Source: a virus. From it: a stretch of 47,609 nt of DNA. The position numbers and the translations under genes were made by a program. The stretch lies in the IMG/VR virus record IMGVR_UViG_3300016457_000773, positions 1 through 47,609 of that record; one strand, written 5' to 3'. The notes beneath the pieces were generated by a model, which had not been told where the DNA came from, did no database searches, and worked only from the letters and a program-made list of their open reading frames with translations. The first letter of the stretch is position 1. The number at the start of each line of letters is the position of its first letter. Shown here piece after piece: positions 1 to 47,609 of the stretch.

Positions 1-18
1 AGAAAGGAGTGAGATATT

Positions 19-351
19 ATGGGTAATTTAACAGAAATTAACAATATGATAAGAAATATTGAAAAAGAAGCTGAAGAAGTTAAAGTAAAAGCAAAACCAA
101 TTAAATTTGATAATATTCGTATAATATTGCAAAAATTCTGTTATTATGAAACTAAAGCAAAAAATCCAGAATTTAAAATCGATAAGAATTTTCCTGAATT
201 GATACGAATTTCAAAGAAATATCCCTTTACCGTATGTGCAGACTTTATGCCTGAGCGAATTAAATATTATGACTACCGATTTAAAAATAGATTATTGAAA
301 TTCGTTAGACATAGATACCCGCAATATTGTAGATATTTTGAGGGAAAATAA
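19..351 (+). CDS. Hypothetical protein, 110 aa
   Basis: I do not recognise this protein. It is small, charged and Lys/Tyr rich, with a helical N-terminal part (residues 1-30 are rich in E and K) and a C-terminal half rich in aromatic residues and Arg. A strong Shine-Dalgarno AAAGGAGTGAG sits about 5 nt before the ATG, at the very left edge of the window. Its stop codon directly abuts the ATG of the glycosyltransferase-like gene, so the two are probably translated from one mRNA. If the window ends join, it continues the rightward operon that starts near 45 kb. Confidence 0.75.
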   Translation: MGNLTEINNMIRNIEKEAEEVKVKAKPIKFDNIRIILQKFCYYETKAKNPEFKIDKNFPELIRISKKYPFTVCADFMPERIKYYDYRFKNRLLKFVRHRYPQYCRYFEGK

Positions 352-1086
352 ATGCGACCAATAAGATTATTACATAGTGGTAATGTAGGCGATATAGTCT
401 ATTCTTTACCATTAGCAAAAAGCTTTGGTAAGGTTGAATATTACTTAAATGTATCTCATTTAATGAATGAAAAGCTGGCAAAGAGTATTTTACCATTACT
501 TGAGAAACAGCCTTATATAGAAAAGGTTAAACTCTATGATGCTAAAACTGATAAATATGACTGGAATCTGGATATATTCAGGCAAATACATGCTATGGAT
601 ATAGTGCAATTGACATTAGCTCATATGATTAAATTCAATTGCTATTATAATCTTGCAGAGCCATATATACACAATATAGAACCGAATTATATTGCCGATA
701 TCATTATTAATAGAACCATACGATATTGGGGTGATTTAGATTATCTTAATTACTGGGAAATTCTGGAAAAATATGGAGATAGAGCAATATTTATTGGTTA
801 TGAAAAGGAATATGAATTGTTCAAAAGTAAGTTTGATAGAAAGAAAAAACTTGAATACTATAAAACAGAAGATTTTCTGGAAGTAGCACAAATAATTAAG
901 GGTAGTAAAGTCTTTATAGGTAATCAATCGTGCTGTTTTGCTATTGCAGAAGCAATGAAGACTCCGAGAATACTTGAAATATGTAGAGAAGTACCAAATT
1001 GTATTCCTATTGGTGGTATTGCTTATACAAGCTGGGAAAGAGATTTAATGGAAAAATTAGATAAACTGCTAAATGAAACTTTTTGA
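352..1086 (+). CDS. Glycosyltransferase family 9 (heptosyltransferase)-like protein
   Basis: The N-terminus carries the GT9-type motif GNVGDIVYSLPLAK (residues 10-23), where GT9 enzymes have a glycine-rich loop near the nucleotide-sugar site. Near residues 187-205 the segment FIGNQSCCFAIAEAMKTP matches the GT9 donor-site pattern of a G-x-(D/Q)-S-G/C-x-x-x-A-x-A segment. At 244 aa it is shorter than bacterial heptosyltransferases (about 320-350 aa), as is common for phage versions. It lies between a small gene and a sulfotransferase, so a carbohydrate-modification role (virion, host surface or DNA base) is likely, but the acceptor cannot be read from the sequence. The start follows the previous stop directly, with GAGG about 7 nt upstream. 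Confidence 0.6.
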   Translation: MRPIRLLHSGNVGDIVYSLPLAKSFGKVEYYLNVSHLMNEKLAKSILPLLEKQPYIEKVKLYDAKTDKYDWNLDIFRQIHAMDIVQLTLAHMIKFNCYYNLAEPYIHNIEPNYIADIIINRTIRYWGDLDYLNYWEILEKYGDRAIFIGYEKEYELFKSKFDRKKKLEYYKTEDFLEVAQIIKGSKVFIGNQSCCFAIAEAMKTPRILEICREVPNCIPIGGIAYTSWERDLMEKLDKLLNETF

Positions 1087-1096
1087 GATATAATAA

Positions 1097-1882
1097 ATGC
1101 GATATTTATGTATTTGTGGCTGTTATCGTTCTGGTACAACTGCAATAGTTAATGTTTTAAATAAAGTAGATAATATACTTGTCTGTGATGAATTATGGTA
1201 TTTTAAAAATGATATAGCCTTTTCTACTAATTCAAGAGAAAAATTCCATTATGCTTTACAAAGCCATAATGAATTAGTGGGTAGAAGATGTGTATCAAAG
1301 AGTATATTAAAAGATAATTATGAAAAGTTTTATGAGTATTTTCTTAATAAGGATTCTTATACAAGGGAAGAAGTAAGAGATAAATTAATAGAACTGACAA
1401 AAGGAAAAGTAGATATATTCGGAGATAAATTACCCGAATATACATTAGACTTGAAGACTATAAAAGATAGATGGAATCCTAAAATAATAATGTGTTTACG
1501 AGATGGTAGAGATGTTATTGCTGCGCAGATATTAAGATACCGATATTATATGGAGAGGCATAATTCTACTGGCAATCATTGGTGGACAAAACCTTCAATA
1601 GAAGAATGTCTTAATATGCCGCATAATTGGTTATATTATATCAAAACATGGTATAGAGCAAAGTTTGAATTAAACGATTATTTTGAATTGAAATACTGGA
1701 AAGCAAATAGACAAATAAAAGAATTAGCAGATTTTCTTGAAGTTGATTATGAGCAATTGAGAGAAGCTTTTGATGAAGAATGGAAACCCAAGATAGGAAC
1801 CTGGAAGGAATATTTTCCTGATATAAATAAAAAACTGCCTGAAGAATGGAAAGAAATGATTGAAAAGATTAATAAGGATTAA
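1097..1882 (+). CDS. Sulfotransferase family protein
   Basis: This looks like a PAPS-dependent sulfotransferase. The 5'-phosphosulfate loop is GCYRSGTTAIVNVL (residues 8-21) and the 3'-phosphate-binding region is IMCLRDGRDV (131-140). Between them, GDKLPEY (109-115) matches the family's GDK-x-P segment, and the C-terminal IKELADFLEVDY plus IGTWKEYF (233-240) match the usual end of the fold. Length (261 aa) is normal for the family. It follows the GT9-like gene after 10 nt, which suggests joint modification of a glycan. Its 3' end overlaps the convergent tail gene by 14 bp with no visible terminator between. The substrate is unknown. Confidence 0.82.
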   Translation: MRYLCICGCYRSGTTAIVNVLNKVDNILVCDELWYFKNDIAFSTNSREKFHYALQSHNELVGRRCVSKSILKDNYEKFYEYFLNKDSYTREEVRDKLIELTKGKVDIFGDKLPEYTLDLKTIKDRWNPKIIMCLRDGRDVIAAQILRYRYYMERHNSTGNHWWTKPSIEECLNMPHNWLYYIKTWYRAKFELNDYFELKYWKANRQIKELADFLEVDYEQLREAFDEEWKPKIGTWKEYFPDINKKLPEEWKEMIEKINKD

Positions 1883-4800
1883 TGCTTCTTAATCTTAATA
1901 TTGTCCTTCCATTCCTCAAATCGTGGGATATTTCCTTCGGATAGCAGTCAACAGAGAATCCTTTACCAAATAATTTATCATCTATAACTCTGAAACGAGT
2001 TATTTTAGCAGAGGCTCTTTCTAAAGTCGAAGAATATTCTGGAATCAGATAAATAAGGTCTCTTTCAGACTCTATTAATAATCGTAATTCATCTTGAGAA
2101 TAATCTAAGCCTTTAAAAGAACCTCCATATTCACCAGAAAACACTGAATCTATAACATGACCATTGGTATCTATTTTCCATATTGTATCAGTATCGGGGA
2201 TATGCGAAGAAGTATTATATTGAGAAACATAAAAATAGCCATCTTTATATGTTATATCTTGCAGTCTTGCCAGTTCCATATCTAAGGGAATATATCCTCT
2301 ATATGCAAAATTATTCAAATCATATAACCATAGCCTATAATAGTAAATATTTGTACTGGAATTAAGAGCAATAGACGAAACTATAACTATCAAATCTCTT
2401 TCTGGTATTAAGCACAAACCTGCAACTTCATGCCCCTGATCTGAAATATCATAATAAGCTGTTCGAGACAAATCATCTGCATCAAATACAAATATAGATT
2501 GGTTATTAAAAATACTACCGCTTAGATACTCTGCAACAACATAGATTTTGCCATCATAATATTGACACCCCCCAAGATAAGTAAAGCCCGATAAACCAGA
2601 AAAGGGGTCTGTATTTGAAGTAACAAGATTAAAATCAGAATCGAATTTATATATAGCTGTATTATCAGTTATATAATGATATGTGCCATCAGTAGTATAT
2701 CCTTGACCATAAGTAAAATCTTCATCAAAGCCTTCTATCTTCTGTACTTCAAACGAAGTTATTTTACTATTGTATTGCAATTCCTTTTCAGATACAAAAG
2801 ATAAATTGGGATATAATCTATCTGTGGTAACAGTGATTTCATAGTGCGGATATCTGAGTTCATCCAATAAAGTCATAGCAAAATATTTTGCTTTAGAAAT
2901 ATCCATAAATTTATTGTTAGTCACAGATAGTACAAGCTTACCATTTGCTTCTATTGAATCAGAATCAAAAGCAACCTGTTTAGCTTTATCCGAATTTTCG
3001 CATATCAATCCTTTATAATCAACTGTTATCCTATCTCCTATTTGAAATTGCTTGCCAAGTCCAATATATCTTATAGAAAGTCCTGTATTTCCAATTGTAA
3101 CAAATGGTATATCATCACTACTATTTGCAAATGGGCAAAAATATCCGCCAATGGTATCCCCAGAAGACCATGTAATAGATTCTCCTGATATAGACAATAG
3201 TTCAACATTTACTCTATAACCATCATAAGTTGCATCATAATCATAAACAGCATCCACTCTTACAAGATTGCCATGAATATCAAGTATTAAATTTTCTTTC
3301 ACATTACGAATATCCGTTACATAAATATCAGTTTCAGTAGCACCTGTTGAGGTACTGCCTGAAGTCGCAGCAGTAGTTATGCCTTCGTGACTCCAAGCAA
3401 AAGCAGAATCGCTATCTATAAAGCCACTATAAACATGTATTGTAGTATTTTTTGGTAAAGAAACTCCAATAGGAGCATCAAGTAAAAGAATATTACCAAT
3501 TATATCTACAATTTTTCTGATTATCTCTACTTTAGAATCGGAATCCGTTACCCGCACGAAATCTCCTACGTTAATTGCATCTTCAATAATAATAGGTTTA
3601 TTATTGCCATTTTTAGGAGCTATTTCACCTCTGAATGTAGAATAAACATATAAAATATAATCAGTACTTACACATGCCCTGGATAATATCGCTTCAACAT
3701 CACGTTCTACTCTTTGCCAAGTAAACAAAGGCAATAAAGAAAAGTCTGTTGAAATTAAATTAGGACTACCTGCTCTAACACAAACAAAGTTAACCTGAAC
3801 TGGATTTAGCCCAGAAACAGAAATTTCTATTTCATCTTTTTTAGGGGTCAAATTGTTAGTTGTAGTTCGTACTGCATACAACTCAGTAGAAGGAAGCTCT
3901 ACTTTTGTAATTGAAGGATTAATTTCTATATAATTCTTTATATCAGAAATACTTTTTGCTTTTGATATATCTCCATGTATATCAGTAAGCATATTAGTTG
4001 AAATAGTAGTAGCAGATGTGCTATATTCTTCACTATGTATAAGAAAGAAATTACCGTTCTCATCAAAGCCAGAGATGTAATTAGGAACAACATTCAATAA
4101 AGAGTTCAATGCATCCCAAGCGGACATATCCGAAAAATCGGCTAACCTAATTGTATCAAACATATAATTATCAAACTTCCATAATAATACTTCTCTATAA
4201 GCGTCTTCAAGCAAGGATTCGCTACCAGTCAAATACATAATACCAATAAATATATCATTGTTTCGCTGCCTGTTAGAATCAATAGTGTTAATTTGTTCCT
4301 TTGGAATTATATCAAAATCTACCGCAACAATATTTCCAAATAAATGCAAATCCTTAAGGTCTCCAATACGAGTTGTAGAACCGCTGGTATTCATTTTATA
4401 CAACTTACCAACATTTGTAAGGACATAAGTATTTCCATCGGAATCAAGACGCAATCTAACTGGTACTCCTTCAAGTATAGCAACATTATCAAAAGAATTC
4501 TGAGCCAAAATTCCTGGATGTGTGCCAATATAAGAAATATTATTAACAATATTAGAAAAATTTGAATATGCAACAATTAATTTATTCATTACAGGATTCC
4601 AAATCATATGCAAAGGAATTATAGGATTATCTGAAGTATCAGAAAAAACAACTATATCTCGAGGGGGTATTCCTGGGGAATCATAAAGCATAATATATGA
4701 TTTTGGCTTAGTATTCCCCGATGTATCCCAACAAAGTCCTCCAATAAAATCTCCTGTAATAGTTGTTGTAGGAGAAAGAGCAACACAAATAGATTGAAAG

Positions 4801-6317
4801 GGAATATCGGAGATTTTTGTAGAGTGAGTCTCTTCTGATACTGTTTTTGTTGCAATATCATACTTGTAATGTTTAAAATATGTCCATTGTGGCTCTACAA
4901 TAGAAGAAAAAATTCGCTCAAATCTAACTTCACCAGAAGTCCCTGCGGATGATAAAATAATATTCCCTTGTTGCCCCAATGTAAACCTAAGTCTAAGAGC
5001 ATGATGGCTATTAGCAGCACGACCTGCACTTATAAATCCCCTATCTACTGTTCGTTCTATTCCAACAGAAGCTTTATAAGCAGTAACGGTTGTATCCTTA
5101 GAAGCTGCTCTACCTATTCCTTCAACTGCCGTATTATCAGCTATATTGGCTGCAATAACCGTTTGTCTAAATGGAATAGGAGTATTTAAATTGCCTGTAA
5201 CTTCAAACGAAGTGTTTTTCATTTTCCCAGAAAAATTACCGCATATACATGCATCATGTTCTGAGCTCTCTGCTTCAACGCCGTCTCTTACACAATATTT
5301 TCCATCAAAAGCATCGGTTATAGTAGTAGCGCTGCCACCAGAAAGTATTGGCAATTCATTCATTACATAACCATCATATTTGAAGAATTTTAAGCCAGAT
5401 TCTAAATAATCCCAGGTAGTATCATCATTATGATCGTGAGCATCGCTTCTTTGAATCCCTACTCCATAAATATTGTTATTATCTTTTTCATTAATAAACA
5501 AATATTCAATATTATAGCCTTCCTCAAGTTCACCTATATATCTATATTTATTCGTAACAATATCGTAAAACCATAATTCATTATCGCAACCGAGAAATAA
5601 CCCTTTACCTACTGTATCATCATACGACCATATTATAACTCGACAGGTTAAATCTTTCTCTACCCAGCCAGTATCTGATGAATTAGGAGGAATTCCCTGA
5701 ATTGAAAAAACACGTTCACCAACATTTATTTCCAATTTATCGGGAATTATAAATCCATCTGGTAATTCTCCATCATCTTCTGCAAATTCTAATTTTAGAA
5801 GTTCTTTTATGAGAAACGACATAGGAACATAGGAATACCATTTCTTGCCTTTACGTACTTTAGAAGCTTCTATATTTTTCAGATAGTATCCTAAACTGAC
5901 AAGCTTTAATGTAGTGGTATCTCGGCTATTCGAAGTAGAAACTTCATTAATATAGAATATTCCTAATGTATATTCTTCGTAAGTACCATTTTCAGATTGA
6001 ACAACAACAGATATTTTACATTTAGCCTTTTGTAGACTTATCTCTCTGCCATTTGTGCTTACATTCCATTCTGCGGTATATCCATCAATTGTACGTAAGT
6101 TTTGCCATTCATCAGGATTATCCCAGAATCCATCAGAATTATCCATAGTAACAGAACTAATTGAGGACAGGATAACCCCCCCATAAGTCTTAGACTCAGT
6201 CTTATGACTTATGGTACTAATCCCTTTTAGTCTATTCCCCGCCTGTCCTAACCTATTACTGAAATCTACCCATCGCTTATTCTTATCCTGGATATAGAAC
6301 TTTATTTCGTAAACCAT
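1869..6317 (-). CDS. Distal tail / hub protein with beta-propeller segments, 1482 aa
   Basis: This is the last gene of the late operon and the position suits a tail-tip or central fibre protein. Residues 1-200 form a beta-rich N-terminal domain that repeatedly refers to a native tail-hub type pattern (SSVTMDNSDGFWDNP around 52-66). Two stretches (roughly 210-690 and 1190-1430) look like blades of beta-propellers, with repeated YDGKIYVVAEY-, DGYFYVSQYN- and FKYDG-like strands. The C-terminal KITRFRVIDDKLFGKG resembles the segment KITSFEVQKIEGFDED that precedes the second propeller, as if the propeller were inserted into an older domain. Sequence similarity to a named family is not certain. It probably contacts the host surface. 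Confidence 0.65.
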   Translation of the reverse strand: MVYEIKFYIQDKNKRWVDFSNRLGQAGNRLKGISTISHKTESKTYGGVILSSISSVTMDNSDGFWDNPDEWQNLRTIDGYTAEWNVSTNGREISLQKAKCKISVVVQSENGTYEEYTLGIFYINEVSTSNSRDTTTLKLVSLGYYLKNIEASKVRKGKKWYSYVPMSFLIKELLKLEFAEDDGELPDGFIIPDKLEINVGERVFSIQGIPPNSSDTGWVEKDLTCRVIIWSYDDTVGKGLFLGCDNELWFYDIVTNKYRYIGELEEGYNIEYLFINEKDNNNIYGVGIQRSDAHDHNDDTTWDYLESGLKFFKYDGYVMNELPILSGGSATTITDAFDGKYCVRDGVEAESSEHDACICGNFSGKMKNTSFEVTGNLNTPIPFRQTVIAANIADNTAVEGIGRAASKDTTVTAYKASVGIERTVDRGFISAGRAANSHHALRLRFTLGQQGNIILSSAGTSGEVRFERIFSSIVEPQWTYFKHYKYDIATKTVSEETHSTKISDIPFQSICVALSPTTTITGDFIGGLCWDTSGNTKPKSYIMLYDSPGIPPRDIVVFSDTSDNPIIPLHMIWNPVMNKLIVAYSNFSNIVNNISYIGTHPGILAQNSFDNVAILEGVPVRLRLDSDGNTYVLTNVGKLYKMNTSGSTTRIGDLKDLHLFGNIVAVDFDIIPKEQINTIDSNRQRNNDIFIGIMYLTGSESLLEDAYREVLLWKFDNYMFDTIRLADFSDMSAWDALNSLLNVVPNYISGFDENGNFFLIHSEEYSTSATTISTNMLTDIHGDISKAKSISDIKNYIEINPSITKVELPSTELYAVRTTTNNLTPKKDEIEISVSGLNPVQVNFVCVRAGSPNLISTDFSLLPLFTWQRVERDVEAILSRACVSTDYILYVYSTFRGEIAPKNGNNKPIIIEDAINVGDFVRVTDSDSKVEIIRKIVDIIGNILLLDAPIGVSLPKNTTIHVYSGFIDSDSAFAWSHEGITTAATSGSTSTGATETDIYVTDIRNVKENLILDIHGNLVRVDAVYDYDATYDGYRVNVELLSISGESITWSSGDTIGGYFCPFANSSDDIPFVTIGNTGLSIRYIGLGKQFQIGDRITVDYKGLICENSDKAKQVAFDSDSIEANGKLVLSVTNNKFMDISKAKYFAMTLLDELRYPHYEITVTTDRLYPNLSFVSEKELQYNSKITSFEVQKIEGFDEDFTYGQGYTTDGTYHYITDNTAIYKFDSDFNLVTSNTDPFSGLSGFTYLGGCQYYDGKIYVVAEYLSGSIFNNQSIFVFDADDLSRTAYYDISDQGHEVAGLCLIPERDLIVIVSSIALNSSTNIYYYRLWLYDLNNFAYRGYIPLDMELARLQDITYKDGYFYVSQYNTSSHIPDTDTIWKIDTNGHVIDSVFSGEYGGSFKGLDYSQDELRLLIESERDLIYLIPEYSSTLERASAKITRFRVIDDKLFGKGFSVDCYPKEISHDLRNGRTILRLRSINPY

Positions 6318-6322
6318 AACTA

Positions 6323-7336
6323 TTAATAGCCTTCTCTATTTATCCCGTCATACAGATATATCTCAATTGGCTGGTTAGTACCGTCATAGATAGCAGAAAA
6401 TGACAATTCATTTGTGATTTCATCTTCTGTGTTAGTTGTAATGTTTTCAGGCTGTAAATTCAGAACTATCGTCATATCACCTTGACTACCAGAATCATCT
6501 TTCAAATAATGTCCTTTCCAGATGTGTATAATGAAATCTTCCTGATTAAGATGTTTCTGGAACAGAGTATTCCCACCTATTGAATTCTCTCCCCAGGGGA
6601 ATCTTAACGTACCCGTAATTTCCAGTCTACCGAGTAACCATTTCTGTATAGCTTGATTATCATAGTGTCTTCCAAATACATTATTGGTAATAGTAATTTC
6701 AAATCCTACAACATCAATAGTCGTACCAGTAGTATTATAAGCAAAATCCAAATCATGGAACATTACAAAATCCAAACCTTCCGAATTAGTTATATTAAAA
6801 CCTGGAATATCATTATTATCTGTAACAAAATCTGCTCCTGCCCATTCAACAGACATCGAAACAGAACCGCCTTCTTCACCAGAAATCGTAATAGAACGAG
6901 CAATAGCACCAGGAATTACTTGATTCTCTTCTTCCTCTAATTGTCTAAATAGTGTTGCATATCTTGAGACAGTAGCAGACGTATAAGGGGTAAATACCTT
7001 ATTAAAAGTATCTCCCGTAACTGCAGCGGACGATTGAAATAGAGTCAATAGTGGAATATACGCAGCACCAGCATCGAAATCAAATTCGTATGTAACTGAA
7101 GGAGCTTTAGTTCCAATAGCTCTCTCAATATTAGTAGTACCTGACCTGACAGGAAATGGATAACCAGTAGATTTCTGATTGTTTACAAGTTCAAGATTCG
7201 GCTCGAAAGCAGGATTATTCTTCAGATACACAATTCCCATATTAGTGCCATAAGTTCCGCTTGTCGTAGCAACATCTGAAATAGAATGCGATACAAACAT
7301 AAAATAACGACCTTGCCAATTTGCTAAATCACTCAT
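6323..7336 (-). CDS. Tail tube-like / distal tail structural protein, 337 aa
   Basis: The composition (beta-rich, few Cys, many Thr/Ser) and segments such as ARSITISGEEGGSVSMSVEW (about 146-165) resemble phage tail tube-fold proteins, in which a strand of this type precedes a W/G-rich turn. It is encoded between the hub protein and the 396-aa protein, downstream of the tape measure, so it is more likely a tube-like distal tail or tail-tip ring than the main tube. The main tube candidate is the 406-aa protein encoded just upstream of the chaperones. A Shine-Dalgarno GGAGGTGAG precedes the ATG. Confidence 0.5.
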   Translation of the reverse strand: MSDLANWQGRYFMFVSHSISDVATTSGTYGTNMGIVYLKNNPAFEPNLELVNNQKSTGYPFPVRSGTTNIERAIGTKAPSVTYEFDFDAGAAYIPLLTLFQSSAAVTGDTFNKVFTPYTSATVSRYATLFRQLEEEENQVIPGAIARSITISGEEGGSVSMSVEWAGADFVTDNNDIPGFNITNSEGLDFVMFHDLDFAYNTTGTTIDVVGFEITITNNVFGRHYDNQAIQKWLLGRLEITGTLRFPWGENSIGGNTLFQKHLNQEDFIIHIWKGHYLKDDSGSQGDMTIVLNLQPENITTNTEDEITNELSFSAIYDGTNQPIEIYLYDGINREGY

Positions 7337-7349
7337 CTCGGCTCACCTC

Positions 7350-8540
7350 CTATGCTTCTTTAAATGTGAAGTTAAATGATACTAAGTTTAAATCCCACAT
7401 ATCATGTGACACCTCGCTTAATTCCATCACACCAGTCATTACTGGCGGAAGGTTATCTAAGGTTGAATGAAAATTAAGATAATAACCATTATGTTGAATA
7501 CGTAACAATCTTTCAAGCTTTTTATAAACATCAACAGATACGTTAGTAAATCTGCAAGATATCTCATATTTATCATCTAAACTACCAAAACCTGAAAAAC
7601 TTTTCAATCTAATAGAATTATCGGTCATCACCTCTGTTGAAAATTTACTTCGTTCATTTATTCTTATAGAACCTAAATCTGGATAAGCATCAATTTCATA
7701 ATAAGTATGAGCATTAGATGATGGAGATTCATCATAAATGGTTTTCTTTAATATAGGATCATAAACATGTTCAACAAAAACATAATCTATGTATAAAGTA
7801 GATTTTGTAATATTTATTCCAGAACTGGTTATAATTTGAGTTTTTAACCAAAAACTATCTGGGTTTGAAACATCACAATATTGGATAACACTACCTGATG
7901 TCCAATCGACAGATGAAATTACAGAATCGCTAAGCAATACGACATTTCCAGAAAAATTATCTGAATTGTATCCTAACTGCATTGATAAACCAATACTTCT
8001 TTGGTAAGCGGAACTTTCGTCAGAAACAGCTCGCTTATAATAACATCCTACCCGATATGGTATATTGGAGATATAATAATCAGTATCAAAACTCTGTTTC
8101 AATACGAAGCTTCCAAATTGAGCAGTAGAAACAAAATTACTAATCGCACAACACTTGCCTTTAAAATATCCAATAGGTCTATCGAAAGTATATTGATTAT
8201 AAGTTAATAAATCTCGTTCCCAACCACCAGGCATATATGAACCATATCCTTGAACAGTAGTAACATCTCCTGTTATAGTATCTAATATAGTAAATGATTG
8301 AGAGCTCACTGTATTAACGGTAGATGTAATAGTTGTACCTGAAGAAGTTTCAAACCATACTTTATCACCAGGAGCAAGTACAAGATTTAAATTATTAGAT
8401 TCTGAATATGACTCGGTAGAGAAACTTTCCAATGTAACGGTATTCCCCGAAATACTATCTACTACACCATAAAATCTATTAGGGTAATCAAATGAATAAT
8501 TTTTTATCGGTACTGCTACTGCTATCTGAAATTTATTCAT
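7350..8540 (-). CDS. Distal tail structural protein, 396 aa
   Basis: It directly follows the tape measure gene (7-nt gap), the usual place for a distal tail (Dit-like) protein. The protein is beta-rich. The C-terminal 100 residues (RSKFSTEVMTDNSIRLKSFS, then a long domain ending LNLVSFNFTFKEA) look like a tail-tube/Dit-type beta-sandwich, with YKKLERLLRIQHNGYYLNF resembling the helix and strand that measure local length in such folds. The middle (about 100-230) resembles a carbohydrate-binding jelly roll. Function is inferred from position and composition, not from a clear family match. Confidence 0.55.
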   Translation of the reverse strand: MNKFQIAVAVPIKNYSFDYPNRFYGVVDSISGNTVTLESFSTESYSESNNLNLVLAPGDKVWFETSSGTTITSTVNTVSSQSFTILDTITGDVTTVQGYGSYMPGGWERDLLTYNQYTFDRPIGYFKGKCCAISNFVSTAQFGSFVLKQSFDTDYYISNIPYRVGCYYKRAVSDESSAYQRSIGLSMQLGYNSDNFSGNVVLLSDSVISSVDWTSGSVIQYCDVSNPDSFWLKTQIITSSGINITKSTLYIDYVFVEHVYDPILKKTIYDESPSSNAHTYYEIDAYPDLGSIRINERSKFSTEVMTDNSIRLKSFSGFGSLDDKYEISCRFTNVSVDVYKKLERLLRIQHNGYYLNFHSTLDNLPPVMTGVMELSEVSHDMWDLNLVSFNFTFKEA

Positions 8541-8547
8541 TTATACA

Positions 8548-11500
8548 TCACCTCGATAATTGTACTTCACCAGTTTCAATAGCTTCATTAACAACATTTA
8601 CTATTTTTCTTCCTAACATTTCACCAGCTTCTTCTATATCAGAGCCCATAAGCATCGTATCCGCATTCAAATTAAGAGATATATTCACTGTTGGAGCAGT
8701 TGTTGGATTAGTCAATGTAACTCCATAATTAGGTAAATTAGTTGTAGTATTTACACCAGGTACATAAGAACCCATAGGATTATATGCAACGTTTCCTTGA
8801 GTAGTAGTTGCTCCTATATAACCTTGTTCAATAGCCTGTGCTCTTACTTCAGCAGCAGCTTCAATCTTGGCAGCTTTCAAACCATAACTTCTTGCAAGTT
8901 GCAAGAATGGAGAAGAACCAGCACCTGCTAATATAGCTAATGCAGCATATTTAGCAGCACCCAGAAAATCTCCTTTTAACGCTAACTTAGCAGCCTCAAA
9001 AGCCATTTCAACTCCTTGCATAGCGAGGAATTGTGCAAGATGTTCTGCAAACTGCTGCCTCATTCTTAACCAATAAACTCTTCTATCCGCTTCTTCTTTA
9101 ACTCGTAAAGCTTGCATTTTTCGTTGATAAGTTTCCTGGTCTATTAACCCGTATTTAAGCTGTTCTTGCAACTTTACTCTTTCAGCGGCATATTGAATTT
9201 CGAGATTATGAAATCCTTTCATTATTTCTATATATTGAGCTATACCAGATTTAGCTATTTCAGCCATTATTTGCCATCTAATTGTCTCCGCAGTAGCTAA
9301 TGCGTCGGTAATAGACTTTTGTCGATCTAATAACGCATCTTTCTCTGCTTGGGACATCTTAGACATGTCAATAGAACGTAACTTAGCTAATTCTTCTCCA
9401 AGTCCTCTTTCAATTTTCATTACAGAGAAAAATTGCCCAAATAACTCTTTACCACCAGAAATACCGAGCATTTCGAGACTACCGCCAAGTAAATTAAAGA
9501 ATCCTTGAGCTAAAATATCTTTATTTTGCCGCTTTTGTAATTCGTTAACATAATTATTAATTAATTCTTGTACTGCAAATTCGATACTTCCACGAAAATC
9601 AACACTTTCAAAACCAGGAGCACCTTCAAATAAATTTTTTAATTCAAAAATCCCCTTAACTTTTTCTTCAACTTCTTGACCTGAAATACCGACTTGTTCT
9701 ACAAGATATTTAAATAAATCATTATATTCAAGCTTTTCCGAAGATATAATATCTTTTATATTATCTATCCACAAACTTTTTCTATAATCTAACAATGCTT
9801 TCTGATATCGCATATAAGCTCTAATACCACCATACTTCATTACATAGGGTTCTAACCTCTGAAAAAGCTGTTCTATTCGTTTTCTACGTTCTTCCTCTTC
9901 TCTTATTTTTATTCTTAAATAATATTCTTCTCTCAAGGCATTTAGAATTTGTTGCAAATTAGCATTCTTTTCCTCATCTAACGAATTCTGAATAGCCTTC
10001 AGTTCTGCAATTTGGGAATTTAAATCTGCAATAACTTTATCATATTGTGCTTGAAGCTCAGCCTTCATACCTAATTCATCAGCTAATTTACTAATCATAT
10101 CATAAAATCTGTGTATTCTCTTCTGTTCATCAGAAATTTCCTTTATTTTCCTGCTAATAGCATCTAATTGAGTATTATATTTATTTGTCCATTCTACTCT
10201 TTCTTTAGCTATTTTCTGTGAAAATTCAGTATAAGCAGAAATATCTCTTAAATTTCTTAATGTTTCAATATATCTTTGACGTTCTTCCGTTTCTCTCCTA
10301 ATACTATCTCTAAACTGTTTAGATTTATCAATAAATTCAGTAACATCATCAGTATATTTCTGTAAGGATTGCCCCCATTCTTGAAACATTTGTTGCATTT
10401 GTAATTGTTTCAATTCCTGTAAAACTTCCTCAGCTTCCCTCATTGATTTAAGAAGATTTACCGTTCTTAATAAAGCACGTGCCCAGTTATTTATAATTTC
10501 AGCTTGCCCACCAGCTTCTTTAGTTAGCTGAATAAGCTTTTGCAATTTTTCAGGTAACTTAGGAGCTTCAAGACTCATCTTGCTAACTTCTTTAAGAAGG
10601 TCAATCCATTTAGTTGCTTCTGGAAGACCTGCTTTTTCACGAACCAATCTTGTCCAGGCTTCTGGCAATCCCGCACTAACTATATCAAATTTATCCATAG
10701 TTTCCATAAGCGAACCAACTGCTTCTTTCAGTCCTTTAAAATAAGAAGTAGCTTTCTTAAAAGCAGACTCAGACTTAATATCTAATTCAGTGAGTCCTCT
10801 AATAGTTTCTATCATACTCTGCCTAAATGTCTGAAATGCAGAAGCCATATCCTTAGCCAATCCTATAAAATTCGTAGTTTGAATAGAAATTTTTAACTTC
10901 TCTATTTCTTCTCTTGCATCTCCCACCATTTTCTTCACTTCATCTGACATCTGCGGAATAGCTCCAGTATCCTCATAGACTATTTTTAAAACCTCATCCC
11001 AGGCTTTCAATTGGTCTATACTACTTCTAAAGATTACTTCATTAGTTTTTGCACTTCGTATTAGAATTTTTCCATTTTCAGTTAACTCCACTCCAGAAGC
11101 TCGTAAACTCTTTAAAGTTTCCCCATAAGCATCTTCCATTTCTTTTAAAGAACTCTTTATTCTTGCTATCTCCCTATCAATTGACCATTCTTTAAATACA
11201 AATAAAAGCTCCTTTCCTATTTCTTTTCTTCTCTGCTGCAAAACTTCCAATTGCCTTAAAGTTTCAAAATATTCTGCAAGCGAAGGCATTCCTGGTTGCT
11301 TTTCCCTTTTTCGTAATTCTTCTATCTTTCCTAAAACATCGTTAATTGTTTCATAATTATTTTTTAAATCTTTGACAAGTTGTAATCTTTTATTCTCTAT
11401 GGCAGCTAATTCTTTCTGTTTTCTAATTATATCTGACACTTTATAAAGAACTGCTGTAAGCAATGTTATAATAAGTGAAATTGTTCCGAATGCTTTAAAA

Positions 11501-14094
11501 GGAACTTTTGTTAAGGCTCTACCAAGTATAGTAAATGCAGTAGCTGACTTATGAGTAGCTTTTTCCATCGCAATAGCTGCCAAAACTCCTTTTTCCATAC
11601 TTTTAGTATAGGCACGAGTTAAAGCCATTGTAGTCCTCATTATTATTATAAAACTAAATAACCAAGTGCTAAGAGAACTGCCAGCTACTTTTACATCTAC
11701 TAAAACTTTAGCAAATTTTGAGAATAGATAAAGCGTAGGAGCTAAATAAACCTGACCTAACTCAAAAAGTGCTTTACCTAATGTAGTAACTACTTTAAAT
11801 ACATTAACTAATGAATCCCCAACTTCCCTTGCATATACTCGAATAAGTCCTTTATTCTTATTAAAAGTATCTCTTAAATTTTCAACAAGTGCCATATAAA
11901 ATTTGGTTAATTGCTGCATTACTGGCATTATAGCTTCGCCAATAGCAACTTTTAATTCATAAGTACGAGTTTTCAAAATAGCTAACTGCCCCGACAAAGT
12001 TTGTAACATTTTAGCTCGCATACCTTCGAATTGTAATGCTTTCTTGGTAAAAAGGATCATTAAAGCATTAGCCTGCCCTACTTTTTGAACTAAATCTTTA
12101 TTATTTCGCAATAATGTACTGATGTTATCAAGCACACCAGCAGAATCTGTTAACTGAGAACGCATTTCTTTAATACCCTGCGTATATGCCACAATATTCT
12201 CGCCAGCAGTAAATGCAGCTCTACCATTAGCCAGAGCAGCATCCTTCATTGCTTCAAGGTTTTCAACTACCAAATCTATATCAGCACCAATAGAAAGCAA
12301 ATTCTTTAATGCCTGTGCAGCATCAGAAAATCCTATAATACCATCAGCGGTTAATTTATTCATTGCATCTCTTACTTTCGATAAACTAATTCCGAAATTC
12401 GTTGCTATTGTTGTTAATGCCATACTCCTTTTCTGTGCCTCTGCTGCCATTTCCATATACTGCTTCATACTTCTTATCAAACCAGCAAAGGCAAATGACA
12501 ATACTAACAATCTATTACGCCATCTGGAAAATACTCTAAATAATCCTGTCGTAGCACCGCCAAGCCGTACAATATCAGAACTTAATTCTTTATTCGATAA
12601 TCCCAACGTTGAAGTGGCTTTAGCAGTACGCATTGCCTCTCCAGCTAAAAGCTTTAATTGATTAATCACTTTCCTTAATTCAGGACCTTTTGCCTGACTG
12701 GAAAGCAATCTATTAATTCGAATCATATATTGACTTATTCTGGCAAGCTCCTTTTCTCTTAACTTTTCTAATTCAATAACTTCTCTCGAAGCTTCCTGAA
12801 CAACTTCAATAGGGGCTTTTTGCTGTATCAATAGGTTAAGGGCTTTTTTCTTTTTTGCTACTTCCTGATCATAATAGGTATTAATTAATCGTTCTGTTTC
12901 TGCAAGACTTCTAACTATTGTACGAATATCTTCATTAACCTGATATAAAGATTTTCGGGTATCTATTGTCACACCAGCAACTGCTATCAAATGCTTTTCC
13001 TGTGCTATTTGAGCAGAAGTCATTGCTTCTCTCGTTTTACGTAATCTATTAATCTCAGCTTCCTTTTTAAGCATCTGATTGACTATTTTAGTATATGGAT
13101 CAGATTGCAACTCTTTATTAATCGAAATAGCTTGTTTTCTTATTTTTTCAAGTTCTCTATTTCTTTGCTTTTCAAGATTTAAAATAGTCTTTGTTTGAGC
13201 TTGAATTTCGCTTAAAGGTCTTCCTTTACGAAGTAAAATAGCTAATCCTTCTTTAGCATATCGTATTTCTCTATCATACAATTGAATAATTTCACTTTCA
13301 CTTTGCTTTAACTCTTCAACTTTTAGCTGAATATCTGAAGACATTTTATAATACTCATTATTCTTATCTATCAGAATACCTGCAATACTAATCATTTCTT
13401 TATGATGAGCTTTCATACGTTCATATCTTTTAACGAGCATATCACCAAGAGTAACTCTGGTATTCATTGTAGCAGTTAAATTTTCTTCTATTCCAGACAA
13501 CGCAGTCATTAATTGCTTTACCCGTTCTATATCTTCAACAACTCCTCTCATTCTGTCTCTAATATGCTGAACTTTGCTGGCAAATTCTTCAACAGGTATT
13601 AAACCTTCAGACATTCTGGTAAATAATCTATTTATCTGAGCCTGCAATCTATTAATCTCTCTTGTTCCATATCTGGCAACTAATGCTTCTCCAGAACCTC
13701 TTATAGTAGCGCCAGCACCTGGTAATCCTCTGCCAATAAACCGAGGAGTTCCCATTGCCATTACTTTTATCTTATTATGAGTCTTATCAAGCTCAGAAAC
13801 CAATCCTTCGTATAAAGTGCCTATATCTTGGGCATATTCTCTTGCAATATTAGATATACGTGCCCCTAATCCACGTAACCCCGATATCAAATCCTTTCGC
13901 TTAGTTACGGTAGCTAATCTTTCAAAAGCAGCTTCTAATTTATTAAGAGAATTACCTATTTTAGATGAAAACTTAGCATATTCTCTATTGACAGAAGATA
14001 TATTAGTAATAGCAAACTTTTTAAATTCATCAATAGCTTTTAGAGCATGAGCAAAATCTCCTACTGCTACTAATCGTAAAATTTCTTCATTCAA
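8548..14094 (-). CDS. Tape measure protein, 1848 aa
   Basis: This is the longest gene in the window and lies directly after the frameshifted chaperone pair, the standard tape measure position. It is mostly alpha-helical with long coiled coils (about 100-560 and 930-1500), two hydrophobic stretches near 800-900 (around LFSFIIIMRTTMAL and ISLIITLLTAVLY), and a small-residue-rich C-terminal part (LAILAGAGSSPFLQL). At about 0.15 nm per residue it predicts a tail near 270-280 nm. The C-terminus (NISLNLNADTMLMGSDIEE) is the usual beta/turn end. No lytic transglycosylase or peptidase domain was evident. Confidence 0.9.
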   Translation of the reverse strand: MNEEILRLVAVGDFAHALKAIDEFKKFAITNISSVNREYAKFSSKIGNSLNKLEAAFERLATVTKRKDLISGLRGLGARISNIAREYAQDIGTLYEGLVSELDKTHNKIKVMAMGTPRFIGRGLPGAGATIRGSGEALVARYGTREINRLQAQINRLFTRMSEGLIPVEEFASKVQHIRDRMRGVVEDIERVKQLMTALSGIEENLTATMNTRVTLGDMLVKRYERMKAHHKEMISIAGILIDKNNEYYKMSSDIQLKVEELKQSESEIIQLYDREIRYAKEGLAILLRKGRPLSEIQAQTKTILNLEKQRNRELEKIRKQAISINKELQSDPYTKIVNQMLKKEAEINRLRKTREAMTSAQIAQEKHLIAVAGVTIDTRKSLYQVNEDIRTIVRSLAETERLINTYYDQEVAKKKKALNLLIQQKAPIEVVQEASREVIELEKLREKELARISQYMIRINRLLSSQAKGPELRKVINQLKLLAGEAMRTAKATSTLGLSNKELSSDIVRLGGATTGLFRVFSRWRNRLLVLSFAFAGLIRSMKQYMEMAAEAQKRSMALTTIATNFGISLSKVRDAMNKLTADGIIGFSDAAQALKNLLSIGADIDLVVENLEAMKDAALANGRAAFTAGENIVAYTQGIKEMRSQLTDSAGVLDNISTLLRNNKDLVQKVGQANALMILFTKKALQFEGMRAKMLQTLSGQLAILKTRTYELKVAIGEAIMPVMQQLTKFYMALVENLRDTFNKNKGLIRVYAREVGDSLVNVFKVVTTLGKALFELGQVYLAPTLYLFSKFAKVLVDVKVAGSSLSTWLFSFIIIMRTTMALTRAYTKSMEKGVLAAIAMEKATHKSATAFTILGRALTKVPFKAFGTISLIITLLTAVLYKVSDIIRKQKELAAIENKRLQLVKDLKNNYETINDVLGKIEELRKREKQPGMPSLAEYFETLRQLEVLQQRRKEIGKELLFVFKEWSIDREIARIKSSLKEMEDAYGETLKSLRASGVELTENGKILIRSAKTNEVIFRSSIDQLKAWDEVLKIVYEDTGAIPQMSDEVKKMVGDAREEIEKLKISIQTTNFIGLAKDMASAFQTFRQSMIETIRGLTELDIKSESAFKKATSYFKGLKEAVGSLMETMDKFDIVSAGLPEAWTRLVREKAGLPEATKWIDLLKEVSKMSLEAPKLPEKLQKLIQLTKEAGGQAEIINNWARALLRTVNLLKSMREAEEVLQELKQLQMQQMFQEWGQSLQKYTDDVTEFIDKSKQFRDSIRRETEERQRYIETLRNLRDISAYTEFSQKIAKERVEWTNKYNTQLDAISRKIKEISDEQKRIHRFYDMISKLADELGMKAELQAQYDKVIADLNSQIAELKAIQNSLDEEKNANLQQILNALREEYYLRIKIREEEERRKRIEQLFQRLEPYVMKYGGIRAYMRYQKALLDYRKSLWIDNIKDIISSEKLEYNDLFKYLVEQVGISGQEVEEKVKGIFELKNLFEGAPGFESVDFRGSIEFAVQELINNYVNELQKRQNKDILAQGFFNLLGGSLEMLGISGGKELFGQFFSVMKIERGLGEELAKLRSIDMSKMSQAEKDALLDRQKSITDALATAETIRWQIMAEIAKSGIAQYIEIMKGFHNLEIQYAAERVKLQEQLKYGLIDQETYQRKMQALRVKEEADRRVYWLRMRQQFAEHLAQFLAMQGVEMAFEAAKLALKGDFLGAAKYAALAILAGAGSSPFLQLARSYGLKAAKIEAAAEVRAQAIEQGYIGATTTQGNVAYNPMGSYVPGVNTTTNLPNYGVTLTNPTTAPTVNISLNLNADTMLMGSDIEEAGEMLGRKIVNVVNEAIETGEVQLSR

Positions 14095-14101
14095 CCCATC
14101 A

Positions 14102-15102
14102 TCACCTACCCTGTTTTGAAGAAGCTTTTTTCATTTTAGATAATTGCATATTTTGATATTTTGCTTCTGCTGCTCTTATTGCATCAAATGCATCAATAAT
14201 AAATTCGGGTTGGTCAAGATATCCACCAGCAAATGGTAATACATGATATTTACTTGCAGCCGTTTCAAGAGATACTAACCATTCGTGGAATGGGTCGAAC
14301 AAACCTACTGCACATACAGGTTCACCATTCAACCCTATACGTAAATACACAGAATTTAATACATCAGTCACAAGCTTATTTGGCATAAAATCATGCACTC
14401 TCATAATCAATTCACACACATCCTTTTTAGTTACCATTCGTTTTTCCCATTCCACTATCTTGCCATTAGAATCCAATATCGGAAATCTCAAGAACTGTTC
14501 CTTATCTCTCAAAAAACATACTCTACCTTTATACCGTTCCTTTTTCATACAATACAAACAATCAAACTCCAAAGAACTCTCCTGGTTATCAGCCCGCCAT
14601 AGGCTGAAAGTAACCAGGAGTTCTAATATTTTTTTTCAATGTTTCCCAGCTTACTAACATCAGAAGCAACATTCATAATCTCACGAATAGCAGCATCATC
14701 AAGTTCTCGATATACATCAATAATCATATCTTCGGTTTCAATAAGGGGCACATAATAATCAACATATTCGTTGCCATCGTCATCTACATATTTAACTTCT
14801 TTAGCCTTTTCTTTAATATTCGGATGCTTCTCATAATATTCATCAGAAAAGGCAAAATTTTCAATCTTTTTAACAACCGTCTTAAAAGCTACTATATTGG
14901 CATTATCTGCCATTTTAACATCCATATCCCTTGTACCATCGCCTCTTTCAATAATAGCCTTAACATAATATCTGGTAATCATATTCGAATCATGCCCCTT
15001 TCTCGGCTTAATCCAGAATATGGTCTGTCTGTCTTTCGGAAGATTTAAGTCCCTTTCCAATACATAAGGTAAAACTTGGGTTGAAGAAATTCCCTTAGCC
15101 AT
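14102..15102 (-). CDS. Tail assembly chaperone long form, made by -1 ribosomal frameshift
   Basis: The short chaperone ORF (14623-15102) ends in GAA AAA AAA TAT TAG. A -1 slip on the eight-A run (T8 on the + strand at 14629-14636) continues in frame, without a stop, into the ORF ending at 14102. The product would be 333 aa: 158 residues of the short form, 19 linker residues, then 156 residues. A strong hairpin begins 5 nt after the slip site. Tail chaperone pairs (lambda G/GT type) are made this way in many long-tailed phages and sit between tube and tape measure, as here. The downstream ORF also has a TTG codon at 14570-14572 with AGGAG 6 nt upstream, so independent initiation is possible but less likely. 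Confidence 0.8.
14574..14636 (-). promoter_or_regulatory. Programmed -1 frameshift signal: A8 slippery run plus hairpin
   Basis: Read on the minus strand: the slippery run is eight A (14636-14629, in frame as GAA AAA AAA), followed by a 5-nt spacer TATTA and a hairpin at 14623-14574. The outer stem GAACTCCTGGTTA pairs with TAACCAGGAG-AG-TTC (a 2-nt bulge), and an inner stem TCAGCC pairs with GGCTGA around the loop TATGGCG. The zero-frame TAG lies between slip site and stem. Slippery heptamer, short spacer and stable stem are the three parts of a bacterial -1 frameshift site. Confidence 0.8.
14623..15102 (-). CDS. Tail assembly chaperone short form, 159 aa
   Basis: The normal-frame product lies between the tail tube gene (4-nt gap) and the tape measure. 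It is acidic in its C-terminal half, with a helical end (DDAAIREIMNVASDVSKLGN) just before the slip site. I recognise no named domain, but position, size and the frameshift signal at its 3' end identify it as the G-type chaperone that coats the tape measure during tail assembly. The ATG follows GGAGGATAAGCT, a good Shine-Dalgarno. Most ribosomes should stop at the TAG at 14623-14625, giving an excess of short over long form. Confidence 0.8.
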   Translation of the reverse strand: MAKGISSTQVLPYVLERDLNLPKDRQTIFWIKPRKGHDSNMITRYYVKAIIERGDGTRDMDVKMADNANIVAFKTVVKKIENFAFSDEYYEKHPNIKEKAKEVKYVDDDGNEYVDYYVPLIETEDMIIDVYRELDDAAIREIMNVASDVSKLGNIEKKY

Positions 15103-15105
15103 AGC

Positions 15106-16326
15106 TTATCCTCCTTTGTTTATTCCTATTGTTATCGGCTGGCGGATAATAACCGCTTGTTCTCCACCAGCACCTGTTCCATCAATATGAGCTTCGCTCA
15201 ATTTGATAGTATTATCATCAATGATGTCGGAAATCTTATATAATTTAATAGAATTAGTCGAATCTTTCATTAAAATTTTATCTCCAGGAAAAACATTGCC
15301 TGTTAAAGTAATATCAGTTGCTAAAGTTAAAGATACAATTGTTGCATCAGAAGAATCCACTTGCCATTCCTGTATTTTGTTATCAAAAAACGAAAAAGAA
15401 GAATCTTCAACTGTATAAAATACAATCGTATTAGAATTTCCTTCAGCTATCTCCTGTTCTATATCCACAAGCTTAGCTAAGAAGCTTATAGAAACTGTTG
15501 GTGAATATAAAGAATCCCAATATATACAAATTCTTACTACTTTCGTTTCCTCAGCATAATTTAGAAATACATCATCATTATAATCAGTGCTACTATTTTC
15601 TCTCGGACAACGTAATCTCCCATCGCTTGCAACCTTGCCAAGAGTATAGCGTTTAATGTATTCATTATTATAATAACGAGGTTTGATATTATTACGAATA
15701 TTCAATGCTAAAGACTCTATATCAAAATCCTGTAAAGCAGTATAAGAATCTCCTATTTTAGATACTACTTGCCTTTTAAGCAAACTACCTTCTGTATCTA
15801 ATGCAAAATCATCGTTAGTACTATCATAATCAGTTTCAAGTCTTCGTGCAGTAAAATTTCCTGTTACTTTAAGGAAATAATCAGACAAATCAAATGTCAA
15901 TGTATCAATAATAGCCCCCGATAATCTCTGACTATCGGTATCTGAATCAGTAAGCTTTCTAATTACTGTCCCCCATACAGAACAGACAGAACCAGAAAGC
16001 TCATAAGAATATGGATAAAACCAAATTGTATCGCCAGTAATATGATAACCTCTTTGAAAGAATAATTTTAATATTGGATATAGAGAAGTTGGTGTAGCAA
16101 CTATTGAAAACGGAATTTTATAAGCATATGCAGATTTTCTATAATTCAATTTATAATGCTTAGCCGATGATCCTCGTAGATACTCATTATCAAGAATAAT
16201 ATTATCAACAGTAAAATCAGGATAATTAGAGAACAATACACCAGTAGCTATATCGCCAGAACATACAACTGGTGTATCTATATTTGATTGAAATCCTATA
16301 ACATATCTTACATCAGCTTTACTCAT
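15106..16326 (-). CDS. Major tail tube protein, 406 aa
   Basis: Beta-rich structural protein encoded directly before the chaperone pair, the usual place of the tail tube gene. Segments such as DTLTFDLSDYFLKVTGNFTA (about 143-162) resemble the tube-fold strand in which a basic-aromatic stretch leads into TGxFTA. The N-terminus (SKADVRYVIGFQSNIDTPV) resembles the start of tube proteins, and PTSLYPILKLFF (78-89) the tube helix. Length is large for a tube protein (commonly 140-350 aa), so an extra C-terminal domain (about 260-406) probably decorates the tail. Start chosen at the ATG in ATGAGTAAAGCTG, which overlaps the end of the HhH gene. Confidence 0.7.
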   Translation of the reverse strand: MSKADVRYVIGFQSNIDTPVVCSGDIATGVLFSNYPDFTVDNIILDNEYLRGSSAKHYKLNYRKSAYAYKIPFSIVATPTSLYPILKLFFQRGYHITGDTIWFYPYSYELSGSVCSVWGTVIRKLTDSDTDSQRLSGAIIDTLTFDLSDYFLKVTGNFTARRLETDYDSTNDDFALDTEGSLLKRQVVSKIGDSYTALQDFDIESLALNIRNNIKPRYYNNEYIKRYTLGKVASDGRLRCPRENSSTDYNDDVFLNYAEETKVVRICIYWDSLYSPTVSISFLAKLVDIEQEIAEGNSNTIVFYTVEDSSFSFFDNKIQEWQVDSSDATIVSLTLATDITLTGNVFPGDKILMKDSTNSIKLYKISDIIDDNTIKLSEAHIDGTGAGGEQAVIIRQPITIGINKGG

Positions 16327-16696
16327 TTATCTCAAAATGCTCCTTTAAAATATTCAAATAGTCTTCTCTTAAATCTACTTCATCATTCTGAAGCATCTCG
16401 ATTAGTTTGTCTTTATCATCCTGGCAAAGTTCAACTAAATAATTCGCAGTCTTTTCTCCAATGCCATCGAGAGCGACAAGTTCATCATATAATAGAGAAC
16501 TTTCTTTTGCTATATTTTCTTCTTTATCATAGATTGCCAATGTTGCAGCTCCACCATATTCTCTTAATTTGCCAAGCAATTCATAAGGAATCTCAACAGG
16601 CTTACCAGCAAAGAAACTATTCCAATCAACTAAATTAGATAATTTCTTTACTTCTTTGCTTATATTAAATAAGTTTATAACAAGAGCTACTTTCAT
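16319..16696 (-). CDS. Small protein with helix-hairpin-helix motif, 125 aa
   Basis: The C-terminal half contains a classic helix-hairpin-helix core, LDGIGEKTANYLVEL (about 76-90), preceded by helices and an acidic C-terminus. HhH motifs bind DNA non-specifically or mediate protein contacts. It lies between the tail terminator and the tail tube, where small tail-completion proteins are found, so a structural or assembly role is as likely as DNA binding. The ATG at 16694-16696 is preceded by GGAGGTGAT at ideal spacing, so I prefer it to an ATG 15 nt upstream. The stop overlaps the next start by 8 nt. Confidence 0.7.
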   Translation of the reverse strand: MKVALVINLFNISKEVKKLSNLVDWNSFFAGKPVEIPYELLGKLREYGGAATLAIYDKEENIAKESSLLYDELVALDGIGEKTANYLVELCQDDKDKLIEMLQNDEVDLREDYLNILKEHFEINE

Positions 16697-16710
16697 TTCT
16701 ATCACCTCCA

Positions 16711-17589
16711 CTAAGCATAATAATATCTTCCATAAGTTTCAAAAGTTATAGTAGTAAAATAAAACCATTTATTTTTACTTTGAAGTGTATCATAACTGAT
16801 ATTGGTTATCATACTGTAATCACAATAGCCTTCTAAATCATAATTAGCCTGCAATACGTCTTTAACTTTTTCCACAATTGAAAGATTATAATTCAAACTC
16901 TGTTCTTTTGGTATTAAATCGGTAACTATACCTATTTCAAAAGTAGTTGTTATTATATCCCAGCCAGCTCTATCGCTCTCATGTCCTCTACTACCAGCAC
17001 CAACTATAATAGCAGGTGCTTTAGTTATCGGAGTAACGGGGGCATCAAGAAAAGTTTTAACAGTAGAATAAGAAGATTTATTTGCTTTAAGAATTGATAA
17101 TAACTTATCCTGTAAATCCTTAGTAGAAATACCATAAGTTGGAGTAGTTCTTTCATTTAACTCAGGGTATTCTTCAAATTGATAACAAGTAATATCTACG
17201 GTACAAGATTGTAATAAACCTCTATTAGTTTCTATCGGCTCTCCATAATTCTCTGTACCAATATCTATATAATAGCATTCTCCATTTATTGTTAAATCGC
17301 TTTTAAAGATATTTATAGATTTATGAATAATAGTCTCAACAGTATCCTTTGCAGCATGAACATCCATCTTTGTATCATAAGCTTCCAAAGTTATTCTTCG
17401 TTGAACTCTATATTTACCATTTGTCAATTCTACAATATATGACTCACTTATCGGCAATATTGCTAATGCTGGTAATATTGAAGCGGGTCCGAGAATACCT
17501 CTTTGCCATGTCTTAACATTATACAAATCAGTATTCTGATATTCTAACAACCGTGTCTTTATAGCCGTTAAAAGACTGCTCATACTCAT
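16711..17589 (-). CDS. Tail terminator-like protein with duplicated domain, 292 aa
   Basis: Two similar halves are visible. Residues 1-140 and 150-292 each start with a helix (LLTAIKTRLLEYQ; LQDKLLSILKANK), continue with a P-x-I-x-V/I strand (PALAILPISES; APAIIVGAGSR), then strands ITLEAYDTK/TFEIGIVTD, a long helix (VETIIHKSINIF; IVEKVKDVLQAN) and a last strand ending Y-x-F-E. This is the alpha/beta order of phage tail terminator (gpU/TrP-like) and tail-completion proteins. Single-domain members are about 120-150 aa, so this is a tandem fusion. It lies between the neck gene and the tube genes, as expected. The 5' end overlaps the upstream gene by 4 nt. Confidence 0.65.
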   Translation of the reverse strand: MSMSSLLTAIKTRLLEYQNTDLYNVKTWQRGILGPASILPALAILPISESYIVELTNGKYRVQRRITLEAYDTKMDVHAAKDTVETIIHKSINIFKSDLTINGECYYIDIGTENYGEPIETNRGLLQSCTVDITCYQFEEYPELNERTTPTYGISTKDLQDKLLSILKANKSSYSTVKTFLDAPVTPITKAPAIIVGAGSRGHESDRAGWDIITTTFEIGIVTDLIPKEQSLNYNLSIVEKVKDVLQANYDLEGYCDYSMITNISYDTLQSKNKWFYFTTITFETYGRYYYA

Positions 17590-18626
17590 GGTAACACTCT
17601 CTTGAATAGTTTAGAAACTGCAACATGCCGAGTACCTAACAATCCAGACCTTTTGATAGCTAATGCAACATTCTTTGGGAAATAAAGCCGATTATTATTA
17701 TCATATGCCCAGAATATAACACGCCCCTTAGCTGATAATGGATTCTGTATGTGGCTTCTATTAATAAGAGAAGTATCTATCTGTTTTACAAACATAACAG
17801 GAACACCAGAAGGTGAGAATTGCTCGGTCATTTTACTTGGATAAATTGCTTTACCATCTTTCATAACTGCGTGAAATTCGCCTATCTTTGGATCATACCA
17901 CCTATAACTATATGCATGCTTACCATCTCTTTTCGTATAATAATACTTAGTCAATGTTGGTGTTGACCATACCGCTAAAGGAATCATCATCATACTACCC
18001 GTTGAAGACCTTCCTGGGTTATTGCGTACTTTTAATCCCATCATAGAAAACAGCACTTGATTAGGTCCCTTATAAGAAGTATGCCAGCCAGTAAAATCAG
18101 GATGTGTTTTAGTTGGCATACGTGCTGAAATCTCATAAGCAACAGATTTTTCTGACTCTATTTTTTTAACTTTAAAATTATTAATAACTCTTTCCATTAA
18201 ACTATCATCATAAAAACTATGCCTATCAACAGGCATATATCCTTTACCTAATTCTTTCCATAAAGCACGTCTTGCTAATCTACCTGAAGATAACGGTTGC
18301 CATTTACTACCTCTCAAATTCTGCCGAAACGCCTGTTTTAAATATTCTAATAATTTATTCATTCGTTCTTCGAGATTTTTTGAAGCTCTAAACAATACAA
18401 ATTCTGAAGCCTTTTTTGTACGTAAAGCATCTCTTGTCCATGTCATCCAGCTTCTAACCTGTGTAATATCTTCACCTGCTTCTGAAACAAGTTTAACTGG
18501 AGATATGTGTTCTGCTCGTATAGTTGTAATCTCAGCTCTACGTGGAGTACGTTTCGCACCAGAAACTGGAAGCATTGTCGATTGAACCTCTATTTGCAAT
18601 CCCAACTGTCCTCTCAATCTTGCCAT
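17586..18626 (-). CDS. Neck/tail-connector protein, 346 aa
   Basis: This gene sits between a candidate head-tail adaptor and the tail terminator, where HK97-gp10/lambda Z-like connector proteins lie. The protein is basic (many R and K) with a helical middle (KKASEFVLFRASKNLEERMNK, around 72-92, then EYLKQAF) and an aromatic, beta-rich C-terminal half. I see no sure domain match. The size exceeds usual gp10-like proteins (about 110-200 aa). Function is inferred from gene order only. Its stop overlaps the next start by 4 nt, indicating translational coupling. Confidence 0.55.
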   Translation of the reverse strand: MARLRGQLGLQIEVQSTMLPVSGAKRTPRRAEITTIRAEHISPVKLVSEAGEDITQVRSWMTWTRDALRTKKASEFVLFRASKNLEERMNKLLEYLKQAFRQNLRGSKWQPLSSGRLARRALWKELGKGYMPVDRHSFYDDSLMERVINNFKVKKIESEKSVAYEISARMPTKTHPDFTGWHTSYKGPNQVLFSMMGLKVRNNPGRSSTGSMMMIPLAVWSTPTLTKYYYTKRDGKHAYSYRWYDPKIGEFHAVMKDGKAIYPSKMTEQFSPSGVPVMFVKQIDTSLINRSHIQNPLSAKGRVIFWAYDNNNRLYFPKNVALAIKRSGLLGTRHVAVSKLFKRVLP

Positions 18627-18630
18627 AATA

Positions 18631-19437
18631 TCAATCCTCGTAATTATCTAAATCCTTATCTTGAAAATAATCATCAATAGGTCTGCCCAATTTATCATAA
18701 ATATCATCCCAATCACCAAGTTGAATATCACTAAAATCTCTATCTGGTAAAGTATCTAATACATAAACTTCGTCTCTAAGATTATTTAACATACGTCTTC
18801 CATGATTAGAAAAACGTTCATAAATTCCAGGATCAATGCCAATACCTTCCATAAAACAAAGCTTTCTTATAGCATCGCCAGTAGCTAAATATGTAGCAAT
18901 AGTAGCAATAGTTCTATGCCACATATTAACTGATATATAAATCTTATCACCTTGATCAAATGTACCTGAGAATAATCCATTATAAGTACCAGCTGGAATA
19001 ATCAAATCTCCACCAGTAGAAGTAAAATCCGCATTTATTGTACCTGTTCCAACACCTCCAGATAAATAACCAGTAACTGTGTATTGTGTAGAAGATATAA
19101 AAGTTAATGTAAAATGCTCGCAAATAGCATTACTACCTGCCTGACATATTCTCAATCTTGCTGTCGGATCGCTATTTCTTCTATCACTAATTATAACTCC
19201 TACCCAGGACGATGTAGCCTTTAATCCAGTTTCTTTATATAACGAGCATAATGCAGCATAAATTTCTTCAGATACATCCTTAATAGACTGGTCTATTTCA
19301 AAACTATAAGTACTTGTTGGCGAATCTATATCATCAATATTGATTTGCTCAGTTACTATTTTAGGAAATTTAGTAATAACATCAACAATAGTACAAAATC
19401 TACGCACACCGCTGTGCAAATCCTTAATAGATGTCAT
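18631..19437 (-). CDS. Head-tail adaptor (neck) candidate with beta insertion, 268 aa
   Basis: Helical segments at both ends (SFEIDQSIKDVSEEIYAALC around 46-65; ATIATYLATGDAIRKLCF around 176-193) flank a Thr/Gly-rich beta domain (about 80-165). HK97 gp6/SPP1 gp15-like adaptors are helical bundles of about 100-120 aa, and the N- and C-terminal parts together would match that size with a beta domain inserted. It is the first gene of the neck-tail group after a 171-nt gap that contains hairpins. A GGGGG-type Shine-Dalgarno precedes ATG. The assignment rests on position and secondary structure by eye. Confidence 0.5.
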   Translation of the reverse strand: MTSIKDLHSGVRRFCTIVDVITKFPKIVTEQINIDDIDSPTSTYSFEIDQSIKDVSEEIYAALCSLYKETGLKATSSWVGVIISDRRNSDPTARLRICQAGSNAICEHFTLTFISSTQYTVTGYLSGGVGTGTINADFTSTGGDLIIPAGTYNGLFSGTFDQGDKIYISVNMWHRTIATIATYLATGDAIRKLCFMEGIGIDPGIYERFSNHGRRMLNNLRDEVYVLDTLPDRDFSDIQLGDWDDIYDKLGRPIDDYFQDKDLDNYED

Positions 19438-19608
19438 TTGTAAACCCCCTAAATGTTATGTACACATTCTCACATCCCTAAGGTACATTCTCAAACTGAG
19501 AATGCTATTTGAAAAGCTCTATCAAAGAACCTTACCATTCCAGTAAGGCAATAAAATTTCGGCATAAAAAACAAATGATGCAATTATTTTTGTCAAAAAT
19601 TTTTGATA
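19438..19608 (-). promoter_or_regulatory. Leader of the neck/tail gene group with two inverted repeats
   Basis: This is the only sizeable gap between the metallophosphoesterase and the neck gene. On the + strand it contains CATTCTCA-AAC-TGAGAATG (19486-19504, 8-bp arms, 3-nt loop), with a further CATTCTCA copy... its half site ACATTCTCAC near 19464-19472, and CCTTAC/GTAAGG (19530-19548). They could be an operator, a mRNA stem that sets expression of the tail genes, or a processing site. I found no convincing -35/-10 pair, so I do not call a promoter. Confidence 0.4.
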
Positions 19609-21114
19609 TTAGGACAAATCCAACACAAAAGTCCAGGTTCTCGGTCGTTTAGAAGAAACCCCAAAGAAATACTGCTCTGCTTTCGTAAAAACTCCAAATT
19701 TCTCATAACTATAAGCATCTTTAGCAATCCAGCTACCATTAATAAGAGTATATGCTTTAGAAGTAATAGGAATTTCCATTGTTGTGTGGAAATGCCCTAT
19801 AATTTCCATATCAAACGGATATTCAGCTCTACGTGCCTTTGATTTTCTAACAATACCATAATAAGGCATAGAATTATGCACTACTATACTGTTTGCAACA
19901 TAATAATGATTTTCATTAAGTTGCAAATCCATCACTTCACCTTTATAAGGCATTTTCTTAATAGAAGCTACTTTAACAGGAATCTTATTTCCATCGCTAT
20001 CTATAATTGCTACATAATCCCCAACAGAGATATCCTTTGCCATTAATTCTTGCCAAGCTCCAACTCTTTTTATTACAGGTAATTTATGATTAGGGGTTAA
20101 ATATAAAGGCTCATTAATTAACCAATCAGTTCTCAATTCGAGTAAACAATCATCAATTGAATAAGTAAAAATATCCTCTACAATAGAAACCTTCCCAGCA
20201 CCGTTTATAACTTTATCTCCTTTTCTTATTTCAAACAGTTTTCTTTCAGTTCTATTTGCCATTAGTATCTTTGAATATGGGCTTAAACACATCCAGGAAT
20301 ATACATCATTACCATGATGTAAGAAATATACCCAATCATATATGCGGGGGTAATAAAAATATGAATTTGGAATTTCAAATGTTATCCTATCCACATTTGC
20401 AAAAATAGTTGATAAAATCCATGAGAAATGATAATCAAAATTTCTACTGGCTGGAGAAGCTTCTGATCTTGATGTATGCCTACCATGATTACCTGGAACA
20501 GATACAACATGTATATGTTTAAAAATCTTTAAAAAGCTATTCAAAATATCAGAAAATACTTTAACTGCTATCTGTAATTGCTCTCCAGTATCACCATCGA
20601 TAAAAAACTTCTGCCCTCTATATATAAAATCGTTATCAATAATATCCCCAACAAAATAGACATATAAAGTATCAATTTGATAATGCCCTGATAATAATTC
20701 GATAACTTCATATACCTTATTTACTAAATTATTCGCCTTATTAATAAAAATATCAAAATCATAAGTTCTAACTATTTCATTAGTTTCGGGATCGAGAAAA
20801 TCATTTACTTTACCTGCATGTACATCGGAAATAACCAATACTGCCGATTCTTTTAATTTGCCCTTAAAAATATTTTTAAATTTCGGCGGTTTAACAAGTG
20901 ATTCAGATTTAAGCTTTTCAATAAGTCCTTCTGAAAATGCTTTAACACTAAGTTCAAGTTTTTCTTTTTGAGCATCTATATTATATTTCTTCCTGAATAA
21001 CTGTAAATAAAAACGAGCATCTCTGTCTGTTAAACCAAACTTCTTCGCTAATCGAATCCTTCCTATTGAAGGATTTTCAAGTAAAAAATCTTCAATTTCT
21101 TTTGGAATACTCAT
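19609..21114 (-). CDS. Metallophosphoesterase with N-terminal HTH, interrupted by a mini-intein
   Basis: The 501-aa precursor starts with a helix-turn-helix-like region (residues 12-46). The calcineurin-like metallophosphoesterase motifs follow: ISDVHAGKVN (95-104, D-x-H), VGDIIDN (155-161), VPGNHGRH (206-213), FLHHGND (264-270) and IIGHFHT (438-444). Residues 276-414 form an intein, so the mature enzyme would be 362 aa. The family includes Mre11/SbcD-type nucleases and diesterases; phage relatives may process DNA. It is encoded between lysis-like and neck genes. Its start ATG comes 7 nt after the LDT-like gene stop on the other side of the operon order; the spacing is typical. The nucleic-acid substrate is not evident. 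Confidence 0.85.
   Translation of the reverse strand: MSIPKEIEDFLLENPSIGRIRLAKKFGLTDRDARFYLQLFRKKYNIDAQKEKLELSVKAFSEGLIEKLKSESLVKPPKFKNIFKGKLKESAVLVISDVHAGKVNDFLDPETNEIVRTYDFDIFINKANNLVNKVYEVIELLSGHYQIDTLYVYFVGDIIDNDFIYRGQKFFIDGDTGEQLQIAVKVFSDILNSFLKIFKHIHVVSVPGNHGRHTSRSEASPASRNFDYHFSWILSTIFANVDRITFEIPNSYFYYPRIYDWVYFLHHGNDVYSWMCLSPYSKILMANRTERKLFEIRKGDKVINGAGKVSIVEDIFTYSIDDCLLELRTDWLINEPLYLTPNHKLPVIKRVGAWQELMAKDISVGDYVAIIDSDGNKIPVKVASIKKMPYKGEVMDLQLNENHYYVANSIVVHNSMPYYGIVRKSKARRAEYPFDMEIIGHFHTTMEIPITSKAYTLINGSWIAKDAYSYEKFGVFTKAEQYFFGVSSKRPRTWTFVLDLS
19873..20289 (-). other. Mini-intein (139 aa) within the metallophosphoesterase
   Basis: The intein runs from Cys276 to Asn414 of the precursor. 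Block A is CLSPYSKILM, followed by a KGDKVIN segment; block B is LYLTPNHKLPV with the T-x-x-H pattern (Thr340, His343); block F is KGEVMDLQLNENHYYVANS; block G is VVHN followed by Ser415 as the +1 nucleophile. The length leaves no room for a homing endonuclease, so it is a minimal splicing element. The insertion point lies between the HHGND and GHFHT metal-binding motifs, so the enzyme should be inactive until splicing. Codons at both junctions (TGT, AAT, TCT) were checked. Confidence 0.88.
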
Positions 21115-21121
21115 TTATCCC

Positions 21122-21583
21122 TCATGCAATTTCATTATACTCTCTTTCAACGATGACTGTACCAATAGAATTGTCATCAAAGTAGGAAATGAAAACATCC
21201 CAATCATCAGGATGGATTGTTAAACATGCAGCACTACCCCTCCAAAATTCATTCCATCCCTTATGTATAAATATTTCTGTTGCATAATGATTACCATTCT
21301 GATTGGGATTAGCATTAATTGTAGGTATTTTTCCACCTTTATTTAACAGTAAAGCAGGATGCCCTTTATAAGGATACATTTCAAATCTATATTCTCCTGT
21401 TTGAATACAGCCATAAGCCTTATCAAGCTTTATCTCAGGATTCTTAGGCTTATACGGATTAGGAAAAGTGCTCCCTCGTATTCCTTTTATTAATGTACCT
21501 GTCGGTAATTTAATGGAAACTTCGGCTTTATAGCCAAGCTCCGACCATTTACCTTTGTCATAAAAATGTACAATAAAAGGCAT
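21122..21583 (-). CDS. L,D-transpeptidase/DUF5675-like protein (lysis candidate), 153 aa
   Basis: The segment IFIHKGWNEFWRGSAACLTI (104-123) places a His (107) and a Ser-x-x-Cys (117-120) at the spacing of the YkuD catalytic motif, and the N-terminal half (GTLIKGIRGS, CIQTGEYRFEMY) resembles DUF5675/YkuD proteins, which have a short P-x-G-x-Y-x-F segment before it. The central HG of the usual SHGC is replaced by AA. No signal peptide is visible. It sits beside three membrane proteins, so a peptidoglycan-directed lysis or cell-wall role is plausible. No canonical endolysin was recognised elsewhere. Confidence 0.5.
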   Translation of the reverse strand: MPFIVHFYDKGKWSELGYKAEVSIKLPTGTLIKGIRGSTFPNPYKPKNPEIKLDKAYGCIQTGEYRFEMYPYKGHPALLLNKGGKIPTINANPNQNGNHYATEIFIHKGWNEFWRGSAACLTIHPDDWDVFISYFDDNSIGTVIVEREYNEIA

Positions 21584-21586
21584 GAT

Positions 21587-22057
21587 TTACCTCCCTAACC
21601 AAACTCCTAAAATTAATCCCCCAATAAACCAAATCTCTTTTCTTTGATACCATCTATATTTTGGAGTAATACGAATTTCCTTTGTAACTGTTATAACTTT
21701 ATGAGGATAAGGTTTCCAATCAAAAAGAAAATGATTAACTGGTGGAAAATAATAAGAAACTTTTAGTTTGCCTTCATTAAAAGAAGTATCGGCAGTAGCA
21801 ACTTGAAGACTATCGTTCCCCTTTATTTCATAAGTGCTATCATTCGTAACAAAAACTGTATCCTTTACAATCTTGGTTACTACCGCTTTTTTATAAATAA
21901 TTTTTGGGGGTTGATGTATAATAACTGTATCAGTCTTAGTAACAACTTTTTCTATTACTTCCTTTTCACCTTTGCCAATAAAAAACCCGAAAAAGAACAC
22001 AATTATTAAACAAACTATTGTTAAAATAAGAGTTATCTTAGTTTTCACTGCTCTCAC
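21587..22057 (-). CDS. Membrane protein, possible spanin-like, 156 aa
   Basis: A clear N-terminal membrane segment (residues 7-27, ITLILTIVCLIIVFFFGFFI) is followed by an extracytoplasmic beta-rich domain with repeated TKTDTV and KDTVFV strands and by a second hydrophobic segment at the C-terminus (WFIGGLILGVWLG, about 143-155). This layout, next to a holin-like gene and an LDT-like gene, suits a lysis accessory protein. The start is a GTG overlapping the TGA of the upstream holin-like gene (GTGA). No family assignment is safe. Confidence 0.6.
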   Translation of the reverse strand: MRAVKTKITLILTIVCLIIVFFFGFFIGKGEKEVIEKVVTKTDTVIIHQPPKIIYKKAVVTKIVKDTVFVTNDSTYEIKGNDSLQVATADTSFNEGKLKVSYYFPPVNHFLFDWKPYPHKVITVTKEIRITPKYRWYQRKEIWFIGGLILGVWLGR

Positions 22058-22245
22058 TTCCCATTTTCTTTTTTCTCTATAACTCTTTGACCAACCTTAC
22101 CTGTAATACCAAATCCAATCAACATACTTGCCATTGCCAAATCTTTGAATATAAAAGCATGGATAATACCGCAAGCAACAAGTACAAAAGAAAGCAATCT
22201 ATTCATTGAATATTGACCAGCAGCATCTTTAAAAAATTCTAACAT
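22054..22245 (-). CDS. Holin-like small membrane protein, 63 aa
   Basis: The protein has one or two hydrophobic stretches (LLSFVLVACGIIHAFIF and LAMASMLIGFGIT) followed by a short charged tail (KVGQRVIEKKENGK). A small membrane protein ending in a lysine-rich tail, encoded among lysis-like genes, is typical of phage holins. The preferred start is the ATG at 22243-22245, preceded by AAAGGTGGTGAT at good spacing; a GTG 12 nt further upstream overlaps that Shine-Dalgarno and is less likely. The 5' end is preceded by a 55-nt gap that is very A/T-rich. Confidence 0.65.
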   Translation of the reverse strand: MLEFFKDAAGQYSMNRLLSFVLVACGIIHAFIFKDLAMASMLIGFGITGKVGQRVIEKKENGK

Positions 22246-22312
22246 ACATATCACCACCTTTCAAATTTTCTATATAATATACAACTTTTTTATATAAAAT
22301 GCAAACATTGTG

Positions 22313-22627
22313 CTAAATAAGTTTAATAGCAGACAAGATTCCGAATATAGTCCCCACTACACCTATAAAAATAACCATAGCTGAAATAACTGCTTTACCC
22401 TTAGCTACCGTTTTATCTAAATCCTCAAGTTGTTTCTCATATTCCTCAAGCTTGGTATCGAAATATACATCTCGTTTTCTGATTAGATTCAATTCTTCCA
22501 CTATAACAGAATTAGTCCCTACCAAATACTGACCAAGAGCAATAACCAAATCTCTTGTATTTCTTATATTGACAAAATCTGGGGGTTCTGGTAATTCAAT
22601 CTTTCCGATACGACCATTCTTTTCCAT
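22313..22627 (-). CDS. Coiled-coil membrane-anchored protein, 104 aa
   Basis: A soluble N-terminal half contains a coiled coil (about 45-75, KRDVYFDTKLEEYEKQLEDL) and the C-terminus is one membrane segment (about 80-103, AVISAMVIFIGVVGTIFGIL). Phage proteins with this pattern are often annotated as holin- or haemolysin XhlA-like. It begins with GGAGGTGATAGTAAC before the ATG. With the two adjacent membrane proteins it makes up the lysis-like cassette, but which of them acts as the holin cannot be decided. Confidence 0.6.
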   Translation of the reverse strand: MEKNGRIGKIELPEPPDFVNIRNTRDLVIALGQYLVGTNSVIVEELNLIRKRDVYFDTKLEEYEKQLEDLDKTVAKGKAVISAMVIFIGVVGTIFGILSAIKLI

Positions 22628-22646
22628 GTTACTATCACCTCCTGAT

Positions 22647-25334
22647 TTATGGATTTCCAGCTACTATTCTATAATAATATGTAGTTCCTGTTGTTAAAGC
22701 ATCTTCATCTGAAACAATAAATTTAGCTTTTTCATTTTCATAATCATCAGGCAGTTTAAAAACAGGCATCCAGAAGATATTAGCATTACACCCAAACAAA
22801 GCTAAATCACATACAACGTTTCCGCTTACAACGGAAATATTTGGGTTTTGCGTCATAACCACATTACAATAATAAATATCCTCAGACCAGGAATCGAGCT
22901 CGAAATAAAAAGAAGTATTATTCTTAGGAGCTGTTAAAAAGGTTCTTGCTGGAATAAATGATTTAACAGGTTCTCCATTATCATCGACTGTTGCAGAAGT
23001 ATCAAAATTTAAAGAAGACATTAATGTAAAGTTTCCGCCGCCAAACCCTAAAATATTAATGTATGAACTACTCGAATTGGCAAAAACTATATAATTTGAA
23101 TCTGAAGTTACATCAAGACAAGTTACACCGCTTACATCTATATATTTAGAAATATAATCAACTTCTTCTGGATTAGATAAATTAGAAACATTGAGAACTG
23201 TAAGCTGATTATCATTAGCAGAGGCAATAAATAAGTAATTCCTTGATACATCTAAAGTTGCATCTCTAATCGTATCCAAAGGAGCACTAACATAAACATC
23301 AATAGTATTATAAGAAGTATCTAACAATTTATAACCTTCAATTCTAAAAATAGCAAAGAAATAATCATTAGAATATTTAACCAACCTTATACAGCCTCGA
23401 GCACCAATTGAATTCGATTCAGTATATTCCATGCTTTCAGGGTCATTTACATCAAATTCAAAAATATAACCATTTCCATTAGATAAAGTAACTGCAACAT
23501 AAGCGTTATCGCCAATAATCATAATATCTTTTATAATATCTGCTGTCCACGAAGAAGTATCTGTATCAGAAATTAGAACATAATCATTGTAAACTAAATC
23601 TGTTCCATAAGATAACAAACCATATCCAGTTTCCTGGATTTCACCATTTCCAGGTACGTTCTCCCAATATCCTGCTATAAATATAGTTGACTCATCATCA
23701 GATAACGCAAGACTTCTGGCTTGAGCAGTTTCCACATTAAGCGACGTAGATGTTACAGTCGGGGAAGACAAATTGCTAATATCTATCTTATACAAAGTAT
23801 CAGAATCAACAATAAATATATAATCCTCATCAGAAGTAACTATCATATCATACGGAGTAGAAGCAGTAACCGCCGTCGTAGATACTACGGACGGATTCGA
23901 TTTATCTGAAATATCCAAAATTTGTAAAGTTCCGCCAGTGCTCAAACAAACAACATTATCGCCATTATTAATTATTCTTACTTTTTTCCACCCAGAATAA
24001 CTACTCTCAAATCGTGCAAGCTTAGATACAGCGGTAACATTAGAAAACCAATTAACATCTGTTGGGGATTGCAATATAAATAAAGTAAAAGTATCTCCAG
24101 TAGATGGATTGCCTAAGGAATTACTTTTAGTAATAGTAATAGAATTCTCCGTGCGATTGGAGATATAAAGCACACAATCGGATTGAGCTTGTAAAGTAAT
24201 AAAAGTTCCCGTTGTAACAGTTGATGGAATATCAGCACCATTATCATCATATTCAAGATAACCAGAGCCAAATGTTAAAGTAATAGAATTACCAGTAATT
24301 GGAATGTTCGAAATCCAATATTCTGACCAATCACCTTCAAAAATATATAAGAATACAGAAGAAGATGTATTATGTTGTGGAAAACTGGTATCTGAAGTTT
24401 CTACAATTGTTACTCCAGTAGTTGATATATCTGAAACATAAAAATATGAATCCCGTCCAGGATAGACAAGAACTTTTGGATTTATAAAACTGGAAGGTAA
24501 ATATGTATGCCTGAAATAATCCTTCATATCACCGAAAGCATAAGTCCCACCAGTAGTTACACCAGTAAGCTCAACATACCAATCACCGAATCGTTTATAG
24601 TTATTTATCTCATAATCACCTAATTTTTCGTCTTCATTATTACAATGCCTTACCCAAAAACCCCTATCTTCAAGCGAATTTTTTTCAAGTAAATTAGAAC
24701 TTGTAAAATTACCACTTATATCCAATTGAATTTTAAAATATAGCTCATCAGCACCTATATCAGTAGGTATTGTAAAATGTATTTCGGGAGTAGTATCTGC
24801 TACTAATTCACCTTCAACATAACTATCCGCATTATATTCGGGGGCTTCTGGTAATGTATTAATAGTAAATTTCGGGGATGTTAAATAATCGCTCCAATTA
24901 TTTCCATCATAAGCTTTTATGCGTATATAAACTTCAGTTATATAAATATTAGTTTTTACATCAGAAGCCGCATCCCATACAAAAGTATGCTGCGTTCCAT
25001 CAGAAGAAGTTAATAAATCATTAGTGCCTTCATTTGCTTCAACATCAAGACTTGAACATATATGCCAACTATCTCCACCATCTATTGAATACTCTACTTG
25101 AACATCTGCAAGTATTCGTTGTTCAGCATAAATAGCGTTTTGTTCTTTATCAAATTCAACATAGAATACCAAACCTTCATCAGTAGGAGCATTATAGCTT
25201 GTTAATACGTAAGTTATAGTAACAGCAGTCGAAAAAATCTGATCCTCTACTGGAGATAGAATAGAAGTAACTCGTACATTTGCAGGAACTATTGTTATGC
25301 TTCGTATTTCTGAATAATCAGGACTATAAGGCAT
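22647..25334 (-). CDS. Tail fibre/receptor-binding protein with LVIVP-type beta-propeller, 895 aa
   Basis: The N-terminal 220 residues look like Ig/FN3-type beta domains (VEYSIDGGDSWHIC; VYIRIKAYDGNNWSDYL). Around 440-760 there are LVIVP-type propeller repeats: LDISDKSNPSVVSTT, IDISNLSSPTVTSTS, LNVSNLSNPEEVDYI, each preceded by a D-x-N/D-Y-I/V-F/V-x-A-N/D strand. The C-terminal part (800-895) is again an FN3-like sandwich ending in TTYYYRIVAG. Such proteins on phage tails or capsid fibres bind host surface polymers. It lies among LamG-like fibre genes. Confidence 0.65.
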   Translation of the reverse strand: MPYSPDYSEIRSITIVPANVRVTSILSPVEDQIFSTAVTITYVLTSYNAPTDEGLVFYVEFDKEQNAIYAEQRILADVQVEYSIDGGDSWHICSSLDVEANEGTNDLLTSSDGTQHTFVWDAASDVKTNIYITEVYIRIKAYDGNNWSDYLTSPKFTINTLPEAPEYNADSYVEGELVADTTPEIHFTIPTDIGADELYFKIQLDISGNFTSSNLLEKNSLEDRGFWVRHCNNEDEKLGDYEINNYKRFGDWYVELTGVTTGGTYAFGDMKDYFRHTYLPSSFINPKVLVYPGRDSYFYVSDISTTGVTIVETSDTSFPQHNTSSSVFLYIFEGDWSEYWISNIPITGNSITLTFGSGYLEYDDNGADIPSTVTTGTFITLQAQSDCVLYISNRTENSITITKSNSLGNPSTGDTFTLFILQSPTDVNWFSNVTAVSKLARFESSYSGWKKVRIINNGDNVVCLSTGGTLQILDISDKSNPSVVSTTAVTASTPYDMIVTSDEDYIFIVDSDTLYKIDISNLSSPTVTSTSLNVETAQARSLALSDDESTIFIAGYWENVPGNGEIQETGYGLLSYGTDLVYNDYVLISDTDTSSWTADIIKDIMIIGDNAYVAVTLSNGNGYIFEFDVNDPESMEYTESNSIGARGCIRLVKYSNDYFFAIFRIEGYKLLDTSYNTIDVYVSAPLDTIRDATLDVSRNYLFIASANDNQLTVLNVSNLSNPEEVDYISKYIDVSGVTCLDVTSDSNYIVFANSSSSYINILGFGGGNFTLMSSLNFDTSATVDDNGEPVKSFIPARTFLTAPKNNTSFYFELDSWSEDIYYCNVVMTQNPNISVVSGNVVCDLALFGCNANIFWMPVFKLPDDYENEKAKFIVSDEDALTTGTTYYYRIVAGNP

Positions 25335-25340
25335 ATTACA

Positions 25341-26099
25341 TCAACTCCATAGTGAAAACAATTCATTTACTTGGTTTGATGTTAATGGTTTTGCATATAT
25401 ACTTAATTTATCAAAAATATTATCAGCTTGATTTGTGCCTTCATCTGGACTTGTACCACTCGATTTACATCCCCAATAAAACCAATCAGGCATAGACTCA
25501 GGCTCTGACCATGCACTTCCAGTATAAGTAGCGATAGGTGTTGAATTATCTTTATAAATAACCAACTTATCTGTTGCTGATGCATCATAAACAAAAGCTA
25601 ATTTAGTCCATGTATTACTGAATGTAAAAGATGTTGAAAGTGTTTTAGAAAGTATAGTAAAATATAATTTGCCATCAGATTTATTGTAATAGATATCAAT
25701 AAAATCAGGGGCATGGAAAAGATAGAAATTTTCTGTTATTTGTGTTGAAGAAAGAAATGGTTTCCACATAAAAGCAATACTGCCTTGCTCCCATGTTAAA
25801 ACATTGGTATTCGGATATCTCAATACATCCCCGCCATCTATAACAAAAGCATTATAAGTATTCCCTGCTTTATCAGAAATATACGAATCTGCTTCTGGTG
25901 AAGCATGAACACCAGCAGAAAGTGAAATAACACTTAAAGGTAAATAATAATCATTACTTGTTGCATGTCCTGATTGAGCCCCTTTACCCGTCCATACATA
26001 ATCACCATTAGAATCTATACGTGTATAATAAGAATCGGAATCTACTGCATTGCCCCTAATCAATTTTGCCACTATTATATTATCATAAATTACTGCCAT
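25341..26099 (-). CDS. LamG/concanavalin-like fibre protein, 252 aa
   Basis: Residues about 100-250 show a LamG-like jelly roll: GSIAFMWKPF, then FYLFHAPDFIDIYYNKSDGK, WTKLAFVYDASATDKLVIYK and a closing IFDKLSIYAKPLTSNQVNELF. The last segment is the usual end of LamG-like domains, with the A-L-x-x-x-E-I turn. The N-terminal 90 residues are a short capsid or fibre attachment part. It probably binds a carbohydrate at the host surface. The gene is packed tightly (gaps under 10 nt) with its neighbours. Confidence 0.7.
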   Translation of the reverse strand: MAVIYDNIIVAKLIRGNAVDSDSYYTRIDSNGDYVWTGKGAQSGHATSNDYYLPLSVISLSAGVHASPEADSYISDKAGNTYNAFVIDGGDVLRYPNTNVLTWEQGSIAFMWKPFLSSTQITENFYLFHAPDFIDIYYNKSDGKLYFTILSKTLSTSFTFSNTWTKLAFVYDASATDKLVIYKDNSTPIATYTGSAWSEPESMPDWFYWGCKSSGTSPDEGTNQADNIFDKLSIYAKPLTSNQVNELFSLWS

Positions 26100-26101
26100 A
26101 T

Positions 26102-26581
26102 TTACTTCCTCTTAATGTTTTCCTCAGCTAATCCAAAATATAAGGCAATTTCTTTTAATACATGCTTCGGATTATCTAAAAAAGCTTCAAAATCTACTAT
26201 TAAATATTTCAACTTATTCTCATGGATAAATTTAAATATTGTATCATAAGCTTCCATTAAATATAGCCATGCTTCATGTAAAGAATTAAACTCCAATATT
26301 TCAACAAGATGGGTACATGCATTAAGCCAATCCCGCATAGCAATAAGAACAAGAACTTCATTATATCCCTTATCGAGGATATCCTCATATAAATTATTCA
26401 ATTCTTTATAGCATATTTGACTATTAACATCATAAGATAATACAATATTAGGAATATTTGTTGCTTCAGGAATTTTTTTACCACACTTTGAACAAAACAA
26501 AGCTATTTTATCAGCAAATACCTGTACTCCAATTGCCATACCGCCTAATACCAAAACTGCTTTTGTGTTATTCTTTTTCAT
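26102..26581 (-). CDS. Sulfotransferase-like protein with degenerate nucleotide loop, 159 aa
   Basis: The C-terminal part (YLIVDFEAFLDNPKHVLKEI then ALYFGLAEENI) matches the end of sulfotransferases, where a V-x-Y/F-E-D/A-L segment is followed by N-P-x-x-x-L-x-x-I-x-x-F-L-G-L. VLVLIAMRDWLNAC (around 79-92) sits where the 3'-phosphate Arg lies. The N-terminal loop is VLVLGGMAIGVQ instead of the S/R-S-G-T/S-S-x-L pattern, so PAPS binding is doubtful. The preferred start (ATG at 26579-26581) has GGAAGAAG upstream and overlaps the previous gene by 14 nt. It may be a degenerate paralogue of the sulfotransferase at 1097-1882. Confidence 0.45.
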   Translation of the reverse strand: MKKNNTKAVLVLGGMAIGVQVFADKIALFCSKCGKKIPEATNIPNIVLSYDVNSQICYKELNNLYEDILDKGYNEVLVLIAMRDWLNACTHLVEILEFNSLHEAWLYLMEAYDTIFKFIHENKLKYLIVDFEAFLDNPKHVLKEIALYFGLAEENIKRK

Positions 26582-26753
26582 CATCTTCTTCCACATATAA
26601 TAATATTTTATCATTTTCTACTTTGGCTTTAATAATAGGAGCAATATTTGTTTCCCATACAGGAACTGTTGCATAGTAATCACTAAAAACTACATAAACC
26701 TCTTTTTCATAATCTTCTGTTGGAATAGACCATAACAATTGCTTCAAAGTCAT
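26568..26753 (-). CDS. Hypothetical acidic protein, 61 aa
   Basis: I do not recognise it. It has a short N-terminal helix (MTLKQLLWSIPTEDY), beta strands (EVYVVFSDYYATV; PIIKAKVENDKILLYV) and an acidic tail EEDDEKE. The start ATG at 26751-26753 overlaps the upstream TGA (ATGA) and is preceded by AAGGAG. An in-frame ATG 54 nt upstream lies inside the neighbouring gene and lacks a Shine-Dalgarno. Confidence 0.6.
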   Translation of the reverse strand: MTLKQLLWSIPTEDYEKEVYVVFSDYYATVPVWETNIAPIIKAKVENDKILLYVEEDDEKE

Positions 26754-27061
26754 AATAAACTCCTTAATTTTACTAACATCCCCAAAGCACATCCTAATAC
26801 ATTCCATACAAAAATATCCTGTAATGAAAACTTATCTGAAAAAAGTAATTCCTTTCTTAAAAATTCTACTATTTTACTGTTAGAAATCGGAGAATATTCA
26901 TAATAATAAGGCTTGAACCCATCCCCAATCTCCCATAGCAATCCAATGATATAAGCCCAAAATGATGAGATTAGAATAGATAAAATAAAAGAAAAAATAA
27001 CGTGGGTCAAATTATGGAAATTTAATTTAATATTTTCTAAGTCATTGTTAATCTTAAACAT
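26750..27061 (-). CDS. Membrane protein, VanZ/DUF2279-like pattern, 103 aa
   Basis: A first membrane segment (about 20-45, HVIFSFILSILISSFWAYII) runs into LLWEIGDGFKP, and the C-terminal half has SLQDIFVWNVLGCALGML. The pattern of E-x-G-D followed after 30-40 residues by D-x-x-x-N-x-x-G is that of VanZ-like and DUF2279-like membrane proteins. In a phage it could modify the envelope or serve lysis. It is encoded among fibre genes, translationally coupled to the following gene by an ATGA overlap. Confidence 0.55.
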   Translation of the reverse strand: MFKINNDLENIKLNFHNLTHVIFSFILSILISSFWAYIIGLLWEIGDGFKPYYYEYSPISNSKIVEFLRKELLFSDKFSLQDIFVWNVLGCALGMLVKLRSLL

Positions 27062-27064
27062 AAC

Positions 27065-27550
27065 CTAACTCTTTAAATATACTAACCAAAAACTTCCAAA
27101 TTTAAATGTTGCAGTAGCATTACTATTACTTCTAACTTGCAATTTAAAATTCCTGCCATATCCATTAACAGTAAAATATAAAGGCAAAGTTACAAGACTA
27201 TAAGAACCAGTACCCATACCAGTTTGCCCCAGAATATATCCCGCTTGTTCAGAATCCGTTAGATTAAATAATCTAAATTCAAATTCAACCCCATTATTCC
27301 CTTCAAATACTAAACTAACCATTCCTATATAATCACCAGGATTGCTGATAGTCATTACATCCCCGCTTAAAACAAACCCATAAGATTCTGTACCAGACCA
27401 TAAATCATGGGCTACATTAGTAATATGATACCAACTACCAGCGGTTAAATTTATGTCAACATCTTCTTCTTCAAATCCACCATATATCAAATAAGTGCTA
27501 TCAATAGAGATTTGATTAAATACTGAAGCTGTCTTATGAGAAATAGCCAT
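27065..27550 (-). CDS. C1q/TNF-like jelly-roll fibre tip protein, 161 aa
   Basis: The whole protein looks like a single beta sandwich: SVFNQISIDSTYLIYG, AGSWYHITNVAHDLW, GDVMTISNPGDYIGMVSLVF, GVEFEFRLFNL, SLVTLPLYFTVNGYG and a final FKFGSFWLVYLKS. The G-D-Y-x-G-x-V-S-L-V-F strand and the terminal F-x-x-F-W-x-V-Y-L resemble C1q/TNF-like heads found at tips of phage fibres. It follows a LamG-like fibre gene without a gap, so it may form a tip on it. Confidence 0.55.
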   Translation of the reverse strand: MAISHKTASVFNQISIDSTYLIYGGFEEEDVDINLTAGSWYHITNVAHDLWSGTESYGFVLSGDVMTISNPGDYIGMVSLVFEGNNGVEFEFRLFNLTDSEQAGYILGQTGMGTGSYSLVTLPLYFTVNGYGRNFKLQVRSNSNATATFKFGSFWLVYLKS

Positions 27551-29170
27551 TTATACCACCATCCTTTTCATTCTTACAACAATATCTAAACTTGCACTAT
27601 TCCAATTATCCGCTGTTATATATACTGTATCATCAGCATCAAAAGTATCAATTTTCTGTAAAATGGTTAAACTTGCAACATCATTGGCGGCAAAATCAGC
27701 AGAAGCTACTATTTCAGTACCTCCTGAAGTAAACCCAAATTTCAATCCAGTAATAGTATGATTAGTGGTTTCTTTACATACAATAGAATCTATTGCATAC
27801 CCTTTTGGTAATGTAAAAGTAGTATCAGCAGTAGCAGTAAATTTGTAAATTTCCTCGTGATTTGCTGGTAAATTGAATGGTGTTGCACTATTTACAGTTC
27901 CGTGTAATTCATTCCCTGATAAATCTATCCATTGATTATGCCCTATGCCAGAAGGTTCGTATTGGGCAACGCAGCCAATTTGTCTCACTTCTACCGCATC
28001 AACATAAAAATAATCATTAATATTTCCAATACAAGTTACATATACAGTTTGATCATTATTTACATACTTGCAAATAAATTCCCCCCTATACTGAACCCAG
28101 TCGCCCGATACTTCGCCTGTAGGCTCTAAAACTGTCTGTGTCTCACTTTCATTGGCTCGCCCTACTCTAACATTAGCTACCGACGACATAGTTCCTTTAT
28201 TTACCCATATTGTTACTCTATATTTCTTTCCAAGTTGCAAAAAACAAGAACCGCCTTCTTTCAAATACCACCCCATTCGATATACTTCATCAGGTGCGGT
28301 TACATTAGCGGTAAATTTTACTGATGCTCCAGAATTATAATATACAGAATTGTCAACCGAAGCTGTAAGACGATAAGTATATAGATTTGCCACACTATCA
28401 AAATCACGATTATCCCCAAGCAATTTCTGACTTGCTCCTTGATACTTATATGGAACGCCATAATACATGATTTCCTGGATTTCGGATTGGGTGAGAGCAA
28501 TATTATTCAAATAAATGCTATATAACATACAGTTAGTATATGTCGTTCCAACCAATCCAATATCTAAAGCATTACTGTTAGATATATCTCCCACGCTTGT
28601 ATAAGTACCAGAACCATGAGTACCAGCAACAAAATTTCTCCTAATCCCATTTTCGTATAAATATGCTGAAATATCCCTATCATTAACCCAAAATATATTA
28701 TATACTTTCTCTTCTTCAAGAGCAACATCAGAACGCATTTGCCATGTATTTGTACCATCAGATATTACACACAACCAATATACATTACCACTTTCTTTTA
28801 CAATACCTAATTGATAGCCAACAGCAGTAGCAGTATCCCGCTTCCTTATCAACGCTGGCGTTCCCCCTTCAGTCAGTTGAGAAAAATATCCGCTTGGAAA
28901 TTTGACTTTTACTCCTATTACAAAGTCATCAGTTCCAAAGTCTAAATTATTATCATCGGCAATTTGTATATAGTCGTTTATGCCATCAAAATAGTATCCA
29001 GGACCTTTCGAAGAAAGATCTATAAGAGATTGACAATTAGCAAACCTAACTCCATTCCAATCAAGATAACCCGAAACAGGATTATCACCTCTATACACCT
29101 CATTCGTATCCCCAGTAATATTCATTATATCTTGTAAAGTAGAAGCAATGGTTCTATTAGTTAAAGCCAT
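27551..29170 (-). CDS. LamG and carbohydrate-binding-module fibre protein, 539 aa
   Basis: After an N-terminal virion-attachment part (1-50), residues 55-250 form a LamG-like domain: YYFDGINDYIQIADDNNLDF, FVIGVKVKFPSGY and NIALTQSEIQEIMYYGVPY. A second jelly roll (about 260-410; YRLTASVDNSVYYNSGASVK, KKYRVTIWVNKG, YFYVDAVEVRQI) resembles carbohydrate-binding module families 4/9. A repeat-like C-terminal tail (about 430-539) ends in a beta domain. The organisation is that of a receptor-binding protein. It starts with ATG after GGAGGCAACC. Confidence 0.7.
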   Translation of the reverse strand: MALTNRTIASTLQDIMNITGDTNEVYRGDNPVSGYLDWNGVRFANCQSLIDLSSKGPGYYFDGINDYIQIADDNNLDFGTDDFVIGVKVKFPSGYFSQLTEGGTPALIRKRDTATAVGYQLGIVKESGNVYWLCVISDGTNTWQMRSDVALEEEKVYNIFWVNDRDISAYLYENGIRRNFVAGTHGSGTYTSVGDISNSNALDIGLVGTTYTNCMLYSIYLNNIALTQSEIQEIMYYGVPYKYQGASQKLLGDNRDFDSVANLYTYRLTASVDNSVYYNSGASVKFTANVTAPDEVYRMGWYLKEGGSCFLQLGKKYRVTIWVNKGTMSSVANVRVGRANESETQTVLEPTGEVSGDWVQYRGEFICKYVNNDQTVYVTCIGNINDYFYVDAVEVRQIGCVAQYEPSGIGHNQWIDLSGNELHGTVNSATPFNLPANHEEIYKFTATADTTFTLPKGYAIDSIVCKETTNHTITGLKFGFTSGGTEIVASADFAANDVASLTILQKIDTFDADDTVYITADNWNSASLDIVVRMKRMVV

Positions 29171-29191
29171 GGTTGCCTCCTTTGCACTATA

Positions 29192-30304
29192 TTAAACTGC
29201 GTCATTCCACAAAACACTTGCATTTTCCCAAGTAGCTGTTGCTGAATAATAACCATTCCAATAATAATTGGCAGTATTCAATTCTGTAAACAAATAAATC
29301 TCAGCTTGAGTATCTCCACTACCAGTAACAAAGACTTTCGAAATAAGTTCTTCATTACCAGTTAATTGATGTATATCATTGAGCAATAGCCCAGAATTAT
29401 TTCCAAAAACTTGAATACCAGCATAGGAACTTGCAGTTCCTTTCAATATGCCATAAATCAAATAAGGGGTATTTGCTTCAACATCAACTAATCTATATAT
29501 CCAACCGCCGATTGATTGGCTAATCTGCAAACTCTTAGTATCTCGTAAAGCACTTGAAGTCAATGAAGCAGTAGTGCCAGAAGAAACATTCCAATTGGAA
29601 TAATCTGTTTCAAATGGTTCAAACATAAGTTTATCAATGTCAATAAAAGTAGGTCTGGAATTAGTTAATTCTCCTATCAGCATAAAAGCAGTTTCGGGCT
29701 CTGCAATAGGAATTGTCTGAGTCATATAAGAATCGACTTCAGAATCTGCTATTGTTCTATTCAAGAAATGAATATGTACTTTACCCTGTAAGCAATTCTC
29801 TCCTATATTTCGCCAGGTTTGCCCAATAGAAATAGTATTATCAATAGAAGAAAATTCGCTCCATGCAGAAGCATTGTTAGCACTTTCACCAGTATTTAAT
29901 TCTGCTTTTAAATAATTAGTTCCATCAATAGTTTTATTTCTATTACCCCTTACAATTAAAGTATAATAATCACCTAAGTTTAGAGATTTTTGAATATTGC
30001 AACTCTTATCTCTAACAACTACATTAAAAGCATCCTGATTATACCTTATATAAAAAACATCATTAGAATTTCCGTAAAAATCGAAAAAATAAAATGTAGT
30101 TGGTTTCGAAAATAATTGAAACTTTATTATTACAGTGAAATTATTTAAATCAATATGCTTATAATGTTGCCCAACTATCTGGCCACCAACTGGAATATAG
30201 ACAATATCGTTGTTTGACAATACCAGCATTCTTGCTGGCAAATCGGAAGTACTACCATAATTTCTAAATCCAAATCCAGGCGTAAAATATCCTTTTATCA
30301 TCAC
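29192..30304 (-). CDS. LamG and CBM-like fibre protein, 370 aa
   Basis: Residues 65-200 form a LamG-like jelly roll (FTVIIKFQLFSKPTTFYFFD; IRYNQDAFNVVVRDKSC; GKVHIHFLNRTIADSEVDSY), and residues 225-350 a CBM-like beta sandwich (FEPFETDYSNWNVSSG; SLQISQSIGGWIYRLVDVEA). This mirrors the domain order of the neighbouring 539-aa protein, so the two probably arose by duplication and may form different fibres. The start ATGATGATAAAAGG leaves two adjacent ATG codons; either is possible. Confidence 0.65.
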   Translation of the reverse strand: MMIKGYFTPGFGFRNYGSTSDLPARMLVLSNNDIVYIPVGGQIVGQHYKHIDLNNFTVIIKFQLFSKPTTFYFFDFYGNSNDVFYIRYNQDAFNVVVRDKSCNIQKSLNLGDYYTLIVRGNRNKTIDGTNYLKAELNTGESANNASAWSEFSSIDNTISIGQTWRNIGENCLQGKVHIHFLNRTIADSEVDSYMTQTIPIAEPETAFMLIGELTNSRPTFIDIDKLMFEPFETDYSNWNVSSGTTASLTSSALRDTKSLQISQSIGGWIYRLVDVEANTPYLIYGILKGTASSYAGIQVFGNNSGLLLNDIHQLTGNEELISKVFVTGSGDTQAEIYLFTELNTANYYWNGYYSATATWENASVLWNDAV

Positions 30305-30313
30305 TATCCATCA

Positions 30314-30655
30314 TTATATATAACTATCGATATAAACATTTACAGTATTACTTCCTTTAACCCGAAAAGCTAATTTAGAAGCCTTAAACACAATTCTATT
30401 CTCATATCCAGTAGTAGTAGCTATTAATTTATGCCGCTTTGTAGAATCTCCTAAATCAGTTGAAGCATCAGAAGAATCAACAACCATATATATAATATCA
30501 TTAGCACCTTCGCATATAACTCTATGGAAAAATCTTTCACCATCAAGAGTTACTTCCGCAGTTGACCCGCTGGTAACACCTGTTAGTTCAAAATGATCAC
30601 AAGTATCATAATAGTCCTGTGTCCTAACATGATAAGACGGAGTAAATCCAACCAT
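30314..30655 (-). CDS. Small virion protein, 113 aa
   Basis: I do not recognise a family. The protein is beta-rich (FELTGVTSGSTAEVTLDGER; RIVFKASKLAFRVKGSNTVN) and ends in VNVYIDSYI. The TGVTSG and KLAFRVKGS patterns recur in small capsid-attached or fibre-base proteins of AT-rich phages. It is the first gene after the major capsid gene, separated from it by a terminator-like hairpin, so its level should be lower than that of the capsid protein. A capsid-decoration or fibre-base role is inferred. Confidence 0.55.
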   Translation of the reverse strand: MVGFTPSYHVRTQDYYDTCDHFELTGVTSGSTAEVTLDGERFFHRVICEGANDIIYMVVDSSDASTDLGDSTKRHKLIATTTGYENRIVFKASKLAFRVKGSNTVNVYIDSYI

Positions 30656-30675
30656 AAAACACCTCCACAGGGTAA

Positions 30676-30700
30676 AAGGGCGGAGCTATACTCCGCCCTT
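30676..30700 (-). terminator. Hairpin after the major capsid gene (attenuating terminator)
   Basis: AAGGGCGGAG pairs perfectly with CTCCGCCCTT (10 bp, GC-rich in a very AT-rich genome) around the loop TATAG (minus strand), followed by TTTTACCC. The T run is only four to six bases, so termination is probably partial. A leaky terminator after the capsid gene is a common way to make much capsid protein and less of what follows. Confidence 0.65.
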
Positions 30701-30712
30701 ACTTAACTATCA

Positions 30713-31897
30713 TTAAGGATGAGATTTGATAATGTATCTATAATCCCTGTGAGCAGCACCAAATCCTACACTTGCCTTATAAGCAACGACAATATCATTC
30801 ATAAAGCTCATTTCCGAATTAGCCGAAGATTTAGTTACATTGAACTTTTCCCAGAACAGAACTACCAACTGTTTCTTGAAATCACCAAGATACCAATCAT
30901 CAGAATCATTCAAATAAGGAGTATGATACAACTTAAAAGCATAAGGTCCTTGAGGTCCGAATGGGTTCTTAGCATTATTGGTAGTATCATACTGCATTGG
31001 TGAATAAAGCAACTGCCAGGCAGTTGTAGCTTTAGCAGAATGAACCAGCAATACAGAGGGCTTTACAGTTATTTTATCACCATTTTCATCTACCATAGAA
31101 GCAGCATACTGCAAAGCCTCAGCAATCGCAGAAGTACCAAGTGCAGTAGTTATCAGATTTTTATTTACCTGACTCCCCATATAGCTAAGAGAACTATGGT
31201 CAGCAGAATAGAAATTAGACTGCGTAACTTTTGTCCCATCGAAAACAGCACAATTCAAATCTGAAGCTGTTTCAAAACCGAACAGAGTTCTTGGTCTAAT
31301 CTCTATGGTTTCAATTATGAACTCCTCAAACTGGTCGGCAAACTTTTCACCAATCCTTTTGGCTTTATCAAGAATCTGACCTGTCTTATCACTATAAATA
31401 AGCTCCTTAGTCAAGCCGATAGCTCTCTGGAATTTTCCCAATACAACCTTGCATTTCTTTTCCCCGAAATCGGTAAACGAGACAGGACCCTGAGCGGGAA
31501 CAAACTCAAGCCCCTCTTCCCCAGTAAATCCATAAAGCTCCTCACTGTCAGAATTAGAAGCCTCTCCTTCAGTATATAAATCAGAAAGCTGCTCTTTCCG
31601 ATACTCAAAATCGGGAATCATAACACTGGCAATAACATATTTAGTAATATTCGGAAAGGCAGACTTCGAAACAGCTTCCTTTACCATATCAGTATCACCA
31701 TAATCAATATAATCAATACCTACCTGTTTGGCACATCCTTCAAACAAAGCCCGTATGGAAATATTTGAAGAAGATTCTTTGCCAGAAACCAGCTTATCAT
31801 AGAGCTCTCTACCAGCAGCCTCATAAGCCATATAGGCATTGCCATATTCATCTACTTTTGACTGAATGAAATTGCTTATTGTGTCTATTCTATTCAC
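30713..31897 (-). CDS. Major capsid protein, HK97 fold, 394 aa
   Basis: Position after the protease/scaffold and decoration genes, and size, fit the major head protein. Recognisable fold elements are the E-loop region and A-domain helix (KAKRIGEKFADQFEEFIIET around 177-196), the FTDFGEKKCKVVLGKFQRAI segment (139-158) that typically follows the spine of Mu/DUF-type HK97-fold capsids, and the C-terminal P-domain strand FNVTKSSANSEMSFMN. No extra immunoglobulin domain was seen. GGAGGTGAT lies before the ATG. The hairpin at 30676-30700 follows it. Confidence 0.85.
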   Translation of the reverse strand: MNRIDTISNFIQSKVDEYGNAYMAYEAAGRELYDKLVSGKESSSNISIRALFEGCAKQVGIDYIDYGDTDMVKEAVSKSAFPNITKYVIASVMIPDFEYRKEQLSDLYTEGEASNSDSEELYGFTGEEGLEFVPAQGPVSFTDFGEKKCKVVLGKFQRAIGLTKELIYSDKTGQILDKAKRIGEKFADQFEEFIIETIEIRPRTLFGFETASDLNCAVFDGTKVTQSNFYSADHSSLSYMGSQVNKNLITTALGTSAIAEALQYAASMVDENGDKITVKPSVLLVHSAKATTAWQLLYSPMQYDTTNNAKNPFGPQGPYAFKLYHTPYLNDSDDWYLGDFKKQLVVLFWEKFNVTKSSANSEMSFMNDIVVAYKASVGFGAAHRDYRYIIKSHP

Positions 31898-31911
31898 TTT
31901 AAATCACCTCC

Positions 31912-32352
31912 TTAACCTTCGGTAATTGTATCAAACAAGAATCCGCCTTTTGTCAACGCATTGAGATAGAACTTACATCTGCTACCAGCAGACTTGTTTT
32001 CCAATGCCCATAGAAATCCTTCCTGTGTAGCTTTGGCAACATTCCAATCAGTTCCATTAGCACCAGCATTTCTCTTGTAAGCATCTCCTATCTGAGCATT
32101 CCCACCACCAGAAGCGATGGGCACTTCAACAATAGCCTCAAGAGCAATACTAACTCTACCAGCTTCACCAGATTCATGCCCTTCCAGAACAACACCAAGA
32201 AAAATTGAATTATCACCATTATAAGCTACTGCAGAACCCCCAGAAAGAGCTGCAAAATCTCCATAAGCCAATTCAGTACTCGAATCAACAGGAACAGAAA
32301 TTACCAACATAGGATTATAATTACATACACGAACATTGCTTTTCATAGCCAT
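31912..32352 (-). CDS. Capsid decoration/cement protein, 146 aa
   Basis: The protein resembles the beta-rich decoration proteins found directly upstream of capsid genes (DUF2190-like/gpD-like): a short N-terminus, then SVPVDSSTELAYGDFAALSG (20-39), IFLGVVLEGHESGEAGRVSI, and GDAYKRNAGANGTDW. Gly and Ala are abundant and it has a VVLEGHESGEAGRV turn that recurs in this group. It probably stabilises the capsid. Start chosen at ATGGCTATGAAAAG after GGAGGTGAATAG. Confidence 0.7.
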   Translation of the reverse strand: MAMKSNVRVCNYNPMLVISVPVDSSTELAYGDFAALSGGSAVAYNGDNSIFLGVVLEGHESGEAGRVSIALEAIVEVPIASGGGNAQIGDAYKRNAGANGTDWNVAKATQEGFLWALENKSAGSRCKFYLNALTKGGFLFDTITEG

Positions 32353-32359
32353 AGTCTAT

Positions 32360-32851
32360 TCACCTCCTTATAGCTGAGAAAAAGTCTTCCACAGTTAACT
32401 TGTTATCTTTAGGTGTAGTTTTAGGTGGTTTAGTCTTCCCAGCATCATCGATTAACTTTTTAGAATTGCTTAAAGATTCAAGAGCTGAAATTGCTTGCTT
32501 AATTTCTTCCTCATCTTTCTTATTCAATAGGTCTTTCTGAATATACTCTGGCAAATCTTCGAATTTCCCGAGTTTAGATTCACCGACAAGTTTCTTAACC
32601 AGTTCCTCTTTCTCTCTTGCTTCTTTCTCAGCTTTTAACTTTTCCAGCTCCTCGCTAATTTTCTCAAGCTCCTCTTCTTTTCCAGCAAGCTGTTCCTTAA
32701 TACCTTCGAGCTCAGTAAGCAATTCATCAGCTTCTTTAGCCTTTTCCTCAAGTTTCTTAATTTTCTCAGATTCGTTCATTTCTTTAATAATGCTTTCCTT
32801 TACTTCTTCAAAGAGTTCGGGATATTTCTCTTCCAACTCTTTTAGTGTCAT
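32360..32851 (-). CDS. Nested scaffold protein from an internal start, 163 aa
   Basis: Codon 340 of the fusion (ATG at 32849-32851) is preceded by AAGGAAGGTGGTGATGAGAAT. AAGGTGGTGAT is the same strong ribosome-binding pattern used at the other gene starts, and it lies inside a long reading frame at exactly the protease-scaffold junction. This is the lambda C/Nu3-type arrangement, in which the scaffold is also made alone and in excess. The product would be nearly all coiled coil. The nested start is inferred from the Shine-Dalgarno only. Confidence 0.6.
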   Translation of the reverse strand: MTLKELEEKYPELFEEVKESIIKEMNESEKIKKLEEKAKEADELLTELEGIKEQLAGKEEELEKISEELEKLKAEKEAREKEELVKKLVGESKLGKFEDLPEYIQKDLLNKKDEEEIKQAISALESLSNSKKLIDDAGKTKPPKTTPKDNKLTVEDFFSAIRR

Positions 32852-33868
32852 ATTCTCATCACCACCTTCCTTGCTATGGTTTGACTCATAGGCTTTAACA
32901 ATATCCAATTGAGATAGCTGTTTAATAAATTCCTTCACAAGTTTCTTGATATCGTTTCTCTTATCCTCTGTATTTTCATAAAAACTCCATCTAATTTTCT
33001 CAAGAAAGTCCAGAAATCCTATAACAAGTGCTTCTACTGCACGTCTTTCAGAATATTTATCAACGTATTCCCGAAAATCTTCAATAATACCTTCAAACAA
33101 TTCTGCTAACTCAGAGTCGAATGCAGAATGTAACACTCTTACTGCTTTACCGCCAGCAGCATCATAATCAACAACATCAAGCGAAACCGCTTCAACAAAC
33201 TCCTCTACTATAAAACCGCTCTTGCCTTCCATTTTACCTTTCTTACCCCGTACATAGGCATGAATAGAAAACCTAACATTTTCAGGATCACGTTTTACTT
33301 CATCATAAATCCAAGAAGTCATAGGATTATTTGTGAACACCATTTTAACATAAGTCTTTCCATCTTTTCCATAAGCTTCTGTAATTGTAGCAGCCCATTC
33401 CTTAACATCTCTACCAATTACGATGCTTTTAGTCTCCCGTATATGGTTCACAAACACCTTAGGACGTTTCAATAAGAACGGAGCAAGACTCTCAGCAACT
33501 TCTTTAGAATAATAAACACCATTTGCTGACCAACCGCTTTCCAGAGCTATTGCCTCAATAGACCGTTCCTCATCATTGAATTTAGCTTCTGTAAGTGAGA
33601 TAGTAATAGCTTCATTAACTTCTACACAATCTTCTACATCTACATCAAATCCCTCTTTCTTTTTCTTTTTGGCTTTTTCCTTTGCTTTATTAACAGCAGC
33701 CCAAGCTACCGCAAAAGCATAAGCTTCAGCATTCGGAGCTTTATGCTTCTTCGGATCATAAGAATGAAATGCAGCATTAAAAGCTTTAACCCATATTTCC
33801 CGATATTTCTTAGGCAATTTCTTTACATTATCAGGTAAATCTCTATCGCTTATTCCTGAGTACGGCAT
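32360..33868 (-). CDS. ChaB domain - prohead protease - scaffold fusion, 502 aa
   Basis: Three parts are visible. Residues 1-62 are a ChaB domain (MPYSGISDRDLPDNVKKLP, then IWVKAFNAAFHSY and EAYAFAVAWAAVNKAK). Residues about 85-250 are a prohead protease: VFVNHI (His142) and VRFSIHA (Ser201) match the His and Ser of the herpes/HK97-type triad, and AVSLDVVDYDAAGGKA matches its end. Residues 340-460 are a highly charged coiled coil with E/K repeats, typical of scaffolds, and the end TVEDFFSAIRR. The protease would cut head proteins and itself during maturation. It lies just before the decoration and capsid genes. Confidence 0.8.
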   Translation of the reverse strand: MPYSGISDRDLPDNVKKLPKKYREIWVKAFNAAFHSYDPKKHKAPNAEAYAFAVAWAAVNKAKEKAKKKKKEGFDVDVEDCVEVNEAITISLTEAKFNDEERSIEAIALESGWSANGVYYSKEVAESLAPFLLKRPKVFVNHIRETKSIVIGRDVKEWAATITEAYGKDGKTYVKMVFTNNPMTSWIYDEVKRDPENVRFSIHAYVRGKKGKMEGKSGFIVEEFVEAVSLDVVDYDAAGGKAVRVLHSAFDSELAELFEGIIEDFREYVDKYSERRAVEALVIGFLDFLEKIRWSFYENTEDKRNDIKKLVKEFIKQLSQLDIVKAYESNHSKEGGDENMTLKELEEKYPELFEEVKESIIKEMNESEKIKKLEEKAKEADELLTELEGIKEQLAGKEEELEKISEELEKLKAEKEAREKEELVKKLVGESKLGKFEDLPEYIQKDLLNKKDEEEIKQAISALESLSNSKKLIDDAGKTKPPKTTPKDNKLTVEDFFSAIRR

Positions 33869-34002
33869 TCTATATCACCACCTTTAAAGATTATGTGAGT
33901 TTAAATACTTCTCTGTCTTTAAAAGCAGATTAACTGCTTTTACTACATAAAAAATCATAACAATTTCCCAAACCAAGCAAAAATTCTCAAGCATCATCGT
34001 GC
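33869..34002 (-). terminator. Gap with weak hairpin between small gene and protease gene
   Basis: TAAAAGCAG pairs with CTGCTTTTA around ATTAA (33920-33942). The minus-strand 3' flank is not T-rich, so termination is doubtful; it may only stabilise mRNA ends. No gene fits in the remaining 134 nt. Confidence 0.3.
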
Positions 34003-34326
34003 CTAATTTAAGAAAATTAAATTACCATTGTCAATTTCCATTGTCAAAAATTTTTGATAATCGAAATTCTCCGATAGAAAATAAACGAAAAATACAACTT
34101 CTATTAAATCTTTTTTAACTACATTCCCAATAATTGATTTAGATTTCCAATCGTTAATAGCTATAATTAACTCATCGAAAGATTTTATTTCTTTTTTCTT
34201 GGAAAGGTAAGATTCTAATTGAAGAAGATAATAAGTATAGTTATTAAAACTTTTCTCTGTTAAGAAACCATATTCGACTTTCTTACGATATAAATAATAT
34301 AAACATTTAACTAAATTTTTAATCAA
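34003..34326 (-). CDS. Hypothetical helical protein, 107 aa
   Basis: I do not recognise this protein. It is Lys/Tyr/Leu-rich and largely helical (IKNLVKCLYYLYRKKVEYGF; LQLESYLSKKKEI; VVFFVYFLSENFDYQKFLTM). It lies between small genes after the portal and the protease gene. GGTGGTGATGATG precedes the start. The sequence near its end contains TCAAAAATTTTTGA, a palindrome that also occurs at 19593-19606. Confidence 0.6.
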   Translation of the reverse strand: MIKNLVKCLYYLYRKKVEYGFLTEKSFNNYTYYLLQLESYLSKKKEIKSFDELIIAINDWKSKSIIGNVVKKDLIEVVFFVYFLSENFDYQKFLTMEIDNGNLIFLN

Positions 34327-34342
34327 ACATCATCACCACCTC

Positions 34343-34699
34343 TTAAATCGCAGCATTTGTAGTAGTATAGTCTGTGGAATTAAAAGAAGTACCGTAGTCT
34401 AAAGAGCCAATTTTGATAGTAGAAGAATAATCGGGGGCAGACCATTCGATTCGCCAGGGTCGCCAAGGATAAAGTGGGTAGGAATCTGGACATGGAGAAC
34501 AAGGATAATATATATAAATAATTCGAAGCTCCTGTAAACATGAATCTGAAGAACCTTTCTCTGCCTTTTTGAGCAGTATCTTCTCTATACTCCCATCAGG
34601 ACGAAGAATTATTTCTATATCCGCACAATGAACGTTCTCTTTGTTTAATTGGGAAATTAAATTTCTTACAAATTCAGCTACATCACTTTGAGGTTTCAT
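34343..34699 (-). CDS. Hypothetical protein with Pro/Tyr/Trp-rich tail, 118 aa
   Basis: I see no family. The N-terminal 55 residues are a small alpha/beta domain (VAEFVRNLISQLNKEN; IEIILRPDGSIEKILLKK), and the second half is unusual: YYPCSPCPDSYPLYPWRPWR then a Ser/Thr-rich end. The start is the ATG at 34697-34699 with GAGGAAAAG upstream; it overlaps the previous gene by 17 nt. It could be a small virion or assembly protein because of its position between portal and protease. Confidence 0.55.
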   Translation of the reverse strand: MKPQSDVAEFVRNLISQLNKENVHCADIEIILRPDGSIEKILLKKAEKGSSDSCLQELRIIYIYYPCSPCPDSYPLYPWRPWRIEWSAPDYSSTIKIGSLDYGTSFNSTDYTTTNAAI

Positions 34700-34961
34700 T
34701 CTTTTCCTCTTTTCCACCAATTACAAATCTTAAATACTCACTTAAAGTTTGAGCAATGGTAAATTTGTCGTTTAAATTTTGCAAAAGTGCAATATAAACA
34801 GACAGCACATCGGGAAAAAATTTAAATGTTTTTCCGTTGATAGTAGTTTCTGGTAAAATATCGAAATTCAAATCATCGTAAAGCACAATAGTAATAGCGT
34901 CAACGATATTTTTCTTTTCAGTTTGCAAATTTTCTGCTTTAAGCAATTCATTTCCTTTCAT
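34683..34961 (-). CDS. Hypothetical protein, 92 aa
   Basis: I do not recognise it. It is an alpha/beta protein with segments LQTEKKNIVDAITIVLYDDL, FFPDVLSVYIALLQNLNDKF and TIAQTLSEYLRFVIGGK. The start is the ATG at 34959-34961, 7 nt after AAGGAGGAG; the portal stop lies between. Its place after the portal gene matches small neck or portal-associated proteins. Confidence 0.6.
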   Translation of the reverse strand: MKGNELLKAENLQTEKKNIVDAITIVLYDDLNFDILPETTINGKTFKFFPDVLSVYIALLQNLNDKFTIAQTLSEYLRFVIGGKEEKNETSK

Positions 34962-34963
34962 TA

Positions 34964-36820
34964 TCACTCCTCCTTAGACTTAGATTTATCATCTGAAACA
35001 TCTTGCGGATTTGTAAATAATTTATCTCTACGTTTCAAATAAATTTCCTGCTCTGGATCATATCCAGCTTTAGCAGCAAGGGTTGTTTTTGAAGCTATTT
35101 TCATTGAATCATGTATTTGCAATACCTTAGCCATTTCGGCAATATTCTCTCTAACCACATCAGGAAAGACTATCTGTATTGGTATATTTTCAGTCTCTAT
35201 CTCAACATCTACACCTGTTTCGAAAATCTTAACAATTCTGTTAAGAAACTCTTTATTTTCCGATTTATTAGATTCAAGCACTTCTACCATTTCCTGCTGG
35301 CAATCGGTACGCAATTGCATACATTCAGTAACAAACTTAACATCCACAAGATTATTATCATAATCATCGGAATTAATAACAGTGGTAAGTATTCTCAAAA
35401 CTTCATCAAGATAGTCTTTGTAAGTTATATCGCCATTACGATAATTTTCATACAAACATCTATGCTTATAAACAAGATGCTCCTTAATAAACTTCTTTAC
35501 AACAACTTTCTCAGGCAAATTACCCGCCTCAACATTAGCTCTAATCACAACTTTAAACATTTTCTTAAACAAATTATCCGATACAAAATCCTGAACTGCA
35601 AGAACATTCTGACTGAATGGGGTATCCATTTTACGTAAGCTTGCATACACCGCGGCATCAGCTCTTTGAGTAAGCACATGCATTGGTATCCCAGAACCAG
35701 CAGTTATTTGATATATTAGAAACATCCCGTCTTCCTTAGCATCATCAGCACCTATTTTGGCATTAACTACCTCCCATTTTTTGTCGGGAGTAGAAATTTT
35801 AATAGTTCCGCCAGCAGGGGCAGGTTTATATCTTTCCCAGGCATCCGATTTTCTTGTGGAAATAGTCAAAATCCAGACAACACGACCTTTTTCGTGATTG
35901 ATAATAGCTCTATCATATAACCACTGCTTAAACAAATTTGCCCACTTAAGAACCCTTTCAAGAAAAATTCTGCTTCGAACTTCCCTATTGGGCATGAATT
36001 TAACATATTGGACTAACTTATTAGGTCCCTGCCATCCTTTTTCACCTTCCCATTGCGAAGTAATACCAATCAGCGGATTGCTTTTGTAATTATAATACTC
36101 AATATCGGGATAGTATCTATCTTCAATATTCGCTACATTTGCAGAAGTAACAAAACTCCTGTGATATGCCAATATTGTTGCCTTGTCATCTGGATCGGTT
36201 TCGATTTCTGTTATTTCAGCAGGAGGAATTTCTCTCACCAAAACAGTTCCATCATTACCGAGATAATATAAAATAAATAACTCACTTTCAACAATTAATA
36301 ACCATATCCTCTGGCGGGAAAAATTTTCCATATCATTATCACGCCAGAATTTTTCCAGCACTTCTTGAACAGCAGGAACTTCACATCTGAATTTTATACC
36401 CCTACCAAGCACAAATCTTTCATAAGTATCTGGAATAGCTCCAACAATCGGGTCAGTAAATGCTTTATTATATGCCAATTCCTGAATTACCCGTCGTTCA
36501 GCATCCGACTGCTCCGTAGAAGCTATTTCTGTAAAATTAAAGGCATTACCTTCACTAACCATCTTAATAGCAAGCTTTTTTCTATCGGAAGCCATTATCT
36601 TACGTTTATTCACCTGTTCGTAAGCTATCGACTCCGTAAGTGCAGAATAGAACAAATCATCCGTCACAACAGAAGTATTAATACCTTTCTGAATTTCATC
36701 GATTACACTTCTATATTCTTTCTCCACATTAGCAACTGCTTTTCTAATAGCTTCATCAACATAACTTGAAAATTTCTTACGAGTCATTAATACGGGTAAA
36801 AATTCTCTAAGCTTGACCAT
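34964..36820 (-). CDS. Portal protein, 618 aa
   Basis: The gene directly follows the terminase genes and precedes the head genes. The protein has the portal signature of a long helical N-terminus, a wing region (FVLGRGIKFRCEVPAVQEVLEKFWRDNDM, given here only in part as FRCEVPAVQEVLEKFW, about 148-163), the beta-strand rich region ELFILYYLGNDGTVLVREIP (178-197) and the helical clip/crown part (LTQRADAAVYASLRKMDTPF, 382-401). Segments like IPPAEITEIETDPDD mark the wing domain. It forms the DNA entry ring and binds the terminase. The preferred start has GGTGATGAGG upstream; a TAATG overlap offers a second ATG 33 nt downstream. Confidence 0.85.
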   Translation of the reverse strand: MVKLREFLPVLMTRKKFSSYVDEAIRKAVANVEKEYRSVIDEIQKGINTSVVTDDLFYSALTESIAYEQVNKRKIMASDRKKLAIKMVSEGNAFNFTEIASTEQSDAERRVIQELAYNKAFTDPIVGAIPDTYERFVLGRGIKFRCEVPAVQEVLEKFWRDNDMENFSRQRIWLLIVESELFILYYLGNDGTVLVREIPPAEITEIETDPDDKATILAYHRSFVTSANVANIEDRYYPDIEYYNYKSNPLIGITSQWEGEKGWQGPNKLVQYVKFMPNREVRSRIFLERVLKWANLFKQWLYDRAIINHEKGRVVWILTISTRKSDAWERYKPAPAGGTIKISTPDKKWEVVNAKIGADDAKEDGMFLIYQITAGSGIPMHVLTQRADAAVYASLRKMDTPFSQNVLAVQDFVSDNLFKKMFKVVIRANVEAGNLPEKVVVKKFIKEHLVYKHRCLYENYRNGDITYKDYLDEVLRILTTVINSDDYDNNLVDVKFVTECMQLRTDCQQEMVEVLESNKSENKEFLNRIVKIFETGVDVEIETENIPIQIVFPDVVRENIAEMAKVLQIHDSMKIASKTTLAAKAGYDPEQEIYLKRRDKLFTNPQDVSDDKSKSKEE

Positions 36821-37803
36821 TCCTCATCACCATCCTTAGTCAGTGAATAAACATTTTCTTCGTCTATTATGTTTGTAATATCACCTCGTACTTCTTTATA
36901 AAAAGCAGCAGCTTTCATATCTGCTTCTGAAGATATCTCACTTTCATCAAACTCAGTATATGGCTCATTGTTCATAGCATTAAACACCGAACCCGCCATA
37001 CTTTCAAGTAAATCCAATGTCAAAGAAGCGGAGGAACTTTCAATAGTAACTTTACTGCCATGTATTCTGCGTTCGGCATGTTTGATTTCTTCATCAAGAG
37101 CCTCGATGTATGGGCAGATTATTCGTTTATCATAAAAAGCTTCTTTTAAAGCATTCCAGGCTGCAAGATAATTGCCATGAGTAGTAATTCGCTTAACCTT
37201 ATTTGGCAAACTATAATCAACAACTAACTTCGTAGCAGTTCTATCAATAGATAATCTATCGCAGGCATATCCTTCATTTACAAGAATTTGCACACTTTCC
37301 AGACTGCCAAATCCATCATAAGAAATTAATTTCAAATTAAATCCACGTCTTGATAATTCATAAATAATCAACTCTCGAATATCGGGTAATAAAACTTCTC
37401 CGCCAACAGGAGCATAAATTTTAGCAATAAAATCAAATTTAAAAACTGGTAAAATAGTCTGCGACTCTATCTCTCCAGAATCATCTTTATATACCCGCAT
37501 TACCTTTTTGAAATCAACAATATGACACATACTAATACCAGTAGCATTTATCTTCTGACCATAATCAATGTGCATATATCTTGCATAAGTATCTTTGCAA
37601 TAAAAATCGTCATCAAATATCCACGTTTCAGGATTAAAGGGATTTGGTATATCTTTATCAATACAGGCACTAACAGCATCAGCATTTAGAAACGGAGTCA
37701 CTGTACCAACAGGAATACTAAAAATATTTCTCGCCGTTTCAATCGGATTTTTCTTAGTAGCTCTATAATAATCCATAGGCACTCTAAGTATTGGCATATT
37801 CAA
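36787..37803 (-). CDS. Terminase large subunit, nuclease (RNase H-like) domain as separate protein, 338 aa
   Basis: The protein begins where an intact large terminase goes from ATPase to nuclease (VPMDYYRATKKNPIETARN, then VGTVTPFLN). RNase H-like metal motifs are YMHIDYGQKINATGISM (Asp80), LISYDGFGSLESVQIL (Asp163), and LTLDLLESMAGSVFNAM (Asp264/Glu267, where a DVADAxAG motif is usual). There is no Walker motif. The ATPase half is encoded 500 nt upstream, after two intervening genes. The start is probably the TTG at 37801-37803 with GGAGGAG 8 nt before; it overlaps the upstream TGA (TTGA). It cuts concatemeric DNA during packaging. Confidence 0.8.
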   Translation of the reverse strand: MNMPILRVPMDYYRATKKNPIETARNIFSIPVGTVTPFLNADAVSACIDKDIPNPFNPETWIFDDDFYCKDTYARYMHIDYGQKINATGISMCHIVDFKKVMRVYKDDSGEIESQTILPVFKFDFIAKIYAPVGGEVLLPDIRELIIYELSRRGFNLKLISYDGFGSLESVQILVNEGYACDRLSIDRTATKLVVDYSLPNKVKRITTHGNYLAAWNALKEAFYDKRIICPYIEALDEEIKHAERRIHGSKVTIESSSASLTLDLLESMAGSVFNAMNNEPYTEFDESEISSEADMKAAAFYKEVRGDITNIIDEENVYSLTKDGDEEWSSLENFYPY

Positions 37804-38063
37804 TTATCACACTCCTCCAAATCAAAATCAAACGTATTTGCAAAATAGGAAAGTGTAACAGTTTCGGCAGCCTTTTTAGAAAATCCTTCTTTTCTTAATC
37901 GCTTATAAAATTTACCCATCAATTCAGCAAACAACTCGAAAACCTTTGCATATTGCAAATAGATTTCGAATGTCTGAATAAGAGTATCCATTTCAGCAGC
38001 AATACTTTTCAATCTTTCCTCTGCAAGTATTTCCTGTGCTCTGTTTTCAGCATCCTTGTCCAT
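37800..38063 (-). CDS. Helical protein between the two terminase halves, 87 aa
   Basis: I do not recognise the family. It is almost entirely helical (AQEILAEERLKSIAAEMDTL; QTFEIYLQYAKVFELFAELM; KRLRKEGFSKKAAETVTLSY). The end TVTLSYFANTFDF has a helix-turn helix look but nothing definite. It lies between the winged-helix protein and the TerL nuclease, coupled to the latter by a TTGA overlap. A role in joining or regulating the split terminase is a reasonable guess. Confidence 0.6.
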   Translation of the reverse strand: MDKDAENRAQEILAEERLKSIAAEMDTLIQTFEIYLQYAKVFELFAELMGKFYKRLRKEGFSKKAAETVTLSYFANTFDFDLEECDN

Positions 38064-38312
38064 TTAATCCTCCTGTGTAGCTTGTTCTATTATTTGCCAT
38101 CTAAGTTCTAATTTGTCTGGAAAAGGTCTATCAGCTCTTACAAGACCTCTTCTTTCCAGCATTCTCAAATATTTTCTTACATCTTTTACTTTAAAATCAG
38201 CAATTTGAGATTGCACAAAGTCTTTAATTTTCGTAGTAGTTGCCATACCACCAAGCTTTTCAATAACTGCCAAAAGCACCATCATGTTGCTAAAAGCATT
38301 TTTAGCTTTCAT
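38064..38312 (-). CDS. Winged-helix-like protein between terminase halves, 82 aa
   Basis: The sequence AVIEKLGGMATTTKIKDFVQ then VRKYLRMLERRGLVRADRPF reads like a winged helix-turn-helix: a first helix, a T-rich turn with a second helix, a recognition helix and a wing with RGLVRADRPF. Such small wHTH proteins often act as regulators or as terminase small-subunit-like DNA binders. It starts 2 nt after the TerL ATPase stop, so it depends on that gene for translation. Confidence 0.6.
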   Translation of the reverse strand: MKAKNAFSNMMVLLAVIEKLGGMATTTKIKDFVQSQIADFKVKDVRKYLRMLERRGLVRADRPFPDKLELRWQIIEQATQED

Positions 38313-38314
38313 AA

Positions 38315-39436
38315 TTACACCATACAGCTATTGATAATTTCACGTGCTTTACCTTCATCGTCAATAGTTAAAACCCCGTTTCGATAGGCTTCTAATAATT
38401 TATCATTCGGGTCTTGATTCCGATCGCCGAATATAATGTCTTCCACGGGACGTTCAACATAATACTTATTCAGCAAAGCAACTTCTCCAGGGTCTTCAAT
38501 AATCTGCAACTTATCGGTATCAAAATAAAAATACTGCTTGGTCATATTGAATTTGTCAGGATGAATTTTCCAGGGTAATAGAATCTTGAAAAATATTTCT
38601 TCTTCTGCAATACCTTGATATGCTTCTTTGATTTTTGTCATCAAAAAATCTTCGTCATAATTGAGAGAGCTTAATAGTATCCCTAAACCATCCTTTTTGA
38701 AACGTGACCGCATACGTCCGAGTGCTGATTCATAAGCTTCTTTTGCCTGGTCATAACATTGGGATTTGTTACCCAACCTTCTGGAAGACCTATCAACAAT
38801 TTGCAAAAACGAAACCTCATCCATCACAAACGAAAATATATCATAACCAGCATTTGCTGCTTCTGTGGCAGTATTTGGAAACACAACTGTATTATTTCCT
38901 GGAATAACTATCTTCGATTTTACTCTCGGATTTACTGGAAAATAATCTTTATTAAACTGCGTATGAAAGCAATGAATCATCGAAGAAAATGTAATGTCCT
39001 TCGATTTTTCAACTGTTTTCGACAATGCAATAAAGGCAACCTGTTTTGTCGGAATTAAGCCATAATACTCCTGTGGACATGCTCGTGGACTATCTTCTTT
39101 GAATTTGCAAGTGAATCTATACCAATTAAGCCAATTCATTACAGCACCAAATCCGCTTGTCTTTCCAGTTCCGAAACCCCCGAGAATACAAATAACTTCA
39201 ATAGGTCTTTTTTGCATTTCTTCCCAGACTTCAAAAAGCAAATCGATAATGCCAGGATATAGCCATTCTTTAGCATTTAAAAAATATTCATCAAATAACA
39301 AGTCTTCAATTGAAACATTGGCAAACTCCTTAGCTTTTTCTTTAGTCCATGAAAATTGAGCACCAAAATACTCTTTCTTGAGATGTGAATCAATCCAATT
39401 TTTTGCATATACGCTAAGAACGTCAACTCTGCTCAT
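38315..39436 (-). CDS. Terminase large subunit, ATPase domain as separate protein, 373 aa
   Basis: Walker A is LGGFGTGKTSGFGAVM (85-100), Walker B is FSFVMDEVSFL (201-211, Asp206-Glu207), and the coupling motif is ILLSSLNYDED (253-263). An upstream adenine-binding stretch (WLYPGIIDLLFEVWEEMQ) matches large terminases. The sequence ends about 100 residues after motif III, before any nuclease motif, and the nuclease is encoded in a separate gene at 36787-37803. It drives DNA into the prohead by ATP hydrolysis. The start overlaps the TerS end by 14 nt. Confidence 0.85.
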   Translation of the reverse strand: MSRVDVLSVYAKNWIDSHLKKEYFGAQFSWTKEKAKEFANVSIEDLLFDEYFLNAKEWLYPGIIDLLFEVWEEMQKRPIEVICILGGFGTGKTSGFGAVMNWLNWYRFTCKFKEDSPRACPQEYYGLIPTKQVAFIALSKTVEKSKDITFSSMIHCFHTQFNKDYFPVNPRVKSKIVIPGNNTVVFPNTATEAANAGYDIFSFVMDEVSFLQIVDRSSRRLGNKSQCYDQAKEAYESALGRMRSRFKKDGLGILLSSLNYDEDFLMTKIKEAYQGIAEEEIFFKILLPWKIHPDKFNMTKQYFYFDTDKLQIIEDPGEVALLNKYYVERPVEDIIFGDRNQDPNDKLLEAYRNGVLTIDDEGKAREIINSCMV

Positions 39437-40193
39437 TTTTTACATCTTCAAACTTAGCTGGTATTTCACTAACTTGCCGTTCTTTGCTGATAACTTCTGC
39501 ATCCCACATTTTTGGTATCTCCTGAATAGGCTTGAAATCTCCTCTAATCATTCCAATAGCAGCCATAGGAGCAAATACTTCATCTACCATCTCAGCAAGC
39601 AACTCTCTCAAAGTTTCCTTCGATAGCATTTTAGATAGCTTATACACAAGAAAACTCATTACCTGGTCAATAAACTGTCTAACCGTAATAGCGTCAATCT
39701 TCATAGACCCTTTAATTCTGGCAGCACTCTCTTTGGACTTAATCATATCCTGAGTCAATTCTTTCAAAAATCGAATATCAGATTTCGTAAATTCTGGCTC
39801 TGGCTTCTTCATCACATTTTCCAGAAAAGTCAACAATAATCCCTGCTGAAATCGAATCTCATCAGTCACATCATCAAGCTTAACTTCTAAATCTTCCGCC
39901 TGTTCTAACAACTTTCCAAGAGTAGTTTTTTCAGCATATTTAGCAGCAAGCTTTACCCATAACTTTTTACCAGTTTCAAACTTATCGTGATACAAGCAAT
40001 ATCCATATCCAGGATGATCTGTCTTCCATCCTGCTTCATTTCTACATCTTTTTCCAGTTTTCTTATCTGGAAACCCGCAAACCCGACGGCTGTAATCAGG
40101 AGTATAATCGTCTTTCAACAAATAGCATTCGTCTTCAGAAAAGCAGATAATCCTATCGTCTCTGTAAATAGTAGCTTTAGGACCTCTTGGCAT
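39423..40193 (-). CDS. Terminase small subunit-like protein with zinc-binding N-terminus, 256 aa
   Basis: The N-terminal part has a Cys/His zinc cluster: RRVCGFPDKKTGKRCRN, then AGWKTDHPGYGYCLYHD (Cys39, Cys50, Cys66, His69 from the start chosen). The pattern of C-x10-C-x15-C-x2-H with GW-x-T-D-H-P-G is typical of small terminase or packaging-associated proteins encoded just before TerL. The rest is helical (KLAAKYAEKTTLGKLLEQ; FIDQVMSFLVYKLSKML). It should recognise the phage packaging site. I chose the ATG at 40191-40193 because GGAG lies 7 nt upstream; an ATG 12 nt earlier has no Shine-Dalgarno. Confidence 0.7.
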   Translation of the reverse strand: MPRGPKATIYRDDRIICFSEDECYLLKDDYTPDYSRRVCGFPDKKTGKRCRNEAGWKTDHPGYGYCLYHDKFETGKKLWVKLAAKYAEKTTLGKLLEQAEDLEVKLDDVTDEIRFQQGLLLTFLENVMKKPEPEFTKSDIRFLKELTQDMIKSKESAARIKGSMKIDAITVRQFIDQVMSFLVYKLSKMLSKETLRELLAEMVDEVFAPMAAIGMIRGDFKPIQEIPKMWDAEVISKERQVSEIPAKFEDVKNEQS

Positions 40194-40356
40194 CGGAATC
40201 TCCATTCAAAATTTGTAACTCTTCTTGACTTAAATTAAACGTAATCATACGAATAAAACCCTCAAAATCTATGTTATCCTCTGGATGAGCTTCCCGATAA
40301 TCTTTAAACACTTCTTCTAACACTGACCTATACTTCTCAATCAATTTACTATCCAC
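40177..40356 (-). CDS. First small gene of the late operon, 59 aa
   Basis: I do not recognise it. It is acidic and helical (IEKYRSVLEEVFKDYREA; DFEGFIRMITFNLSQEEL). The likely start is GTG at 40354-40356, with GGTGAG 6 nt before it and the promoter's -10 box only about 18 nt upstream, so the mRNA would have an extremely short leader. A longer reading frame extends 87 nt further but it would run across the promoter and encodes a hydrophobic run. It overlaps the TerS start by 17 nt. Confidence 0.5.
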   Translation of the reverse strand: MDSKLIEKYRSVLEEVFKDYREAHPEDNIDFEGFIRMITFNLSQEELQILNGDSDAKRS

Positions 40357-40374
40357 TTTCAACTCACCACAGGT

Positions 40375-40403
40375 AATATAAACAATAAATAAACAAAATG
40401 CAA
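40375..40403 (-). promoter_or_regulatory. Late operon promoter, TTGCAT-17-TATATT
   Basis: On the minus strand the -35 box TTGCAT (40403-40398) is followed by a 17-nt spacer and the -10 box TATATT (40380-40375). The pair fits the vegetative sigma factor. The same TATATT with a 17-nt spacer occurs at 41409-41437 and 42967-42995, which supports real phage promoters. It is located directly before the leftward packaging and virion genes. Confidence 0.7.
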
Positions 40404-40618
40404 GTAGCAAACTATATTTTTTTATCAAAAAATAGTTCCACAACGTAAAAAATTAACAAAAATTCAATACAAGCCCTGATAATACCACTATTGCAACGAA
40501 CTCAATAGCAAGTATGATAACACCCAAAAGCGAAGATATGCAATCCTGAATTAATTGAGCCGTTGCCAGCAAGCCGTTTTGTGGCAGGCTGCGATGTTAC
40601 TGTGATTAGGAATCGTAG

Positions 40619-40637
40619 CACGATTTTTAAAATCGTG
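40619..40637. repeat. Perfect inverted repeat, 9-bp arms
   Basis: CACGATTTT and AAAATCGTG flank one central T. A dimeric repressor operator or a hairpin at the start of the leftward transcript are both possible. It lies 12 bp from the next inverted repeat. Confidence 0.6.
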
Positions 40638-40648
40638 TCACAAACAAA

Positions 40649-40676
40649 GATAAATATTACTACCGTAATATTTATC
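40649..40676. repeat. Perfect inverted repeat, 12-bp arms, 4-nt loop
   Basis: GATAAATATTAC and GTAATATTTATC flank TACC. The arms are AT-rich, so extrusion as a cruciform, an operator, or an RNA hairpin are all possible. There is no T run on either side that would make it a terminator. Confidence 0.65.
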
Positions 40677-40763
40677 AGTATATCAGGACAATAAGAACAA
40701 TAAAACACAATAACAATAAGCTCTCAGGACAACTAAACTCATAGTGGTCCTAATTAACTCTAC

Positions 40764-40831
40764 AAAATTAAATATAAATAATAATAATATTAATATAAAT
40801 TATTATAATATAATATATTATAATATATATT
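40764..40831. other. 68-bp pure A/T tract (possible DNA-unwinding element)
   Basis: The tract contains only A and T and includes repeated AATAATAAT and TATAATATA steps. It adjoins the inverted repeats. Such a tract melts easily and is a common component of replication origins, but an AT-rich genome can also have it by drift. Confidence 0.5.
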
Positions 40832-41122
40832 GTTTCGCATTTTTTACAAAATCGCCACCACGCCCCGTCGAGGTCGGCAAAATTTTCCTACTTTTTTCGG
40901 CTTTTCTCAAAAATGGGAAAACTCGTCGAGAAACTTTAATAATTTAAGAGGTTGCCTATTTCCATTCGATTTTAAACTGAACTCAATTTTCCATTGAATT
41001 TATAAACCCTTTTGAAATATTTGATTTATAAAATTAGATTTTTGCCTATTTTTTACAATATGTAGTGCCTTAAAGCCTAATTTTGGGTAATGAGTATTGA
41101 CTTTATTTTTTGGTTTGTAATT

Positions 41123-41245
41123 TGTGATATTAGTCACAGAATTTTTAAAATTTTTCACATTTTTCAAACCTAATTTGTGATATTAATCACAAAATTTTAA
41201 TGATTTGGTTTTTGGTTAATGAGTCTATTTGTAATATTAATCACA
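41123..41245. promoter_or_regulatory. Three CRP-like palindromes at about 53-bp spacing
   Basis: TGTGATATTAGTCACA (41123-41138), TGTGATATTAATCACA (41176-41191) and TGTAATATTAATCACA (41230-41245) each match TGTGA-N6-TCACA, the CRP/FNR-family consensus, the last with one change. Spacings of 53 and 54 bp are close to five helical turns, placing them on the same face. Each is followed by AGAATTTT or AAAATTTT. They could bind a host CRP/FNR-type regulator or a phage repressor. Confidence 0.6.
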
Positions 41246-41287
41246 GAATTTTAATTGCTTTTCACTGCTATTAGCTTTCGTTTGCCT

Positions 41288-41385
41288 TATTCTACATATA
41301 GAATAGGTCTGGAAAGAATTTATCTATGCCTTAGTTGCTCTAAAAAGTGCCTATTCTAATAGTAGAGTATTCTATTAATAGAATA
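41288..41385. promoter_or_regulatory. Three 18-bp operator-like palindromes TATTCTA-N4-TAGAATA
   Basis: TATTCTACATATAGAATA (41288-41305), TATTCTAATAGTAGAGTA (41352-41369, one mismatch) and TATTCTATTAATAGAATA (41368-41385) are variants of one palindrome. The last two overlap by 2 bp and the third ends 24 bp before the -35 box at 41409. This is the usual arrangement of repressor operators at a phage switch promoter. Confidence 0.6.
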
Positions 41386-41408
41386 GGTTATAAAAAATCA
41401 TTATAGTA

Positions 41409-41437
41409 TTGTATTTGCTGACTTTTTTGATTATATT
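41409..41437 (+). promoter_or_regulatory. Promoter of the tmRNA-like RNA and radical SAM gene, TTGTAT-17-TATATT
   Basis: The -35 TTGTAT (41409-41414) and -10 TATATT (41432-41437) are 17 nt apart. Transcription should start 6-8 nt after the -10 box, at about 41443-41445, exactly at the first G of the RNA. The -10 and spacing are shared with the promoters at 40375 and 42967. Confidence 0.6.
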
Positions 41438-41442
41438 TGATC

Positions 41443-41511
41443 GGGGGTGAAAGGATTCGACTGAATGGTTATTAACCATTCAGGAAGCAGGTTCGATTCC
41501 TGCCACCTCCA
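41443..41511 (+). ncRNA. tmRNA-like tRNA domain without mRNA-like domain, 69 nt
   Basis: The acceptor stem is GGGGGTG with CACCTCC (7 bp, one G-U) and discriminator A. A D-stem is absent and the region reads AAAGGATTCGA, matching the 5' tmRNA signature GGATTCGAC. An 8-bp stem CTGAATGG/CCATTCAG closes a 7-nt loop TTATTAA. The T-arm is GCAGG-TTCGATT-CCTGC. In tmRNA the stem after GACs carries the long mRNA-like and pseudoknot part; here it is closed by a short loop. CCA is not encoded. A tRNA scan would probably reject it because of the missing D-arm. It may be an attachment remnant, a regulatory decoy or a minimal tmRNA. Confidence 0.65.
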
Positions 41512-41533
41512 CAAGATTTTTGATGAGGTTGTA

Positions 41534-42454
41534 ATGAAAGTTCTAATAGTTAACATAGATAGTAAGATACCAAATTTGGCATTAGCCAAGATTGAAAAGT
41601 ATCATAAGGATAGAGGAGATGAAATCTTTTATGATTTACCTATATATAGAGATATAGTTGATAAAATCTATGTTAGTTGTGTATTTTCTTGGAATAAGTT
41701 TCTTGTGGAGCAATGGAATTTTGAGCATGCTGAAATAGGAGGAACTGGATGGGATATATTAAAAAAATTGCCTCCAGAAATAGATAAAGTAAAACCACGA
41801 ATCAATATAGGATTTACAACGAGAGGATGTATAAGAAAGTGTAAATTTTGTGTAGTTCCAAAGAAAGAGGGGCATATTTATATTAAAGGAAATATTTATG
41901 ATATATGGGATGGCAAGAGCAAAGATATTGTATTATTGGACAATAATATTCTTGCATTGCCAGAACATTTTTTCTTTATCACGGATCAGATTAAAAAAGA
42001 AAAATTGAGAGTTGATTTTAATCAGGGATTGGATTGCCGATTGTTAACAGATGATATTGCTAAGCGGTTAAGTGAGATTAATCATGCAGAATATAAGTTT
42101 GCATTTGATTTTGTAGAAATTGAGTCTTATGTCATTAGAGCGATTAATCTTTTAAAGAAGTATGGTATCAAGCGATGTACCTGGTATGTATTAGTAGGAT
42201 TTAATACAACTCCAGAGCAAGACTTATATAGAATTAATTTGTTGCGTAAATTAAACCAGAATGTTTTTGTTCAACGTTATAATTATAAATCAAATAAAAA
42301 AGTAAAGAGTAATTTGTTTTATACCGCTTTATCACGATGGGCTAATCAACATCATATATTTCAAGGTATGGATTTTGAACGATTTTTAAAGTATCCTGAA
42401 AATAGACGTTATAAGGATTTTTGCTTGAAATATAATTATCCCATGTCACTTTAA
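41534..42454 (+). CDS. Radical SAM protein, 306 aa
   Basis: The radical SAM motif is TRGCIRKCKFCVVPK (Cys99, Cys103, Cys106 from the start chosen), binding a 4Fe-4S cluster and S-adenosylmethionine. The N-terminal 90 residues (MKVLIVNIDSKIPNLALAKI) resemble the B12-binding-like domain found in many such proteins. Core strands include LLDNNILALP and VDFNQGLDCRLLT. The C-terminus contains VLVGFNTTPEQDL. Phage members are often uncharacterised. The ATG at 41534 has GAGG 7 nt before it; an upstream ATG at 41465 lies inside the tRNA-like stem and is rejected as a start. Confidence 0.8.
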   Translation: MKVLIVNIDSKIPNLALAKIEKYHKDRGDEIFYDLPIYRDIVDKIYVSCVFSWNKFLVEQWNFEHAEIGGTGWDILKKLPPEIDKVKPRINIGFTTRGCIRKCKFCVVPKKEGHIYIKGNIYDIWDGKSKDIVLLDNNILALPEHFFFITDQIKKEKLRVDFNQGLDCRLLTDDIAKRLSEINHAEYKFAFDFVEIESYVIRAINLLKKYGIKRCTWYVLVGFNTTPEQDLYRINLLRKLNQNVFVQRYNYKSNKKVKSNLFYTALSRWANQHHIFQGMDFERFLKYPENRRYKDFCLKYNYPMSL

Positions 42455-42476
42455 GGTTTCTGTTGCTAAACGATCA

Positions 42477-42505
42477 TTGATAAATACAAAATTATTTATT
42501 GTATT
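42477..42505 (+). promoter_or_regulatory. Possible promoter before the 63-aa gene, TTGATA-17-TGTATT
   Basis: TTGATA (42477-42482) and TGTATT (42500-42505) are 17 nt apart and 40 nt before the start codon. The -10 box is weaker than in the other phage promoters. Confidence 0.4.
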
Positions 42506-42544
42506 GTTATTGATAATTGGCAAGAAGAAAGAGGAGGATAAATT

Positions 42545-42736
42545 ATGGCTTGTGTACATCTTATATTGTCCGTAGATGGGGAAAAGGAAGAAATTAAGGC
42601 TAATATGTCTGTTGAAGATATCATAAAGCTTCAAAAAGTTTTGGGGATTGATAAAGATAATTGTGAACTGTATATAGAAGATGTAGAAGGTAAAACCATT
42701 ACATTAGCATTTAAAGATAGATTTGATATAAAATGA
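42545..42736 (+). CDS. Hypothetical small protein, 63 aa
   Basis: I do not recognise a family. It is a compact alpha/beta protein: ACVHLILSVDGEKEEIKANM, VEDIIKLQKVLGI, ELYIEDVEGKTITLAFKD. A strong GAGGAGG lies before the ATG. It stands alone downstream of the radical SAM gene with its own possible promoter. Confidence 0.7.
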   Translation: MACVHLILSVDGEKEEIKANMSVEDIIKLQKVLGIDKDNCELYIEDVEGKTITLAFKDRFDIK

Positions 42737-43025
42737 TAGATAAGAATGATTAAAGATTCTATTCTCACCTAAAAATCTCTTTTTCTTTAATAATTTAAGA
42801 TTTTGATAGCCTTTAGCTAAATTTCTTCCTTATATAGTTGCCTAAATAATTTAAGTTCCCCTTGTAATTCTCATATCGTATACTTTCATCATAATCTATA
42901 CGATAACAACATTTCTATCGTATAGGCTCTTAAATCCTAATTGTCAGGATATCATCTCCTAACCACTTGACAAACAGGAAATTTTTTATTATATTACACA
43001 CAGGATTAATGATGATGGAGGGAAA
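42737..43025 (+). promoter_or_regulatory. Regulatory gap with TATCGTATA sites and a TTGACA-17-TATATT promoter
   Basis: Three copies of a 9-bp element lie close together: TATCGTATA (42874-42882), its inverse TATACGATA (42897-42905), and TATCGTATA (42916-42924). Downstream, TTGACA (42967-42972) and TATATT (42990-42995) are 17 nt apart, an almost consensus promoter for the 185-aa gene, which follows after GGAGGG. The inverted pair is probably an operator. Confidence 0.6.
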
Positions 43026-43583
43026 ATGAAGGTAGTAATAACCAATTCAACTCTTAGTATGGCAGATAATGAAGTTATTAAACGATACGCAAAGTTAAAG
43101 AATCTGCCAGCAAATTTTGATATATCCCAAATAGACAGAACCGATTCTACCTTAATCCAGGTAGTAGAAGAATTAAATGCATCAGATTTCAAAATAATAG
43201 AAATCCCCGACAATGTTAAATGGACTATTAGAGAACAGGATAATAGTGAGTATTTAGTAGAAAACCATCAAATTTATAAATACAAAAATAAAACTTTAGT
43301 TGCAGAAATCTCAATATACTTTAATGGAAGTATTGCTACAACTTATGTATATAAGTTCAATGAACCTGCACATCTTATACTTGAAAATGGTACTATTTAT
43401 GAATCTGATAGTTCTTTTCCGTTAGCATGCAACATTACAGATGTTTTTATCTATGCTGGCGATCGTAGAAATTGCTCTATCTCTGGTAATTGTGCGTGTA
43501 TAATAAATAATGTTACTGACATAGAACTTTCTCATGGAATAGCCTATGTTTATGTGATTAAAGAATTTGAAATATGCTCTTAG
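43026..43583 (+). CDS. Hypothetical protein, 185 aa
   Basis: I do not recognise the whole. The middle (about 60-85) EIPDNVKWTIREQDNSEYLV resembles a segment, IPDDVEWYIDEYDG-like, in small proteins of other phages. The rest is beta-rich with several Cys (CNITDVFIYAGDRRNCSISG). It may be a small phage-specific regulator, but this is guesswork. The start has GGAGGGAAA directly before ATG. A strong sigma70-type promoter lies upstream. Confidence 0.65.
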   Translation: MKVVITNSTLSMADNEVIKRYAKLKNLPANFDISQIDRTDSTLIQVVEELNASDFKIIEIPDNVKWTIREQDNSEYLVENHQIYKYKNKTLVAEISIYFNGSIATTYVYKFNEPAHLILENGTIYESDSSFPLACNITDVFIYAGDRRNCSISGNCACIINNVTDIELSHGIAYVYVIKEFEICS

Positions 43584-43855
43584 GGAATCTACAAACCAAT
43601 TTTTACTTTATTGTTCTATTTTTCCACAGAAAATCATAAATGCAGAACTTTACGAACAAGTTGCCGAACAAGTTAGCGAACAAGTTAATAAACAAATAAC
43701 TCATTGTTAAATTATAAATATCCCCAGGGAATCTATGATCTGATTTTCACCAATAAGCATAATATCTATAAGCGTAATTTAATTTCCTATTAACTACCAT
43801 TTTCTATCAATAAATAATACCAATACTATTAAGGAATCTATATAGGGAATCTAAA
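43580..43855 (+). repeat. Three AGGGAATCTA direct repeats
   Basis: TAGGGAATCTACAAACC (43581), CAGGGAATCTATGATCTG (about 43726) and TAGGGAATCTAAAAACC (about 43847) share AGGGAATCTA followed after 4-8 nt by a T-rich stretch. They are spaced about 145 and 121 bp. They might be binding sites or remnants of a duplication. Confidence 0.45.
43640..43711 (+). pseudogene. Gene remnant encoding a 4-residue EQV repeat
   Basis: In one frame the DNA reads INAELYEQVAEQVSEQVNK followed by QITHC and a stop. Three 12-bp units GAACAAGTT-N3 encode EQV-A/S/N. The same frame extends upstream to about 43577 without a start codon or Shine-Dalgarno. Such E/N-Q-V-x repeats occur in longer coiled-coil or repeat proteins, so this is probably the 3' end of a decayed gene. 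Confidence 0.4.
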
Positions 43856-43968
43856 AACCTTTTTTCAATCCCCATTCTCAATTGTATACACCAAAATAAA
43901 TAAATTTGTTAACAATAGTGTATTCCATTGAGAATTGTCTTTAACTATTTTGTTAATAATTGCTCATT

Positions 43969-44160
43969 AGAAAAATAATAGTTTGGTGTATTTAGCTGGC
44001 TTTAAGTATAACCGATAATTGCCCATTAAAATAACATTCTAAAAAATAATAATTTGATATACCTCATTAATTCCAAATGTAGGTTGTAGTTATCTGTTAG
44101 AAAAAATAATAATTTGATATATCTAATTAGTTTCAAGCGTAAGTTGTAGTTGGCTGTGGT
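43969..44160 (+). repeat. Tandem repeats of about 60 bp, two to three copies
   Basis: The units at 44041-44100 and 44101-44160 share AAAAAATAATAATTTGATAT at their start and AGGTTGTAGTT or AAGTTGTAGTT near their end at exact 60-bp spacing. A diverged third copy starts near 43971 (AAAAATAATAGTTTGGTGTA). They are not CRISPR repeats: there are no unique spacers between. Confidence 0.6.
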
Positions 44161-44206
44161 TATATAAAACTGCATTCAGCGACGTTGCCAAATTTTTTCC
44201 GTTGGC

Positions 44207-44222
44207 TGGCACAATACTTGCA
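44207..44222 (+). promoter_or_regulatory. Sigma54-type promoter 1
   Basis: TGGCACAATACTTGCA matches the -24/-12 consensus TGGCAC-N5-TTGCW exactly, with GG and GC 10 nt apart. Confidence 0.6.
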
Positions 44223-44237
44223 AGGCAATAATCTCTT

Positions 44238-44253
44238 TGGCACGGTGTTTGTA
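44238..44253 (+). promoter_or_regulatory. Sigma54-type promoter 2 (weaker)
   Basis: TGGCACGGTGTTTGTA matches the -24 box exactly and has GT in place of GC at -12. It is directly followed by AGATAGGAAAAACTTGCCT, which recurs after promoter 3. Confidence 0.5.
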
Positions 44254-44370
44254 GATAGGAAAAACTTGCCTGAAATTGGCTTAAAGTTACCGAATATTTA
44301 CCTGGAAATGTACAAAATCCCATTAGTTAACTGTTAAAAACTGTTAACAGACGTGGGTTTTTGCTAACTT

Positions 44371-44386
44371 TGGTATGGTCTTTGCA
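44371..44386 (+). promoter_or_regulatory. Sigma54-type promoter 3
   Basis: TGGTATGGTCTTTGCA keeps GG-N10-GC and TTTGCA. The sequence AGATAGGAAAAACTTGCCT starts 5 nt later (44391-44409), covering the expected start site. Confidence 0.55.
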
Positions 44387-44420
44387 AGCGAGATAGGAAA
44401 AACTTGCCTACCACAGTTTC

Positions 44421-44436
44421 TGGCACACTTCTTGCA
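44421..44436 (+). promoter_or_regulatory. Sigma54-type promoter 4
   Basis: TGGCACACTTCTTGCA is an exact consensus match, GG and GC 10 nt apart, 50 bp after promoter 3. Confidence 0.6.
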
Positions 44437-44440
44437 TGCA

Positions 44441-44940
44441 AAACGGTTTTTCACCATAACATATTGGTAATCAAGGGATTGAAAGAAACAAGATGTTTTT
44501 GTGTTTGGTAAGTGATAGGTGAGAAATAGTTTCCTATCGGATATATAGTGATTGGATTGTTGTTGCTAAATATGTAATTGTTGGAAAATTGGAAAATTGT
44601 TGAAAGTATTGTAAAACGGGGATAAGCACTGGAAAATTGTTTGGTATACGGTAAATGATAATAGAATAGGACAGAATATCGCAAAACATCATAAGCTATG
44701 GTAAAGTATAGTGAGATTGTTTGTAATAAAGTAAGCTATGGTAAGATAGGACAGGATATTGCGAAATCGGATATAACCGTTGGAAAATAAGCTATATCGT
44801 TGAAAGGATTGTAAGATAGTGATAACTATGGTAAAACAAACAATCGATTGGTAAGGTAAAGCAAAATGATGTAAAATAATAGAAAGTTTGCAATCACAAG
44901 CTTTGCACGAAAAAAATTGCAAAAAAATTGCAAAAAGGTC
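44441..44940 (+). repeat. G-rich, C-poor tract with repeated TGGWAA elements
   Basis: Over about 500 nt the + strand has roughly three to four times more G than C. Elements of the form TGGTAA or TGGAAAA recur at least ten times (ATTGGTAATC, TTGGAAAATTGG, CTGGAAAATTG, TATGGTAAAG, TATGGTAAGATAGG, GTTGGAAAATAAG, ATTGGTAAGG). AATAGGACAGAATATCGC and GATAGGACAGGATATTGC are diverged copies of one unit. The opposite strand gives only low-complexity reading frames. It could be a long untranslated leader, a protein-binding array, or an origin. Confidence 0.5.
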
Positions 44941-44969
44941 TTGACAAAATACAATATAATGTATAAATT
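44941..44969 (+). promoter_or_regulatory. Promoter of the 45-kb operon, TTGACA with TATAAA/TAAATT
   Basis: TTGACA (44941-44946) is a consensus -35 box. TATAAA is 15 nt later (44962-44967) and TAAATT 17 nt later. The start codon of the zinc-ribbon gene is 30 nt downstream. Confidence 0.55.
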
Positions 44970-44998
44970 AGGATAGGTTTTTGAGAGGAGGGCGTAAG

Positions 44999-45175
44999 AT
45001 GACTAAAGCAAGGAAACACTATCCAATTGGTTATGAGTCCGAAAGAGGCTGGAGATGTCCTCATTGCGGACAAGAGAATTCATATCAGCAAGTTATTTCT
45101 GAGCGGGGGACGTATCAGAGGGATTTGATTCTCAGGTGTAAAAAGTGTGCTAAGCTTTTCGAAGTAACAAATTAA
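44999..45175 (+). CDS. Zinc-ribbon protein, 58 aa
   Basis: Two Cys pairs, WRCPHCGQEN and LRCKKCAKLFEV, are the knuckles of a zinc ribbon. The protein is basic at the N-terminus (MTKARKHYPIGY) and would be a small nucleic-acid- or protein-binding regulator. The ATG at 44999-45001 follows GAGGAGGGCGTAAG; an ATG 18 nt earlier would cover that Shine-Dalgarno. First gene of the right-hand operon. Confidence 0.75.
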   Translation: MTKARKHYPIGYESERGWRCPHCGQENSYQQVISERGTYQRDLILRCKKCAKLFEVTN

Positions 45176-45205
45176 AATAATCAAAATAAATAGGAGGGGC
45201 TTAAA

Positions 45206-45451
45206 ATGTTTAAGAAGTATTTGGATTTAACAAAACTTTCCAGCAAGGAGTTGCAAGAGCTGGAAAGAATATTGGGGAGTCAAAAACTGCAAAGGAAAGT
45301 TTCGCGGACTAACTTTGAGATTATTGAAACTCCAAAACGTGGTGGAGTCAATATTATTGCAAACAGTGGTAAGGTGTTTTTTGTTGATTTCCAGAATTTG
45401 CCAAAGTATTTGCCAAAATCTACAATTATCAAACTGGTTAATCAGGGCTGA
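45206..45451 (+). CDS. Hypothetical small protein, 81 aa
   Basis: I do not recognise it. It begins with a helical segment (LTKLSSKELQELERILGSQK) and continues with beta strands (TNFEIIETPKRGGVNIIANS; KVFFVDFQNLPKYLPKS). It is basic overall and might bind nucleic acid. AGGAGGGG precedes the ATG. A strong terminator follows. Confidence 0.7.
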   Translation: MFKKYLDLTKLSSKELQELERILGSQKLQRKVSRTNFEIIETPKRGGVNIIANSGKVFFVDFQNLPKYLPKSTIIKLVNQG

Positions 45452-45462
45452 TAATTATCAAG

Positions 45463-45505
45463 CCGTGCACGTTGTCAATTGATAGCGTGCACGGTTTTGT
45501 TTTTT
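45463..45505 (+). terminator. Intrinsic terminator after the 81-aa gene
   Basis: CCGTGCACG (45463-45471) pairs with CGTGCACGG (45486-45494), 9 bp, GC-rich, followed by TTTTGTTTTTT. This is a textbook intrinsic terminator on the + strand. It separates the zinc-ribbon pair from the next genes, so a further promoter or read-through must serve those. Confidence 0.85.
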
Positions 45506-45531
45506 GAGTTTAAAAAGTTAGTGAGGTTGTT

Positions 45532-45750
45532 ATGATAGAGATATCAGAATATTCTAAAAAACATTTTAAACTAAACAAAAAACATTTAAACGAAATTAGT
45601 CATTTTATGTTTTTTCTTAATACTAAAAAGAATATTACAAGTCCAAACTTAAAAGTTATAGATAAGAGAAGCTTTATTGACTTTCACCTATATACTAAAC
45701 GTCCTCTATATAAGCAAATAAGTAAATCTCTATTAGTCTATGTGGACTGA
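45532..45750 (+). CDS. Hypothetical small protein, 72 aa
   Basis: I do not recognise it. The sequence is basic and rich in Lys, Phe and Tyr (MIEISEYSKKHFKLNKKHLN; SFIDFHLYTKRPLYKQISKS). GAGG precedes the ATG at good spacing. It is followed by the structured RNA region, so it could be a short leader-type gene as much as a stable protein. Confidence 0.5.
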   Translation: MIEISEYSKKHFKLNKKHLNEISHFMFFLNTKKNITSPNLKVIDKRSFIDFHLYTKRPLYKQISKSLLVYVD

Positions 45751-45768
45751 TAAAGATTGTAAAATTAT

Positions 45769-45978
45769 AAGCCTGATGTATAAAGCATCAGGCTTCTTGT
45801 ATATGATAGGGTTTTGCCTGGTATTCCCTATCATATATATCTTACAAATACCAGGATTTTATTTTACCCCGATTACGGGTATTCATTTATTTCCCAAGCC
45901 TGTAATTGGGGTTTATATTTTCGGGATAAACGGGGTAAATGTGGAGCTACCCGTTTATCCTAACAACAATAGCTCCAC
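45769..45978 (+). ncRNA. Structured RNA with two H-type pseudoknots
   Basis: Four consecutive elements. A hairpin AAGCCTGATG/CATCAGGCTT (45769-45795). Pseudoknot 1: stem ATATGATAGGG/CCCTATCATAT (45801-45811 with 45826-45836) whose loop CCTGGTATT (45817-45825) pairs with AATACCAGG (45847-45855). A 13-bp hairpin CCCCGATTACGGG/CCTGTAATTGGGG (45867-45911, two G-U). Pseudoknot 2: GGATAAACGGG/CCCGTTTATCC (45924-45934 with 45950-45960), loop GTGGAGCTA (45941-45949) pairing with TAGCTCCAC (45970-45978). Both knots have 11-bp and 9-bp stems, no middle loop, and loops of 5-6 and 9-10 nt. It ends 5 nt before the Shine-Dalgarno of the next gene. Confidence 0.75.
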
Positions 45979-45992
45979 GAATGGAGTTTATT

Positions 45993-46322
45993 ATGGATTC
46001 AAGAAAAATTAACTGGAAAAACTTCGGTTATGTTAATTTTAACAAGAAAAACACAATTCAGGATCAGTCCAAGTCTGATCCTGATAGATTCGAATTTATG
46101 GGTAGGAAATTAACCATAGGTCAATTGAGAAATTTCTTTAATTCTGATACCGAACTTATGAAATTTATGTTTAGACAGAAATTACATCGTGGGGATTTCA
46201 AACATCAGGATCAGGTCGATAGCTGGTATATAGATGTAATACAAAAGTACGGAATTAATCCAAGCGGATTATTGAATTTGTTTAGAAAATTATTTATAGC
46301 TAATAGAATATTAAGAGGTTAA
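45993..46322 (+). CDS. Hypothetical protein downstream of the pseudoknot RNA, 109 aa
   Basis: I do not recognise it. It has a basic N-terminal part (DSRKINWKNFGYVNFNKKN) and a helical remainder (IGQLRNFFNSDTELMKFMFR; SGLLNLFRKLFIANRILRG). The ATG at 45993 has GGAG 7 nt upstream, just after the second pseudoknot, so translation may depend on that structure. A 10-bp hairpin TCAGGATCAG/CTGATCCTGA (46058-46084) lies within its coding sequence. An ATG 54 nt earlier would overlap the pseudoknot and lacks a Shine-Dalgarno. Confidence 0.65.
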   Translation: MDSRKINWKNFGYVNFNKKNTIQDQSKSDPDRFEFMGRKLTIGQLRNFFNSDTELMKFMFRQKLHRGDFKHQDQVDSWYIDVIQKYGINPSGLLNLFRKLFIANRILRG

Positions 46323-46324
46323 TT

Positions 46325-46879
46325 ATGAGTGAAAAAAGAATTTTATTATTAAACTCCGCTATCATGCCGACCTCTGGTATATATGAAATTAACAAGGTCA
46401 ATAAAGAACAGTTTATCCGATTAATTCAATTCGCAAGTAAATATAACATCCTGGACTCTTATATCGGTTACGGCCAAGTCACAGAATATATCTATGGTAT
46501 ATCAGGAGTTAGGATTCCAGTTAATAGAACCCAGGCTATTCCAAACGTTGGTGATTATTTCCTGGTTATTAAGCTTACCAGAAGAGTAAGCAATCCAGCG
46601 GATAAAGGAAAGATTGATAGTCCTGAGTATGAGTTTTATTTTGGGATATACTACGGTGACAAATACGTTATGGAAAGTAGAGCCTGGTTAATAGAGGAAT
46701 ACGGGAAACTGGAGACTTACATATTACCATTCGAAGTTACGAAAGGCGAAGTTCGGGTATTTCTGAATGAAGAGTATTGTAAAGACACTGAAAGTGATAT
46801 AGTTATCTATTATCCCGTTATTCCTGGCAATGAAAGTATTAGCTCGTTAGATATATCAAAAAATAAAGAAGAGGGTTAA
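46325..46879 (+). CDS. DUF1874 family protein (AcrIII-1/ring nuclease-like), 184 aa
   Basis: The sequence fits DUF1874: ILLLNSAIMPTSGIYEINKV (6-25), then YIGYGQVTEYI (46-56), VRIPVNRTQAIPNVGDYFLV (62-81) and IKLTRRV. Family members (STIV B116, SIRV1 gp29; AcrIII-1) degrade cyclic tetra-adenylate and so block type III CRISPR. The family's catalytic His lies in an I-G-H-x-x-T motif; here it is I-G-Y49-G-Q-V-T, so hydrolysis is doubtful and binding of cyclic nucleotide alone is possible. A C-terminal extension (about 115-184) is not typical. It starts with ATG 3 nt after the previous stop. Confidence 0.7.
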   Translation: MSEKRILLLNSAIMPTSGIYEINKVNKEQFIRLIQFASKYNILDSYIGYGQVTEYIYGISGVRIPVNRTQAIPNVGDYFLVIKLTRRVSNPADKGKIDSPEYEFYFGIYYGDKYVMESRAWLIEEYGKLETYILPFEVTKGEVRVFLNEEYCKDTESDIVIYYPVIPGNESISSLDISKNKEEG

Positions 46880-46881
46880 TA

Positions 46882-47256
46882 ATGGATTTCAAATCTATTT
46901 ATTGTCAATCCGATATTGATAAGGATTTGACATTATGGAAAAAACAGAAGTTAGAACAACTCAGAAATAACGGTGAAATATTCTGTTCTGTAAAGTATAA
47001 CAATTATACAGGTTATTTTATTTCTATAATGGAAAGTAGGGGATATCAAACAGGTTATAGACATAAAAGGTATTTCTGGCTTGTTCTTATTAAGGATAAC
47101 AGGATAATTGAAGTTACGGGTATATCCAGGGCTGGTTATCCTGGAATAATAGACAAATGGAATGAAAAAGATTTAACTTATATAATTTATAACAAAAAAT
47201 TATTTAACATTTGGATAAAAAGAGGAAAAATTAAAAAGGAGGAAATAGAAAAATGA
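46882..47256 (+). CDS. Hypothetical protein, 124 aa
   Basis: I do not recognise it. It is basic and Tyr-rich (FCSVKYNNYTGYFISIMESR; YRHKRYFWLVLIKDNRIIEV) with a highly charged C-terminus (WIKRGKIKKEEIEK). It follows the DUF1874 gene after 2 nt and overlaps the next gene (ATGA), so it belongs to the same operon. Given its neighbour, a counter-defence role is conceivable but nothing in the sequence shows it. Confidence 0.65.
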   Translation: MDFKSIYCQSDIDKDLTLWKKQKLEQLRNNGEIFCSVKYNNYTGYFISIMESRGYQTGYRHKRYFWLVLIKDNRIIEVTGISRAGYPGIIDKWNEKDLTYIIYNKKLFNIWIKRGKIKKEEIEK

Positions 47257-47552
47257 AGTTATTTAAAAAGAAAACCTTTACGGTTAATCAGGTAATTGAG
47301 TTAATACGGTCTGGAAAAGCTATCGGAGATGCTAAGAATTTGAGAAATGGGATTTCTGACGGTAAAGATTGTTTATGGATACGGATTAAGTCTGATAAGG
47401 TATTAATATGCTCATGGGATTCTAAGTTATTGAAATTTACGAATTGTCGTAAAGTGAAAGATTCGGAGAGCTATTTAGATTATATATTTGATTATTTCAG
47501 GAATTCGCTTGAGTTTTTAGGATTGTTAGAAAATATGAATTATTTTAATTAA
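47253..47552 (+). CDS. Hypothetical protein, 99 aa
   Basis: I do not recognise it. It has a helical start (FTVNQVIELIRSGKAIGDAK), a beta middle (DCLWIRIKSDKVLICSW) and a helical end (SYLDYIFDYFRNSLEFLGLL). The AAGGAGGAAATAG Shine-Dalgarno lies within the end of the previous gene, and the start overlaps its stop (ATGA). Confidence 0.65.
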   Translation: MKLFKKKTFTVNQVIELIRSGKAIGDAKNLRNGISDGKDCLWIRIKSDKVLICSWDSKLLKFTNCRKVKDSESYLDYIFDYFRNSLEFLGLLENMNYFN

Positions 47553-47565
47553 AGGAGGATTTATT

Positions 47566-47609
47566 ATGTGTTTAGTAAAAGTAAAGATAATAAAAGGCAA
47601 GAGAATTAG
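47566..47609 (+). CDS. Partial CDS cut by the right edge
   Basis: ATG at 47566-47568 follows AAAGGAGGATTTATT, a strong Shine-Dalgarno. Fourteen codons (MCLVKVKIIKGKRI) are visible before the window ends. If the window ends join, the frame would stop at position 31 after 24 codons and overlap the first gene's start at 19; otherwise it is the start of a longer gene. Confidence 0.5.
   Translation, partial: MCLVKVKIIKGKRI

Follow-up and report, generated by a model that had tools for sequence, protein, structure and literature searches.

Tandem H-type pseudoknots before a DUF1874-carrying phage operon: a candidate element for translational control

Results

The locus and its genes

The window, meaning the whole stretch of DNA analysed, is the complete IMG/VR virus record IMGVR_UViG_3300016457_000773 (47,609 bases, linear), which is possibly a fragment. 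It contains tailed-phage genes, including a portal match, and it has terminase-like relatives in Vibrio phages at about 25% identity. In the right-hand operon, a gap of 242 nt separates the end of a 72-aa gene from the next ATG, and the other gaps nearby measure -4 to 80 nt. The large gap was found to hold, in this order, hairpin A, knot 1, hairpin B and knot 2 (Table 1). A 90-aa ORF that runs across the knots (45740-46012) was rejected as a gene; it has no Shine-Dalgarno (SD) sequence and no PADLOC match.

Table 1. Features of the leader and of two loci in other phages
Feature	Position	Strand	Remarks
Intrinsic terminator of preceding gene	45460..45497	+	17-bp hairpin, then TGTTTTTT
72-aa gene	45532-45750	+	stop codon overlapped by next hairpin
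Hairpin on stop codon of 72-aa gene	45725..45758	+	
Hairpin A	45769..45795	+	10-11 bp, perfect; weak T tail
Knot 1, H-type	45800..45855	+	S1 45800-45811/45826-45837, S2 45817-45825/45847-45855
Hairpin B	45866..45912	+	15 bp, 17-nt loop; three G.U pairs on + strand
GGGTTTA heptamer, possible slippery site	45909..45915	+	8 nt before knot 2
Knot 2, H-type	45924..45978	+	S1 45924-45934/45950-45960, S2 45941-45949/45970-45978
Alternative hairpin AGCTCCA-CGAA-TGGAGTT	45971..45988	+	S2 3' strand of knot 2 with SD; excludes S2
SD GGAG of downstream gene	45983..45986	+	from sequence; ATG at 45993
109-aa basic protein gene	45993..46322	+	pI 10.1; first under leader
Hairpin within start of 109-aa gene	46058..46084	+	perfect, 10 bp
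DUF1874/STIV_B116-like gene	46325..46879	+	Pfam PF08960, 44.3 bits
H-type knot of a distant DUF1874 phage	L005:8706-8749		8/7 bp, loops 8/1/5; directly before AAGGAG and ATG of peptidase gene
Knot-like fold	L095:2327-2378		12/6 bp; 13 nt before start of 298-aa ORF rich in Glu and Lys

An earlier note, made from the sequence, placed the knots two genes upstream of a DUF1874 gene. The DUF1874 gene is indeed the second one downstream, with a single gene intervening. The product of that gene, the 109-aa protein, is predicted to be helical towards its C-terminus (mean pLDDT 76, single-sequence prediction) and gave no match in Pfam, PHROGs, PADLOC, PDB folds or viral folds. A basic protein encoded right behind the leader would suit autogenous control.

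In the DUF1874 protein of the window, Tyr stands in place of the ring-nuclease His of the IGH motif. The same replacement, Y-IGY (SYIGY or NYIGY) for IGH, was present in six of six DUF1874 proteins (the window, L004, L005, L105, L106 and L107). Judged from this motif, the members of this phage DUF1874 subfamily, with Tyr for the presumed catalytic His, would perhaps bind rather than cut, as cyclic-oligoadenylate binders.

Several other elements were noted in the record. A 72-nt tRNA-like mini-tmRNA lies at 41443-41514 (+) and scored 66.7 bits with the Rfam tmRNA model. Both ends of the family are kept, the tag ORF and the pseudoknots are missing, and a 10-bp hairpin stands instead. Its acceptor has a G3-U70-like pair (alanine identity). 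It was missed by ARAGORN, no copy turned up in the other phage loci retrieved, and a radical-SAM gene begins directly after it. It could be a trans-translation decoy or an att remnant. The SD (CAGGAG) of the gene at 14102-14572 is closed off by an 11-bp hairpin at 14579-14620 (-), which has a second hairpin inside it and is likely another translation-control site in this phage. A metallophosphoesterase gene at 19609-21114 (-) is split by an intein. The region 44500-44870 is non-coding with many degenerate short repeats (GGTAAG, GGAAAATTG, GATTGTAA), and a strong promoter-like site lies downstream of it at 44941.

Geometry of the two pseudoknots

Two H-type knots had been proposed in the earlier note, and both were located, with every pair Watson-Crick. 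Knot 1 has an S1 of 12 bp, an S2 of 9 bp, and loops of 5 (L1), 0 (L2) and 9 nt (L3). Knot 2 has an S1 of 11 bp, an S2 of 9 bp, and loops of 6, 0 and 9 nt. The 9-bp second stems, the missing middle loops and the first loops of 5 and 6 nt agreed with the proposal. The 11-bp first stem held for knot 2 and needed correction for knot 1, which has an extra U-A pair; likewise the last loops, given as 10 and 9 nt, were 9 nt in both, and that of knot 1 becomes 10 nt only when its S1 is trimmed to 11 bp.

Common to the two knots are the zero-nt junction between S2 and S1 and an S1 of 11-12 bp, which is one helical turn. They are spaced 68 nt apart, lie within 180 nt, and differ in sequence, so they are not repeats of each other. 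The L3 of knot 2 (UAACAACAA) is A-rich. Such loops are found in pseudoknots with a minor-groove triple helix, which knot 2 resembles in this respect. Each knot is preceded by a hairpin (A and B), as the earlier note had it; two more hairpins flank the region, on the stop codon of the 72-aa gene and within the start of the 109-aa gene. Hairpin A is a possible weak terminator or operator.

Chance expectation, folding energy and strand

When the 47.6-kb window was shuffled 1200 times with its dinucleotides preserved, knots of at least 20 bp in total occurred twice. This corresponds to 0.0017 expected per window, against two observed. Eighty other phage loci (radical-SAM phage loci from alignment-based scans, 2.32 Mb of strand) contained knots of 14-18 bp in total and none larger. 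In a sliding fold of the whole record, 45721-45840 (+) ranked first by a wide margin (z = -10), with a minimum free energy (MFE) 26 kcal/mol below that of its own shuffles.

The structured stretch folded to -100.1 kcal/mol on the + strand and to -81.9 on the - strand. When G.U pairs were disallowed, the values were -76.2 and -74.2, respectively. Part of the difference between the strands is due to composition, since the shuffle energies also differed by 7.5 kcal/mol between them. When the main stems were extended with G.U and A.C treated alike, eight G.U and two A.C were counted (the weak stem at 45657 was left out), a bias that by itself is only suggestive. Both the energy excess and the G.U bias point to an RNA of the + strand, which is the strand of the flanking genes.

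The two knots are almost certainly real RNA structures. The earlier claim of a selected RNA structure was borne out by the statistics, the shared zero-nt junction, the short loops, the G.U bias on the + strand and the top folding score of the record.

Competition between knot 2 and a Shine-Dalgarno hairpin

The SD sequence begins 4-5 nt past the end of knot 2, and the distance from knot 2 to the ATG is 14 nt (GAATGGAGTTTATT). Because knot 2 lies so near the ribosome-binding site, it probably controls translation. The 3' strand of its S2 (UAGCUCCAC) contains CUCCA and can form 7 bp with the SD. The resulting hairpin with flanks has an energy of -7.9 kcal/mol, and would be fully formed if the S2 3' strand were free. 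With that strand captured, a weak SD hairpin of -2.7 kcal/mol was still left. As full a sequestration of the SD was reached by just 0.3% of random strands with the same GC.

The pairing of the S2 3' strand with the SD competes with S2, and this is the basis for the proposed switch. Using a pseudoknot penalty of 9.6 kcal/mol, a common model value, the knot state was estimated at -21.7 kcal/mol and the combination of S1 hairpin and SD hairpin at -24.6; with an error of several kcal/mol, these rough figures only say that two states would compete. Near-equal energies of the knot and SD-hairpin states are what a switch requires.

We suggest that a formed S2 in knot 2 would capture its own 3' strand and leave the SD free, so that translation is ON. 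With S2 open, the same strand would close the SD, and translation would be OFF. Knot 2 can form before the SD emerges, because the 5' strand of S2 is transcribed first, and during transcription it would presumably be the first of the two structures to form. Holding or melting knot 2 might then fall to a protein, which could be the basic 109-aa product, and this would set the balance between ON and OFF. Knot 1 and the hairpins could provide a second recognition site or act as a stabiliser. Knot 1 is not followed by a start codon and is not explained by the S2/SD switch.

Control of translation was one of three functions offered in the earlier note, and it is the best of them, since knot 2 can sequester the SD with the 3' strand of its S2. 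We hold control of translation by the leader with moderate confidence and the exact S2/SD switch with low confidence. The full reading, in which the intercistronic fold of hairpin A, knot 1, hairpin B and knot 2 controls translation of the 109-aa/DUF1874 operon through this switch, is tentative; we give it a rough probability of 0.42.

Search for relatives of the leader

Searching phage and plasmid DNA gave no homologue of the leader. When viral contigs were scanned with protein patterns of DUF1874, the terminase, the capsid and the 109-aa protein, no relatives came up, and scans of genomes with the DUF1874 pattern gave no homologous leader. These scans detect close relatives only, so the absence is weak evidence. 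Distant DUF1874 phages were reached via alignment-based scans.

One of these phages is represented by two nearly identical contigs (L004 and L005). There, 12 nt separate the end of an H-type knot from the start codon (ATG) of a peptidase gene; the knot lies two genes ahead of the DUF1874 gene and has a small hairpin in front. Its S2 reads UGGAG/CUCCA, as at knot 2. The architecture is the same as that of knot 2 on a smaller scale; its anti-SD pairing was no better than that of random strands, and by our estimate a knot of this size before a start would be met by chance in about one in twenty genomes.

Three further DUF1874 loci (L105, L106 and L107) had no knots. The link between knots and DUF1874 is therefore not general, and we rejected it as a rule. 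The fold at L095 was not counted as a knot: its S2 is AT-only and its first stem is terminator-like. The second stem may have arisen by chance beside a terminator hairpin. Among the 80 other phage loci, knots of at least 15 bp were not clearly enriched ahead of start codons (1 of 27).

Discussion

Alternative explanations

The structure may be accounted for in other ways. The knots and hairpins could be an RNA stabiliser or exonuclease block, in the manner of tandem xrRNAs or intercistronic stabilisers. They would shield the operon mRNA downstream from a 5'-3' exonuclease of the RNase J type, or the mRNA upstream from 3'-5' decay. Compact, stable tandem knots with hairpins in series in an intercistronic gap would suit this function, and it accounts for both knots alike. 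It does not predict the SD competition, and we consider it unlikely. More doubtful is a structured phage RNA that is set free from the intercistronic region by processing or termination and acts in trans as a protein sponge, a host-defence decoy or an antitoxin-like RNA. The structure is strong and self-contained, tandem pseudoknots recall type III antitoxins, and a terminator and a terminator-like hairpin lie upstream; against these stand the lack of mutual repeats between the knot sequences, the lack of a terminator between knot 2 and the SD, and the absence of an adjacent toxin-like or other defence protein in Pfam and PADLOC searches. The same upstream elements, together with a position at the start of an operon that extends beyond the end of the record, could also suggest a transcription antitermination leader of an early operon of the put/EAR type, in which the folded RNA rides with RNA polymerase. 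We regard this as improbable: no further + strand terminator occurs downstream within the record, and Rfam, by which alone the put/EAR likeness was judged, showed no match.

At the DNA level, the interlocked inverted repeats could be protein-binding sites or cruciforms of an operator or a replication site. Palindromic arms are legible on both strands, and the near-perfect dyad of hairpin A might serve as an operator. The zero-nt junctions and the matching short loops of both knots fit RNA and not DNA, and the exceptions to perfect pairing are G.U rather than A.C, with the energy excess on the + strand. This makes a DNA element very improbable. Least credible is a -1 ribosomal frameshift signal made up of the heptamer (GGGUUUA), an 8-nt spacer and knot 2 with its 11-bp S1. 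The spacer of knot 2 falls within the canonical 5-9 nt, and knot 1 has no slippery site. The sole zero-frame ORF (45814-45963, 49 aa, TTG) is not preceded by a clear ribosome site, and a TAA (45927-45929) inside knot 2 ends the -1 frame; on these reading frames frameshifting was rejected.

The leader could also belong to a new phage RNA class built of tandem modules of a hairpin and a long H-type knot (one per ~125 nt), with a full-turn S1, a 9-bp S2 and a zero-nt junction. It would then serve the DUF1874-carrying operon as a switch, a protein-binding device or a nuclease-blocking device. This we think unlikely.

Comparison with known systems

The earlier note knew of no named family with this layout, and the covariance models of Rfam 15 agreed: at the knots there was no match at the gathering score, and the two matches at E<=1 were far below the cut-off and on the other strand. 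Some known RNAs resemble the leader in outline. Tandem exonuclease-resistant RNAs of flaviviruses and plant viruses also consist of pseudoknot-bearing structures in tandem, and rely on a fold that encircles the 5' end as a ring. tmRNA has H-type knots in series, and the same phage carries the tRNA-like mini-tmRNA 4 kb away, whereas the knot site has no visible tag ORF or acceptor domain and no Rfam tmRNA match.

The type III antitoxin RNAs (ToxI, TenpI and CptI) consist of short repeats in tandem, after which come a terminator and the gene of a ToxN-like toxin (PMC5086642). Tandem H-type pseudoknots upstream of a gene are a shared trait. We rejected this assignment because the two knot sequences differ, no terminator follows knot 2, and no ToxN/TenpN/CptN-like match was obtained (Pfam, PADLOC).

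In the ribosomal-protein leaders rpsO/S15 and L20, pseudoknots near the SD control initiation in an autogenous manner (PMC4137082, PMC3014915). The present leader differs in having two consecutive knots and an SD outside the knot, and no ribosomal-protein family of Pfam matched the gene that follows it.

With the moderate confidence that we attach to translational control, we interpret the knots as a variant of phage mRNA-leader pseudoknots, of which the closest precedent is T4 gene 32. The gene 32 operator of T4, T2 and RB69 has an H-type pseudoknot in the mRNA leader, ahead of the ribosome-binding site, and is bound by the product of the downstream gene itself (PMC3014915, PMC535899). The window likewise has an H-type pseudoknot upstream of a ribosome-binding site. 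T4 gene 32 has a single knot of ~28 nt about 67 nt upstream, followed by an unstructured UUAAA-rich stretch that is cooperatively coated. In the window, on the other hand, two knots of 55 nt each are built from stems of 11-12 and 9 bp, hairpins lie between them, and the SD follows 4 nt after the knot. A UUAAA/UAAA coat region is absent from the mere 14 nt between knot 2 and the ATG, and the 109-aa protein, though basic (pI 10.1), gave no match (Pfam, PHROG, fold) that would mark it as a single-stranded DNA-binding protein.

De novo RNA searches target nested helices, and knots of this kind fall outside their design (PMC4137082). More of them may be hidden in phage leaders. A second, larger, tandem case with a built-in alternative pairing of the SD would show that the principle is wider, and the leader is a compact system in which each step is testable by strand swaps.
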